In this document: positions 1 through 55,283 of the stretch, piece by piece
Numbering within the stretch: the stretch's first letter is position 1
How the letters are laid out: every line of letters begins with the position of its first letter
Assembly (NCBI GenBank): GCA_030038605.1
Contig: JASHSU010000092.1
Span: 1 to 55,283, forward strand
DNA length: 55,283 nt
Source of the DNA: Thermoplasmata archaeon
Lineage (GTDB): Archaea > Thermoplasmatota > Thermoplasmata > Lutacidiplasmatales > UBA184
Direction: 5' to 3'
Position numbers and translations under genes: made by a program
The notes under the pieces: generated by a model
Seen by the model: the letters and a program-made list of their open reading frames with translations, nothing else
The model's database searches: none
What the model was told of the DNA's origin: nothing

Positions 1-2
1 CG

Positions 3-1166
3 ATCTACACGATCGCTCCGTACCAGCAGGGCATCGTCACTCGGCTCGGGTCCTACCGGGGCATCATCAATCCGGGTTTGAATATCGTTAGCCCGATCTC
101 GGTCGTGATCCCGATCGACCTGCGTACCCAGGTGCTCGAGGTCCCCCGCCAGGAAGTCATCACGAAGGACAACTCGCCGACGAACGTCGACGCGATCATC
201 TACATCAAAGTGGTCGACCCGCCCAAGGCGATCTTCCAGGTCCAGGACTACCACGTGGCGACGGTCGCGTTGGCCCAGACGACCCTGCGGTCGATCATCG
301 GCGACATGGAACTGGACGAGATCCTCTACAACCGCGAGCGGATCAACACCCGGCTCCGGGACATCCTCGACGAGGCGACCGACAAGTGGGGCGTCCGCGT
401 CGACGCGGTCGAGATCAAGGAGGTCGACCCCGTCGGACCAGTCAAGGCGGCGATGGAGGAACAGACGTCCGCCGAGCGTCAGCGGCGGGCGGCCGTCCTT
501 CGGGCCGACGGTGAGAAGCGGAGCGCTATCCTGGTCGCCGAGGGACAGAAGCGGTCGCGGATCCTGCAGGCCGAGGGCGTCCGGCAGTCCCAGATCCTCG
601 AGGCCGAAGGCGCCCGGGTCGCCACCATCCTCCAAGCGCAGGGTGAGGCCCAGCGGCTCCGCATCCTGTCGCTCGGGGCCGGCCCTCTCGACGCCAAGGC
701 GCTCACGGTCCTCTCGCTGGACACGGTCGCCAAGGTCGGCGACGGCCAGGCGACCAAGATCCTGTTCCCGTTCGAGTTTTCCCGACTCGTCGAGGGTGCT
801 TCCGACTACCTCGGGACGGGCCGGCAGGTTCCGGACCGCCCGCTCAACACCCTCGACGACCTCCAGAAACAGATCGGAGCCTTGGACGACATCCTCGGAC
901 CGATCCCGAAGCAGGAGGAGCTCGTCACCGAGATCAAGTCCATCGAGGACGAGATCCGGGCCGAGTCGGCGTCGTCGGTGGACCTGCTGGGAGGCTACGG
1001 CTCGAAGAGCGGCAGTCACAGCGCAGGGACTCCGGGTCTGCCCGACCCGGACGACCTGAATCCGCCGGCGGCCACGGCGACCCCGCCGGCCCCGGCCGCA
1101 CCCCCGACGCCCTCGGCTCCTACGGCGCCGACGGACCCGCGACGCCGCCCGCCCCCGACGTCGTAG
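3..1166 (+). CDS. SPFH/stomatin-prohibitin family protein, 5'-truncated by window edge
   Basis: Frame is open from base 3 (IYTIAPYQQGIVTRLGSYRGIINPGLNIVSPI...), followed by SPFH-type LRSIIGDMELDEIL and an Ala/Glu-rich coiled coil; Pro/Ala-rich C-terminus. Confidence 0.92.
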   Translation: MYTIAPYQQGIVTRLGSYRGIINPGLNIVSPISVVIPIDLRTQVLEVPRQEVITKDNSPTNVDAIIYIKVVDPPKAIFQVQDYHVATVALAQTTLRSIIGDMELDEILYNRERINTRLRDILDEATDKWGVRVDAVEIKEVDPVGPVKAAMEEQTSAERQRRAAVLRADGEKRSAILVAEGQKRSRILQAEGVRQSQILEAEGARVATILQAQGEAQRLRILSLGAGPLDAKALTVLSLDTVAKVGDGQATKILFPFEFSRLVEGASDYLGTGRQVPDRPLNTLDDLQKQIGALDDILGPIPKQEELVTEIKSIEDEIRAESASSVDLLGGYGSKSGSHSAGTPGLPDPDDLNPPAATATPPAPAAPPTPSAPTAPTDPRRRPPPTS

Positions 1167-2121
1167 GCGGACCTCCGTCCGGTCCGCGGTAGACCCGGCG
1201 CAGCTCGGCATAGTGGAGACTGCGCAACATGAACCGCCGGTAGGTCGTCCAGGTCGAGAACTGCCGCTCGGGAGCCTCCCGGCGCAGCCGGTGGTTGCGG
1301 ACCAGTCCGGTCGCCTGCAGGTAGGCGGCCAGTACCGGGAAGAGCAGTCGGTTCGCCAGGCGGACCCAGCGCGGAGTAGAGGACGCTGGCCCGGGGAAGG
1401 TCCCGGTCTCCGCGGCGCATCGTTGAGCATACAACCGAGGCAGTTCGTCCTTCATCCAGGCCGCGGAGCGGAGGATGCCCCGGTAGTATTCGTCCCCCCG
1501 GAGAATTCGCAGGGTAAGCGCTTCCCGGGCGAAGAGCAAGTCGCCGGGGGTCGAAAATTCCCGGGCCGCGTCCGACTCGTCGGCGACGTAGTTGAAGCAC
1601 CAGTGGGCCGTGCCCTGATTTCTCCATCGGACCAAGCGGTACTGGGCAAAGGTCAGGAGCAGGAACACCCAGACCGAGTCCTGACGGACGGCGACGAAGA
1701 AGTCGAGGTCGTCGTGGGGCTCGGCGAACCCATACGCCACGGATCCGCTCACGCCCACACACCGGGTGAGGGCGGTGGCCGGCCGAAGGGGGCCATGCAG
1801 CGCTTGCTCGGCCTCGTGGAGCAGGCGGGCGCTCCGCGTCGCCCGGTCAGCGAGTTCGGCGATCGCGATCTCGGGCGAGGGGAGCACATGACCAGCGACG
1901 AGCTGGCCGGACTCGGGATGCCCGTCGATCCAGGAGACCACACGGTCGGCCGTCCAGGTCGGTCCGTCCGGGAGGTGGTCGACCAGCTGCCCGAGGGAGA
2001 TCGGCGCGCGATGCCGCTTCGCTACCCCGAGCAGCACGCGAAGCCGGTCCTCGACGCCCGCCTCCCCCGGCGGGTTCGTCCACTCGGGGACTTCCGATTC
2101 GGACGGGAACGCCGCCTCCAC
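1120..2121 (-). CDS. Putative nucleotidyltransferase (Pol-beta superfamily) domain protein
   Basis: GVSGSVAYGFAEPHDDLDFFV matches the GS-x(n)-DxD nucleotidyltransferase pattern. Confidence 0.65.
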   Translation of the reverse strand: MEAAFPSESEVPEWTNPPGEAGVEDRLRVLLGVAKRHRAPISLGQLVDHLPDGPTWTADRVVSWIDGHPESGQLVAGHVLPSPEIAIAELADRATRSARLLHEAEQALHGPLRPATALTRCVGVSGSVAYGFAEPHDDLDFFVAVRQDSVWVFLLLTFAQYRLVRWRNQGTAHWCFNYVADESDAAREFSTPGDLLFAREALTLRILRGDEYYRGILRSAAWMKDELPRLYAQRCAAETGTFPGPASSTPRWVRLANRLLFPVLAAYLQATGLVRNHRLRREAPERQFSTWTTYRRFMLRSLHYAELRRVYRGPDGGPPTTSGAGGVAGPSAP

Positions 2122-2205
2122 GGGGAACCTGCTCTCGGGTAGTCGTTCCTCCGCTTAGACTTGCGGGCCCGAACCGGCCGGCTCCGTCTCTCGACGGCGA
2201 CGCCC

Positions 2206-2433
2206 TTAGGTAGGGAACCGAACGCGCCCCTCGGACCGGAGCGCCGCGACGATCGCCGGGATCTCGTAATCCAGGTTCTCGACGACCTTGTCGCCGACCG
2301 GTCGCCGCTGGAGTATCAACCCCTGTCGGGAGCCCAGGAACAGGTAGGACCGGTCCTTCATGTCGACACCGAAGCAGAAGCCATGGTCCGAGAAGAGATA
2401 CTTGAGGAACAGTCGCTCCGAGTAGATCTTCAT
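2206..2433 (-). CDS. Small conserved-looking hypothetical protein (75 aa)
   Basis: Within ORF 2206..2808, the segment from MKIYSERLFLKYLFSDHGFCFGVDMKDRSYLF looks like real protein; the upstream part is antisense-like. Confidence 0.6.
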   Translation of the reverse strand: MKIYSERLFLKYLFSDHGFCFGVDMKDRSYLFLGSRQGLILQRRPVGDKVVENLDYEIPAIVAALRSEGRVRFPT

Positions 2434-2464
2434 CGTCCGGACCCCGGGTACGGTGAGTCCGCTA

Positions 2465-3403
2465 TTACCCTTGGGCGGCCCGGCCCTCGGTGGGCGAGGA
2501 GAGGAGCCAGCCGGGCTCGACCCGGAGCGCGTCGCCGCATGCAGCGCAGGCGATGTCGCGCGGGGGGGACCACGATACGGCACCGTAGGCCGTGCCGCAA
2601 CGGGAGCAGCGCAGCATGTCCTCCCAGTCGGGGAACGGCGGCCCCGAAGCATCGGGTAGCCTCCGGGCCCAGACGAACTGCGTGGGGAATATCGCCAGAC
2701 GGTCCGCCAGCGGCGCCGCTCGCGCGAACAACCGAGCGGGCAGTCGTCGGCCCAGCGCGTAGTCTTCCGCTCCGGTCGACACGCTCCGGTCGACCCGGAA
2801 ACCCGCACGGGACAGTGCGGACCGGACGTAGCTACGGGTCGAGAGCCACGCGGGAAACGAGGACGGTTGCGCCGAGATCCGGTCGCCCCGACCGAAGGTC
2901 ATCGTCGGAGCGCCCGGCGGTCGCCGGCCGTGCAGGGCGTTCCGGACATCGTCCACCAACGTCGCCACGGACGGCCGGGGTTGATACCCCAACAGGAGTC
3001 TGCCGCCGGGCCGGAGTAGTCGATGGAATTCGCGAAGGAGCTCGGGCGGGTCCGCGAAGAAGTTGAAGATGCGAACGGCCACGATCAGGTCGAACGTCCC
3101 GTCGTTGAGAGGAGCACGTCGGGCGTCGGCTTCGACCCGAAGCACGTGCGCCGGAGTCGCGTCGACCGGCAGCCGGGCCAGAAACTCCCGATGGAGGTCG
3201 AGCGCCACGTACTCCCGGCCGTGCGAGGCGACCACGTCCGTCAGGCGGCCGGCGCCCGGACCCACCTCGAGGACGCGCTCCCACGGCTGGGGGCCGAGCA
3301 GGTCGGCGACGACCGAACGTTCGACCGCGGTCGTCAGCGAGCGTCCGGCCCATAGGCGCTCGAAGTCGAGGGTACGAAAATCCATCCCCGTCGGCTGCTC
3401 CAT
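2465..3403 (-). CDS. Class I SAM-dependent methyltransferase with C-terminal zinc ribbon
   Basis: VLEVGPGAGRLTDVVASHGREYVALDLH motif; C-terminal CSRCGTAYG...CAACG; start chosen at MEQPTGMDF. Confidence 0.82.
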   Translation of the reverse strand: MEQPTGMDFRTLDFERLWAGRSLTTAVERSVVADLLGPQPWERVLEVGPGAGRLTDVVASHGREYVALDLHREFLARLPVDATPAHVLRVEADARRAPLNDGTFDLIVAVRIFNFFADPPELLREFHRLLRPGGRLLLGYQPRPSVATLVDDVRNALHGRRPPGAPTMTFGRGDRISAQPSSFPAWLSTRSYVRSALSRAGFRVDRSVSTGAEDYALGRRLPARLFARAAPLADRLAIFPTQFVWARRLPDASGPPFPDWEDMLRCSRCGTAYGAVSWSPPRDIACAACGDALRVEPGWLLSSPTEGRAAQG

Positions 3404-3479
3404 CCCAAACCCCGAATACGCCGGACCGCCCTCCGCGACGGCTACCGACCTATAAGGGGCAGGCCGACGTGGCCGGGAC

Positions 3480-4271
3480 GTGGTGAGCGGAGGGCCGAGC
3501 GGCCCGTCGGAACCCGCGCTCGACGTGCTCATGATCACGTTCAACTCGGCCACGTACCTGGCCGAGTCCCTGGACGCGCTCCGTCGTTGGGTACCCATTC
3601 ACCACCTGGTCATTGTCGATCGGAACAGTACGGACGGGACCCCGGAAATCGCTCGACAGTTCGGCGCTCGCGTCATCTCCGAGGAGAGCGGCGGCGGGCC
3701 CGCCCGGGCGCGGGCGCTCGCGGAGGCGGACACCGAATACGCTCTCTTCGTCGACAGCGATGTGATCCTGCGGCGGCCGGAATTCTACCGGGAAGCCTTC
3801 CGACTGCTGCAACGACCGGGCACTTCGGCGGTCGTCGGGAACGCGGTGGGTCATCCGTTCGCCTACGGACTTCCTCTGGGTCTCACGCTCTTCCGCACCG
3901 CCTGGGGTCGCGCCGCCGGCATGGCGGTCCAGGGCCAGGGTCAGGAGACGTACAACTTCCGGTACGCCACGCGGACCCAGCATCTGCGCGTCCGGTACGT
4001 CCGGGAGGCGATGGAGCACCGCGGGACGTTCCGGCGGGTGCGCACATGGCCCGAGTGGCAGGGGGCGCAAACGCGGCTCGTCGCGGGGGGCCAGGTCGGC
4101 GAGTTCGCCTATTCGTTCCTCGTCATCCTGCTCATTCATCTCAACAGTCGCAACTGGCGGAACATCGCCTACACGCCGATCTTCTGGGCCAAGTTCACCC
4201 GGGGGTACGCCGCGCCCGAGCGGTGGAAGTGGATCGACCGCCGTCGGGAGTCTGTGAGCTCGTTACCGTAG
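3480..4271 (+). CDS. Family 2 glycosyltransferase
   Basis: DVLMITFNSATYLAESLDAL...IVDRNSTDGT...ALFVDSDV; GTG start; TATAAG about 29 bp upstream. Confidence 0.88.
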   Translation: MVSGGPSGPSEPALDVLMITFNSATYLAESLDALRRWVPIHHLVIVDRNSTDGTPEIARQFGARVISEESGGGPARARALAEADTEYALFVDSDVILRRPEFYREAFRLLQRPGTSAVVGNAVGHPFAYGLPLGLTLFRTAWGRAAGMAVQGQGQETYNFRYATRTQHLRVRYVREAMEHRGTFRRVRTWPEWQGAQTRLVAGGQVGEFAYSFLVILLIHLNSRNWRNIAYTPIFWAKFTRGYAAPERWKWIDRRRESVSSLP

Positions 4272-5438
4272 GCCGGGCGGGCTCGTCGGCGCGAGCGCCA
4301 TGAGGAAATGGTCGCCGAATGCACGGAACGGAAAACGCCGGCCGAGCGCGGCGTCCCATCGGGACAGCACGTCGAATCGACGGGCGAACATCTCCGCATA
4401 GCGGGCGAGGTCCGAGGGCGGAAGCAGGACCGGGGCCCCTTCCACGCGGGTCGGCCGAAATCGGGAGGCGAACAGTCCCGCAAACTCGGGCACGGAGTAG
4501 GCGAACGCGTCGACGCAGAACCGGGAGGCCTCGACCCCCACCGGTCGACCCCATCGCCCGAAGGCGCGCCCCGTCCGGCCCAGCAGGGAGTAGACCCCGG
4601 TTTCGAAACCGCACCACCGATTGAAGACCCCCGCGACGAACTGTCCGTCCGCGGCCAGCAGGTCGGCGACCGGCGCCGGGACCGCCGTCAGGTCGGGCTC
4701 GCAGTTCAAGGCGCCGTACGTCGAGTAAACCCCCGCGAACGAGGCGCGCCCTTCGGCCGCCACGAACCGTCCCAGTTCTCCCAGACGTCCCTTCGCCACG
4801 CGAAGGCGTTCGCCCAGACCGCGGCTGCGCGCCTTGGCCTGGACGGCGTCGAGCATCTTGGCCGAGATGTCGACGGCCAGAATCTCGTGACCGTCTTCGA
4901 GCAGCTCTACCGTCTCGGTCCCCGAGCCGCAGCCAACTTCCATCAGCCGACCGGTGCGCGGGAACGTGCGTCGCATGAACGCGAGCGACCGGTCCCGCAG
5001 CAGCCGATTGATCCGGTTCCCGAGAATGTGACGGTCGTAGTCGGCCGCGATCGAGTCGAACTCGGCTTCCAACCACTCGAAGTACGGCAGACCGGAGGGC
5101 GCCGCACCGCTGCCTCCGAAATCGACCTCTACGATCCGACCGGGCGGGCGGAACCATCGGTCGACCTGTTCGGCTCCATACTTGGTCACGAAGCGGACGA
5201 GTACCGCGGCGCGGTCCTCCACGGCGGTGACGAGGCGACAGCTCCCGCTCCGAACTCCGTCGGGCAACTCGAACGTGCCCTGTCCGGCCCGCAGGATCTC
5301 CACGGCCCAGCTTCCCGCCCCGTGCTGAGCGACCAACCAGAGCCGCTCTGCATCCGCGACGTAGGCGAGCGGCACGGGACCGCGAGCGCTGCGCACTCGG
5401 AGCACGGTCGGTGAGGCGGGTCCCGGCATGTCGACCAT
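4263..5438 (-). CDS. Class I SAM-dependent methyltransferase
   Basis: LMEVGCGSGTETVELLEDGHEILAVDISAKMLD. Confidence 0.88.
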   Translation of the reverse strand: MVDMPGPASPTVLRVRSARGPVPLAYVADAERLWLVAQHGAGSWAVEILRAGQGTFELPDGVRSGSCRLVTAVEDRAAVLVRFVTKYGAEQVDRWFRPPGRIVEVDFGGSGAAPSGLPYFEWLEAEFDSIAADYDRHILGNRINRLLRDRSLAFMRRTFPRTGRLMEVGCGSGTETVELLEDGHEILAVDISAKMLDAVQAKARSRGLGERLRVAKGRLGELGRFVAAEGRASFAGVYSTYGALNCEPDLTAVPAPVADLLAADGQFVAGVFNRWCGFETGVYSLLGRTGRAFGRWGRPVGVEASRFCVDAFAYSVPEFAGLFASRFRPTRVEGAPVLLPPSDLARYAEMFARRFDVLSRWDAALGRRFPFRAFGDHFLMALAPTSPPGLR

Positions 5439-5521
5439 CGACCGACGCGCGCGAGCGGATTAAGCCCCGACCCCGTCGTACTGGGGCCGCCGCGGCCGAA
5501 CCTCCTTAGTAGCCGGCGCCG

Positions 5522-6337
5522 TTGCTCCGCTCCGGTGGGCCTGTGGACTCAGTGCGAACCGAGCGCAACGGAAGCGTCCTCGCGATCATTCTCGACCGGC
5601 CCGACCGGCTCAACGCGCTGGACGTCCCGTCGATGAAGGAGCTTCGCCGCGTCCTGCAGGAGACTTCGGTCGACCGGACGGTCCGTGCCGTACTTCTCAC
5701 CGGAGCCGGCAAGGCGTTCTGCGCGGGCGGTGACGTCGCGACGATGGAGGAGCATCTTCGGTCGGGGGATCTGCCTCACCTCTTCCACGAATTGACGGGG
5801 GAGCAGGAGACCGCGGTGCGAGAGATCCTGCTGATGCGCAAGCCCGTGTTGGCCGCCCTCCCCGGGGTCGCCGCCGGCGGCGGACTCTCGCTCGCCCTGG
5901 CGGCGGACTGGCGGATCGCCGCGGACTCGGCGGTGCTGGTACCGGCGTTCCCGTCGCTCGGGGCCGTGCCGGACGGAGGGCTGACCTACTTCCTTCCACA
6001 CTATCTGGGCATTGGGACCGCTCAGGAGCTGCTGTTCACGAACGCGCGGATCTCGGCGGCGCGGGCCCAGGGCCTTGCGCTCGTCCACGAGGTCGTCCCG
6101 GCCGACCAGTTGATGGACCGGGCCTGGACCCGGGCCCGGGAACTGGCGAACGGGCCCACCTTCGCCTACGGATGGATGAAGCGATTGATGGTCTCGGCGT
6201 TCAACGCGTCGCTCGAGACCCAGTTGGCGCTCGAGCGGCGCGGGATGGTCGAAGCCGCGGAGCACGCCGAACTGCCCGAGGGGATTCGGGCCTTCCGCGA
6301 GAAGCGTCCCCCCCAGTTTCCGGGGCCGAGCGCCTAA
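5522..6337 (+). CDS. Enoyl-CoA hydratase/isomerase family protein
   Basis: Crotonase motifs: LNALDVPSMKEL, GAGKAFCAGGDVATM, AGGGLSLALAADWRIA. Confidence 0.92.
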   Translation: MLRSGGPVDSVRTERNGSVLAIILDRPDRLNALDVPSMKELRRVLQETSVDRTVRAVLLTGAGKAFCAGGDVATMEEHLRSGDLPHLFHELTGEQETAVREILLMRKPVLAALPGVAAGGGLSLALAADWRIAADSAVLVPAFPSLGAVPDGGLTYFLPHYLGIGTAQELLFTNARISAARAQGLALVHEVVPADQLMDRAWTRARELANGPTFAYGWMKRLMVSAFNASLETQLALERRGMVEAAEHAELPEGIRAFREKRPPQFPGPSA

Positions 6338-7629
6338 CCCGAGGACGACCAGGGCCGACGCAGCATCGTCTCCAGCCGCCCTCGGACGGACGGCCACTCG
6401 GAAGCCAGGACGCTATAGTACTCCGAGGTCCGATACGTGCCATCAGGAAACCGGTAATGGTCCCGTCGGACGCCCTCCCCTACGGCACCGAGCCGCTCGA
6501 TCGCACGACGGGATCGTACGTTCCGGGCGTCCGTCTTCAGCTGCACCCGGTGGACCTGCTCGGTGTCGAACGCGTACTGAAACATCAGCCACTTGAGCTC
6601 GGTGTTCACGGGGGTCCGCCACACGTCCGGGTGGAGCCACGTGCCCACTTCGACCCAGCGGTTAGGACGGTCGATGTCCAGGAATCGCGCTATCCCCACG
6701 ACCCGACGGTCGCCGACGAGCTGGACGGTGAACGCCAGCACCTCGCCTTTCTCCTGTAGGGTCAGAAGGTCCTCGACGAGCCCGGCCATGCCTTCCGGCG
6801 TGTCCCCATGACGGATCCTCAACAAGGTCCAGATTTCGGGGGCCGCCCCGGCGAGGGTCAGCGCGGGCACGTGCGAGCGGTCGAGCGGCACGAGGCGGAC
6901 CCGTGGCCCTTCCAGGGTCACGGGCGGATGGAATCGGAGGGGCGGCGCATCGGGACGGCCGAGCGAGGGGGAGGTCGGGTCCGGTTTTCGGGTCGGTGTT
7001 AGGGTAGGCCAGGGCTCGGGCGGCTTCCACTCGGCCTCCAGACGACGCGCGAGCCGCGCGCGGGATGCAGGCCATTCGGCCTCCAGGATGCTGAAGTAGA
7101 CGGACGTCCGGAACCGCCCGGTCGGGAGCCGAACGTCCTCGCGCAGGCGCACCTCGGGGGTTGCACCCAACGCCGCGATCGCCGTCTGGGACCGCACGTT
7201 CCGGAGGTCGGTCTGGAACTGCACGCGGTGCAGGTGGGCCTCCTCGAAGGCATACTGGAGCATCAGCAGCTTGGCCTCACTGTTCACGGGCGTGCGCCAG
7301 AACCGGCGGTCGATCCACGTGCCTCCGATCTCGACCCCCCGACTCGGTCGGTCGAGACGGAGGAACGACGTCACACCCACCGGTCGGCCGGTCGCCCGCA
7401 GTGTGGTCGCGAACGACAGGTCCGGCCCCGTGCGACTCAGTTCCACCCAGCGGCGGAGCCAGGCGAGCCCGGTGGCGAGGTCCGGCCCGGGAGGGTCGCG
7501 CAGGAACTCTACGCTGGTCCAGTCCGTCAGGGCGGGGGCCAGCGCCTCCACGTGGCGTTCCTCGAGAGGGACCAGTTCGACGTGCCGTCCGGCCAAGCGG
7601 AGTGGGTGGCGGAAGGTGACGTCGAGCAC
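6334..7629 (-). CDS. Tandem-duplicated GNAT (RimJ/RimL-like) N-acetyltransferase
   Basis: Two homologous halves, each with FWRTPVN/VWRTPVN...QYAF...HRVQ...RNVRS...IxxLGA. Confidence 0.88.
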   Translation of the reverse strand: MLDVTFRHPLRLAGRHVELVPLEERHVEALAPALTDWTSVEFLRDPPGPDLATGLAWLRRWVELSRTGPDLSFATTLRATGRPVGVTSFLRLDRPSRGVEIGGTWIDRRFWRTPVNSEAKLLMLQYAFEEAHLHRVQFQTDLRNVRSQTAIAALGATPEVRLREDVRLPTGRFRTSVYFSILEAEWPASRARLARRLEAEWKPPEPWPTLTPTRKPDPTSPSLGRPDAPPLRFHPPVTLEGPRVRLVPLDRSHVPALTLAGAAPEIWTLLRIRHGDTPEGMAGLVEDLLTLQEKGEVLAFTVQLVGDRRVVGIARFLDIDRPNRWVEVGTWLHPDVWRTPVNTELKWLMFQYAFDTEQVHRVQLKTDARNVRSRRAIERLGAVGEGVRRDHYRFPDGTYRTSEYYSVLASEWPSVRGRLETMLRRPWSSSG

Positions 7630-7716
7630 GGGCGTTCCACGTCCCCCGGAAGATAACCCCGACGAGGCGTTCCTCGAGGGGGAATGTGTGTCGCTCCGAC
7701 ACTCGGCCGGTCGGGG

Positions 7717-7724
7717 TTAAATAG
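7717..7724 (+). promoter_or_regulatory. Putative TATA box of the nuo operon (TTAAATAG)
   Basis: AT-rich TTAAATAG in GC-rich surroundings upstream of nuoA. Confidence 0.5.
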
Positions 7725-7773
7725 CGAACGGAAGTCTCAGCCCTCACTAGCTGGCCAGCCTGAGGAGGAAACG

Positions 7774-8139
7774 GTGGAGGCAGGGATCACCACATTCCTG
7801 GTCTTCGCGGCGATCGCCGCGGCCTTCGGGGTCGGGTCGATCGTCGCGAACCGGACCCTAGGGGCGAAGGGCCGGCGCTCGTACCTCCAGACGACGACCT
7901 ACGAGTGCGGCGAGGAGGCGGAAGGCGAGGCCCAGATCGACTTCCCGACGCAGCACTACACCTTCGCGATCGTCTTCGTCGCGGTCGATGTCCTCGGGTT
8001 CATCCTGGCGCTCTGGGGGTTGACGTTCCGGGGCGTCAACTCGAGCTGGTACCCCGTCTTCATCGCCGTCGGCTTCACCGCGCTTGCGATCACGGGCATT
8101 TACTACGCGCTCAGCGGCGAAAAGAGGTGGGTCATCTGA
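7774..8139 (+). CDS. nuoA: NADH-quinone oxidoreductase-like subunit A
   Basis: GTG start after GAGGAGG-like [22 protein letters not shown]...[39 protein letters not shown]. Confidence 0.93.
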
Positions 8140-8195
8140 CGCCCGCCACTCCCGTCCCGAAGGTCGCTCCGCCCCCGGCGGAGGGGTATCAACTG

Positions 8196-8753
8196 ATGGG
8201 CGACCTCCCGATGGTCGACCAACCCGCCGTCCCGTTCATCGAGATCGAGACGGTCCGGGCGAAAGAGTTCATCCCGGCGGCGAAGGAGGCGTTCACGGCC
8301 CTGCTGGCCGAACAGGGTCAGGCCAAGGTCATCCGCCCGACGTTCAACTGGGCGGGCCGCAACTCCCTGTTCCCCCTACACTGGGGTCTCGCGTGCTGCG
8401 CGATCGAGTTCGCCGCCGCATTCTCGGCGCGTCACGACGCGGAGCGGTTCGGGATCGTCCCGCGGTCCTCGCCCCGCCAGTGCGACCTGATGATCGTCAA
8501 CGGGACGGTCACCTGGAAAGTCGCGCACAAGCTGATCACGCTCTACGAACAGATGCCCGAGCCCAAGTGGGTGATCGCGATGGGGAACTGCGCGACCGGC
8601 GGCGGGCCGTTCCGGACCGCCTACTCGGTGGTCCCCGGTGTGGACAAACTCGTCCCGGTGGACGTGTACATCGCCGGCTGCCCCCCGCGCCCGGAGGCGA
8701 TGATCGACGGGATCCTGAAACTCGAGACGCTCATCCGGGAGCGCAAGGAATAG
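8196..8753 (+). CDS. nuoB: Complex I subunit B (N2 cluster subunit)
   Basis: [43 protein letters not shown] at 8196 preceded by GGAGGGG. Confidence 0.95.
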
Positions 8754-8786
8754 ACGGCCGGGCCGTCGGGACGTCAGAGCCGAACG

Positions 8787-9263
8787 ATGCAACCGGACGA
8801 CGTGGCGCGCGCTCTCTCCACCCGGCTTGGCGATCGGCTCCTCGGCGTCGAGACGTTCGTCGGGACCGCCGGACGGGTCCGCTTCCGCGCGGACGCGGCG
8901 CTGGACACGTTCCACTCCGTCCACGACGAGCTGGGATTCCGCCATCTGTCGATGGTCGGCGGGATCGACTGGGTCGACCATCGCGAGGTCTTCTACGTCG
9001 TCTGGTCGGACGACGTCCGCCAGTACCTCATTCTCTCCGCCGACCTACCGGCGGACGCGGCCCATATCGAGTCGGCGACGCCGGTGTGGGAAAGTGCGAA
9101 CTGGCACGAGCGGGAGACCTGGGAGCTCGTGGACATCACGTTCGACCACCACCCGGACCTTCGTCATTTGCTGATGCCGGACGGGTACGTCTTCCACCCG
9201 TTGCTCCGCTCGTTCAAACTGCACGAGCCGGAGGAACTGGAGGTGAAGCAGCGCAGTGTCTGA
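8787..9263 (+). CDS. nuoC: Complex I subunit C
   Basis: RETWELVDITFDHHPDLRHLLMPDGYVFHPLLRSFKL; located between nuoB and nuoD. Confidence 0.92.
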   Translation: MQPDDVARALSTRLGDRLLGVETFVGTAGRVRFRADAALDTFHSVHDELGFRHLSMVGGIDWVDHREVFYVVWSDDVRQYLILSADLPADAAHIESATPVWESANWHERETWELVDITFDHHPDLRHLLMPDGYVFHPLLRSFKLHEPEELEVKQRSV

Positions 9264-10401
9264 GATGTGGTTGAACATGGGGCCCCAGCACCCCATGACG
9301 CACGGCCTCTGGAACCTCCGCGTGAAGATCGACGGGGAGATGATCCTCGACTGCGACCCGGAGATGGGGTACCTGCACCGGGGCATCGAGAAGATCAGCG
9401 AGGACCGGCACTACAACGAGGTCATCACGCTCATGGACCGGTGCTGCTACGTCGCCGGTCTCGCCTGGGAGCACCTCTACATTCTCGCGGCCGAGCAGGC
9501 GCTGCACGTCACCCCGCCCGAACGGGCGGACTACATCCGGGCGATGTGCGACGAGTTCCAGCGCATCGCCTCGCACCTGATGTGGTACGCGGCCTTCGTC
9601 CAGGACCTCGGGCTCATGAGCCCGTTCCTCTACGGCATGCGGGACCGCGACCTGGTCCTCGACCTGTTCCAGAGCTTCACGGGCGCGCGGATGACCTATG
9701 AGTACCAGCGCGTGGGCGGCGTCCGCAGCGACCTGCCCGCCGGGTTCACCGACCGGGCGCGGAAGGTGCTGGACTGGCTCGACGAGCGATACGTCGAGTA
9801 CGACCGGCTCTGCCTGGGCTCCACGATCTTCCGTGAGCGGTGTGACGACCTGGGCAAGTTGACGGCGCGGGACTGCATCGCCACCGGCGTGACGGGCCCG
9901 ATGCTCCGGTCCGCGGGCCTCAAGCGCGACCTGCGGAAGGACCGACCGTACTCCATCTACAAGCAGCTGGACTTCGACGTCGCGGTCGCGGATGCCGCCG
10001 ACGTGACCGCGCGCTACCTGGTCCGCATGGAGGAGATGCGACAGAGCTCACGCATGCTCCGTCAGATCCTCGACTGGCTCGACCACCACCCCGGACCCGT
10101 CCTCGCGGATCGGCTGCCCCGATGGCTCGGGGCGCCGTATGCGCCGCAAGGTCGCGAGGGATACCTGTTGAAGCGCAACTATCCCAAGGGCCTCGGCTTT
10201 TCCTCGGTGGAGGAGCCGCACGGAGAAGCCCAGGCGTACGTCGTGAACGAGGGCGGTGAGCATCCGTACCGCGTCAAGTTCCGCTCCCCGGTCTTCGCCA
10301 ACATCTCGGCGGCGCGGCACTATCTCGTCGGCTACCACGTCGCCGACATCCCACCCATCATGGGCAGCGTGGACGTCTGTGTCGGGGAGGTCGACCGGTA
10401 G
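9256..10401 (+). CDS. nuoD: Complex I 49-kDa subunit D
   Basis: MGPQHPMTHGLWNLRVKIDGEMILDCDPEMGYLHRGIEKI; GTG start. Confidence 0.96.
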   Translation: MSEMWLNMGPQHPMTHGLWNLRVKIDGEMILDCDPEMGYLHRGIEKISEDRHYNEVITLMDRCCYVAGLAWEHLYILAAEQALHVTPPERADYIRAMCDEFQRIASHLMWYAAFVQDLGLMSPFLYGMRDRDLVLDLFQSFTGARMTYEYQRVGGVRSDLPAGFTDRARKVLDWLDERYVEYDRLCLGSTIFRERCDDLGKLTARDCIATGVTGPMLRSAGLKRDLRKDRPYSIYKQLDFDVAVADAADVTARYLVRMEEMRQSSRMLRQILDWLDHHPGPVLADRLPRWLGAPYAPQGREGYLLKRNYPKGLGFSSVEEPHGEAQAYVVNEGGEHPYRVKFRSPVFANISAARHYLVGYHVADIPPIMGSVDVCVGEVDR

Positions 10402-10407
10402 CGTTCC

Positions 10408-11538
10408 ATGGGCGGCGCCACCCTCTTCAGTGTCTCGGACACCCTCGCGAGCGTCCTGCTGAACGGCCTCGGCTCGATCTTTCCGCAACCGATCCACGGC
10501 TGGCTCACGAACCCCGACCTCATCCTCGGGCTCGCGGTCCTGATCTTCGGCGCCATCCTGCTCGCGGCGAGCATGATCAACACGATCGTGCTCATCTGGT
10601 GGGAGCGCAAGCTGCTGGGCCGGTTCATGGACCGGCGCGGAGCCATGCACGTCGGCTACGCCGGCCTTCTCCAGAACTTCGCCGACGGACTCAAGCTGTT
10701 CCGGAAGAACACGTTCCGACCAAGGGAGTCGGATTCGCTGGGCTTCTACGCCGGCCCCGTGGCGTACATGGTGACGTCGCTCATCATCTTCGGGATCCTT
10801 CCGATCTCCTCGGGCTGGAACTCGGGCGCCCTCCCGCTGAGCCTCCTGCTCGCGCTCGCGATCTTCTCCTTCGCCCCGCTGTTCATCTTCGTCAGCGCCT
10901 GGTCGAGCAACAACAAGTACTCCCTCATGGGCGGGATGCGGTCCGCCGCCCAGATGATCGCCTACGAGGTGCCGCTGCTCCTCGCGGTCGTGGCGGTCGT
11001 CGTGGTGTCCGGCAGCTTCGACCTTGCGACCATCGTGCAGGAGCAGCAGAACTACTGGTTCTGGGGACCGCTGTTCCTGGCCCTCGTCGTCTTCGTCGCC
11101 GGCATGCTCGCCGAGATGGAACGGATCCCGTTCGACCTTCCAGAAGCCGAGGCCGAGCTCGTCGAGGGGTGGAACACGGAGTACGGCGGGATGCTGTTCG
11201 CGTTCTTCATGCTCGCCGACTACCTTCGGGCGCTCGTCGGGAGCATCCTGGTCGTCCTGCTCTTCCTGGGAGGCTGGACGATGCCCGGCTGGGTGCCGAG
11301 CGCGGCGACGTCGTTCCCGCTCGCCGGCATCGTCTGGTTCATGGTGAAGACCTACGCCGTCTTCGGGCTCTTCGTCTGGATCCGGGCCTCGTTGCCGCGG
11401 GTGCGCACGGACCAGCTCCTGCGCATCGGATGGAACCGGATGATCCCGCTCAGTCTCGCCTCCGTCTTCCTCGCGGCGGCGCTCGTCCTCGTGCGCTGCC
11501 TGCCCGTCTTCGGATGCCTGCCGTCACCGGGGGTCTAG
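10408..11538 (+). CDS. nuoH: Complex I subunit H
   Basis: WWERKLLGRFMDRRGAMHVGYAGLLQNFADGLKLFRKN; ERIPFDLPEAEAELVEGWNTEYGG. Confidence 0.97.
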   Translation: MGGATLFSVSDTLASVLLNGLGSIFPQPIHGWLTNPDLILGLAVLIFGAILLAASMINTIVLIWWERKLLGRFMDRRGAMHVGYAGLLQNFADGLKLFRKNTFRPRESDSLGFYAGPVAYMVTSLIIFGILPISSGWNSGALPLSLLLALAIFSFAPLFIFVSAWSSNNKYSLMGGMRSAAQMIAYEVPLLLAVVAVVVVSGSFDLATIVQEQQNYWFWGPLFLALVVFVAGMLAEMERIPFDLPEAEAELVEGWNTEYGGMLFAFFMLADYLRALVGSILVVLLFLGGWTMPGWVPSAATSFPLAGIVWFMVKTYAVFGLFVWIRASLPRVRTDQLLRIGWNRMIPLSLASVFLAAALVLVRCLPVFGCLPSPGV

Positions 11539-11545
11539 GTTCACC

Positions 11546-12325
11546 ATGACCGACGAAGCGACCGCGACCGAGAAGCCGTCCGACAACCCGATCCTCTTTG
11601 TCGCCAAGCCGATGCTGACCGCCGCCCGTCAGTTCGCTCGGAGCCTGGTGCGACCCTCCACGGTCGTCTACCCGTTCGAGCGGCTCGAGGACCCGGCGTT
11701 CCGCAAGGAAGTCGCGGTCGCGCCCGGCAAGCCCATCGGGGTCGGAGCGATCTGGGACAACTATCGGGGCGTTCACGCTCTCAACATCAACACGTGCATC
11801 AGCTGCAACCTCTGCGCGTTCTCCTGCCCGGACCTGTGCATCGACATGGTCAACGTCCCCGGCGGGGACCCGAAGCACCCGAAGAAGTGCCCGCAGATCG
11901 ACTACGGCAAGTGCAGCTACTGCGGCTTCTGCTCGGACGCATGCCCGGAGGGTTGCCTCACGATGACGACCCGCTACGAGCTGTCGACACCGAAGCGGGC
12001 CGAGATGATCTACTCGCCGACTCGACTGTTCGAGATCTACCGGACGAAATTACCGATGAACCCGATCCGGCTGGAGCGGCCGGAGAACGAGGACTCGATC
12101 CTGCTCGAGCCCCCCCTGTGCATCGGCTGCAACGCCTGCTCCCGCGACTGCCCCACCAACTGCATCACGATGGTGGACGTGACCAAGCCGGAGTTCAAGC
12201 CGGGCGAGAAACAACCCCGGCGCATCTGGAAGGAGCCGGTCATCAACGACTCGGACTGCGTCCGGTGCGGCACCTGCATCAGTGTCTGCCCCAAGGAGTG
12301 TCTGTTCTGGGGGACGCGCAAGTGA
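11546..12325 (+). CDS. nuoI: Complex I subunit I with four [4Fe-4S] motifs
   Basis: Four CxxCxxCxxxCP motifs: CISCNLCAFSCP, CSYCGFCSDACP, CIGCNACSRDCP, CVRCGTCISVCP. Confidence 0.93.
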   Translation: MTDEATATEKPSDNPILFVAKPMLTAARQFARSLVRPSTVVYPFERLEDPAFRKEVAVAPGKPIGVGAIWDNYRGVHALNINTCISCNLCAFSCPDLCIDMVNVPGGDPKHPKKCPQIDYGKCSYCGFCSDACPEGCLTMTTRYELSTPKRAEMIYSPTRLFEIYRTKLPMNPIRLERPENEDSILLEPPLCIGCNACSRDCPTNCITMVDVTKPEFKPGEKQPRRIWKEPVINDSDCVRCGTCISVCPKECLFWGTRK

Positions 12326-12810
12326 GCCTCGAGGAGCTCGCGTTCCTCGTGCTCGCCGTCGTGGCCGTCGGGACCGGGCTCGCCGCCCTGCTCGTCCGGG
12401 AACTCGTCCATACGATCCTCTGGGTCTCGGTATTCTTCGTCGACCTCTCGGCGATCTACTTCCTGCTCGAGGCACCGTTCCTCGGCGTCCTCCAGCTGGG
12501 CGTCTACGCCGGCGCGGTGACGGTGCTCCTGCTGTTCGGCATCATGGTCACGCGCAAGCGGATCTTCTCCCGGGACGCGGCGACGGGACTCGGACCGGTC
12601 CCCCTCGCGCTTGCGGCGGTGACGTTCATCTTCCTGGTCGCGTCGGTCGGTGAGTTCCCGAGCGCACCCACGACGCTCCAGGTCTACGACCCGTCGGCGC
12701 TCTCCGCCCTCCTGTTCGGGACGGACGGGCCCTGGCTCCTCCTGCTCGGGATCATCATGATGAGCGGGGTCGCCGGGGCGATCTACCTCGTCCGGGAGGG
12801 TCGCGAGTGA
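12322..12810 (+). CDS. nuoJ: Complex I subunit J
   Basis: GTG start overlapping the nuoI stop (GTGA); ELVHTILWVSVFFVDLSAIYFLLEAPFLGVLQLGVYAGAVTVLLLFGIMVT. Confidence 0.93.
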   Translation: MSLEELAFLVLAVVAVGTGLAALLVRELVHTILWVSVFFVDLSAIYFLLEAPFLGVLQLGVYAGAVTVLLLFGIMVTRKRIFSRDAATGLGPVPLALAAVTFIFLVASVGEFPSAPTTLQVYDPSALSALLFGTDGPWLLLLGIIMMSGVAGAIYLVREGRE

Positions 12811-13124
12811 CCGGGCTGCCCGTCGCCGACCTGCTCGTCCTCTCCGGCGCACTGCTCGCCGTCGGCATCTTCGGCCTGCTGACCCGGCGCAATTTCATCC
12901 TCATCCTGATCGCGGTCGAGGTGGCGATGAACGCGACCATCCTCAACTTCGTGTACTTCGCCGCCTTCGCTCCGACCGCCGCCGGACTCTCCGGCCAGGC
13001 GATCGCGGTCGTTCTCATCGGGTTCGCGGCCACCGAGGTCGCCGTCGGTCTGGCGATCGTCCTCGCGCTCAACCGGATCAAGGGAACGATCAATGTCGCG
13101 CAGGCCACGGAGCTCCGGGAGTAG
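12807..13124 (+). CDS. nuoK: Complex I subunit K
   Basis: FGLLTRRNFILILIAVEVAMNATILNFVYFA; GTGA overlap with nuoJ. Confidence 0.93.
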   Translation: MTGLPVADLLVLSGALLAVGIFGLLTRRNFILILIAVEVAMNATILNFVYFAAFAPTAAGLSGQAIAVVLIGFAATEVAVGLAIVLALNRIKGTINVAQATELRE

Positions 13125-13136
13125 GAGGGGACCCGC

Positions 13137-15134
13137 ACGACGTTCTACACCACCCTCGACAGCTGGGCGTTCCTCGTCCCGCTGTTCTCGGTCCTCGCCT
13201 TCTCGGTCATCAGTCTGGTCGGGACCCGGCTGAAATCGCTCGAGTGGGGCGGCTGGGTCGCCGTCGGCTTCGCTGGCGCGGCGATGGTCCTGGGCCTCCT
13301 GATCGCGGTCGGCGAGATGCTGTCGCCCGGCACCTACGTCAACAGCCAGTTCACCTGGCTCCACCTCGCGGGCTCTCCCGGGACGTTCCCCAACGGCGTC
13401 TCGCTCGTGGTCGGCACGCTGGTCGACCCGCTCTCGGCGCTGCTGCTGCTGGTCGTCACGGTCGTCGGGTTCCTGGTGATGCTGTACTCGATCGGGTACA
13501 TGCACCAGGACCGGGGACTGCCCCGGTACTACGCCGAGCTCTCGCTGTTCCTCGCGGCGATGACCGGCCTGGTCCTCTCCAACAACCTGTTGGAGTTCTT
13601 CCTCTTCTGGGAGCTCGTCGGCGTGTGCTCCTACTTCCTGATCGGATTCTACTACGAGAAGCCGAGCGCCGCGAGCGCGGCCAAGGAGGCGTTCCTCGTC
13701 ACCCGGATCGGTGACGTCCTCTTCCTGCTGGGGATTTTCATCTACTTCTACCACTTCTCAACGGTCGGCCCGTCCGGCGGCTGGGCGGCCAACGGATTCG
13801 TCTTCGCGAACGGGACGGCCCCGTACCTGCCGGTCGTCTCCGGCAGCGGTTCCACGCTGCTCACGGTCGCCGGGCTCATGATCCTCGGTGGAGCGGCGGG
13901 CAAGAGCGCCCAGTTCCCGCTCCACGTCTGGCTGCCGGACGCGATGGAGGGCCCGACCACCGTCTCGGCGCTCATCCACGCGGCGACGATGGTCGCGGCC
14001 GGTGTCTACCTGCTGGCGATCACCAGCGTCTTCATCGGCTTCACGTCGACCGATCAGCTGGCGATCGTCGCCATCGGAGGGTTCACGGCGTTCTTCGCCG
14101 CGACCATGGCGGTGGTGCACCCGGACATCAAACGGGTCATCGCCTATTCGACGATCAGCCAGCTCGGCTACATGGTCCTCGCCGTCGGGGCGGGGTTCGC
14201 GATGGTGGGACTCTACCACCTGTTCACGCACGCGTTCTTCAAGGCGCTCCTCTTCCTCGCCGCCGGTTCGGTCATCCACGCCATCGGCACGCAGGACCTG
14301 TTCAAGATGGGCGGGCTGCGCAAGTCGATGCGGGTCACCTCGGCCGCGTTCCTGATCGGAGGGCTCGCCCTCGCCGGGATCCCGCCGTTCGCGGGATTCT
14401 GGAGCAAGGACGACATCCTCGGCGCCGTCTACTCCCAGCTGGGCAGCCACCCGCTCTACTGGCCGTTCTTCCTCCTCGCGTTCGCCGCGGTCTTCCTGAC
14501 CGCCTACTACATCTTCCGGGCCTGGTTCCTCGCGTTCTCGGGCGACCACACCCGCGACCCGACGCTGCCGCACGCCCACGAGGGCCCGTGGGTGATGCAG
14601 GTCCCGCTCGTCATCCTCTCCGCCTTCGCCGTGGTCGCCGGACTGTTCATCTTCCTGCCCAACTTCCAGGCCCTGCTGCTCAACGGCGCGGGGGCGACGG
14701 GGATCCCGCCGGTGTACGGCCCCACCGACCTGGCGCTCTCCGGGATCAGTGTCGGTCTCGGCGTCGCCGGGATCGGACTCGCGTACTGGCTGTGGGGTAA
14801 CGGCCGGGTCTATGCGCTGCCCGAGGACAGCCCCCTCCAGTCCGTTCGGAAGGTCCTCCTCCACCGGTACTACTTCAAGGTCGCCTACGACTGGGTCGGT
14901 CTCCGCCTCGTCTACGGCATCTCCCGCGGCGCCGATTTCGTCGACCGGTACGTCATCGACGGGACGGTCCGGGGCCTGGAACGCGTCTTCGGGTCGGTGT
15001 CGAACGGTCTGCGGCGCGCCCAGACCGGCGCCGTGTCCGACTACGCGGGGTATGTGATCGCCGGGCTCCTGGGCGTCTTCGTCCTGCTGCTCATCGTCGC
15101 GCCGTACCTGCTCAGCAAGATGGGAGGCGGCTAG
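13137..15134 (+). CDS. nuoL: Complex I subunit L; putative ACG start
   Basis: Frame encodes TTFYTTLDSWAFLVPLFSVLAFSVISLVGTRLK upstream of the first ATG at 13284; the N-terminal TM is NuoL-like; AGGAGGGG SD at 13123-13130; no ATG/GTG/TTG between 13125 and 13283. Confidence 0.85.
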   Translation, partial: TTFYTTLDSWAFLVPLFSVLAFSVISLVGTRLKSLEWGGWVAVGFAGAAMVLGLLIAVGEMLSPGTYVNSQFTWLHLAGSPGTFPNGVSLVVGTLVDPLSALLLLVVTVVGFLVMLYSIGYMHQDRGLPRYYAELSLFLAAMTGLVLSNNLLEFFLFWELVGVCSYFLIGFYYEKPSAASAAKEAFLVTRIGDVLFLLGIFIYFYHFSTVGPSGGWAANGFVFANGTAPYLPVVSGSGSTLLTVAGLMILGGAAGKSAQFPLHVWLPDAMEGPTTVSALIHAATMVAAGVYLLAITSVFIGFTSTDQLAIVAIGGFTAFFAATMAVVHPDIKRVIAYSTISQLGYMVLAVGAGFAMVGLYHLFTHAFFKALLFLAAGSVIHAIGTQDLFKMGGLRKSMRVTSAAFLIGGLALAGIPPFAGFWSKDDILGAVYSQLGSHPLYWPFFLLAFAAVFLTAYYIFRAWFLAFSGDHTRDPTLPHAHEGPWVMQVPLVILSAFAVVAGLFIFLPNFQALLLNGAGATGIPPVYGPTDLALSGISVGLGVAGIGLAYWLWGNGRVYALPEDSPLQSVRKVLLHRYYFKVAYDWVGLRLVYGISRGADFVDRYVIDGTVRGLERVFGSVSNGLRRAQTGAVSDYAGYVIAGLLGVFVLLLIVAPYLLSKMGGG

Positions 15135-15135
15135 C

Positions 15136-16611
15136 GTGTTCCCGGTCCTCTCGCTCGTCCTGGCGACGCTCCTGCTGGGGACGGTCGTCACGTTCGTCGC
15201 GGGCCGGTACGCCCGATGGGTGGCGCTCGCCACGTCCATCGTCTTCCTGGCGGAGACCGCGGCCCTCATCTGGCAGTATCCGGGCTGGCCCGGCTACACC
15301 TCCGGCGCGGTGCCGGGCTTCGCCTTCCAGGAATCGTACGCCTGGATCCACCTGGGTTGGCTGCAGGTCAACTACACCGTCGGCGTCGACGGGATCTCCC
15401 TCGTCCTCATCCTGTTGACCGCGGTCCTTCAGATCGCGACGGTCGTCTACTCGTGGGAGGAGACGCGCCGACCCGGGCCCTGGTTCGGTCTGGTCCTTCT
15501 GACCTGCCTGGGGTGCGTCGGAGTCTTCGTCGCCCTGGACATCCTGCTGTTCTTCCTGTTCTGGGAGGCGGTCCTGGTGCCGATGTTCTTCCTCATCGGC
15601 TACTGGGGCGGGCCCCGGCGCCGCTACGCCTCGCTGAAGTTCTTCGTCTACACCCACGTCGCCTCCATCGTCATGCTGGTGGGGCTGCTGGGCCTCGTCT
15701 TTTACTCGGGTGCGACCAGCTTCGACTACAGCAGCGTCTACCTGGCCGGTCACGGTCTCATGACCGTCACGCAGACGTTCCTGTTCCTCGCCCTCTTCTT
15801 CGGGTTCGGGGTCAAATTCCCGGTCGTCCCGTTCCATACCTGGTTGCCCGACGCCCACGTCGAGGCTCCGACGGGCGGCTCGGTCCTCCTGGCGGGCCTT
15901 CTCCTCAAGCTCGGGGGCTACGGTCTCATCCGCTGGGCGGTCCTCATCCTGCCGCTCGGATTCCACGAAGCCCAGCCGGTCCTGTTCGTGATCGCGTTCG
16001 CCACGATCGCGTGGGGGTCGATCGTCTCGCTCGCGCAACGGGACCTGAAGCGTCTGGTGGCGTTCTCGTCGATCAACCACATGGGGATCGTCCTCCTGGC
16101 GATCGCCCTCGGCTCGTCGCTCGGACTGCTCGCCGCGGTCCTGCTGATGTTCGCTCACGGGGTCGTGAGCGCTCTCTTGTTCATGGTCTCGGGCAGCGTG
16201 CACCACACCTACGGGACGCGGGACATCCCCTCCCTCGGCGGGATCACGCCGTCCACGCCGGTCCTCGCGACCATGACGATGGTCGGGTCGCTCGCCTCCC
16301 TCGGGTTGCCCTGGCTCATCAGCTTCCCGGCCGAGTTCACGGCGCTGCTGGCGACGTGGGACGGGCTCGCCTACTGGGTCCTGCTGCCGCTCGGGATCCT
16401 GGTCGTCACGGCGGCGTTCTACATCTGGATGATGCAGCGGATGCTGTTCGGGCCCCCGCGGGGTATCCCCGAGACCGTCCACGACCTGCCCTGGTTCGAG
16501 GCGGCGGGGATGGGTCTGCTGGTCGCGCTGACGATCGTGCTCGGCGTCCTGCCGTTCCTGCTCGTGAACCTGATCACGAGTTCGCCGATCGCCGGCTTCC
16601 CGGGGCCGTGA
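15136..16611 (+). CDS. nuoM: Complex I subunit M
   Basis: FLFWEAVLVPMFFLIGYWGG; PFHTWLPDAHVEAPTGGSVLLAGLLLKLGGYG. Confidence 0.96.
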   Translation: MFPVLSLVLATLLLGTVVTFVAGRYARWVALATSIVFLAETAALIWQYPGWPGYTSGAVPGFAFQESYAWIHLGWLQVNYTVGVDGISLVLILLTAVLQIATVVYSWEETRRPGPWFGLVLLTCLGCVGVFVALDILLFFLFWEAVLVPMFFLIGYWGGPRRRYASLKFFVYTHVASIVMLVGLLGLVFYSGATSFDYSSVYLAGHGLMTVTQTFLFLALFFGFGVKFPVVPFHTWLPDAHVEAPTGGSVLLAGLLLKLGGYGLIRWAVLILPLGFHEAQPVLFVIAFATIAWGSIVSLAQRDLKRLVAFSSINHMGIVLLAIALGSSLGLLAAVLLMFAHGVVSALLFMVSGSVHHTYGTRDIPSLGGITPSTPVLATMTMVGSLASLGLPWLISFPAEFTALLATWDGLAYWVLLPLGILVVTAAFYIWMMQRMLFGPPRGIPETVHDLPWFEAAGMGLLVALTIVLGVLPFLLVNLITSSPIAGFPGP

Positions 16612-16614
16612 GCC

Positions 16615-18180
16615 ATGGACGCGAGCAGCTTCATCGGCCCGTTCGTCCCGGAGCTGCTGCTCCTCGGTGCGGCGCTGCTCATCTTCCTGCTGGACGTCCT
16701 CGGTATCCGGCGCAACGAGACGCTCAGTACGGTCGCGGTCGCCGGGACCACGCTGGCCCTGCTCTCCGTGCTCGGCGACCTGGGGTTCGCGCCGCTGTCG
16801 GTGTTCGCGACCCTGCCCGCTAACGTCATCGACGCCGCGCCGTCGACCACCGGCCTCTACGCCTTCACCTCGCTGGGCCTCATCTTCCAGGGGATCTTCC
16901 TCCTCTCGGCCCTCCTGGTCTCGCTCGCATCGGCCAGCCGACCCTCGGGCGAGAAGGGAGCGCCGATCTTCTACGGCCTCCTCCTGCTGGCGACGGTAGG
17001 GATGTTGCTGGTCGCGGTCGCGACCGACCTCATCTTCCTGCTCCTCGCCATCGAGGTGACCAGCATCGCCACCTACCTGCTGGTCGCCTACCACCGGCGC
17101 GAGGCCCGCTCCCTCGAGGCGGCGATGAAGTTCTTCATCATCGGGGCGCTGTCGACCGTCCTCTCGTTCTACGGCGCCTCGCTGCTCTTCGGAGCGTACG
17201 GGACGACCAACCTGGTCGCCATCGGACACGCGACCGGCGCGGTTGGCTACCCGGTGCTGGTCCTACTCGGCTACGGCTTCCTGGTCGCGGGCCTCGCGTT
17301 CAAGGTCACGCTCGTGCCGTTCCACGCCTGGGCGGTCGACGTCTACGACGGCGCACCGAGCGACGTCAGCGCGTTCCTCGCCGGCGTCACGAAGAAGATC
17401 GGTCTGTTCGCCTACTTCCTCGTCTTCCTGGGCCCGGTCCTGTACCTGCGGACCGTCGGGGGCAGCTCGCCGTTCGCGGGGGGCCCGATCGACCTCGGCG
17501 GGACGCTCACGATCACGCTCGCGGTCCTGGCGGTCGTCACGATGACGGTCGGCAACCTCCTGGCCCTGCTCCAGAAGGAGATGAAGCGGATGCTCGCCTA
17601 CTCGTCCATCAGCCAGGCCGGCTACATGCTGATCGGCGTGACGATCGGCACGGCCCCGGCCATCACGGGAGCGACGATGCAGATCTTCGCCCACGTGCTC
17701 ATGAAGGGGGGAGCGTTCCTGGTGGTCGCCGGGGTCGGGGCCCTCGGCGTCGGTCCGCTCATTGACGACTGGAAGGGCCTCGGCACGCGCCGACCGCTCC
17801 TCGGCGCCGCCTTCGCGCTCATGCTCCTCTCGCTCGCCGGCGTGCCGCTCACGGTCGGGTTCGTCTCGAAGTTCGTCCTCTTCTCGGCGGCCGTGCAAGC
17901 GCAGGGGTACTACATCTGGCTCGCCGTCGCCGGTCTGCTCAACAGCGCGCTCTCCGTCTTCTACTACGCCCGGGTCCTCAAGGTGATGTTCTTTGACACC
18001 GCCCCGGCCCCCTCGACGCCGCCGGTGACGGACGCGCTACCGGCCGGGGGGCTGGGGTACGGACGCGCCATCGCCATCGGGTTCATCGCGGTCACGATCG
18101 TCGCGGTGGGCGTCTACCCCCAACCGATCCTCGGCGCCATCCAGTCGGCGGCCCAGCACTTCGTCGTCGTCGGGGCGTAG
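16615..18180 (+). CDS. nuoN: Complex I subunit N
   Basis: EVTSIATYLLVAYHRREARSLEAAMKFFIIGALSTVL; KVTLVPFHAWAVDVYDGAP. Confidence 0.95.
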   Translation: MDASSFIGPFVPELLLLGAALLIFLLDVLGIRRNETLSTVAVAGTTLALLSVLGDLGFAPLSVFATLPANVIDAAPSTTGLYAFTSLGLIFQGIFLLSALLVSLASASRPSGEKGAPIFYGLLLLATVGMLLVAVATDLIFLLLAIEVTSIATYLLVAYHRREARSLEAAMKFFIIGALSTVLSFYGASLLFGAYGTTNLVAIGHATGAVGYPVLVLLGYGFLVAGLAFKVTLVPFHAWAVDVYDGAPSDVSAFLAGVTKKIGLFAYFLVFLGPVLYLRTVGGSSPFAGGPIDLGGTLTITLAVLAVVTMTVGNLLALLQKEMKRMLAYSSISQAGYMLIGVTIGTAPAITGATMQIFAHVLMKGGAFLVVAGVGALGVGPLIDDWKGLGTRRPLLGAAFALMLLSLAGVPLTVGFVSKFVLFSAAVQAQGYYIWLAVAGLLNSALSVFYYARVLKVMFFDTAPAPSTPPVTDALPAGGLGYGRAIAIGFIAVTIVAVGVYPQPILGAIQSAAQHFVVVGA

Positions 18181-18186
18181 GCGCCG

Positions 18187-19287
18187 ATGGAGCGGTACGA
18201 CGTCGTGGTCGTCGGGGCCGGCCCCGCCGGGTCGCTGGCCGCCCGTCGCGCCGCCGAGGGAGGTGCCCGGACCCTGCTCGTCGACCACCGGCCCGAGCTC
18301 GGTCACCCGGTCCAGTGCGGGGAGTTCGTCCCCGCGCCGGAGGAGCTGGCTGACCTGTTCGACTGCTCGGATCTCATCCGCTCGGCGTTCGACATCCCAC
18401 CGGCCACAGTCCTTCGGAGCACGGAGTGGATGGCCTGTGTCTCGCCGTACGGTCACCGGTTCCGTTTCCCCCTGCGGGGGGCGACGGTATCGCGACGGGC
18501 GTTCGACAAGGCCCTCGCCTACCGCGCGGAGGGCGCGGGCGTGGAACTTCGGTACCCGGTCGGGGTCACCGGCGTCCACGGGGACGAGGTTCGCTTGGCC
18601 CACGGGTCGGGCGTCCGCGCGCAGGTCGTCATCGGCGCGGACGGACCGACATCGACGGTGGCTCGGTCCGTGGGCGTCCAGCCGACCCGTACGATGTTCC
18701 GGATGATCACCGCCACCGTCGACGCGCCGCTCGGGGACGAGATTGACCTGTTCTTCGGCCGGGACGCCCCCGGGGGGTACGGTTGGGCGTTCCCTCGGGC
18801 ACACGACGTCAACGTCGGCTTGGGGGTGCCGGATGTCCCACCGGGCACCACGCTCCCCCGTCTGCTCGAACGGCTCGCCCGGCGGTATGGCTGGGGACCG
18901 CCCCGCGACCCGACCCGCTGGTGGGTACCGGTCGGGCCGCCCCCCGACTCCCTCGTCCGCGACCGAGTCCTCCTCTGCGGGGACGCCGCCAACCTGGTCA
19001 TGGCGACCAACGGGGGCGGCATCCCGACGGCGATGCTGAGCGGCTGGCTCGCCGGCCAAGCGGCCGCCGACCACGTCCGGTCCGGGACGGCGCTGACGGC
19101 CTACGACGAGGCCTGGCGGACGTCGCTGTTCGCGCCGCTCGACCGAGCCGCCCGTATCTGGCGCTGGGGGGACCGTTTCGCCCGGTACGACCCCCTCCTG
19201 GCGCTGGGCATGCGCTATATCGGGAGCGCCGGTCTCGACGCCATGATGCGGCTGCGCTGGCCGGCCCGGCTGGGGAGGGGTTCGTGA
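18187..19287 (+). CDS. Geranylgeranyl reductase family FAD-dependent oxidoreductase
   Basis: YDVVVVGAGPAGSLAARRAAEGGARTLLVD; GHPVQCGEFVP; LCGDAANLVMATNGGGIPTAM. Confidence 0.9.
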   Translation: MERYDVVVVGAGPAGSLAARRAAEGGARTLLVDHRPELGHPVQCGEFVPAPEELADLFDCSDLIRSAFDIPPATVLRSTEWMACVSPYGHRFRFPLRGATVSRRAFDKALAYRAEGAGVELRYPVGVTGVHGDEVRLAHGSGVRAQVVIGADGPTSTVARSVGVQPTRTMFRMITATVDAPLGDEIDLFFGRDAPGGYGWAFPRAHDVNVGLGVPDVPPGTTLPRLLERLARRYGWGPPRDPTRWWVPVGPPPDSLVRDRVLLCGDAANLVMATNGGGIPTAMLSGWLAGQAAADHVRSGTALTAYDEAWRTSLFAPLDRAARIWRWGDRFARYDPLLALGMRYIGSAGLDAMMRLRWPARLGRGS

Positions 19288-20342
19288 CGACCCCCGCGTC
19301 GGTCCCGGAGTCGGTCGACCCGTCCCTGGAAGCGATCGTCTCGACGACGTTCGGGGCCGAGGCCGCGACCCAGTTCGCCGAGCTGCTGCCGGTGCTCGTC
19401 CGCGACATGGCGGACATCGACTGGCGCGTCGCCGAGGTCCTCGGCTCCACCTACGCGCAGTTGACCGAGGCCGCGCGCTACGCCTGCGCGACCGGTGGCA
19501 AGCGCGTCCGTCCGCTCCTCATGGCCGCGGCCTACCGGTCGCTCGGGGCCAGCAGCACGCAGGCGATCCAGTCGCTGGCCGCCGCCTTCCAGCTGATCCA
19601 CACCGCGACGCTCGTCCACGACGACGTCATCGACCACGCGGAGACGCGACGCGGCCGCCCGTCGATGCCCCGGGCGTTCGGCGTGCCCTTGGCGATCGTC
19701 TCGGGCGACTACCTGTTCGTTCGCGCGTTCGAGCTCGCCTCGGAGTACCCCCGCTCGATCATCATGCGGTGCGGCGAAGCCTGTGCGGACCTGGTCGAGG
19801 GCGAGGTCCTCCAGGAATCGTCCCGGTTCGACCTCTCGTCGGGACGCGACCACTACCTGCGGATCATCGAGCGGAAGACGGCCGCCATCATCGCCGCGGC
19901 CCTCGCCTCGGTCGGTGAGATCGCGGGGACGACGCCGGCCTATGTCGAGGCGATGCAGGGGTACGGACGGGCGCTCGGCATCGCCTTCCAGATGCGCGAC
20001 GACCTGCTCGACGTGGTCGGAGACCCGGACCTGCTCGGCAAGCCGCTCTACTCCGACCTGCGGGAGGGGAACCCTACCCTCGTCTCGCTCGAAACCTACG
20101 CCCGGCTCGACCCGCATCACCAGGCCGAATTCGAGCGGCTGTTCCAATTGCGCCGGAAGCGGACGAAGCATCTGCTCCGACTGCGGGAGCTCACGTTGAT
20201 GACCGACGCGCCGGCGACGGTCGCCCGCGACGCCTCCGACTGGGCCGACCGGGCCGTCCGCCACCTGGAGCCGGTACCCGCGGGACCGTACCGGACCCTG
20301 CTGGAGCGGCTGGCGCATGGGGCCGCGGAACGCCGGTTCTAG
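19284..20342 (+). CDS. Polyprenyl diphosphate synthase (GGPP synthase-like)
   Basis: GTG start; GGKRVRPLL, LIHTATLVHDDVID, FQMRDDLLDVVGD. Confidence 0.92.
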   Translation: MTTPASVPESVDPSLEAIVSTTFGAEAATQFAELLPVLVRDMADIDWRVAEVLGSTYAQLTEAARYACATGGKRVRPLLMAAAYRSLGASSTQAIQSLAAAFQLIHTATLVHDDVIDHAETRRGRPSMPRAFGVPLAIVSGDYLFVRAFELASEYPRSIIMRCGEACADLVEGEVLQESSRFDLSSGRDHYLRIIERKTAAIIAAALASVGEIAGTTPAYVEAMQGYGRALGIAFQMRDDLLDVVGDPDLLGKPLYSDLREGNPTLVSLETYARLDPHHQAEFERLFQLRRKRTKHLLRLRELTLMTDAPATVARDASDWADRAVRHLEPVPAGPYRTLLERLAHGAAERRF

Positions 20343-20405
20343 TGCGCGCCCGCTGCATCGAAAGCTACAAGCCATCGGGCCGGAGTTCACGGGAGGCGGA
20401 GACCC

Positions 20406-20855
20406 ATGGGCGGTTCGCCGGCGTCGGACGCAAACGCCACGTCGGTGACGTTCGACCGGCTGCCCCCGTCCTGGGCGCCGACGACGGCCGTCCCCCGCCT
20501 TCCCATCGGCGTGGCGGTCGTCTCGGTCCTCATCGCTCTGGCCGGCCTCATCATGGTCCTGGGCGGTCTCCTGTTCCTCCTCGGCGAGGTCGGGAGCACC
20601 GTCATCCCCTCGGCGCTCGACCTGTTCCCGTCCATCGACCTGCTGGGGGCGGCGATCCTGGTCGTCCTCGGCGTCGCGCTCCTGATCATCGCGACGTCGC
20701 TCTGGCGTCAGGAGACTTGGGCGCTCTGGACGACGCTCCTCATCGTCTTCGGCACGACGGTCTACCTGTTCTTCACCGGGTCGATCACGGTGCTGTTCGT
20801 CCTGCTGGTCGTGCTGTTCGTGTACCTGCTCTCGGTCCGCCGGTACTTCTATTGA
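20406..20855 (+). CDS. Small multi-TM membrane protein, function unknown
   Basis: About four hydrophobic segments; stop overlaps the TTG start of the next gene. Confidence 0.75.
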   Translation: MGGSPASDANATSVTFDRLPPSWAPTTAVPRLPIGVAVVSVLIALAGLIMVLGGLLFLLGEVGSTVIPSALDLFPSIDLLGAAILVVLGVALLIIATSLWRQETWALWTTLLIVFGTTVYLFFTGSITVLFVLLVVLFVYLLSVRRYFY

Positions 20856-21694
20856 CGCACGTCCTGCTGGGCGAGCTGGCGCCGGTGCCGGCCCAGCCCG
20901 ACGCGAACCTGGACCGGTTGGACGCGGTGCTGGCGGCGCATCGGTCCGAGCTGGCCGTCTTCCCGGAACTGTTCCTGTCCGGCTACCGGGTGGGGGACCG
21001 GTTCCACCATCTGGCGCTCACGCCCGGCAATGCCCGGTGGGACCGTCTCCTCACCCTCGCGAAGGAGCATCGAACGTCGCTCGTGGTCGGCGCGCCGACC
21101 CGGTCGTCCGAGCGCCGGGGGGAGCTCCAGAACGTCGTCCTCCTGGTGCGCCCCGACGGGACGGTCGGGATCCAGGTCAAGCGGTACCTTCCGACGTTCG
21201 GGCCGTTCGAGGAGGGCGTCCCGTTCACGCCGTCCGACACGAGCCGGGCCCTGCCGTGGGGGGCACAGTCGGTCGGACTGGCGATCTGCTACGACACGTT
21301 CTTTCCCGAGGTGTTCCGCGCGCTCGCCCTGGACGGCGCGGAACTCCTGGTCGTGGTCTCGGCGTCCCCGGTGACCAGCGGGGCGCTGTTCGCCAAGCTC
21401 CTCCCCGCGCGGGCGGTCGAGAACGGCGTGCCCGTCGTCTACGTGAACCGCGTCGGGGTCGAGGACGGCATCGTCTTCGGGGGCGGGAGCGGCGCGTGGG
21501 ATGCCCGCGGTGAGCCGATCGCGGCGACTCCGCTGACCCTCCCGGGTCTGCGCGCGGACGAGCGGCTCCTTTCGGTGGATGTGGACTTCTCGGAGGCCGC
21601 GCGCTGGCGTCCGTTCCGCCCGGTCCTGCGGGACGTCGCGACCCGGCCCGGCTCGACGGCGGAGCACCTTTCCGCTCTAACACGGGACTTATAG
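20852..21694 (+). CDS. Carbon-nitrogen hydrolase (nitrilase superfamily)
   Basis: [36 protein letters not shown]: Glu-Lys-Cys catalytic signature; TTG start overlapping the upstream stop (TTGA). Confidence 0.9.
21688..21694 (+). promoter_or_regulatory. Putative TATA box for topoisomerase VI (CTTATAG)
   Basis: About 27-33 bp upstream of the ATG at 21721; overlaps the nitrilase stop codon. Confidence 0.45.
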
Positions 21695-21720
21695 CGGTCG
21701 GAGCGGGCTGGCCCTCGCCG

Positions 21721-23742
21721 ATGGCCCCGCCCCCGACGATCGCGCAGCAGCTCGCGTCCAAGCAACGGGAGATCTCGGTCGCGGAGTTTTTCGAGCGGAA
21801 CCGGCAGATCCTCGGGTTCGACAACCCGCAGCGGTCGCTGCTCACGACCGTCAAGGAAGCCGCGGACAACGGGCTCGATGCCTGCGAGGAGGCGGGGATC
21901 CTACCCGAGATCCTGGTCGAGATCGCCAAGGAGGGGGACGACCGCGTCCGGGTCGCCGTCACGGACAACGGACCCGGTATTCTCCGCAAGGAGATCCCGA
22001 ACGTCTTCGCCCGGCTGCTCTACGGTTCCCGGTTCCACTCCAACCGGCAGGCCCGGGGACAGCAAGGGATCGGCATCAGCGCCGCGGTACTGTACGCCAA
22101 CCTGACGACGGCCCGGCCCGCGAAGATCACCTCGAAGGTCGAGGAAGAAGAGGCGGCGCACGTCCTCGAACTGTTCATCGATACCCAGAAGAACCAGCCC
22201 CGGGTCGCGACCGAGGACGTGGTCCTCTGGGACCGACCCCACGGGACCCGGATCGAGCTCGTGTTGAAGGCCCGGTACATCCGGGGCCGTCAATCGCCCT
22301 ACGAATACCTCCGGGGCACGGCGATCGTCAACCCGCATGCGCGGATCGTCCTCGTCGAACCGGACGGGACCCGCGTCACGTTCGAACGCGCGACCGAGGA
22401 GCGGCCCCCGATCGCGAAGGAGACGCTCCCGCACCCGTACGGACTCGAACTCGGCGAGCTCGGCTACCATCTCAAGGCGACGAAGAAACCGACCTGCACC
22501 GAGTTCCTGACCAAGGACCTGCAGGGGGTTTCGTCCCGGGCCGCCAAGGAGGTCCTCGCCGCCGCCGGCCTCAAGGCGTCCACCGCGCCCGGCTCCGTCC
22601 AGGGCGAAGACCAGGAGCGGTTGCTGACCGCCCTCCGCGCGGCGTCGCTCGTCGCCCCGTCCGCCGAGGGACTCTCGCCCATCGGCGCGATGCTCATCAA
22701 ACGCGGGCTCAAGAACGTCCTCGGCGACGTCCGGCCCGACTTCTTCGCTCCGCCCGTGAGCCGCCCGCCCAAGGTGCGGGGCGGCTACCCGTTCATGGTC
22801 GAGGTCGGGTTGGTCTACGGCGGTGGCCTGCCGGCCGATCAGCCCGTCCAGATCCTGCGCTTCGCCAACCGAGTGCCCCTCCTGTTCCAGCAGGGAGCGT
22901 GCGCCATCACGAACGCGATCTCCAACCTGGACTGGCGGCGTTACGGCCTGGACCAGAAGGGAGGTTCGGGGCTGCCGGCCGGGCCCGCCCTCATCCTCGT
23001 CCACGTCGCGTCCACCAAGATCCCGTTCACCAGCGAAGCGAAGGAGGCGATCGCCGAGGACCCCGAGGTCGACCGGGAGTTGACCCTCGCGCTCCAGGTG
23101 GCCGCCCGGCACCTGCGGACCCATCTGTCGCGTCGCAACCGGCGCGATCTGGCGAGCGAAAAGTTCGCGATCATCCTCAAGATCCTGCCCAAGCTCGCCG
23201 AGAAGACGAGCGGGCTGGTCGGCAAACCGCCGCCCGACTTGACGCCGGTCATCACCCGGATCATGGATGTCGTCAACATCGAGTCGGGGGTCACGTCCGC
23301 CGCGGACGGCGTCCACGTCCCCGTGGACATCACCAACTACACGCCCCGAGCTCGCGTCCTGGAGCTGTTCGTCGAGTTGCCCCCGGAAGCGCTCGGAGGG
23401 GCGACGTTCGCTCCGGCCCCGGACGGGACGGACCCTCACCTCGGGCGCGCGTGGTGGACGCTCCCGAAGCTGACGCCGAGCGGGAAGACCCACCTGGAGC
23501 TCACGTTCCCTCCCAAGACGGACGTGGAGTCCAACGACCTCGACTGGTACGTCGCGGGGATCGACGAAGCTCACCTGCTGGGGGCCGACCCGCTCCCCGG
23601 GGACTGGGACGTCCGCCTGCCCCGGACGATCGTGGAGGCGGCCGAAGCGGCCGCCGCCGAGGGGGCCGCGAACGGCGGAGGCGAGGAGGAGGTGGATTAC
23701 GATGCCGCGGAGTCGGGCGAAAGCAGCGCCGAAGACGACTGA
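21721..23742 (+). CDS. top6B: DNA topoisomerase VI subunit B
   Basis: GHKL ATPase: [49 protein letters not shown]. Confidence 0.97.
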
Positions 23743-24841
23743 GGAGGACGAACCGAAGATCCGGGCGGATGCGCTCACGCCCACCCTGGACCTGGCCCGT
23801 CAGATCTACGAGCAGCTGGACCACGGCGAGATCCCCCGGATGCGGCTTCCGCTCCGGACGAAGCAGAACCTCGCGTTCCAGGCCCGGGAGGGGGTCTGGA
23901 AGCTGGGCCGCCAGATGGGCACCCGCAGCGCCCGGAAGCTGGACGGGGCGCTGATGCTGCTCCGGACGTTCTACCTCGTGGATTTCATCAACGAGATGGC
24001 TCGCGACAAGAAGACCTCGACGCTGCGGGAACTCTACTACATCAGCGAAGCCTGGCAGGAGGCGAAGTTCCACAGCGAGGACGAGTCCAACCTCCTCATC
24101 GAGGACCTGGAGGTCCTCTGCGAGCGCCTTCGCGAGGACTTTCGGCTCCATCCCGAGGAGAACGGCGCCTCCGTCATCGGCGACCTCACGCTCAAGGAGC
24201 GGAACCGCAAGGGCATCGTGAAGACGATCAACTGCCGGGACGACGTCGGGGACGGTGGCTACTCGCTGCCGTTCAACGTCGAGAAGGAGAAGATCCAGCT
24301 CGTCAAGACCAGCGCGAAGTTCGTCATCGCCATCGAATGCGGTGGCATGGTCGACCGGCTCGCCGAGAACGGGTTCGACGAGCAGTACGACGCGATCCTC
24401 ATCCACCTGAAGGGCCAGCCGGCCCGCTCGACCCGTCGGTTCCTGCGACGCGTCACGGAGGAGCTCAAGCTGCCCGTGGTCGTCTTCACGGACGGCGACC
24501 CCTGGTCGTTCCGCATCTACGCGAGCGTCGCCTACGGAGCGATCAAGACGGCCCACATCTCCTCGTATCTGGCGACCCCCGCCGCCGAGTTCCTCGGCGT
24601 CACCGCCTCCGACATCGAGAACTACGACCTGCCCTCGGACCACTTGTCCGACCAGGACGTCCGGGCGCTCCAGGCCGAGCTCACCGACCCCCGGTTCGGC
24701 ACGCCCGAATGGCGGGCCGAGATCGAGCTGATGCTCAAGAACGGCAAGAAGGCCGAGCAGCAGTCGCTCGCGAAGTACGGACTCAACTACGTGACGGAGC
24801 ACTACCTGCCGGAAAAGCTCACCGAGATGGGCGTGCTCTAG
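23702..24841 (+). CDS. top6A: DNA topoisomerase VI subunit A (Spo11-like)
   Basis: [41 protein letters not shown]. Confidence 0.97.
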
Positions 24842-26067
24842 GACGCCGCGTCAGCGAAGGCGAGGCCCGTCCGCCGCTCGATATCCTGGATGGCGGCCCG
24901 GGCCGCTTTCCGGTCTCCCGTCGGGACGTGACCGGACGGGTCGGCGTCGATCTGGGCGGCGAACGCCCGGAGATGGTCGAACACCCGGTCGGTGGCGAGG
25001 TCCGCGGCCAGGTCCCGACGGACGGCGGCGGCCACCTCGACGGCGCGCAGCGCCCCGATGTGGCCCCCGACGCCCGGCCGGAGCCAGAACCGCACCGTGC
25101 GACGGATGCGGCGCCACTCGGCGGCGGCCCGATGCAACCCGGTCGAGCTCCAGTCGAACCGCTCCGTCGTGGGCGCGGAGAGCAGGTACCAGCGCAGGGC
25201 GTCCGGACCGACCTCGCGGAGCGCCGTCCGCAACGGAACGAGGTTCCCTCGGGACTTCGACATCTTGGACCCGGCCCACAGGACGAGGGCGGGATGTACG
25301 AACAGGCGGGCGAACGGTTTACGGTCGAGGGCGAGCGCGACCTCGTTCTCCGCGTAGTGGTGCGGGAAGATGAGATCCCGACCGCCTCCGTGGACGTCGA
25401 CCGGCATGCCGATGAGCTGGTGGGCCATCGCGTAGCACTCCAGGTGCCAGCCCGGGGTGCCCCGGCCCCACGGTCCTTCCCAGGAGGGGCGGGGCGGCTC
25501 CTGCAATTTCCAGACCAGGAACTCGCCCGCGGACTGCTCGTCGACCGGGAACGGATGCCCCGGCTCGTCGACCGCGTGGGCTGCCAGTTCGGCGCCGGTG
25601 GGGAAGTTCACGCCCGCCGGTCGTCGGGGCGGTGTGTAGAGCCACTCGTCCCCCTGGCGATGCACCCTACCGGTCCGGGCAAGTTTGCGGGCAACTTCCG
25701 TCATCTGCGGGACGTAGTCGGAGGCCCGGGGGCGGAAGCGCGGAGAGAGGATCCGTAACGTCCGCAGGTCCCGGAGGAAGCTCGCCTCCTCCCGCATCGC
25801 GAGCGTGCGCCATGTCAGGCCGAGCTCCGCGGCTCGGGCATCGATCTTGTCCTCGAAGTTGGTGACGTTCATCACGTGGAGGACGGGCACGCCCTCCGCC
25901 TCGAGCTGCCGTCGGATGAGGTCGAAGACGAGGTAGGTCCGGGCGTGGCCCACGTGCGCCCCGTCGTAAACGGTCGGGCCGCAGACGTAGAGACCGACCG
26001 GCCGCGCGGGACGGTGCGTCACGGGTCGCACGCGACCCGAGAGAGTGTCCCGGAGGAGCAGCTCCAT
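24838..26067 (-). CDS. cysS: Cysteinyl-tRNA synthetase
   Basis: YVCGPTVYDGAHVGHARTYLVFDLIRR; GTPGWHLECYAM; KMSKSRGN. Confidence 0.96.
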   Translation of the reverse strand: MELLLRDTLSGRVRPVTHRPARPVGLYVCGPTVYDGAHVGHARTYLVFDLIRRQLEAEGVPVLHVMNVTNFEDKIDARAAELGLTWRTLAMREEASFLRDLRTLRILSPRFRPRASDYVPQMTEVARKLARTGRVHRQGDEWLYTPPRRPAGVNFPTGAELAAHAVDEPGHPFPVDEQSAGEFLVWKLQEPPRPSWEGPWGRGTPGWHLECYAMAHQLIGMPVDVHGGGRDLIFPHHYAENEVALALDRKPFARLFVHPALVLWAGSKMSKSRGNLVPLRTALREVGPDALRWYLLSAPTTERFDWSSTGLHRAAAEWRRIRRTVRFWLRPGVGGHIGALRAVEVAAAVRRDLAADLATDRVFDHLRAFAAQIDADPSGHVPTGDRKAARAAIQDIERRTGLAFADAAS

Positions 26068-26175
26068 CCCGGCTCCGTGGCGCCGCCGAAGGGCATTAGC
26101 TCTTTGCCGACCGGCGGTCGTCGCGCGAACGCACAACGCTCAAGTGGGCCTCGGCGTCTCCTCCCGCGAAACCGG

Positions 26176-26412
26176 ATGGAGATCGTCTACCTCCTGGTGG
26201 TCACCGAGGTCGGCAAGCTGGACGAGGTGGCCCGTCGCCTGCGGGGCATCCCCGAGGTCGCCGAGGTCCAGGCCGTGACCGGCCCGTTCGACCTGATCGT
26301 CAAGGTCGAGGCACCGCACATCAACGCCGCCCTCGACACCGTCGTCCACAAGATCCGCCGGGTTCCGGGCATCAAGTCGACCGAGACCCTCGTCACCGTC
26401 GCCACGAGTTAG
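26176..26412 (+). CDS. Stand-alone Lrp/AsnC ligand-binding (RAM) domain protein
   Basis: MEIVYLLVVTEVGKLDEVARRLRGIPEVAEVQAVTGPFDLIVKVEAP...VPGIKSTETLV; no HTH upstream. Confidence 0.87.
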   Translation: MEIVYLLVVTEVGKLDEVARRLRGIPEVAEVQAVTGPFDLIVKVEAPHINAALDTVVHKIRRVPGIKSTETLVTVATS

Positions 26413-26482
26413 CTGAGGGACCCTCCATTCGACGGCTCGGGCCCGGGCGACTGCGCCGGAAACGCCCGGGCCCCGAGCCGGT

Positions 26483-26490
26483 CTAAAATA
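26483..26490 (+). promoter_or_regulatory. Putative TATA box for peroxiredoxin (CTAAAATA)
   Basis: AT-rich 8-mer about 24-31 bp upstream of the ATG at 26514. Confidence 0.45.
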
Positions 26491-26513
26491 GCGAACCTTC
26501 CGTGGGGGGCCCG

Positions 26514-26954
26514 ATGGTCGAAGTCGGACAGGTCGCCCCGGATTTCGTCGCACCGGACCAGGACGCCCAGCCGTTCCAGCTCTCCTCGCTGCGGGGCCAC
26601 CCGGTCGTGCTCTACTTCTACCCGGCGGCCGACACGCCCGGCTGCACGATCGAGGCCAAGGGATTCCAGAACTACCTGGGCGAATTTGCCGCCCAGCACG
26701 TGAGCGTGGTCGGGGTGAGCACCGACGACTGCCCTGCGCAGAAGGCGTTCGCCAACAAGTACGGGTTGCGGTTCCCGCTGATCGCGGACGCGAAGAAGGA
26801 GGTCGCCACGAAGTACGGCGTCCTCAAGCCCGGGGGCACCGCCCGCCGGGTCACGTTCATGCTGGACGCGGCCGGCAAGGTGCTCGAGATCGTAGACGGG
26901 GCCCCGGCCGACACGCACGTGGCCAAGGCCCGCGAGCGATTCCTCACGTCGTAG
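26514..26954 (+). CDS. bcp: Bcp/PrxQ-type peroxiredoxin
   Basis: VVLYFYPAADTPGCTIEAKGFQNY; VVGVSTDDCPAQKAFANKYGLRFPLIAD. Confidence 0.93.
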   Translation: MVEVGQVAPDFVAPDQDAQPFQLSSLRGHPVVLYFYPAADTPGCTIEAKGFQNYLGEFAAQHVSVVGVSTDDCPAQKAFANKYGLRFPLIADAKKEVATKYGVLKPGGTARRVTFMLDAAGKVLEIVDGAPADTHVAKARERFLTS

Positions 26955-29900
26955 GCTGGGACGTCGCCTCGCTCGGGGCGACCGGAGGCTCCGCCGTCGT
27001 CGGGCTCGTGCCCTTTCGGCCCGAGAGGCTCCAGGCGCGGTCCCCGAGCAGCTGGAGCACCGCGGGAACCAGGTACGTACGGACCACCATCGCGTCCAGG
27101 ATGACCGCCACCGCGACCGAGAACCCGATCGCCCGGATCAGCGTGAACTCACCGACCGCCAGCGCGGCGAACGCACTGGCCAGGATGATCGCGGCCGCCG
27201 TGATGATGCCACCCGTCCGGCCGACCGAGGTCACGACCGCTTCGGAGGACGGGCGCCCCCGGAGCCGCTCCTCTCGCACCCGGCTCAGCACGAAAATGTT
27301 GTAGTCGATGCCCAAGCCGAGGACGAGCATGAACAGGATCGTACGCACGTAGAAGAAGAGCGGGAAGCCCAGGAGCTGGTCGAATACGAGGTAGGTGACG
27401 GCCCACGCCCAGCTGATCGACAGCCCGATCGTCGCCACCGCCATGAGGGCGATGATCCACGACCGCAGCACCGCGATCAGGACGACCAGCAACCCCACCG
27501 TCACGGCCACGATGAGGATGAGCGTGGCCTGCGCCGTCTCGGAGGCGAGGTCGCCGATCGTGGGAGCCCCCCCACCGTAGGCGATCTGGGTCACTTCGGG
27601 GTGGCTCTCCGTGAAGGCAGCGTACGAGGACCGGACCGCGTCGACCGCGTTCACCGCCTGCTGCGAGAGCCCCGTGGCGGTCGGGTAGAACGTCAGCAAC
27701 ACCGTGCGCCCGTCCGTCCCGACGTACCCGCTCAACGTGCCGAGCAGATTCTTCTGCGGCGCCAGGGGCTGGCTGGAGAGGTTGAGCCACGTCCCGAGCG
27801 GGGCTCCGTACGGTCCGACCGGCGAGAGGACGGAGGCGATCCCGCTCGTATTCTCCGCCCGCGCCGTGAACGCCGCCAGGTCGACGAATTCCTGCGCATT
27901 CGTCTGGTTGCCGACGACGAGCGGCGCGCTGAACGTGACCAACGCGAACGAGGGGGTCGCGAACCCGTTGCCGTAGGCGTGGTAGAGCGTCTGGAGCCCG
28001 TCGGTCGCCGGGTGGCCGGACGGCAGTTGGCCGTAGAAGTCGTAGGCGAGCGGGACATTGAGCGCGATGTAGACGAGCGGGATGCTCACGAGCAGGAGCA
28101 CGGCGACCAGGACCACCGGGCGCCGCTGCGAGAGCCGGCCGGCCCGGTAGAAGTACGTCTGCTCGCGGCGCGTCGCCTCCTCGGTCCGCCGGGCCAGGCG
28201 CTCGAACCGGGCCCCCGAGTACGGCCAGAAGATCCGGCGCCCCAGCAGCTTCAGGAACGCCGGGACGAGCGTGAGCGACATCAGGATGGTGAGGAGGATG
28301 GCCACCGAGAGCACCGACCCCCAGTTCTCGAGTAAGGTGATCCCGCTGAACGTGAGGGCGAGCGTTGCGATGATGGCGGTCGAGCCGCTGGTCGCGACCG
28401 ACTGTCCGGCCCACGCCACGGAGTGGACGATCGCCTCGTCCGGACCCGCACCGTGGACCAGCTCCTCCCGGTACCGGGCCACCAGGAAAATCGAGTAGTC
28501 AGTTCCCACGCCCAGGACGAACACTTCCTCGAGCGTGAGGGACGTCGTGTCCACGGCTCCGAAGACCTTCCCGATCACGATGGTCGCTCCGAGGGCGAGG
28601 ACCAGCGCGATCCCGAGGCCGGCGAAGGTGACGGACGGCGTCACCGGGGACCGGAAGTAGAGCATGGCGATCACCAGCAGCAGGCCGACCGTCAGCGGGA
28701 GGACGAGCGCCAGTGTCTCGCTCACCGCCTGATTCGTGAACAGGTCCAACGGGCCGGCGCCGGTCTGGACGTAGGAGATCGAACGGGACGGGTCGGACGA
28801 GGTCAGGACCGCTTGGACCGTGGTGTCGATCTTTCCGTAGTCAGCGTAGACCGGTTGTCCGCCGCTCCCGTTGGTGTAGTCGTCGGCCACGGTGAACGCC
28901 ACGCTGATGAGCGACGCGGTCCCCGCCGCGTTCACGAACTGGGCGAGGATCGCGCGCGGAACGGGCAGGGGCTCGGTCCACAACGTCGCGTTCGCCACGG
29001 TAGCGTTGGCCCACGCCTCCGCGGTTGCGCTGGTCGTCCGTCCGCCCGGGAACGCGGTCCAGACCGTGTCCACCCAGGTCGCCGGAAACCCGACCTGCAC
29101 GGCGAGCAACCCGGAGGCGGTCGTCCGCACGCTCGACCACGCCGTGAAGTTCTGAAGGCCGAGCGAGCCCAGGACCGCGCTCGCGACCCCGGCCGACTCG
29201 GGCGTCGGGAAGAGGGTTGGCACCAGGGTGGCGACCGGTCCGCGAACGACCGACTGGGCGCACGCGACGACCTGGGCGGGGGCGGCGGCGCAGTCCGCGC
29301 TGCCGTTGAACCCGTCGGTCGAACCACCCGCGCCGGTGTAGAACGCGGTGAGGACCGCCTCGGCGGTCGCGTTGCCGCCGAGCGAGGCCAGCGTCGCCTC
29401 GTACGCCGGGTAGTTCCAGTGCGCCGGAGGTTGGCTCGTATTCTGGATGAGCTGCTCCCAGGTGGCCACGAAGGCCGCCGGAGTACCCCAGAGGAGGGAC
29501 GCGGTGCCGTTCACTCCCGCCGTCAGGCTGTCGGGGCCGGAGCTCGCGCCCCGAATCGCGCCCCCGGCGAGCTCCACCTGACCGGCCAGGTAGCCGGCGT
29601 AGGCGGTGTACACGCTGCTGTAGCCGGCCACATTCTGGAGCGACCGGTCGGCGGCCAGCGCGGCCGTCACGTTGAGCAGGGCTCCCTGCGCGCTCCGGTC
29701 CGTGAGGTTCGGTCCCGTGAACAACAGGATGCTGGAGGAGCCCCCGGTCTCGTTGGGGAACAGTCGGGCGAACTCGTCGTTCGCGAGTGCGCTCGGGGAC
29801 GACGCCGAGGCGTTCTGGCTGGTGTTGGTCGTCACCGAGCCGAGGAGCGGGAGGAACGGGACCACGACGACGAGCAGGGCGACCCAGAAGATCACCGGGT

Positions 29901-29985
29901 ACCACGGGTGCTTGATGATCCCGCGGGCCAGCCCGGCGAACAGGCGGAACCCGAGCGTTGCATCGTGCCGCGGCGGTTCCCCCAC
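26944..29985 (-). CDS. MMPL/RND-family membrane transporter
   Basis: Two MMPL repeats, each with a large extracellular loop then a TM bundle: VLGVGTDYSIFLVARYREEL and VLGLGIDYNIFVLSRVREERL. Confidence 0.93.
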   Translation of the reverse strand: MGEPPRHDATLGFRLFAGLARGIIKHPWYPVIFWVALLVVVVPFLPLLGSVTTNTSQNASASSPSALANDEFARLFPNETGGSSSILLFTGPNLTDRSAQGALLNVTAALAADRSLQNVAGYSSVYTAYAGYLAGQVELAGGAIRGASSGPDSLTAGVNGTASLLWGTPAAFVATWEQLIQNTSQPPAHWNYPAYEATLASLGGNATAEAVLTAFYTGAGGSTDGFNGSADCAAAPAQVVACAQSVVRGPVATLVPTLFPTPESAGVASAVLGSLGLQNFTAWSSVRTTASGLLAVQVGFPATWVDTVWTAFPGGRTTSATAEAWANATVANATLWTEPLPVPRAILAQFVNAAGTASLISVAFTVADDYTNGSGGQPVYADYGKIDTTVQAVLTSSDPSRSISYVQTGAGPLDLFTNQAVSETLALVLPLTVGLLLVIAMLYFRSPVTPSVTFAGLGIALVLALGATIVIGKVFGAVDTTSLTLEEVFVLGVGTDYSIFLVARYREELVHGAGPDEAIVHSVAWAGQSVATSGSTAIIATLALTFSGITLLENWGSVLSVAILLTILMSLTLVPAFLKLLGRRIFWPYSGARFERLARRTEEATRREQTYFYRAGRLSQRRPVVLVAVLLLVSIPLVYIALNVPLAYDFYGQLPSGHPATDGLQTLYHAYGNGFATPSFALVTFSAPLVVGNQTNAQEFVDLAAFTARAENTSGIASVLSPVGPYGAPLGTWLNLSSQPLAPQKNLLGTLSGYVGTDGRTVLLTFYPTATGLSQQAVNAVDAVRSSYAAFTESHPEVTQIAYGGGAPTIGDLASETAQATLILIVAVTVGLLVVLIAVLRSWIIALMAVATIGLSISWAWAVTYLVFDQLLGFPLFFYVRTILFMLVLGLGIDYNIFVLSRVREERLRGRPSSEAVVTSVGRTGGIITAAAIILASAFAALAVGEFTLIRAIGFSVAVAVILDAMVVRTYLVPAVLQLLGDRAWSLSGRKGTSPTTAEPPVAPSEATSQPTT

Positions 29986-30016
29986 GGGCGCCCCCGGGAG
30001 ACTGCCGAAGATAACC

Positions 30017-30970
30017 CTACCGGGGCGCCGGAGTTTCCGTGGCTCCGGTCGCGGCGGCGCCCTTCCACCGGGGCGGGTACCGGGCCGGGTCCGCGAACAC
30101 CCGCGTCTCGGCCACGACCCAGCCTTCCTTCACGGTGCCGAACGCCCGGGATTCCTCGCGCGCGACCCCGGTCGCGACCAGGGCCCCGGTCCGCGTGACC
30201 AGCACGACGTGGGCGCCGCGCGCGAACGGCCGAGGGATCGCGAGGACGCCCCCACGCGCCAGGCCGGCCCCGTGGGCGACCGCACTGGCCGCGCCGTCCT
30301 TGACCACGACCTGCGGGAACTCCCTCCACACTTCCTCGATCGGGTGGAGGTAGCGGAGCAGGGCCTCGGGCCGGCCCTCGCGCCGCTCCGCGTCGGCGTC
30401 CGCGAGCGTCGCCAACGTCACGGCGAGTCCCTCGTCGAACGGACCGTTCGCCACCCGACGCAGCTCCTCCATGTGGCCGCCGCCGCCGAGGGCTTCGCCG
30501 ACGTCGACGGCGAGCGTCCGCACGTACGTGCCCGAGTCCGCGACGATATCCAGCAGGAGGCGCGGACCGTCCACCTCCAGCAGGGTCAGCCGATGGATGG
30601 TGCGGACGCGGCGTTCCCGTCGAACGGCGGAGCGAACCGGGGGCGTCTGGTAGACCGGTCCCTGGAATTCGGCGATCACCCGCTCCAGTTCCCGGCGAGG
30701 CACCGTGCTGTGGAGCCGGATCACCGCGACGTAGCGTTTGGGGAATTCGAGGACCAGCGGGAGGAGCTTGAGCGCCGGCCCGACCCCGACCCAGAGGAGG
30801 CCCGAGACGTTGGGGTCGAGCGTCCCCGCGTGACCCGCCGTCGTGACCCCGAGCAGGTCCCGGGCCCATGCCGTCACCTGGTGCGAGGACGGGCCGCGGG
30901 GTTTGTCGAGCAGCAGGAACGCACCGGCCTTGAGGCGCTCGGCGACGGGGTCGGACGGGGGACCGCTCAC
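30017..30970 (-). CDS. truB: tRNA pseudouridine synthase TruB/Cbf5 family with PUA-like C-terminus
   Basis: FLLLDKPRGPSSHQVTAWARDLLG, GHAGTLDPNVSGLL; GTYVRTLAVDVGEALG. Confidence 0.93.
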   Translation of the reverse strand: MSGPPSDPVAERLKAGAFLLLDKPRGPSSHQVTAWARDLLGVTTAGHAGTLDPNVSGLLWVGVGPALKLLPLVLEFPKRYVAVIRLHSTVPRRELERVIAEFQGPVYQTPPVRSAVRRERRVRTIHRLTLLEVDGPRLLLDIVADSGTYVRTLAVDVGEALGGGGHMEELRRVANGPFDEGLAVTLATLADADAERREGRPEALLRYLHPIEEVWREFPQVVVKDGAASAVAHGAGLARGGVLAIPRPFARGAHVVLVTRTGALVATGVAREESRAFGTVKEGWVVAETRVFADPARYPPRWKGAAATGATETPAPR

Positions 30971-31515
30971 GGGGAGACTCCACCATCCTGGGCCCGCAGG
31001 AATTCAACGATCCGGCCCGCGACCCGGTCCGGGGGCAGCTGGGTCGAGTCGACCGTCAGGTCGGCGGGCTCGTGGTCGACATCGATCCCATAGAGGGACC
31101 GGTAGCGCCGGCGCTCGCCCTCGACCCGGGAGCGCATCCGGGCGAGCGCTTCGGCGACCGACTGGTGGTCCCGGCCGGCGACCCGCTCGGCCCGCACGGT
31201 CTCGTCCGCCACGACCAGGACCGCGTAGACCGGGGTGCCGTGACGCCGGCAGAGCGCTCCCTGCACCCGTCCGTCCAGCACGATGCCCGGACGGGCGAGT
31301 CCCTGCATCCGTTCGTCCAGGGTCCGGTCGACCTCCGGATGGGCCTCGGCGTAGCCGCCGAATGCCTCGACATCCATCCCCCGCGCCGCGGCCTCCTCCC
31401 GGAACACCTGGCCCGCGCTCACGAACGTGAGCCCGAGGGCCTCGGCGACGCGACGTCCGGCGGTCGACTTACCGCTCCCGGGCGGTCCGCCGAGCGCGAC
31501 GACCCGCCCGATCAC
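30967..31515 (-). CDS. cmk: Cytidylate kinase, archaeal type
   Basis: VIGRVVALGGPPGSGKSTAGRRVAEALGLTFVSAGQVFRE; GTG start overlapping the upstream stop. Confidence 0.9.
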   Translation of the reverse strand: MIGRVVALGGPPGSGKSTAGRRVAEALGLTFVSAGQVFREEAAARGMDVEAFGGYAEAHPEVDRTLDERMQGLARPGIVLDGRVQGALCRRHGTPVYAVLVVADETVRAERVAGRDHQSVAEALARMRSRVEGERRRYRSLYGIDVDHEPADLTVDSTQLPPDRVAGRIVEFLRAQDGGVSP

Positions 31516-32366
31516 GCCGGGCTCAGGGCCGCCGGAGGCGTCGGAGGCGGCCGGACCGGCACCAGGTTCCGCTCGCGCGCGAAGCGGCGCAGCCAGTAGT
31601 CCTTCAGCACGCGGCGGAACGCCATCGACGCCGGCACCGTGTACAGGCTGAAGATCAGGAACCAGAGCGGGAAGTAGCCGAAGACATGGTAGGAGTAGAT
31701 GTTGATGATCGAACCGCCGAGGCTGACCGTCTGCTGGGTCACGGTCGCGGCGGCGATGACGAGCCCGACCCAGGTGTAGATCAGGATGAGCATGAAGTAG
31801 GTGATGGCCATCCCCTTGAACTGCGCGATCGTCACCTCGCTGGAGAGGCGCGTGATCCGCTCTTGGAACGGCTTCAACGCCGCGATCCGGTCCTTCTTGC
31901 CGGACTTGATGGCAGCCATCTGCGCCTTGCGGAACGCGGCGTTCCACTTCTGCACACGCGCCGCCTTCGTCCAATCGGTCGTGTAGTTGTAGGCGAGCGC
32001 CGTGATCGCCATCTCCACCGCGCCGGCGAGGGCCATGGTTGCGAGGATGTGGTCGGAACCGAACCCGATGGCGTAGTAGAGCGGACCGGGCGTCGCGGGA
32101 CTCGTCCCGAGGCCGCCCGCCAGCGAGTTCCGGAACCCGGTGTCGATGAGCATCCAGAGCCCGAGGAACCCCAGGAAGATGATCACCGTCGTCGACCACT
32201 TGATGCCCCCGGAGGCGGGACGGCGCGGGGGCGGAGCGGCCGCCTCGTCCGGCGTCGTGTCGGTCGCCGCGCTGGGCAGCGGCGGACCGGACGGATTCGC
32301 CTCCTCCGCCGTGGGTTCGACGACGACCTCCGTCGTGGGGGTCAACGGGGCGTCGTCGCTCAGCAT
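31512..32366 (-). CDS. EMC3/TMCO1-like (DUF106) membrane protein
   Basis: Position between secY and cmk; KWNAAFRKAQMAAIKSGKKDRIAAL cytoplasmic coiled segment between TMs. Confidence 0.87.
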   Translation of the reverse strand: MLSDDAPLTPTTEVVVEPTAEEANPSGPPLPSAATDTTPDEAAAPPPRRPASGGIKWSTTVIIFLGFLGLWMLIDTGFRNSLAGGLGTSPATPGPLYYAIGFGSDHILATMALAGAVEMAITALAYNYTTDWTKAARVQKWNAAFRKAQMAAIKSGKKDRIAALKPFQERITRLSSEVTIAQFKGMAITYFMLILIYTWVGLVIAAATVTQQTVSLGGSIINIYSYHVFGYFPLWFLIFSLYTVPASMAFRRVLKDYWLRRFARERNLVPVRPPPTPPAALSPA

Positions 32367-32367
32367 C

Positions 32368-34134
32368 CTACGACTCGCCTCCCAGGAAGCGACGGAGCAG
32401 CGGGTTCATCTCCATCAACTGCTCGCGGCCCATCGCCTCGTAGAGATTGATGATGATACCGACCATCAGCAGCACCCCGGTCCCGCTGGCATTGCCGAGG
32501 GTACCGATAAGGTCCGCCCCGGCGGCGAGGGCGCCCACGGCGGCGCCCGAGATGACGGTGATGACCGGGATGTACCGCTCGAGCACGCGACGGAGGACCC
32601 GGGGTTCTCTACGGAACCCGGGGATCTGCATTCCCGACGCTTCGATCTGTCGGGCGACCGCCTCGGGACCCATGTTGGTCGTCTGGATCCAAAACTTGGC
32701 GAACAGGATCGACCCGCAGACCATCGCGGTGAAGTAGACGGCGACGTGGACGAGGCCTTGCCACCATGCGTGCCCGTAGAGGAACCCGCCGTACGTCTGG
32801 TAGTTGAGGATGGGGAGCAGCCACGACTCGAGGCCGTTCACCGTGGACAGGTAGTACGCACCTCCGGTGAGCGGTTGGGTTTGACTCACCCCTAACAAAC
32901 TCGCTTGGGCCGCGGTCGGGTATGACCCGACCCACCACTGATGGCCCAGCACCGGGAAATGCATGAGGGTCGAATTCGACCAGAGGAGGATCGTGAAGAG
33001 CGACACGTTGGCGAGCAGCGCGCTCATCAGGATGACCGGGATGTTGGACGCGTAGATGAGACGCAGCGGGTAGCGTCCCCGGGCGCCGCGGGCCTCGGCG
33101 TGCGAGAGCGGCAGCTCGATCCGCGTCGATTCGGTCCAGGCGACGAGGAAGAAGATCGCCGCGGTGCCGATGAGCGCGACGATCGGATTCGGCTGACGTA
33201 ACAGGACCTGTTCCCACCCCCCGCTCGCCATCTGGCTCGCGCTGTAATTGGTGAAGAACCAGAGCGCCTTGGGGATGGCGCCGCTCGGCGGATTGCTCGC
33301 GCTCACCGCCGCCGCCGGATTTTGCGGGACCCAGTTGAGCGTCCCCTGCACGATCTGCTGCGAGACGCCCGCGGCGATGAATAGCGAGATCCCGCTGCCG
33401 ATCCCCCACTTCGAGACGACCTCGTCCATCAGGAAGACGAGGTAACTGCCGAACACGAGCTGCGCGACGATGATCGTGTTCGCGAGCAGGAGACCGTTAC
33501 CGGGGGAGGCGTTGCCCAGGCTCGTGACGATGCCCGCCGAGGGGGTCAGGTACCCGTAGACCTGCGGGACCGCCTCGATGAAGATCATCGCGATGACGAG
33601 GACCTTCTGCGTGCCCTGGTAGGTCCCCTTGTCCTCGTCGTTGGTCAGGTCCAGGTTGATGATCTTCGCACCCGTGAACAGTTGCATGATGATCGACCCG
33701 GTGACGATCGGGCCGATGCCCAGGTGCATGAGCGTGCCTTGCGCGCCCGCGAGGATCGCGCGGTAGCTGGCGAACAGGTCGATGACGGTCGCCTGGTCGA
33801 CGCCGAAGAGGTAGATGTTCGTCAGCAGGAAGTACATCAGCAGGACGGAGACCGTCCAGAACAGCTTCGTCCGGAAATGCACGTGGCCTTTCGGCTGCGT
33901 GACGGCCGGCATCCGGGTTGTGAGCGGCTTCAGTCCGTAGAGCTTGGAACCGGGACCGGTGTAGGAGAGTCCCAGGTAGAGGACCCCCATCACGACGACG
34001 ATGACGGCGCTCACCAGGCCGAACGCGATGAGCGTCGGCTGCTCCCAGTACCAGATGATGGCGAGCAGGATGGCGCCGAGCACCGCGAGCGGGATCGCCC
34101 AACGCGGGTCGCGGGGCGTCTCATCGTCCGCCAT
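32368..34134 (-). CDS. secY: Preprotein translocase SecY
   Basis: GPIVTGSIIMQLFTGAKII, LVFGSYLVFLMDEVVSKWGIGSGISLFI, SRIELPLSHAEARGARGRYPLRLIYASNIPVIL-type motifs. Confidence 0.95.
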   Translation of the reverse strand: MADDETPRDPRWAIPLAVLGAILLAIIWYWEQPTLIAFGLVSAVIVVVMGVLYLGLSYTGPGSKLYGLKPLTTRMPAVTQPKGHVHFRTKLFWTVSVLLMYFLLTNIYLFGVDQATVIDLFASYRAILAGAQGTLMHLGIGPIVTGSIIMQLFTGAKIINLDLTNDEDKGTYQGTQKVLVIAMIFIEAVPQVYGYLTPSAGIVTSLGNASPGNGLLLANTIIVAQLVFGSYLVFLMDEVVSKWGIGSGISLFIAAGVSQQIVQGTLNWVPQNPAAAVSASNPPSGAIPKALWFFTNYSASQMASGGWEQVLLRQPNPIVALIGTAAIFFLVAWTESTRIELPLSHAEARGARGRYPLRLIYASNIPVILMSALLANVSLFTILLWSNSTLMHFPVLGHQWWVGSYPTAAQASLLGVSQTQPLTGGAYYLSTVNGLESWLLPILNYQTYGGFLYGHAWWQGLVHVAVYFTAMVCGSILFAKFWIQTTNMGPEAVARQIEASGMQIPGFRREPRVLRRVLERYIPVITVISGAAVGALAAGADLIGTLGNASGTGVLLMVGIIINLYEAMGREQLMEMNPLLRRFLGGES

Positions 34135-34160
34135 GAAGCCGCGTTCCACCCGGAGCCCGA

Positions 34161-34170
34161 TTAATATAGT
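34161..34170 (-). promoter_or_regulatory. TATA box for the secY-EMC3-cmk-truB unit
   Basis: TTAATATAGT on + (ACTATATTAA on -), about 27-36 bp upstream of the secY start in the L15-secY gap. Confidence 0.65.
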
Positions 34171-34207
34171 CTACGGGAGCCGCGCGGGACGGCCGCGGCG
34201 GCCCGCG

Positions 34208-34645
34208 CTACCGGTCCCCCGCCCCCGTCGCCGGGGGCTCCGTGAGCAGCGTGACCTTGTCGCCCGCGTGGCGCGAGGCGTGGGCGACGTAGACGCTCCA
34301 GGTCCCGACCGGGGCCCCGCCGCCGAGCAGGCGGTCGATACCGGCCTTGGTCAGGTCCGCGACGTACGTCGTGCCGTTCTCGGTCACGGCGCCGGCGGCC
34401 CGCAGGAGCGGGAGATAGGTGGGCAGGTCCCCGACGTTCAGCGAGGTCGGCCGCTCGACCGTCCCCGGCGGTCGCTTGAACCCGTGCCGGCCGAAGTGGT
34501 CGGGCGCGTAGATGAGCATCGACTTGAACTTGTACTTGTGCAGGCCCGCGTTGCCCCGGCCGCCCTGCTTGCCCGCGCCGCGGCCCGCCTTGATGCCCCG
34601 ACCGTGCGTCCGGAGACCTCGGAACTTGCGCGTCCGGCTCGGCAT
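34208..34645 (-). CDS. rpl15: Ribosomal protein L15 (uL15)
   Basis: TRKFRGLRTHGRGIKAGRGAGKQGGRGNAG. Confidence 0.95.
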   Translation of the reverse strand: MPSRTRKFRGLRTHGRGIKAGRGAGKQGGRGNAGLHKYKFKSMLIYAPDHFGRHGFKRPPGTVERPTSLNVGDLPTYLPLLRAAGAVTENGTTYVADLTKAGIDRLLGGGAPVGTWSVYVAHASRHAGDKVTLLTEPPATGAGDR

Positions 34646-34649
34646 CGGT

Positions 34650-35096
34650 TCACACCATCCGCCGGACGAGCTCGTTGATCTGAGCGCCGCGGTATCCCAG
34701 GGCGCCGCCGCGCGTAAACGGCTTCTTCGTCGACCGCCACCCGCCCTTCGGCGGCGTGAGGCGGAACAGCGGCTTGAGCCCGCGCACGGGAGGAAGTCCT
34801 TCCTTGGCGACCTTGGCCGCGACCTCGGTCAGGTCCTTTCCGCCCAGACTGACCGCGCGCTCGGCGGTGACGCTCGAACCTTCGGCCGTGCGGCCCCGGT
34901 GTTCCAGGAGGAAGCCGACCGTCGCCGGGTCCGCTTCGCCCCAGGTGACGTATCCCTGGACGCGCGTGATCATCCCCCGGAACTCCGGCCGCTCGGGTAC
35001 GACGGTCGCGTGATTAGCCCGCGTGAGGTGCAGGAGCCGGAGCGTGTCGACCACGTCATGCCGCGCGTGGATCGTGCCACGCACGCGAACGATCAT
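34650..35096 (-). CDS. rpl30: Ribosomal protein L30 (uL30)
   Basis: MIVRVRGTIHARHDVVDTLRLLHLTRANHATVVPE; an alternative MGW start lies at 35105. Confidence 0.93.
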   Translation of the reverse strand: MIVRVRGTIHARHDVVDTLRLLHLTRANHATVVPERPEFRGMITRVQGYVTWGEADPATVGFLLEHRGRTAEGSSVTAERAVSLGGKDLTEVAAKVAKEGLPPVRGLKPLFRLTPPKGGWRSTKKPFTRGGALGYRGAQINELVRRMV

Positions 35097-35107
35097 CCAG
35101 CCCATCG

Positions 35108-36010
35108 CTAGGCACCTCCCGTCGTCGGAGCGTTCCGGCTGGGGGGCGCGCGACCGGGCGGGCCCCGTCCCGGAGGTCCGCGACCCGGCGGTCCACGGCC
35201 CGGACCGCCACGGCCCGGCGGCCCGCCGCGTCCGCGACCCCGTCCCCGGCCACCGCGCATCGGTCGGACCCCTTCCTCCTTCGGCGGAAGGATCGAGGTG
35301 CCGGTCGGTCCGCGGACGATCCGCAGATGCTGCGCATCCGTCGCCGGTACCTTGAGCTGGGCCAGCGCGGCGAGGGCGCCGTAGACCGCCTGGGCGTAGT
35401 TGACCGTGGTCTTCGTGTGTCCGTCGGTGTAGCCCCACGCGTCGGTGATGCCGGCGAAGCGCAGGATCGGCTTGGCGACGTCGCCGACCGCCAGACCCAC
35501 GCCCCGCGGCGCGGGACGGAACGAGACGACGACCGAGCCGGCCCGCGCCTCGACCTGGAACGGGAGCGAGTGGGCGCGACCGCACCCGCACTCCCAGCTG
35601 CCGCATCCGCGGAGGATCTCGACGATCTCCAGCTTGGCCCGGTCGATCGCGCGTCGGATGGTCGGACCGACCTCGCGGCCCTTGGCGCGGCCGAGGCCGA
35701 CGAAGCCGTCGCCGGTCCCGACGACGACCGTGACCGCGAACTTGAACCGGCGGCCCGAGTCGGTCATCCGCTGGACCATGTTGACGTCCAGCACCTCGTC
35801 GTGCAATCCGGGGAGCAGCTTGTCGACGATCTGCGGCTCGCGCAACGGCAGTCCCGTCGCCAGCGCCTCGCTCATCGTCTTGACCTCGTCCGCCGCGACC
35901 CGGCGGCCGAGCTCCGTCTTGGGGACCCACGGCGGGGGCGCCGGGGCGCCCGGTGGTCCCCCCGAGTATCCGCCCCGCTCGCGCGAGGGTCCGGCCATCG
36001 CTCCGCTCAT
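35108..36010 (-). CDS. rps5: Ribosomal protein S5 (uS5) with Arg/Gly/Pro repeat tail
   Basis: [39 protein letters not shown]-terminal [36 protein letters not shown]. Confidence 0.95.
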
Positions 36011-36531
36011 GACGACTCCGGACGCTGCACGAGGGCGGATAGCTTCTGCCGGTAGGTGTCGAGCGGCAGCGGGAGCTTCTTGGGGAGATGCGCCCCGGCC
36101 AGCCGGTCGGCAGAGGGGAACCCTTCGTCGCCGTGCGGGATCGTGAGGCCGGCGTCCAGGAGCCCCCGGAGCGCCGCCGACAATCGCCCGCCCGAGGTCG
36201 GGTGGCGGATGCCCAGATCCAGTACCGCCTCGGCCTGGCCGTGCGCCTTCGCCCGGAGCCCGGCCAAGTAGGCCGTCAGGTACGCCGCGGGCGTCGAAGC
36301 GAGCGAAACGGACGGGAACTCGATCCCTCCGAGCTCGGTCGAGTCGGCCGTCGCCAGGACCCGGTCACCGGACGGGTCGAACGCGACGACGGAGACGCGG
36401 ACGCGACGCTCCGACAGGCGGACCACGGCCCGGGGCCGACCGGATTTGAGGAGCTTCAACCGCACGCGGTAGTCGGTCCGTCCCTCGCGTCGCCGACGGA
36501 AGTGGACGCGGTAGCGCGGGGAATCGCTCAT
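36007..36531 (-). CDS. rpl18: Ribosomal protein L18 (uL18)
   Basis: [34 protein letters not shown]; 174 aa from MSDSPRY. Confidence 0.94.
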
Positions 36532-36986
36532 GCCGCCTCCGGGAGGTGGCCGGCCAGGCGGAGGTTCTGGAGCAGGTGGGCCCGGCTGCGGAACATACCG
36601 CCCTTGGCCCGCCGGTAGAACTCGCGGTAGACCTTCGGGGGGATCTTCTTGCCGGTGCGGAGTTCGCGGAGAAGGTCCCGCTGGGCCCGGATCCGGCGCA
36701 TCCACCGCGACTTGCGGGTGAGACGGGACTCGGGGGTTCCCTTGCGAGAGCCCGGTCCCTGATGCCGTCCCTTGGCGACCTCCTGGGCGCGACGACGGGC
36801 GCGGGCCCGGGACGTGCCGATGGTCGCCCGGCGACGGATGACCCCGGCCTTGATCGCGCCCCGCACGTCCGCGCGGGTGACGGCGTCGGCCAGGTCCTCT
36901 TGGCTCGCGGGGTCCAGGAAGACGCGGCCCTCGCCGCATTTGAGCAGGGCCGCCGCCAGGCGGCGCTGGTTGGAGAGGTCGGGCAT
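36528..36986 (-). CDS. rpl19e: Ribosomal protein L19e (eL19)
   Basis: DLSNQRRLAAALLKCGEGRVFLDP; KRGRHQGPGSRKGT-like segment. Confidence 0.95.
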   Translation of the reverse strand: MPDLSNQRRLAAALLKCGEGRVFLDPASQEDLADAVTRADVRGAIKAGVIRRRATIGTSRARARRRAQEVAKGRHQGPGSRKGTPESRLTRKSRWMRRIRAQRDLLRELRTGKKIPPKVYREFYRRAKGGMFRSRAHLLQNLRLAGHLPEAA

Positions 36987-36989
36987 CGT

Positions 36990-37637
36990 CTACTCCTCCC
37001 CGGGTGTCGCGATCGGGTTGAGCACGTGGATGCCGAGCTTCTTCGCGGCCTCCTCGAGGCCAAGTCGCCGCCGGGTGCCGACCGTCCGCGCGATGATGGC
37101 CGCGTCGCGCTTCGGGTCGAGCGGCGCCAGGTCGTCGGCGTGGTGGACCAGAACCGGGCGGTACCCGCTCGGGGTCAGGCCGCGCACGTCCGCCGGCGAG
37201 CCGTAGCCGATCCGGACGATGCGGGGTCGGTACCCGTAGTGGCGGCGCTGCTTCGACTGGAGCCCCCGCGGACGGCGCCAGGCGTTGTCGCGGCCGATGC
37301 GGTAGTACCGGTTGGCGGCCTGGCGGCCGAACACCGGACGGCGCCGGTCCAGGGTCTTGCGGAGTTTGAGGTGGGTCGCGACGGTCTCCGGCAGCGTGGC
37401 CCGCTTCGGGATCTTGACCTCGTCCGCCTCGGCATCCTTGGCCTTGGGCTTGGACTTGGTCTTGGTCGCCGGCTTCTCGGCCGACACCGCCGGCGGGGTC
37501 GTCGTCGCGGACTGGGTCACCGGGGTGTCGTCCGACACGCCGGTCGCGCGGCGGCGCCGCTTGGGCGGCGGGGCCTCGGGCGCCGGGGTCGTCTCGGTCG
37601 GCTCCGCCGGGTCCGTCGGCTCCGTCGGGTCGGTCAT
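36990..37637 (-). CDS. rpl32e: Ribosomal protein L32e (eL32) with about 90 aa low-complexity N-terminus
   Basis: WRRPRGLQSKQRRHYGYRPRIVRIGYGSPADVRGLTPSGYRPVLVHHADDL. Confidence 0.95.
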   Translation of the reverse strand: MTDPTEPTDPAEPTETTPAPEAPPPKRRRRATGVSDDTPVTQSATTTPPAVSAEKPATKTKSKPKAKDAEADEVKIPKRATLPETVATHLKLRKTLDRRRPVFGRQAANRYYRIGRDNAWRRPRGLQSKQRRHYGYRPRIVRIGYGSPADVRGLTPSGYRPVLVHHADDLAPLDPKRDAAIIARTVGTRRRLGLEEAAKKLGIHVLNPIATPGEE

Positions 37638-38200
37638 CAGCTGGCCTCCTTGAAGTGGGAGCGCTCGGTGAGGTAGATGCCGTCCTGGAAGACCCGCGGG
37701 TCGTAGTCGCGGATGCGGGTCGCCCGCTCGATGTTCGCCCCGCTCTGACCCACGCTCTCGATGTCGGTGCCCGAGAGCACGACGAACTCACCGTCGACCT
37801 GGGCGGTCGTCCCCGGGACGAGCTGAGCGGTCCGAGGGTACTTCTCGCCGAGGAAGTTCTCGATGACGAGCTCCTGGCCCCGGACCGAGACCTTCATCGG
37901 GAAGTGGGCGGCGACGACCTTCATCTTCGCCTCCACGCCCCGGGTCAGTCCCGCGGCGAGGTTCCGCAGGTGCGCCGCCCAGGTCCCGAGCAGCGCCTGG
38001 GCGGCGCGTCGGCCCGGCGGCAGCTGCAACGTGAGCGTGGCGACCGACCCGTGGACGGACAACTCGAGGACGTCGGCGGGGAACGGGCGCTCGGCCGTCC
38101 CCAGCGGGCCCTTGACCCGCAGGCGGCGGCCGTCCACCGTGACCGAGACCCCCTGGGGGAGGTCGACGGTGGCGAGACGGCGGTCAGCGTCAGTAGACAT
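37637..38200 (-). CDS. rpl6: Ribosomal protein L6 (uL6)
   Basis: VDLPQGVSVTVDGRRLRVKGPLGTAERPF; QDGIYLTE. Confidence 0.94.
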   Translation of the reverse strand: MSTDADRRLATVDLPQGVSVTVDGRRLRVKGPLGTAERPFPADVLELSVHGSVATLTLQLPPGRRAAQALLGTWAAHLRNLAAGLTRGVEAKMKVVAAHFPMKVSVRGQELVIENFLGEKYPRTAQLVPGTTAQVDGEFVVLSGTDIESVGQSGANIERATRIRDYDPRVFQDGIYLTERSHFKEAS

Positions 38201-38579
38201 AGGCGAGCAGCCGACCTCCGATCTTCTTCTCGCGCGCCTCGCGGTGCGAGACGACGCCCTGGTTGGTGGAGAGGACGAGCAGACCGAAGTCCTGGGCCGG
38301 CAGGAACCGGGCCTCGTACCGCTCGAGGCGGCCCGCGGCGACGGCCAGTCGCGGCTTGATGACCCCGCACGAGTTGATCCGACGCGAAAGCTTGACGTCG
38401 TAGGCGCCGCCGCGGCCGTTCGCCACGAACGTGAATTCCTCGATGAACTGGTGCTCGCGGAAGATCCGGAGGACCTCCGCGATCAGCTTCGAGGTCGGGT
38501 GGAGCGTGACGTGCGGCTGCCCGTCGGCGTCGGCGTGGCGGAGGGCGACGAGCGCGTCGTTGAGGAGGTCGTGCTGCAT
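38190..38579 (-). CDS. rps8: Ribosomal protein S8 (uS8)
   Basis: DLLNDALVALRHADADG; VLSTNQGVVSHREAREKKIGGRLLAYVY. Confidence 0.96.
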   Translation of the reverse strand: MQHDLLNDALVALRHADADGQPHVTLHPTSKLIAEVLRIFREHQFIEEFTFVANGRGGAYDVKLSRRINSCGVIKPRLAVAAGRLERYEARFLPAQDFGLLVLSTNQGVVSHREAREKKIGGRLLAYVY

Positions 38580-38588
38580 GGAAACGTC

Positions 38589-38735
38589 CTACTGGTATTT
38601 TCTGAACCCGAGGTCCATCGCGACCTCGCGGAAGCACTGGCGGCAGAGATGGAGGCCGTAGCGGCGGACGATGCCGCGCTTGCGGTCGCACCGCAGGCAG
38701 CCGACCTTGCGCCCGAACAACTTCTTCGGTTTCAT
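38589..38735 (-). CDS. rps14: Ribosomal protein S14 (uS14), zinc-binding form, 48 aa
   Basis: Manual translation: [48 protein letters not shown]; too short for the supplied ORF track. Confidence 0.93.
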
Positions 38736-38752
38736 CGGTCGACCTCCGCTCC

Positions 38753-39310
38753 CTAATCGAGGAGCGTCACCCCGAACGTGGCCGTCAGCAGGGCCCGCGT
38801 CTCGTCCCGCGTCGACCGGAGCTCGGCCGGTACGGGGCGCGACTGCAGGCGGCGGTGCCGGACCCGGTAACCGGCCCGTCCGACCTCGACCGAGACGTCC
38901 ATCCCTTGGATCCCGATCTGGGGGTCGTACTTCATGCCGGTAAAGTCGGTGTAGTCCGCGATCCCGAAGGAGAAATTGCCGCTCCGGTCGATCGAGTCCG
39001 CGTCCAGCTGCCGGTCGCGCGCCTCGAAGGCGCGCTGCAGGAAGTCAACGGCGGCGGCGCCCCGGAGCGTGACCTTCGCGCCGATCTCCTGCCCGGCCCG
39101 GATCCCGAAGTCCCGGTTGGTCGAGTGGGCCCGCGTCGAGACCGGTTTCTGGTGCGTCAGCATCTGCAGGACGCGCTCGGCCTTGGTCCGAGCCTCGCCC
39201 GACTCGCCGACCCCGGAGTTGATGACGACCTTGATCACCCGCACCGAGCGGTGAGGGTTGCCCGACGGCGGGACCGGCGCCGTCACGGGGCTCGCGGACG
39301 GAGCGCTCAT
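38753..39310 (-). CDS. rpl5: Ribosomal protein L5 (uL5)
   Basis: [36 protein letters not shown]. Confidence 0.95.
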
Positions 39311-40023
39311 CGCGCGACTCCTTCGGCGAGCGTGACCTCGGGCGTCTTCTGGCCGACCACGTAGACGTATTCCTTGACCGTCGAGAACCCCTCGGCGAAG
39401 TGGACCAGGTTCGGCTGGGACGAGTTGCGCACCTCGACCCGCTCGACCCGGGCCAGCTGGCCGACGTGCGAGCCCCCCGCGACGAACGCCAGCGCCCCCG
39501 GCCCGAGTTTGAGATGGTCGACGACCTTCTGCGAAGGGACCTCGATCTTGACGGAGTCGCCCACCCGATACGGCGTGGAGGCGGCGACCAGCAGGTTGCG
39601 GCCGTCGTGCAGCGTCACCGCGACCTTGCCGGTCGGGACGGTGTGCTTGAACCGGACGCGGGCGACCTTCACGCCGGCCTCGGTGGACGGGATCGCGACC
39701 AGGACGAGCTTGCCCCGTCGGTCCTTGACGACACGGTAGTGCGCGTCCAGGGGCGCAGCGAACGAGAGCGTATCCATGAGGCCCAGACCCCGGTCGAGGT
39801 CCTTCGCGACCTTCCCGTCGACCCGGACCACGCCGGCGCGCAGGAGCAGACTCGCCTCGCGGGCGCTGCGGACCACGTGACGCAGGTCGCGGAGCGCGAG
39901 CAGCAACGGGATCGACTGGTCCTGCGCATGCGGACCGGGCCCCGGCCGCTTCACCCACTTGGTCCCTTTCCGGGGGATCGTCCAGGACCGGGGCGCCGCG
40001 CGGCGCTTCAGGCGGAACGTCAT
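39307..40023 (-). CDS. rps4e: Ribosomal protein S4e (eS4)
   Basis: MTFRLKRRAAPRSWTIPRKGTKWVKRPGPGPHAQDQSIPLLLALRDLRH. Confidence 0.96.
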   Translation of the reverse strand: MTFRLKRRAAPRSWTIPRKGTKWVKRPGPGPHAQDQSIPLLLALRDLRHVVRSAREASLLLRAGVVRVDGKVAKDLDRGLGLMDTLSFAAPLDAHYRVVKDRRGKLVLVAIPSTEAGVKVARVRFKHTVPTGKVAVTLHDGRNLLVAASTPYRVGDSVKIEVPSQKVVDHLKLGPGALAFVAGGSHVGQLARVERVEVRNSSQPNLVHFAEGFSTVKEYVYVVGQKTPEVTLAEGVAR

Positions 40024-40598
40024 GCCGACTCCTCCGTCGGGGGAACGGCCTTCTTCCGGCTTCGCGGCTTGGGGGCGGGCGCGGGTTCGTCGTCCGCGGT
40101 CTCCTCCTCGGCCGGAGCGGGCGCCTCCGGCGTCGCCTCGCTCGTCGCGGCCGGTAGCGTCGGGGTCGCAGGCGTCGACGGGAGCTCGTCCGCCGCCTCG
40201 ACCGTCTCGCCCCGTTCCTCGGGCGTCACATCTTCCTCGCGGACCTGCAGGGTGCGGCGTCGCCACGCGTCGGCGAGGTTCAACTTCGTGAGCACGAGGT
40301 GGCTCGTTCGGATCGGCAGCGGTTTCAACTTCGACTCGCCCGTCTTGAGCGTGACGTTGTCGAGCGTCACGGAGAGGCGCCGCCGGTCGATCTTCGCGAC
40401 CCGCTCCTCGCGCCCCACGAAACTGCCCGACATGACGCGGACCGTGTCGCCCTTGCGGAGCGGCAGGGACCGCTGGTGGAACCGTCGACGCAATTCGCGG
40501 GAGAGCGGGACCGTCATGAGGAGCCGCCGTCGGGCGGTGTGCGCCTCGTAGGCGGCCTTCCGCTGGCGGCGGGGCGCCTGCGGAGAGAGCGACGACAT
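40020..40598 (-). CDS. rpl24: Ribosomal protein L24 (uL24) with acidic/Pro-rich C-terminal extension
   Basis: PLRKGDTVRVMSGSFVGREERVAKIDRRRLSVTLDNV. Confidence 0.93.
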   Translation of the reverse strand: MSSLSPQAPRRQRKAAYEAHTARRRLLMTVPLSRELRRRFHQRSLPLRKGDTVRVMSGSFVGREERVAKIDRRRLSVTLDNVTLKTGESKLKPLPIRTSHLVLTKLNLADAWRRRTLQVREEDVTPEERGETVEAADELPSTPATPTLPAATSEATPEAPAPAEEETADDEPAPAPKPRSRKKAVPPTEESA

Positions 40599-40608
40599 CG
40601 ACGACCTC

Positions 40609-41007
40609 CTAGACGATGATCGACGAGGCGGCCGCGATCCGCGGCCAGCGCTCGGCGGCCTCCTTGGCGACAGGTCCCTTGATCTGAGAGCCCTTGATCT
40701 CCCCGGTCTCGGTCGTGATGACGGCGGCGTTGTCCTCGAACTGAAGCCGGGTGCCGTCGGCCCGGTGGATCGGTGAGCGGGACCGGACGATGACCGCGTG
40801 GAGCACCTGGCGTCGCATCTCGGGGGTGCCCTTCTTCACGGAGACGATCACCAGGTCCGCGATCCCGGCGCGCGGGTAGCGGCGGTGGGTGCCGTGCCAG
40901 TTCCGCACGGCGATGATCTCGACGACCTTGGCGCCGGTGTTGTCGACGCACTCGAGCCGGGCGCCCTTGGGAAGCCCCCGACCGCGGCGACCGGCCAGCC
41001 CCTTCAC
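40609..41007 (-). CDS. rpl14: Ribosomal protein L14 (uL14)
   Basis: [20 protein letters not shown]...[45 protein letters not shown] start. Confidence 0.96.
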
Positions 41008-41429
41008 GTGTCCTCCTCCGCCGGTGCGGTCGCCGCGGCCGGGCCTGCCTCTTCCGCGGCGACCCGCCGGGCGGCCTCGCCCAGGTCCTCCACGATGCAG
41101 AACGAGACGAGTTTGGAGAGCGGGCGCGTCTCGGCGATGCGGACGCGGTGGCCGACCGGGATGTTGAGACAGGGCGGCGCGTGGGCCAGGTAGCGTCGCC
41201 GTCGCTTCTCGTACCGCTCGAACTTCGGGACGAAATGCAGCAGCGTCCGCTCGACGACAGCCGTCCGCTGCATGGACGTCGACACGACCGTGCCCTCGAG
41301 CACCTGCCCCCGGACGGGGAGTCGACCGTGGAACGGACAGTGCCGGTCGTCGCACCGAGCCTTCGGAGCGCGCACGTCGAGACCGATGTCCCGGGCGCGA
41401 CGGGCGGCCGACGTACGAGTGGGACTCAT
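41004..41429 (-). CDS. rps17: Ribosomal protein S17 (uS17)
   Basis: [76 protein letters not shown]. Confidence 0.95.
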
Positions 41430-41749
41430 CGATGCCTCCGAGGACCACCGGCGATGAGGCGCTTCGTCCGGTCCTCGGGTCGCAGCCGAAGGGTCTCGCC
41501 TCTTAAGGGTAACTCACGTCCACCGAGGAGGATCGTGCCGGGCTGGCCCCGCTTGGGGACATGGACCGGTCGGGCCCGTCCCGGGACCCGTACGACGAAC
41601 ATCGACATCGATTCGTCCACCAGGACGCCCTCGACGGCCCGCGCGAGACCGGGTCCGGCCCCGAAACGGACGGGGGCTCCGAGTAGCTCGCCGGCGAGCG
41701 CCGTCCGGTCCGCGACGGAGAGGTCCGTGGGGCGGTCCCGGTTCGGCAT
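41426..41749 (-). CDS. rnp1: RNase P protein component 1 (Rpp29/POP4)
   Basis: [20 protein letters not shown]...[11 protein letters not shown] between L29 and S17. Confidence 0.88.
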
Positions 41750-41765
41750 GGATCCACTCGTCCCC

Positions 41766-41990
41766 CTACGCGCGCGCCAGTCGGGCCGCCGTGAGTTCGC
41801 GCTCGCGCAGGACGGTCAGCGACCGGGCCACGTTCGTGCGCAGGGCGCGCATGCGTCCAGGACTCGGCGGAGCGCCACCCATCGCCGCGATTCCCCGCTC
41901 GCGCAGGAGGTCGTTCTCGGCGTCGGCGATCCGCTGGCGAAGGTCGTCGTCGGAGAGGGCGCGCAGGTCCTTCATCCGGAGCAGCGCCAT
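41766..41990 (-). CDS. rpl29: Ribosomal protein L29 (uL29)
   Basis: MALLRMKDLRALSDDDLRQRIADAENDLLRERG. Confidence 0.9.
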   Translation of the reverse strand: MALLRMKDLRALSDDDLRQRIADAENDLLRERGIAAMGGAPPSPGRMRALRTNVARSLTVLRERELTAARLARA

Positions 41991-41991
41991 C

Positions 41992-42684
41992 CTACACCGC
42001 CTCCGGGGGCGACGCACCCTCCGCCGGCGCGGCGGCCGCCGGTTCCTCGACCGGGGGCAGCTCGACCGGCGCGGGCGCCGGGCGATTCTCGACGCCCTTC
42101 ACGACGATCTCGTCGGGCAGCTTGGAGTTCGCCCGCATGATCCAGACGCTGACGCCGATGACGCCGGGCTTGAGCCGGGCCTGGTAGAATCCCTTGTCGA
42201 CCCAGAGGTTGACGGCCTCACCGCAGTACTTGATCGTGCCCGCCTTGAACCGCTCGGTGCGGTGCCGCTCGCCCGTGAGCTTGCCGGAGAGGATGACCTG
42301 GGTCCCCCGCGCGCCCGCCTCCATGATCCGGCGGACGGTCGAGTGACCGGCCCGGCGGAAGTGCCAGCCCCGCTCGAGGGTGGAGGCGAGCTTCTCGCTC
42401 ATCAGCTGCGCGTTGAGGCTCGGCTGCCGCTCTTCCTGGACCTCGATCTGGGGATTGTCGAGCTGGAAGCGCTCGTGGATGTCCTCGGTGAGCCGTTTGA
42501 TCAGCTCGCCGCGGTGTCCGATGAGGATGCCCGGTCGCTCGCAGACGAGCGTGACCCGAGTGCCCATCGGGGTCCGGGTGATCTCGAGACCGCCAAACCC
42601 GGCGCGGGCGCTCTCGTGGACGAGGAAGTCCTTCAACAGGACCCGCCGGGTCGCTTCCTGGATCACCTTGCGCTCGGCGCTCAT
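41992..42684 (-). CDS. rps3: Ribosomal protein S3 (uS3)
   Basis: FGGLEITRTPMGTRVTLVCERPGILIGHRGELIKRLTEDI (KH domain). Confidence 0.95.
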   Translation of the reverse strand: MSAERKVIQEATRRVLLKDFLVHESARAGFGGLEITRTPMGTRVTLVCERPGILIGHRGELIKRLTEDIHERFQLDNPQIEVQEERQPSLNAQLMSEKLASTLERGWHFRRAGHSTVRRIMEAGARGTQVILSGKLTGERHRTERFKAGTIKYCGEAVNLWVDKGFYQARLKPGVIGVSVWIMRANSKLPDEIVVKGVENRPAPAPVELPPVEEPAAAAPAEGASPPEAV

Positions 42685-43139
42685 TCCGTCTCCTTCCGCT
42701 CGACGAGGACGATCTCGACGTTGGTCGTCTGCTCGTTCCACGACGTCGCGCGCCCGTGGGCCCGCGGCATCGACGCTTTCCGGATCCGGCCCCGGGCGCT
42801 CGCCGCGACCTTGACGACGAGCAGGTCCGCGTCCAGTCCCTCGTACTCGGCGTTCTCGCGCGCGTTGCGCAGCACCTGCAGAACGCTCCGGGCCACCTTG
42901 CGCGGATAGCGGCCGGGTCCGGTGCCCCGCTTGTGCGAGACCTCCTGGTTGTAGCGTCGGAACGGCACGGCCCGCTTGAGGGCGACGACGTCCTCCAGGA
43001 ACGTCTCCGCGCGGTCGACGGGGAGACCCCGGATCGCGTTCAGGACCTCGTACGTCTTCTTCGGCGACATCGGGATCTCGATGCCGCGGGCCCGGGCGAC
43101 GTTCGTGCCCGACTCGCCCTGGTACGTGTACCCTCGCAT
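42681..43139 (-). CDS. rpl22: Ribosomal protein L22 (uL22)
   Basis: GIEIPMSPKKTYEVLNAIRGLPVDRAETFLEDVVALKRAVPFRRYN. Confidence 0.95.
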   Translation of the reverse strand: MRGYTYQGESGTNVARARGIEIPMSPKKTYEVLNAIRGLPVDRAETFLEDVVALKRAVPFRRYNQEVSHKRGTGPGRYPRKVARSVLQVLRNARENAEYEGLDADLLVVKVAASARGRIRKASMPRAHGRATSWNEQTTNVEIVLVERKETE

Positions 43140-43152
43140 GGTTGGATGAACC

Positions 43153-43578
43153 TCACTTGAGCGGCATGAACTTGGACGACCGCGTCGCGCCGACGCCCGG
43201 GCCCGAGTGCTTCTCGAACCGCCGGGTGAGCGCGAACTCGCCGAAGTAGTGCCCGATCATCTCGGGACGGATCTCGACTTCCTTGAACTCCTTCCCGTTG
43301 TGGACCGCGACCCGCCGGGCCACGTGCTCGGGCAGGACCAGCGCGTCGCGGCAATGGGTCCGGATGACCTTCTCGGCCGGCGTCGAGCGCATCCGCTCGT
43401 AGAAGTGGGTCGTCTCCAGGTTGAACCCCCGGCGGATGGAGCGGCGGGCCCGCGAGCCCGCGACCTTGGCGAACTCCTCGAGAGAGAGCTTCTGCAGCTC
43501 CGGTAGCGTGAGTCCCCGGTAGGTGAACTCCCGCTTCCGCCGCGCCTCGACCTTCTTAGCCTTCCTCGCCTTCGGCAT
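43153..43578 (-). CDS. rps19: Ribosomal protein S19 (uS19)
   Basis: EFTYRGLTLPELQKLSLEEFAKV...VHNGKEFKEVEIRPEMIGHYFGEFALTRR. Confidence 0.96.
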   Translation of the reverse strand: MPKARKAKKVEARRKREFTYRGLTLPELQKLSLEEFAKVAGSRARRSIRRGFNLETTHFYERMRSTPAEKVIRTHCRDALVLPEHVARRVAVHNGKEFKEVEIRPEMIGHYFGEFALTRRFEKHSGPGVGATRSSKFMPLK

Positions 43579-43584
43579 GGGGTC

Positions 43585-44313
43585 CTACGTCCTCCGTTCG
43601 CGGTCGCGGCGCCGCTTCTTGCGGATGGAACGGGAGAAGCGTCCGACCTTGGCCCCGGGCCAAGTCCCGCTCGCGACAGTCGACGGACGCCCGACATGCT
43701 GGTGGGCGCCGCCGCCGAACGGATGGTTGACGGGATTCATCGCCACACCGCGCACCTTAAGCGGGGCCCGGGCGAGCGAGCGGGTCATCCAGAATTTCTT
43801 GCCGGCCTTGATCACCGGGCGTTCGCGGCGACCTCCGCCGCCGACCGCCCCGACCTGGGCTCGACAGGTTTCGAGCAGGCGCTTGAACTCCCCCGAGGGG
43901 AGCTGGATCGTAACTTCGCCGGAGGCGTGGGCCGTAACGAGAGCGCTGCCACCGGCGGCGCGCACGAGACGGCCGCCGTCGAACGGCTTGACCTCGATGT
44001 TGCACACCAGCGTGCCGTCAGGGATGCGGCTCAGCGGTAGGACGGCCCCGCGGTCGACCTTCCCTTCGTGGAACGCGACGGATTGCCCGGTCGCGAGTCC
44101 GGCGGTGGCGAGCAGGCGTACCGCGGACCCGTCCGGGGCGATGACCTCGGCGACCGGGGCGGAGCGGCCCGGCGCCATCGCGATCGCCTCGACGCGACCG
44201 TCCCCCACGAGCGATGGCGAGGGGTGGACGATGGCACCGTGGTGCCGGTGGCTCGGCGAGCGGTAGGTCGGAGTGCCGGAACCCCGTCGCCGGGAGATGA
44301 TGCGCTTTCCCAT
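43585..44313 (-). CDS. rpl2: Ribosomal protein L2 (uL2)
   Basis: MGKRIISRRRGSGTPTYRSPSHRHHG; RGVAMNPVNHPFGGGAHQHVGRPSTV. Confidence 0.97.
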   Translation of the reverse strand: MGKRIISRRRGSGTPTYRSPSHRHHGAIVHPSPSLVGDGRVEAIAMAPGRSAPVAEVIAPDGSAVRLLATAGLATGQSVAFHEGKVDRGAVLPLSRIPDGTLVCNIEVKPFDGGRLVRAAGGSALVTAHASGEVTIQLPSGEFKRLLETCRAQVGAVGGGGRRERPVIKAGKKFWMTRSLARAPLKVRGVAMNPVNHPFGGGAHQHVGRPSTVASGTWPGAKVGRFSRSIRKKRRRDRERRT

Positions 44314-44576
44314 CAGAACACCCCGGCCCGGCTGCCGATGTCCTCCGCCGAGTAGTCCTTGGTGAAACGGACGGTCGCGATCTTGCCGGACCGAACGATC
44401 TTCACGTTGACCTTGGCGACCTTGCACTGATACGTCTCTTCGACCGCGCGACGGATCTCCGCCCGGTTGGCGCGGGCGTCGACGACGAACTCCAGCTTGT
44501 TGAGCCGCTCCATCTCGTCCATCGACTTCTCGGTCACGTAGGCGTGCAGGATGATCCGGTGCCGGAGCTGCGTCAT
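44313..44576 (-). CDS. rpl23: Ribosomal protein L23 (uL23)
   Basis: YVTEKSMDEMERLNKLEFVVDARANRAEIRRAVEETYQCKVAKVNV. Confidence 0.95.
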   Translation of the reverse strand: MTQLRHRIILHAYVTEKSMDEMERLNKLEFVVDARANRAEIRRAVEETYQCKVAKVNVKIVRSGKIATVRFTKDYSAEDIGSRAGVF

Positions 44577-45388
44577 GCGCTCGCCTCCCCGAGTCGGGTG
44601 CGAAGGGACTCGAGACCGGCGTGCGAAAAGATCGTGAGTCGGGCCGGGTCCCCGCCCGGAGCCAGGTCCTCCGTGGCGAGGCGCTGCGCGGGCACGACCT
44701 CGACGCCCGACAGGTTGCGGAACCCGAGGGCCCGGTTCGGCTGACTCGTGACGACCAGGACGCTGCGAGGAACGCGCCGCCCCCGTCCGCGACGTCGGGC
44801 CCGGCCGGACTTGAGGGTCGTCCCCTCGCGCGCCCGCGTCACGTCGTCCCAGAGCTGGAGCCGTTCCAGGAGCGCGCGGGCCTCGGCGGTCGTCGCGACC
44901 TTTTCGAGCGGGTCTTCCAGGACGAGGGGGAGATGCAACCCGTCCGGGACCGTGTGGCCCCGGGCGCTGACCCACGTCGCCTCCCGGGTCGCCGCGAGGG
45001 CGGAGGCGAACGCCAGACGCGCCTCCTTGCGATTGATCTTCTTGGTCCAGATGCGGTCCACCCGGGGGGGATGCGCGGGGCGACCCCCGACCGTGTTCGG
45101 TGCTTGCGCGCCCCGCATCGAGTCCATGAGGCGCGGCGTACGCGCGACGCCCTTACCTTTTCCCGACCACTGCGTCGAATGACGGAGGCCGGCGGTCGGG
45201 GTGGTGCCATACGGTTGGCGCCGGTGCGACTGCGTCGCGACCACGGCGCGTCGGATGAGGTCCGGCCGAACGGTCTGGGAGAACGCGAGCGGGAGCGTCA
45301 CCTGGTGCGAACTCGCCTTGCCGTCCAATCCGACCACATGCACCCGGTGGTGATGGCCGGCCGGTGCGACGGGCGCGGGGTCGCTCAT
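44573..45388 (-). CDS. rpl4: Ribosomal protein L4 (uL4)
   Basis: FSQTVRPDLIRRAVVATQSHRRQPYGTTPTAGLRHSTQWSGKGKGVARTPRL. Confidence 0.95.
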   Translation of the reverse strand: MSDPAPVAPAGHHHRVHVVGLDGKASSHQVTLPLAFSQTVRPDLIRRAVVATQSHRRQPYGTTPTAGLRHSTQWSGKGKGVARTPRLMDSMRGAQAPNTVGGRPAHPPRVDRIWTKKINRKEARLAFASALAATREATWVSARGHTVPDGLHLPLVLEDPLEKVATTAEARALLERLQLWDDVTRAREGTTLKSGRARRRGRGRRVPRSVLVVTSQPNRALGFRNLSGVEVVPAQRLATEDLAPGGDPARLTIFSHAGLESLRTRLGEASA

Positions 45389-46386
45389 CAGGCCCCCTGC
45401 TTCGACCGGGTGCTGAGGTAGCGAATGTCGACCTTTTCGACGTTCGCGACCCGGCTGCGGATCGGCGTTCGGAACCGAAGGAGACGCTTCGCCGGACCGG
45501 GCACCGAACCGTGCAACAGGATGCAGGCCGCCCGGACTTCCCCGTAGTGCGGAAACCCGCCCGCCGGTGTGATCGGGTCCGACCGCGGGTCCTTGACGAC
45601 CCGGAGGACCCGCATGTTGAACTGGGTACGGCGGTGGTAACCTTGCTGCCCCGCCTGGGGGATCCGATACGTCACGAAACTCGGGTTGTGGGGCCCGAGC
45701 GTCCCGATCATCCGCCGGTGCTTGGAGTTCTTCCGCGGCTGGAGCTTCACACCCCATCGCTGGATATGGCCCTGGAATCCGAACCCCTTCGTGACTCCGA
45801 TGACGTCGAGGAACTCGCCTTCCTTGGCCAGCTCCTCCGCGGGAATCTCTTTACCGAGGGCGGCGACCGCGAAGGCGCGTCGGTCGTCGAACTTCTCGCC
45901 CGAGACCCGGACCTCGAACAGGGTCGGGGTCTTCGAGCCGGTGCCGGTGATCAGCTGGGGTTGAGTATAGACGATCAGGCGGACTTCGTCCCCTCCGGCC
46001 TGACCGAACGCCTCCCGTGCGCCCGCGGCGCTCTCCGGGTGGGTCGGTATGGTGCGGCCGAGTTCCTCGATCGGGGTCCCGCCCCACAATTCCGCGACGA
46101 TGCGCCGCCCATAGGGGGTGGACGCGTAGACGCGGGCCCCCGCCACGCGCAGCGGCGGCACCTCGACGACCGTCACCGGAACGGCGACCTCCTGACCGGC
46201 CGTCGTCGACCGCTTCCGGTAATCGACCATGAACGCGTGCGTCATGCCGACCTTGAAGCCGGCAAATCCCTCGATCGCCGGCGGCTTGCCGCCCCGGGCC
46301 CAGGAGCGGACCCGCGGGAGCGGCCGGGCGGACCGGGACCGCGGCGAATACGCTAGAGATCCACGTCGTGGACGATGGCGTGCCAT
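45388..46386 (-). CDS. rpl3: Ribosomal protein L3 (uL3)
   Basis: GFAGFKVGMTHAFMVD; GVTKGFGFQGHIQRWGVKLQPRKNSKHRRMIGTLGPHNPSFV. Confidence 0.96.
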   Translation of the reverse strand: MARHRPRRGSLAYSPRSRSARPLPRVRSWARGGKPPAIEGFAGFKVGMTHAFMVDYRKRSTTAGQEVAVPVTVVEVPPLRVAGARVYASTPYGRRIVAELWGGTPIEELGRTIPTHPESAAGAREAFGQAGGDEVRLIVYTQPQLITGTGSKTPTLFEVRVSGEKFDDRRAFAVAALGKEIPAEELAKEGEFLDVIGVTKGFGFQGHIQRWGVKLQPRKNSKHRRMIGTLGPHNPSFVTYRIPQAGQQGYHRRTQFNMRVLRVVKDPRSDPITPAGGFPHYGEVRAACILLHGSVPGPAKRLLRFRTPIRSRVANVEKVDIRYLSTRSKQGA

Positions 46387-46433
46387 GGGTCGATAGGGGG
46401 TCCTGCCTCCGCGGGGGCGGGGGAGAAAGGTAC

Positions 46434-46442
46434 CCTATATAA
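46434..46442 (-). promoter_or_regulatory. TATA box for the ribosomal protein operon (TTATATAGG on -)
   Basis: + strand ccctatataacccc about 50 bp upstream of the L3 start; strongest AT island in the gap. Confidence 0.65.
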
Positions 46443-46552
46443 CCCCACCCTAAGATTTGGCGTGGCCCCCTCGAAAATCGCCCGGCGGCTCGCCGGTGGA
46501 ACGCGTCGGCCATGGCGCATCTCCGAACGCGCGCGTAGAGAGCGCCGCCGGC

Positions 46553-47749
46553 TCATACGACGCCCAGGTCGCGCCCGGCCCTCGTGAATGCGTCGATGGC
46601 GAAGCCGACATCGTCGTCCGTCAGCGCCGCGTTCATGATCGTCCGGATCCGTGCCTTGTCGCGGGCGACCATCGGGAAGACGATCGGGAGCGCGAAGACT
46701 CCGAGGTCGAACAAGCGCTGGCTCATCCGTCGGGCGAGACCGCTGTCGCCGACGACGATGGGGGTGATCGGCGTCGTGCTCTGACCGGTATTGAATCCGG
46801 CGTCGTGCATCGCCTGCTTGAACCGTCGGGTGTGGCTCCAGAGCCGGGCCACGTGCTCCGGTTCCTGCTCGAGCACGTCCACGGCGGCGATGCAGGCGGC
46901 CGTCACGGCCGGCGGGTGCGAACCGCTCAACAACCAGGTGCGGGATTTGTTGAACGCGAACTCGCGCAGCGCGGTCGACCCGGAGATGTGCCCGCCGACC
47001 ACCCCGAACGCCTTCGAGAACGTCCCCATCTCGACGTGGACCTGGTCGCGCCGGAGGTGGAAATGGGAGACGATGCCCCGGCCGCCTTCCCCGAGGACCC
47101 CCTCCCCGTGAGCGTCGTCCACGTAGACCATCGCCCCGTGGTCGGCCCCGAGCGCGGCGATCCGGTCCAGCGGCGCCACGTCCCCGTCCATCGAAAAGAC
47201 GCCATCGGTGATGAGGAGGATCCGTCGGTATGCGGGCGCGTGACGCTCGGCTTCCGAGAGGACACGGGCCAGGTCGTCCGTGTCCGCGTGCTTGTAGACG
47301 CTGCGCTCGGCGCGCGAGAGACGGACCCCGTCGATGATGCTGCCGTGGTTCAACTCGTCGCTGATGACGAGGTCGCCCTCCCCGACCAGTTGCGGAATGA
47401 GACCGGCGTTGGTCGCGAATCCAGACTGGTAGACCAGCGAGGCCTCGGCTCCCTTGAACCGGGCCAGCCGCTGTTCGAGCTCGACATGCAGGTCCATCGT
47501 GCCGGCGATCGGACGCACCGAACCGGACCCCGCGCCATGGGTCCGGACCGCCTCGATGGCCGCGGCCTTCAACTTCGGATGGTTGGAGAGTCCGAGGTAG
47601 TTGTTCGAACAGAACATGAGGACCTTCTTGCCGTCGATCACCGACCAGGGCAGGCTCGGCCCGTCCAGGACCCGGAGCTTCCAGTCAAGTTCCGAGGCCA
47701 CCAGCTGGTCGACCTCCTGCCGGAGGAAGCCGGTCGGGTCGCGGGTCAT
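46553..47749 (-). CDS. kbl: Glycine C-acetyltransferase (2-amino-3-ketobutyrate CoA ligase)
   Basis: PLP alpha-oxoamine synthase: FCSNNYLGLSNHPKLK, GSGSVRPIAGTMDLHVELEQRLARFKG, VYVDDAHGEGVLG; adjacent to tdh. Confidence 0.93.
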   Translation of the reverse strand: MTRDPTGFLRQEVDQLVASELDWKLRVLDGPSLPWSVIDGKKVLMFCSNNYLGLSNHPKLKAAAIEAVRTHGAGSGSVRPIAGTMDLHVELEQRLARFKGAEASLVYQSGFATNAGLIPQLVGEGDLVISDELNHGSIIDGVRLSRAERSVYKHADTDDLARVLSEAERHAPAYRRILLITDGVFSMDGDVAPLDRIAALGADHGAMVYVDDAHGEGVLGEGGRGIVSHFHLRRDQVHVEMGTFSKAFGVVGGHISGSTALREFAFNKSRTWLLSGSHPPAVTAACIAAVDVLEQEPEHVARLWSHTRRFKQAMHDAGFNTGQSTTPITPIVVGDSGLARRMSQRLFDLGVFALPIVFPMVARDKARIRTIMNAALTDDDVGFAIDAFTRAGRDLGVV

Positions 47750-47753
47750 CCGT

Positions 47754-48815
47754 CTACCACCTCGCTTCGAGGGAGACCTTCGCGGCCTGCGTCGAGTCGA
47801 TCAGGTCCATGGCGCGCGCGAGCTCGGGGATCGGCACGCGATGCGTGATGATCTGACCGACCTTCTCGCGGAAGGCCGGCAGCGCGAGCAACCCCTTGAC
47901 CTGGTACCACGTCGCGAACATCCGGCGCCCGAAGATCCCGTGGACCCGGGCGGCCTTGAAGATGAGGGACGCGTCGACGTCGAGCGTGGTCGGGCGGTCC
48001 AGCAGGCCCAGCAGCGATACCCGACCGCCGGGCGTGAGCGCGTCGAAGACGAGCTGAAAACCGCTCGGGTGTCCGGACATCTCGCAGGCGACGTCGACGC
48101 CGCGCCCGTACGTCATCTCCCGGATGGCGGGGACGAGTCGGTCGCCTTCCTCGACCGGGTTGAACACCCGGTCGGCGCCCATCTTGCGGGCCAGGTCCGC
48201 CCGCACGCGGTTCACCTCGGTCGCTACGACCGTCTCCGCGCCGAGGGTCCGGGCGACGGCGATCGCCAGCAGCCCAATCGGGCCGGCCCCGGCGATGAGG
48301 ACCGACTTCCCGGCGAGGTCTTCGATGTTGTCTTCCGGCAGCAGGGAGTGCACGGCGTTGCCGAGCGGCTCCTGCACCGACGCGATTGCCGGGTCTAGGC
48401 TCGGGTCGTTCTTCCACGCGTTGAGCTCCGGCAGGACCGCGAACTCGGCGAACACCCCGTCACGATCGACGCCCAGCACCTGCACATTCGCGCAGATGTG
48501 CATCTTGCCGGTGCGGCACTGGTAGCAGGTCCCGTCGACGATGTGCGTCTCGGCCGAGACGTGATCGCCGACGGTGAGGCTCCGAACCCGGGCGCCGACC
48601 CGGACGACCTCGCCGCTCACCTCGTGGCCGAAGATCATCGGGACCGTGCGAACGCGCTCCTGCGCCCACTCGTTCCACTTCCAGATGTGCACGTCCGTCC
48701 CGCAGATCGAGGACGCGCGGACCCGTACCAGCACCTCGTCCTCCGCGGGGGTCGGGTCGGGTACGGTCCGAACCTCGCCGCCCGGTCCACGATGGGTTTT
48801 CACGACGGCCTGCAC
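47754..48815 (-). CDS. tdh: L-threonine 3-dehydrogenase
   Basis: Zn-ADH: SSICGTDVHIWKWNEWAQERV, IFGHEVSGEVVRVGARV, LIAGAGPIGLLAIAVARTLGAETVVATE; paired with kbl. Confidence 0.93.
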   Translation of the reverse strand: MQAVVKTHRGPGGEVRTVPDPTPAEDEVLVRVRASSICGTDVHIWKWNEWAQERVRTVPMIFGHEVSGEVVRVGARVRSLTVGDHVSAETHIVDGTCYQCRTGKMHICANVQVLGVDRDGVFAEFAVLPELNAWKNDPSLDPAIASVQEPLGNAVHSLLPEDNIEDLAGKSVLIAGAGPIGLLAIAVARTLGAETVVATEVNRVRADLARKMGADRVFNPVEEGDRLVPAIREMTYGRGVDVACEMSGHPSGFQLVFDALTPGGRVSLLGLLDRPTTLDVDASLIFKAARVHGIFGRRMFATWYQVKGLLALPAFREKVGQIITHRVPIPELARAMDLIDSTQAAKVSLEARW

Positions 48816-48914
48816 GGAACTCCTCGGCCGTGCCAGCGGTGTCGCGGATTAACGCTTGGCGGCGCGACGCGTCCCTCGCCGGCCGGAGCGCGGTTACCTC
48901 GGCCCCATCGTGTC

Positions 48915-48923
48915 CGTAAATAC
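48915..48923 (+). promoter_or_regulatory. Putative TATA box (GTAAATACT)
   Basis: About 24-32 bp upstream of the DUF2203 ATG at 48947. Confidence 0.4.
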
Positions 48924-48946
48924 TCTGTGACGCTCCTCTTCTCTCG

Positions 48947-49438
48947 ATGACGCACGACGAGGCCCCCTCCGATCCCTCCGAGGTGAACCCCCCGAGGCTG
49001 TGGACCGTTGCGGAAGCCAACGCGCGCATCGCGGAGCTGGACGAGCTCCTGCCCCGCCTGCGGGCCTGGGCGGCCCGGCTGGGCGAGGTGCACGGCGAGC
49101 TGAAGCGACTCCAGGAGTTCTGGGGCCGCGAGATCGACGCGCCGGATCACGCGGACCACGAGCGCAAGGCCCAGCTGGACGCCGAGTGGAGCCATCTGAC
49201 GCAGCGGCTGGAAGAGGCGGTCGGCGCCCTCCACCGGGAAGGGATCGAGCTGCGGGACGTCGACTCCGGCCTGGTCGACTTCTACGGTTACATCGGCGGA
49301 GAGGTCGTCTACCTGTGCTGGCTTCGCGGTGAGCCGGAGGTCGGTCACTTCCACACCCTCACGGGGGGATTCCGGTCGCGGCGCCCCCTCCCCACCGCGC
49401 GGCGCGTCTCCACGCCCGGTCCCGGCGGGACGAGCTAG
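48947..49438 (+). CDS. DUF2203 family protein
   Basis: WTVAEANARIAELDELLPRL; GIELRDVDSGLVDFYGYIGGEVVYLCWLRGEPEVGHFHTLTGGF. Confidence 0.87.
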   Translation: MTHDEAPSDPSEVNPPRLWTVAEANARIAELDELLPRLRAWAARLGEVHGELKRLQEFWGREIDAPDHADHERKAQLDAEWSHLTQRLEEAVGALHREGIELRDVDSGLVDFYGYIGGEVVYLCWLRGEPEVGHFHTLTGGFRSRRPLPTARRVSTPGPGGTS

Positions 49439-50247
49439 GCGTCGTCAAGCCGGCGGGCTCCGCGGGCGTACCGGCCCTCGTCGATCGTCGGGAGCCCCAT
49501 CGCCGCGCGGAACTCGTTCACCGAGGCCGGAGCGTACCCGGCGTAGTGGTTGTTGAACAGGACGAACGCCATCTGCGCCGTGTCGTGCACGTCGCGCAGC
49601 CGTTGGGCCCACAGGCGCGTGACGGCCGACCGGTCGACCCGCACCTCCCCGTGCGACGCGGCCGGCACCGTTTCGTGATCGCCGATGAAGCGCAGGTAGA
49701 CGAAATCGGCCGTCCGGTCGGGCGGGACCTCGACGTAGGTCAGGTACGACCAGGCGAGCGCGACGTGACGGTCCGACAACTCGCGGAGCAGCCACTCGTG
49801 GGCTTCCCCCCGAAACCATCCGGCGTCCCGCACCTCGACCGAGTAGCGCGGACCGGGTTCGAGCGTATCGAGCAGTTGCGTCAGGAACGTCTGCGCCCGA
49901 CCGGGACGGACCCACGGCGGGAACTGGAGGAGGATCGCGCCGAGCTTCCCCTCCAGGTGTCGGGCCGCCCCCAGGAACGCCGCGACCTTCTCCGGGTCGA
50001 CCGGTTGCTTCGGGTCCAGGAGGTCGCGCGGGAACTTGAGGGTGAAGCGGAACGTCTCGGGTGTCTTGCGGCGCCACGCGGCGACCATGCCCGGCGCCGG
50101 GCTGCGGTAGTACGTGGCGTCGACCTCGACCGTGTCGAACAGTTTGGCGTAGACCGAGAGCCGCTCCCCGTCCGGGAGGCCCTTCGGGTAGACCCGACCG
50201 CTCCACGCGTCGGACGTCCAGGAGGAGCAGCCGATGCGCAACTCCAT
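49435..50247 (-). CDS. DUF72 family protein
   Basis: LRIGCSSWTSDAWSGRVYPKGLPDGERLSVYAKLFDTVEVDATYYRSP; RFTLKFPRDL. Confidence 0.93.
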   Translation of the reverse strand: MELRIGCSSWTSDAWSGRVYPKGLPDGERLSVYAKLFDTVEVDATYYRSPAPGMVAAWRRKTPETFRFTLKFPRDLLDPKQPVDPEKVAAFLGAARHLEGKLGAILLQFPPWVRPGRAQTFLTQLLDTLEPGPRYSVEVRDAGWFRGEAHEWLLRELSDRHVALAWSYLTYVEVPPDRTADFVYLRFIGDHETVPAASHGEVRVDRSAVTRLWAQRLRDVHDTAQMAFVLFNNHYAGYAPASVNEFRAAMGLPTIDEGRYARGARRLDDA

Positions 50248-50296
50248 GCGGCGGGACGAGCCGCCCCCGCCTAAAGACTGCGCGACCGAGGGCCCG

Positions 50297-51220
50297 TCAG
50301 TCGGGGCTCGCGCCGACGAGCCCCATCTCGACCGCCCGTATGGCCAACGCGAATCCCCCGACCGCGGCGAGGGCGGAACTGGCGGCCACGAGCAGCGGGA
50401 ACGGGGTGCCGAGGTCGAGCAGGATGAGGATCAACGGGGCGAAGAGGCCGGCCCCGCCGCCCACGACGCCGAGCGACGGCCGGTCCGCCCGCAACGTGAT
50501 CCAGGCGGCCAGCGCCGCGATGGCGGCGACCAGGCCCAGGAGCACGACCGCACCCCCGATCGCGGCCACGAACGTTTCCAGGTTGACGAACGGGGTGAGC
50601 GAGCCCAGGGTCCCGTTGGAGACGTTGCCGCTCAGCAGGGTCACGTCGATACCGGTGGCCCCCGCCGAAAAGACGGTGGACAGGAACACGTCGATCGTCA
50701 CGGGCGCGAACCCGGGCTCGCTCACGTTGACCGAGAGACCGCCCGTGGGCAGACCGCCGAGCGCGAACGAGCCATCGGAGCCGGTGACCGTCGAGTACGT
50801 CCGCCCCTGCTCGTCGGTGGCCACGACGGTCGCGCCGACGGCCGGAAACGGCGTCGTCACGTTGCGCGGCTGAAGTTCGACGGCCCCGCTCACGGTGAAT
50901 TGGCCGGGCGCGGTCGCCGCGACGGCGTAGTAGCCGAGAGCGCCGGCGAGGGCCGCCGCGAGCACCGCGACGGCGATCAGCGCGCTCGCGGCCGCCCGGG
51001 ACGCCCGCCATCGGGGCGCTCGGGGCGGCGGCAGGTAGGGGTAAAGCCCGGGGAGGACCTCCCAGCTGTACAGCGGCGGCGGGTCGCGCGGCAGGACGAC
51101 GGGGACCGGAGTCTGACAGTGGGGGCACGGAAACCACTGCGTGGGGGGAGCCTCCGCGGGGATGACCGCCACCGGCCCACCGCACGCCGGGCAGCGGACG
51201 CTGATCAACCGCGAGGCCAT
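50297..51220 (-). CDS. Membrane protein with N-terminal zinc ribbon and carboxypeptidase-regulatory-like domain
   Basis: CPACGGP...CPHCQTP; TM; GAVELQPRNVTTPFPAVGATVVATDEQGRTYSTVTGSDGSFALGGLPTGGLSVNVS; further TMs. Confidence 0.8.
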   Translation of the reverse strand: MASRLISVRCPACGGPVAVIPAEAPPTQWFPCPHCQTPVPVVLPRDPPPLYSWEVLPGLYPYLPPPRAPRWRASRAAASALIAVAVLAAALAGALGYYAVAATAPGQFTVSGAVELQPRNVTTPFPAVGATVVATDEQGRTYSTVTGSDGSFALGGLPTGGLSVNVSEPGFAPVTIDVFLSTVFSAGATGIDVTLLSGNVSNGTLGSLTPFVNLETFVAAIGGAVVLLGLVAAIAALAAWITLRADRPSLGVVGGGAGLFAPLILILLDLGTPFPLLVAASSALAAVGGFALAIRAVEMGLVGASPD

Positions 51221-51253
51221 CGAGGACGACCGACCTCGACGGGGGTCTTATCC

Positions 51254-51874
51254 TTGCGTCCGCCCTTCGAAAAGCAACACGTCCGCGTCGTGGGGGTGGA
51301 TGACGGCGCCTTCCGTCGCACCGACCGCTGGGCCCCCGTGGCGGCCGTGGCGGTCGCCGCGCCCGACCGGGTCGAGTCGGTCGCCACGGGTCGGGTGCGC
51401 GTGGACGGGCGCGACGCGACCGAGGTCATTATCCAGCTCGTCCGACGGACCGGCGGGCTCGACGGTCTGCACGCGATCCTGCTGGACGGTGCGGTCGTCG
51501 GGGGGTTCAACGTGGTCGATTTGGACCGCATCCAACGCGCCTTCCGGGTGCCGGTCGTCGCCGTCACATACGCGCCGCCCGACTTCACGAAAATCCGGGC
51601 CGCTCTGCGGACCTGGTTCGGCCGAGATGCGCGCCGACGCTGGGAGCTGCTCCGACGTCACCGACTGTACGCCGTGCCCCCACCGGCGCCGCCCGTGCTC
51701 CTGACCGCGGTCGGATGCCGACGCGCCGATGCGGTCCGCCTCCTCCGCCGCACCGTGGTGCGGGGTCACCGTCCCGAGGTGCTGCGTCTCGCCCACCTCA
51801 TCGCGTCGGCGGGCGACGGCCGGCGCAACCGAAGGGTTATGGGCCGGGGCGCCGGTCGGCCCTCGGGCCTGTAG
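51254..51874 (+). CDS. DUF99 family protein
   Basis: VRVVGVDDGAF...ILLDGAVVGGFNVVDL; putative TTG start. Confidence 0.88.
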   Translation: MRPPFEKQHVRVVGVDDGAFRRTDRWAPVAAVAVAAPDRVESVATGRVRVDGRDATEVIIQLVRRTGGLDGLHAILLDGAVVGGFNVVDLDRIQRAFRVPVVAVTYAPPDFTKIRAALRTWFGRDARRRWELLRRHRLYAVPPPAPPVLLTAVGCRRADAVRLLRRTVVRGHRPEVLRLAHLIASAGDGRRNRRVMGRGAGRPSGL

Positions 51875-51971
51875 CTTAGCCCGGACCAAGCACTGGCCTT
51901 CTAAGCCAGAGAACTCGGGTTCAAAGGCCCTCGGCGCGCTCCGCCGGGGGCGGAGACTCCCGACAGGCCCG
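51865..51971 (+). tRNA. tRNA-Arg(UCU) with T-loop intron (intron 51926-51957)
   Basis: Acceptor GGGCCTG/CAGGCCC, D stem GCTT/AAGC, anticodon stem CTGGC/GCCAG with loop CTTCTAA (anticodon 51900-51902), T stem TCGGG/CCCGA; spliced T-loop TTCAAAT; CCA not encoded. Confidence 0.9.
51926..51957 (+). other. Predicted archaeal tRNA intron at position 59/60 (32 nt)
   Basis: Inner helix 27-36/42-51 (GCCCTCGGCG/CGCCGGGGGC, coordinates +51900), two 3-nt bulges AAG and ACT separated by a 4-nt central segment, outer helix is the T stem. Confidence 0.85.
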
Positions 51972-51976
51972 CCTAC

Positions 51977-53038
51977 CTACCCGGCCGCTACTTCCGCGGC
52001 GCATTTCGCGCAGAGGATGCCGCGCGTGCCGGGGGCCAGCGGGTCGCCGCAGAGCGGGCACGACGCCCGGGCGTCGGCCGCGGCGATCAGCTCCTGGACG
52101 CTCGTGCGGAGCGCCGGGTGCGTCGTGCTGCCGGCGGAGGGAGCCGCCTCCGTGATCGCCGTCGGCGGAGCGAAGGCGTCCATCCGGGGTCGGTACGTGC
52201 CGGTCCTCCGGTCGAAGCTGGCGAACCCGCGGGCCGCCAAGCCTTGGAGGGCGGAGTCGACCGTCTCGCGGACCCCGCCGAAGACGTGGGACATTTCGAT
52301 GGCGGTCATCCCCTGCGATTCTACGAGGACCGACAGCGAGCGGGCCGCGAGCAGCGGCATGTCGCCCCGGCCGATCACGCGGTCGACGCGCCAGCTCGTG
52401 CGCGCCGTGCGAGGGACCCGTCGGGCCGGTGCGACCCGGCCCGCCCGGAGGTCCGTGAGGAGCGTCGACCGGGCGAGGTCGAGCTCGTAGGCGACGCGCT
52501 CGTCGGCGAAGTAGAGGAGGACGGCGACGGAGAACGGCAGCAAGCCCCGGGTCCGGCACGCCTCCAAACCCTCCGGGAGCGAGCGCATCGTGGTCGGCAG
52601 CGTGACCCGCGGGCCTCCGCTGGCCGCGCGGTCCTCCTCATCCTGGGTCCGGGGCAGGTAGTGTTCACGGAGCAGGAACCGCGCGATCACGTGCGTCGGT
52701 GCGCCCCCGCCGAGCGGGACCACGTCGGCCCCGCCGTCGGCGGCGAACGTCACCCGCTCGAACGGTCGAAGGAACTCCCAGGCTGCGCCGGCCGGCGGCG
52801 GCGACTCCAGGACCAGCTCCAGGGTCTCCCGGCCCGCGGTGGGGTCGGCGACCAGGTCGTAGAAGGTGCCGAACTCCCGTCCGTCCGCCCGCAGCCGGAA
52901 CGCGGCCAGCGGCGTCCGCCGCCGGGCAAGGTACTCCTCGTAGGCCCGACCGAGCGCCCGCTCCGAGAACGAACCGTGCCGCTCGTGGGCGAGTTTGCGA
53001 GCGAGCTCGTCGAGCTCACGCAGCGGTACGACGGCCAT
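51977..53038 (-). CDS. Hypothetical protein, possible winged-helix segment and C-terminal zinc ribbon
   Basis: SQGMTAIEMSHVFGGVRETVDSALQGLAARGFASFDRRTGTYRP resembles a wHTH; C-terminal CPLCGDPLAPGTRGILCAKC. Confidence 0.72.
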   Translation of the reverse strand: MAVVPLRELDELARKLAHERHGSFSERALGRAYEEYLARRRTPLAAFRLRADGREFGTFYDLVADPTAGRETLELVLESPPPAGAAWEFLRPFERVTFAADGGADVVPLGGGAPTHVIARFLLREHYLPRTQDEEDRAASGGPRVTLPTTMRSLPEGLEACRTRGLLPFSVAVLLYFADERVAYELDLARSTLLTDLRAGRVAPARRVPRTARTSWRVDRVIGRGDMPLLAARSLSVLVESQGMTAIEMSHVFGGVRETVDSALQGLAARGFASFDRRTGTYRPRMDAFAPPTAITEAAPSAGSTTHPALRTSVQELIAAADARASCPLCGDPLAPGTRGILCAKCAAEVAAG

Positions 53039-54224
53039 CGGCCCTCCGGGATTCGATAACATGCTCGTAGAGGGAGATAAACCGGCGGGCCATCGACTCC
53101 AGCGACGCGCTCCGCGCCACCTCCTCGCGGGCCCGGACCCCGAGCCGGTGCCGCTGAGCGGGGTCGCCGGCCAGTTCGACCAGCATCGCGGAGAGGGCGC
53201 CGGGTACGAGGATCGGGACCCTTCGCCCGGTGGCGCCGTCCTCGACGAGTTCGGACGCCCCGCCCGTCGCCGGGGCCACGACGGTCGTTCCGCAGGCCAT
53301 CGCTTCCAGGAGCGCGACGCTCGACGTGTCGCTGGTCGACGGCAGCACGAAGACGTCGGTCTGGCTCAACAGGGCCGGCTTCTCCTCGTCCGCGACCGGG
53401 CCGATGTACCGGACCCGGGCGCGGAGCCGGGGGTCGCTGGCGATCCGCTCCCGCACGGCCCGCTCCTCCGGGCCGGCACCGCCGACGAGCCCGACCACGT
53501 CGGTCGACGCCGCGGCCTCGGAGACGGCGTCCAGGAATCGATGCACGCCCTTGTCGACGGTCAGGCGACCCAGGTAGGTCATCAGTGGCCCGGGCGGCAA
53601 ACCGCATCGGGCCCGCCAGTCCGGCACCGCGAGGTGGGGCCCGTAGCGGGCCACATCCACACCGTTCGGGACGACCTCGACCTCGCGCCGGAACGGTTTG
53701 CGCGCTCCGCCCATCAGCGCCGCCCGGGCCGCGACGGACGGCGCGGTGGCCACGTCGCACCGCCAGTAGAGTCCCAGGTTCCACCACCACGCGACCCGGA
53801 AGAACTGGGGGACGAGGAACTTGGCCGGGACGGAGATCTCCATCTCCCGGATGTTGGTGTGGAACGTGCCGACCAGTGGGCGTCGGAACCGTCGGGCGGC
53901 GAGAAACGCGGCGCTTCCGATGCCGCCGGGCGAGTGGACGTGCAGCACGTCGGTCTCGGCGAGACCCCGGGCCTCGCGAACCAGCCCGAACGGAAACAGC
54001 GGCCAGCGGTACTGCGGGTAGAGCGGGACCGGTAGCGACCGGACCCGCCGCACCGGTACCCCGTCCTCTTCGCCGTCCTCGGACGGGAGGCCGACCTTCG
54101 TCTGCGGGGCGAAGACGCGGACCCCGACGCCCAAGCGCGTGAGCGTACGGGCAAGTCCGCCCGTAACCTCGGCGACCCCGTCGCGCATCGGCGGGTACGA
54201 GTCGGTGAAGAAGGCGACCTGCAC
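53016..54224 (-). CDS. Family 4 glycosyltransferase
   Basis: MQVAFFTDSYPPMRDGVAEVTGGLARTLTRLG; LTVDKGVHRFLDAV; DVFVLPSTSDTSSVALLEAMACGTTVVAPATGGASELVEDG. Confidence 0.93.
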   Translation of the reverse strand: MQVAFFTDSYPPMRDGVAEVTGGLARTLTRLGVGVRVFAPQTKVGLPSEDGEEDGVPVRRVRSLPVPLYPQYRWPLFPFGLVREARGLAETDVLHVHSPGGIGSAAFLAARRFRRPLVGTFHTNIREMEISVPAKFLVPQFFRVAWWWNLGLYWRCDVATAPSVAARAALMGGARKPFRREVEVVPNGVDVARYGPHLAVPDWRARCGLPPGPLMTYLGRLTVDKGVHRFLDAVSEAAASTDVVGLVGGAGPEERAVRERIASDPRLRARVRYIGPVADEEKPALLSQTDVFVLPSTSDTSSVALLEAMACGTTVVAPATGGASELVEDGATGRRVPILVPGALSAMLVELAGDPAQRHRLGVRAREEVARSASLESMARRFISLYEHVIESRRADGRRTAA

Positions 54225-54300
54225 CGGTAGGGGCCTCGTTCCCGGCTCGCCGCGCGGGTTCCTATGCCTATCGGTGCGCCGGCAGCGGGCCGGTCACCGG

Positions 54301-55083
54301 TCAGACGACCGTCTGGAACGCCCGTTCGAGGCGGCTCAGGTCCCGCACGTCCAGCGCGCGCGGGTCGACGGAGACGACCAGGGCCGAGCCGGTCGAGCTG
54401 GCCTGCGAGCTCAACCATTGCACGAACCGCAACGTCGTTTCGAGCGAGTGCTCCGTGACGAAGAACTCGACCGCGTCGAAGTAGACGAGCGCTCCTCCGG
54501 GCGCCTCGGTCGGCTCCCGCAGCCGGCCGCCGATCTCGCCCGGGGCCGGGAGCGCCGCGGTGGGGTCGTCGCCCCGCGTGCCGACCGGGACGACGATCCG
54601 CTGCTCCGGCCGAAGCTCGGTCGTCTCGGGCGGATGGAGGGAGAGCAGCACGACCCTCGGGAACCGCGGCGCCGCCTCCCGCAACGCCTCGAGGGCCCGT
54701 CGGGGCCGCTCCTCGCGGACGAGCAGGCTGCTGCCGGGCGCGACCGGGAGACTCGCGGGGGCGGTGCTCGGCACCGGCGCGACCCACGGGCGCGCCCCGC
54801 CCGCGGGACGGAGCAGCGACGACCAGGCCGGCTGGCGCGGCGGCGCGAGCAGGCTCTTCCGCTTCAGTTCGACCTCTTCGCCGAGGCGGGCGAGGCGGCT
54901 CTCGACCAGCATCCTCAGCTCGGCCGCAGTGTGGCCCCGGGTCGTGTGCCCGAGGACCTCACGGAGGGCGCTCCGGGCTCCCTCCTCGTAGCCGGCCGCG
55001 TAGGTGCGGGCGTACTCCTCGTCGGCCGGTCCATCCTCGGGCGGCGTGCGGACCGGTCCGTCCCGGCGGAGAGGGGCGCTCAC
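54301..55083 (-). CDS. DUF835-like domain protein
   Basis: GALVYFDAVEFFVTEHSLETTLRFVQWLSSQASSTGSALVVSVDPRALDVRDLSRLERAF; GTG start. Confidence 0.75.
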   Translation of the reverse strand: MSAPLRRDGPVRTPPEDGPADEEYARTYAAGYEEGARSALREVLGHTTRGHTAAELRMLVESRLARLGEEVELKRKSLLAPPRQPAWSSLLRPAGGARPWVAPVPSTAPASLPVAPGSSLLVREERPRRALEALREAAPRFPRVVLLSLHPPETTELRPEQRIVVPVGTRGDDPTAALPAPGEIGGRLREPTEAPGGALVYFDAVEFFVTEHSLETTLRFVQWLSSQASSTGSALVVSVDPRALDVRDLSRLERAFQTVV

Positions 55084-55283
55084 GCGGACGCCCGGTCCGT
55101 CGCGCCGGACGCCGTCGACTCGACCGGCGCCGAGGGTCCGCGCGGGGGCGGGCGGACGTCGGACTCCCCGGCGGGGCTGAACTTGTAGCCGTAGTGGATG
55201 ACGCCGGCCCGGCCTTCCTCGCGGAGCTTCCGGAACGTGGCGCGGACCTTGAGCCCGATCCGGACGTCCGCCGGTTCGAGATC
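55080..55283 (-). CDS. DUF35/OB-fold-type protein C-terminus, 5'-truncated by window edge
   Basis: Manual translation: DLEPADVRIGLKVRATFRKLREEGRAGVIHYGYKFSPAGESDVRPPPRGPSAPVESTASGATDRASA*. Confidence 0.6.
   Translation of the reverse strand, partial: DLEPADVRIGLKVRATFRKLREEGRAGVIHYGYKFSPAGESDVRPPPRGPSAPVESTASGATDRASA

Follow-up and report, generated by a model that had tools for sequence, protein, structure and literature searches.

Non-canonical bulge-helix-bulge (BHB) introns interrupt the tRNA genes of Thermoproteales and other Crenarchaeota at positions 59/60, 56/57, 25/26, 20/21, and others (PMC4090602, PMC3218864), of which 59/60 is a known insertion point for archaeal tRNA introns (PMC4090602). 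The accepted picture associates non-canonical introns with a splicing endonuclease (EndA) of broad specificity, either heterotetrameric or epsilon2, that carries a Crenarchaea-specific loop (CSL) or an ARMAN-specific loop (ASL), and holds that euryarchaea with alpha4 or alpha2 enzymes retain 37/38 introns only (PMC4090602, PMC6379350, PMC12397907). The two loops are the features credited with the broad specificity (PMC6379350, PMC12397907). The alpha'2 enzymes are described as strict, and reviews assign only 37/38 introns to the euryarchaea that have them (PMC4090602, PMC6379350). Archaeal EndA is also known to recognise BHB and BHL-like motifs regardless of the mature domain of the tRNA, and homodimeric EndA is able to cut BHL-like motifs (PMC8707768).

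Here, we analyse a tRNA-Arg(UCU) gene of a Thermoplasmata archaeon (assembly GCA_030038605.1, 1.64 Mb, 77% complete), a soil archaeon related to Thermoplasma that belongs to the Lutacidiplasmatales (described in PMC9287336). The gene lies in a stretch of 55,283 nucleotides (contig JASHSU010000092.1), analysed in full and called the window below. Like the introns of Crenarchaeota, its intron is a short BHB intron at 59/60, several tRNAs of the genome have one, and some tRNAs have two. Unlike them, it occurs in a Thermoplasmatota lineage with an alpha'2 EndA that lacks the CSL, the 59/60 T-loop is the main non-canonical site found, and the BHB is near-canonical with a frequent A57.G mismatch. 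ARMAN-2, with its epsilon2 EndA, is likewise a lineage of the euryarchaeal side with introns outside 37/38 (PMC12397907, PMC6379350), but the EndA described here is built of two repeats where epsilon2 has three units, and it lacks the ARMAN-specific loop. The Asgard Atabeyarchaeia and Freyarchaeia are also soil archaea with many non-canonical tRNA introns; they belong to another phylum, and their density is far higher, at 92-95% of tRNA genes (PMC11291895). The permuted tRNAs of Thermofilum and Cyanidioschyzon merolae share the same T-loop junction, 59/60 (PMC3218864), whereas here the halves stand in normal order around a short intron.

BHB introns at 59/60 are therefore already known in archaea, chiefly in Crenarchaeota. 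What is less expected is to find many T-loop introns per genome together with a loop-less alpha'2 EndA in a class of euryarchaea. A search of the open-access literature, with most subscription journals and the tRNA databases outside its scope, found no paper on introns in the tRNAs of Methanomassiliicoccales or Thermoplasmatota; tRNA databases may already list such genes.

Results

A tRNA-Arg(UCU) gene split within the T-loop

The window had been predicted to hold a split tRNA-Arg(UCU) gene at 51865-51971, and our reading of the sequence agrees exactly with the coordinates and anatomy of this original prediction. The gene reads GGGCCTG-TA-GCTT...AAGC-A-CTGGC-CTTCTAA-GCCAG-AGAAC-TCGGG-TTCAAA, followed by 32 nt and then by T-CCCGA-CAGGCCC-G. 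It has the acceptor stem GGGCCTG/CAGGCCC, the anticodon TCT, the T stem TCGGG/CCCGA, and, once spliced, the T-loop TTCAAAT. Its features are as follows.

51830..51840, + strand: BRE/TATA-like element CGAAGGGTTAT, about 25-34 nt upstream of the gene (A/T conservation in relatives; putative promoter)
51865..51971, + strand: tRNA-Arg(UCU) gene including the intron, 75-nt mature tRNA (partial Rfam match; Arg(tct) by ARAGORN on the spliced sequence)
51865..51925, + strand: exon 1, from the acceptor 5' strand to T-loop position 59 (conserved in relatives)
51915..51919, + strand: outer BHB helix, 5' strand, the T stem UCGGG; partner 51959-51963, CCCGA (sequence, fold)
51920..51923, + strand: central BHB helix, 5' strand, U54 U55 C56 A57; opposite 51952-51955, GGAG, as U.G, U-A, C-G, A.G (pairing counts in distinct sequences of relatives)
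51924..51926, + strand: 5' bulge AAG; probable cut after the second base, 51925|51926 (sequence, comparison of relatives)
51926..51957, + strand: 32-nt intron between positions 59 and 60 (sequence, loci of relatives, pairing, covariation)
51927..51936, + strand: inner helix, 5' strand, GCCCUCGGCG; partner 51942-51951, loop 51937-51941 (folding, covariation)
51942..51951, + strand: inner helix, 3' strand, CGCCGGGGGC (folding, covariation)
51952..51955, + strand: central BHB helix, 3' strand, GGAG (pairing counts in relatives)
51956..51958, + strand: 3' bulge ACU; probable cut after the second base, 51957|51958 (sequence, comparison of relatives)
51958..51971, + strand: exon 2, with U60, T stem 3' strand, acceptor 3' strand, and discriminator G73; CCA not encoded (sequence, ARAGORN)

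A standard finder misses the interrupted gene. The Rfam tRNA model aligns only to 51865-51923 (32.5 bits), and ARAGORN reports no tRNA in the whole window or in the gene with its 32 nt left in place, and still misses the tRNA-Arg(UCU) gene when run with its intron option. Removal of the 32 nt in silico restores the T-loop, the acceptor and T stems, and a complete cloverleaf, which ARAGORN reports as tRNA-Arg(tct). The warning that standard tRNA finders can miss such genes is thus justified for ARAGORN, and tools of this type will undercount the tRNAs of such genomes.

The intron fits a near-canonical BHB geometry

The classes of BHB were reportedly defined by Marck and Grosjean in 2003. The fold claimed for the unspliced gene has the T stem as outer helix, a central helix UUCA/GGAG, and a 10-bp inner helix. 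The pre-tRNA is more stable than dinucleotide shuffles (z = -3.07). In its minimum-energy fold both the outer helix, formed by the T stem, and the inner helix of 10 bp are present, and the central helix of 3-4 pairs is absent. The outer and inner parts of the claim hold as stated, and we place the central helix in this gene because pairing at positions 54-56 is conserved and because a relative folds with it, not because of the gene's own minimum-energy fold.

For the structural comparison, we reduced 162 loci with T-loop introns to 113 distinct sequences. Positions 54-56 are pairable with the 3' end of the intron in all 113. Position 57 forms G-C in 35 of the 35 sequences with G57 and A.G in 75 of the 78 with A57, the gene in the window being of the A.G type. 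Its central helix consists of three pairs plus A57.G; it is fully paired in all G57 relatives, one of which (G054) folds as a textbook 3-4-3 BHB that includes this helix. Two 3-nt bulges oppose each other in this gene, with the pattern AA|N and NN|T across the compared sequences, and cuts after the second base of each bulge would produce exactly the junction that had been proposed, A59|intron|U60.

Among 77 distinct A57-group introns (Lutacidiplasmatales), 90.9% of the pairs at nine inner-helix positions are standard. Shuffling the columns 1000 times gives 68.6% +/- 1.2% (maximum 72.2%), and sliding the partner strand by 1-3 bases gives 41-53%. The helix is kept as structure, not as sequence, and covaries strongly, far beyond chance. 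The prediction of a T-loop intron at 59/60 with BHB geometry is supported.

T-loop introns recur in the genome and across the class

We combined pattern and family searches in the source genome and counted at least seven further 59/60 introns. A 59/60 pattern slightly looser than the one used across the class has nine matches there. Eight of them are tRNAs whose acceptor and T stems are intact around an insertion of 26-38 nt: Arg(UCU), Arg(UCG), Gln(CUG), Glu(CUC), Ser(GCU), Gly(UCC), Leu(UAG), and Lys(UUU). The central helix has its full 4 bp in five of the eight, and A57.G is found in Arg(UCU), Ser(GCU), and Leu(UAG). After in silico removal of the T-loop intron, ARAGORN gives the expected anticodon for six; Leu(UAG) and Lys(UUU) go unrecognised because each has an extra D-arm insertion (BHB geometry by eye).

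These two apparent D-arm insertions are BHB-like (tRNA-Leu(UAG), L303, G000:C24:3200-3245; tRNA-Lys(UUU), L317, G000:C154:1096-1144), the latter with a TAGG/CCTA central helix. Another apparent D-arm insertion with BHB-like geometry is present in a tRNA-Met(CAU) (L020, G000:C142:24330-24432). The same genome has apparent ordinary 37/38 introns in a second tRNA-Met(CAU) (L019, G000:C33:62346-62447) and in tRNA-Leu(UAA) (L026, G000:C39:2130-2236).

Across the class, we searched for 59/60 introns with a pattern open to every tRNA whose T stem is GGG/CCC. It is matched in 294 of 400 genomes and 74 of 104 genera, only some of the matches having been checked as tRNAs, and the reversed-pattern control gave almost no matches. 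Most Lutacidiplasmatales have 4-9 matches per genome and the Methanomethylophilaceae-type family has 1-3; there are almost none in family f19, which resembles Thermoplasmatales. Three genomes of the same phylum outside the class (G452, G544, and G449; families f60 and f37) each hold several near-alike T-loop introns (TGCATG...CTTGCAA...CGAAAA), which suggests that one intron may have been copied into different tRNA genes.

The genome encodes an alpha'2 EndA without the specificity loops

From the position of the intron, the original prediction had proposed an EndA of broad specificity, heterotetrameric or epsilon-type. The genome does not support this. Its EndA is a single chain of about 350 aa (G000:C45:17091-17888; L111) that holds two PF01974 repeats, the alpha'2 type, and has 5x89 and the A. 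fulgidus EndA (1r0v, 2gjw) as best PDB matches. The catalytic Tyr, His, and Lys (Y-H-K triad) are intact and lie in the second repeat. At the site of the CSL, the protein reads YG-SRVGARLE-LSLLE, with 8 residues between YG and LSLLE, a length equal to that of the narrow enzymes of A. fulgidus (YG-SEKGDLVT-LSLIE) and M. jannaschii. The A. fulgidus-CSL chimera 3p1y has 18 residues there and the A. pernix EndA (3p1z) about 10 extra; when a class relative is aligned to the latter, the CSL stands out as a 10-residue insertion. Neither the CSL nor separate EndA subunits were found with this single chain, and the epsilon2 features (three units, ARMAN-specific loop) are absent from its two repeats; the ARMAN-2 EndA match spans 147 residues, versus 138 in a class relative. 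The loop is equally short in most of the class EndAs examined, those of family f19 being more diverged at this site. The genome also encodes RtcB (E = 5.7e-172).

The intron might instead be spliced by an unrecognised enzyme of broad specificity, either a second EndA subunit or an epsilon-type protein. A genome that is only 77% complete could have hidden one, and the A.G mismatch in three of its eight T-loop BHBs would suit a tolerant enzyme. However, in near-complete relatives, one of them 100% complete, PF01974 is found only as the two repeats of a single chain, and the loop is short in the class EndAs checked outside family f19, which makes such an enzyme improbable. Cleavage of the T-loop motif by the alpha'2 EndA is plausible because the BHB is near-canonical (3-nt bulges, three pairs plus A57.G). 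Since EndA reads BHB and BHL-like motifs irrespective of the mature domain, a near-canonical BHB at 59/60 needs no new enzyme.

The Arg(UCU) intron is conserved in a single-copy gene

BLAST searches with the locus found the gene and its insertion in the great majority of 36 genomes of the same genus, mostly at 81-92% identity, and the insertion lies at the same point in each locus read, both within the genus and in those further genera of the family that were fetched. A scan of named GTDB genomes for a UCU anticodon arm followed by an interrupted T-loop gave at least 119 stretches. Nearly all of the 80 matches listed are Thermoplasmata or Euryarchaeota records; they include MAGs of Lutacidiplasmatales (Candidatus Lutacidiplasma silvani among them) and of Methanomassiliicoccaceae, Methanoplasma, and Methanomethylophilaceae, and a few are labelled otherwise (Atopobium, 'bacterium', 'archaeon'). 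The Arg(UCU) intron at 59/60 is present throughout the genus and the family (Lutacidiplasmatales) and also in Methanomethylophilaceae-type methanogens. Its presence is patchy across families, and the EndA tree is too weakly resolved to tell a single ancestral gain followed by losses from several gains. The locus had no match among phage records.

Two of the records labelled otherwise, L177 (DBQY01000003.1, Atopobium sp. UBA1382) and L194 (DAIDCO010000017.1, 'bacterium'), match the archaeal tRNA-Arg T-loop-intron pattern; their labels or bins are probably wrong.

Because the same gene has an intron at the same point across the genus, the family, and the Methanomethylophilaceae-type methanogens, the intron is real and under selection. 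Upstream of the gene, positions -29 to -26 are 73-91% A/T in 77 distinct regions, against a background of about 10-25%. This box is preceded by a CGAA-like part, and the whole, 25-34 nt before the gene, resembles a BRE/TATA promoter and probably acts as one.

A UCU anticodon arm with a T arm occurs once per genome in all 15 genus genomes searched, 13 of them at least 90% complete, and a second tRNA-Arg(UCU) gene was found in none of the 15. The outcome that the original prediction had named as fatal to it, a second intact UCU gene with this locus degenerate in relatives, is not what these genomes contain, and we rejected a second intact gene as an explanation.

Some relatives depart from the simple arrangement. 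The genus genome G007 has two different intron-bearing tRNA-Arg(UCU) genes (L040, G007:C86; L061, G007:C52), one of whose introns is identical to that of G022, which suggests a mixed bin. One tRNA-Arg(UCU) has insertions in both the D-loop and the T-loop (L072, G038:C33), and two from family f5 have insertions in the anticodon loop (37/38) and the T-loop (L073, G041:C80; L359, G181:C114).

If a small insertion or an assembly error had turned the locus into a pseudogene or a decaying tRNA, ARAGORN's failure to see the gene would be explained, but the probability of this reading is negligible given conservation in the genus and in other families from independent assemblies, a covarying intron, an essential anticodon in single copy, and a conserved promoter-like box. 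The very stable inner hairpin of the intron could also evoke a T arm that stays enlarged and unspliced in a functional tRNA. This reading is rejected just as firmly: the T-loop consensus TTCRAAT returns only upon removal, and in relatives the intron ends obey the BHB bulge rules while the length varies from 13 to 46 nt.

Discussion

We regard it as highly probable, on the evidence of sequence and comparison, that the tRNA-Arg(UCU) gene is functional and that its intron at 59/60 is of the archaeal BHB kind, removed by proteins, namely the alpha'2 EndA and RtcB. This reading draws on the observed gene structure, conservation, covariation, single copy, EndA type, and presence of RtcB; its counterpoints are the A57.G mismatch, the central helix missing from the minimum-energy fold, and the strict-alpha'2 rule of the reviews (PMC4090602, PMC6379350).

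In the precursor, the T stem would serve as outer helix, U54-A57 would face the GGAG at the 3' end of the intron as central helix, and the remaining intron would form the inner hairpin, so that two 3-nt bulges face each other. The alpha'2 EndA would cut at 51925|51926 and 51957|51958, after the second base of each bulge, and RtcB would ligate A59 to U60. Folding and modification of the T-loop would be possible only after this ligation. The T arm may be a natural docking site. Nearly all tRNAs share T54-T55-C56-R57 and the T stem, so that one intron end (NGRR-NN) would fit the same point in many of them. A shared docking site would explain the 59/60 introns in at least eight tRNAs of this genome, and the introns probably spread by its reuse.

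We give an even chance to the proposition that Thermoplasmata, with an alpha'2 EndA that has neither CSL nor ASL, have gathered T-loop (59/60) introns on a wide scale, some of their tRNAs having D-loop introns too. If it is true, Thermoplasmata break the rule by which only a broad, loop-bearing EndA permits non-canonical introns, and either a near-canonical BHB suffices at any tRNA position or the tolerance of the enzyme comes from another, undescribed feature. With at least eight T-loop introns in one genome, this class, which includes gut and termite methanogens, provides a direct and cheap test of the accepted picture.
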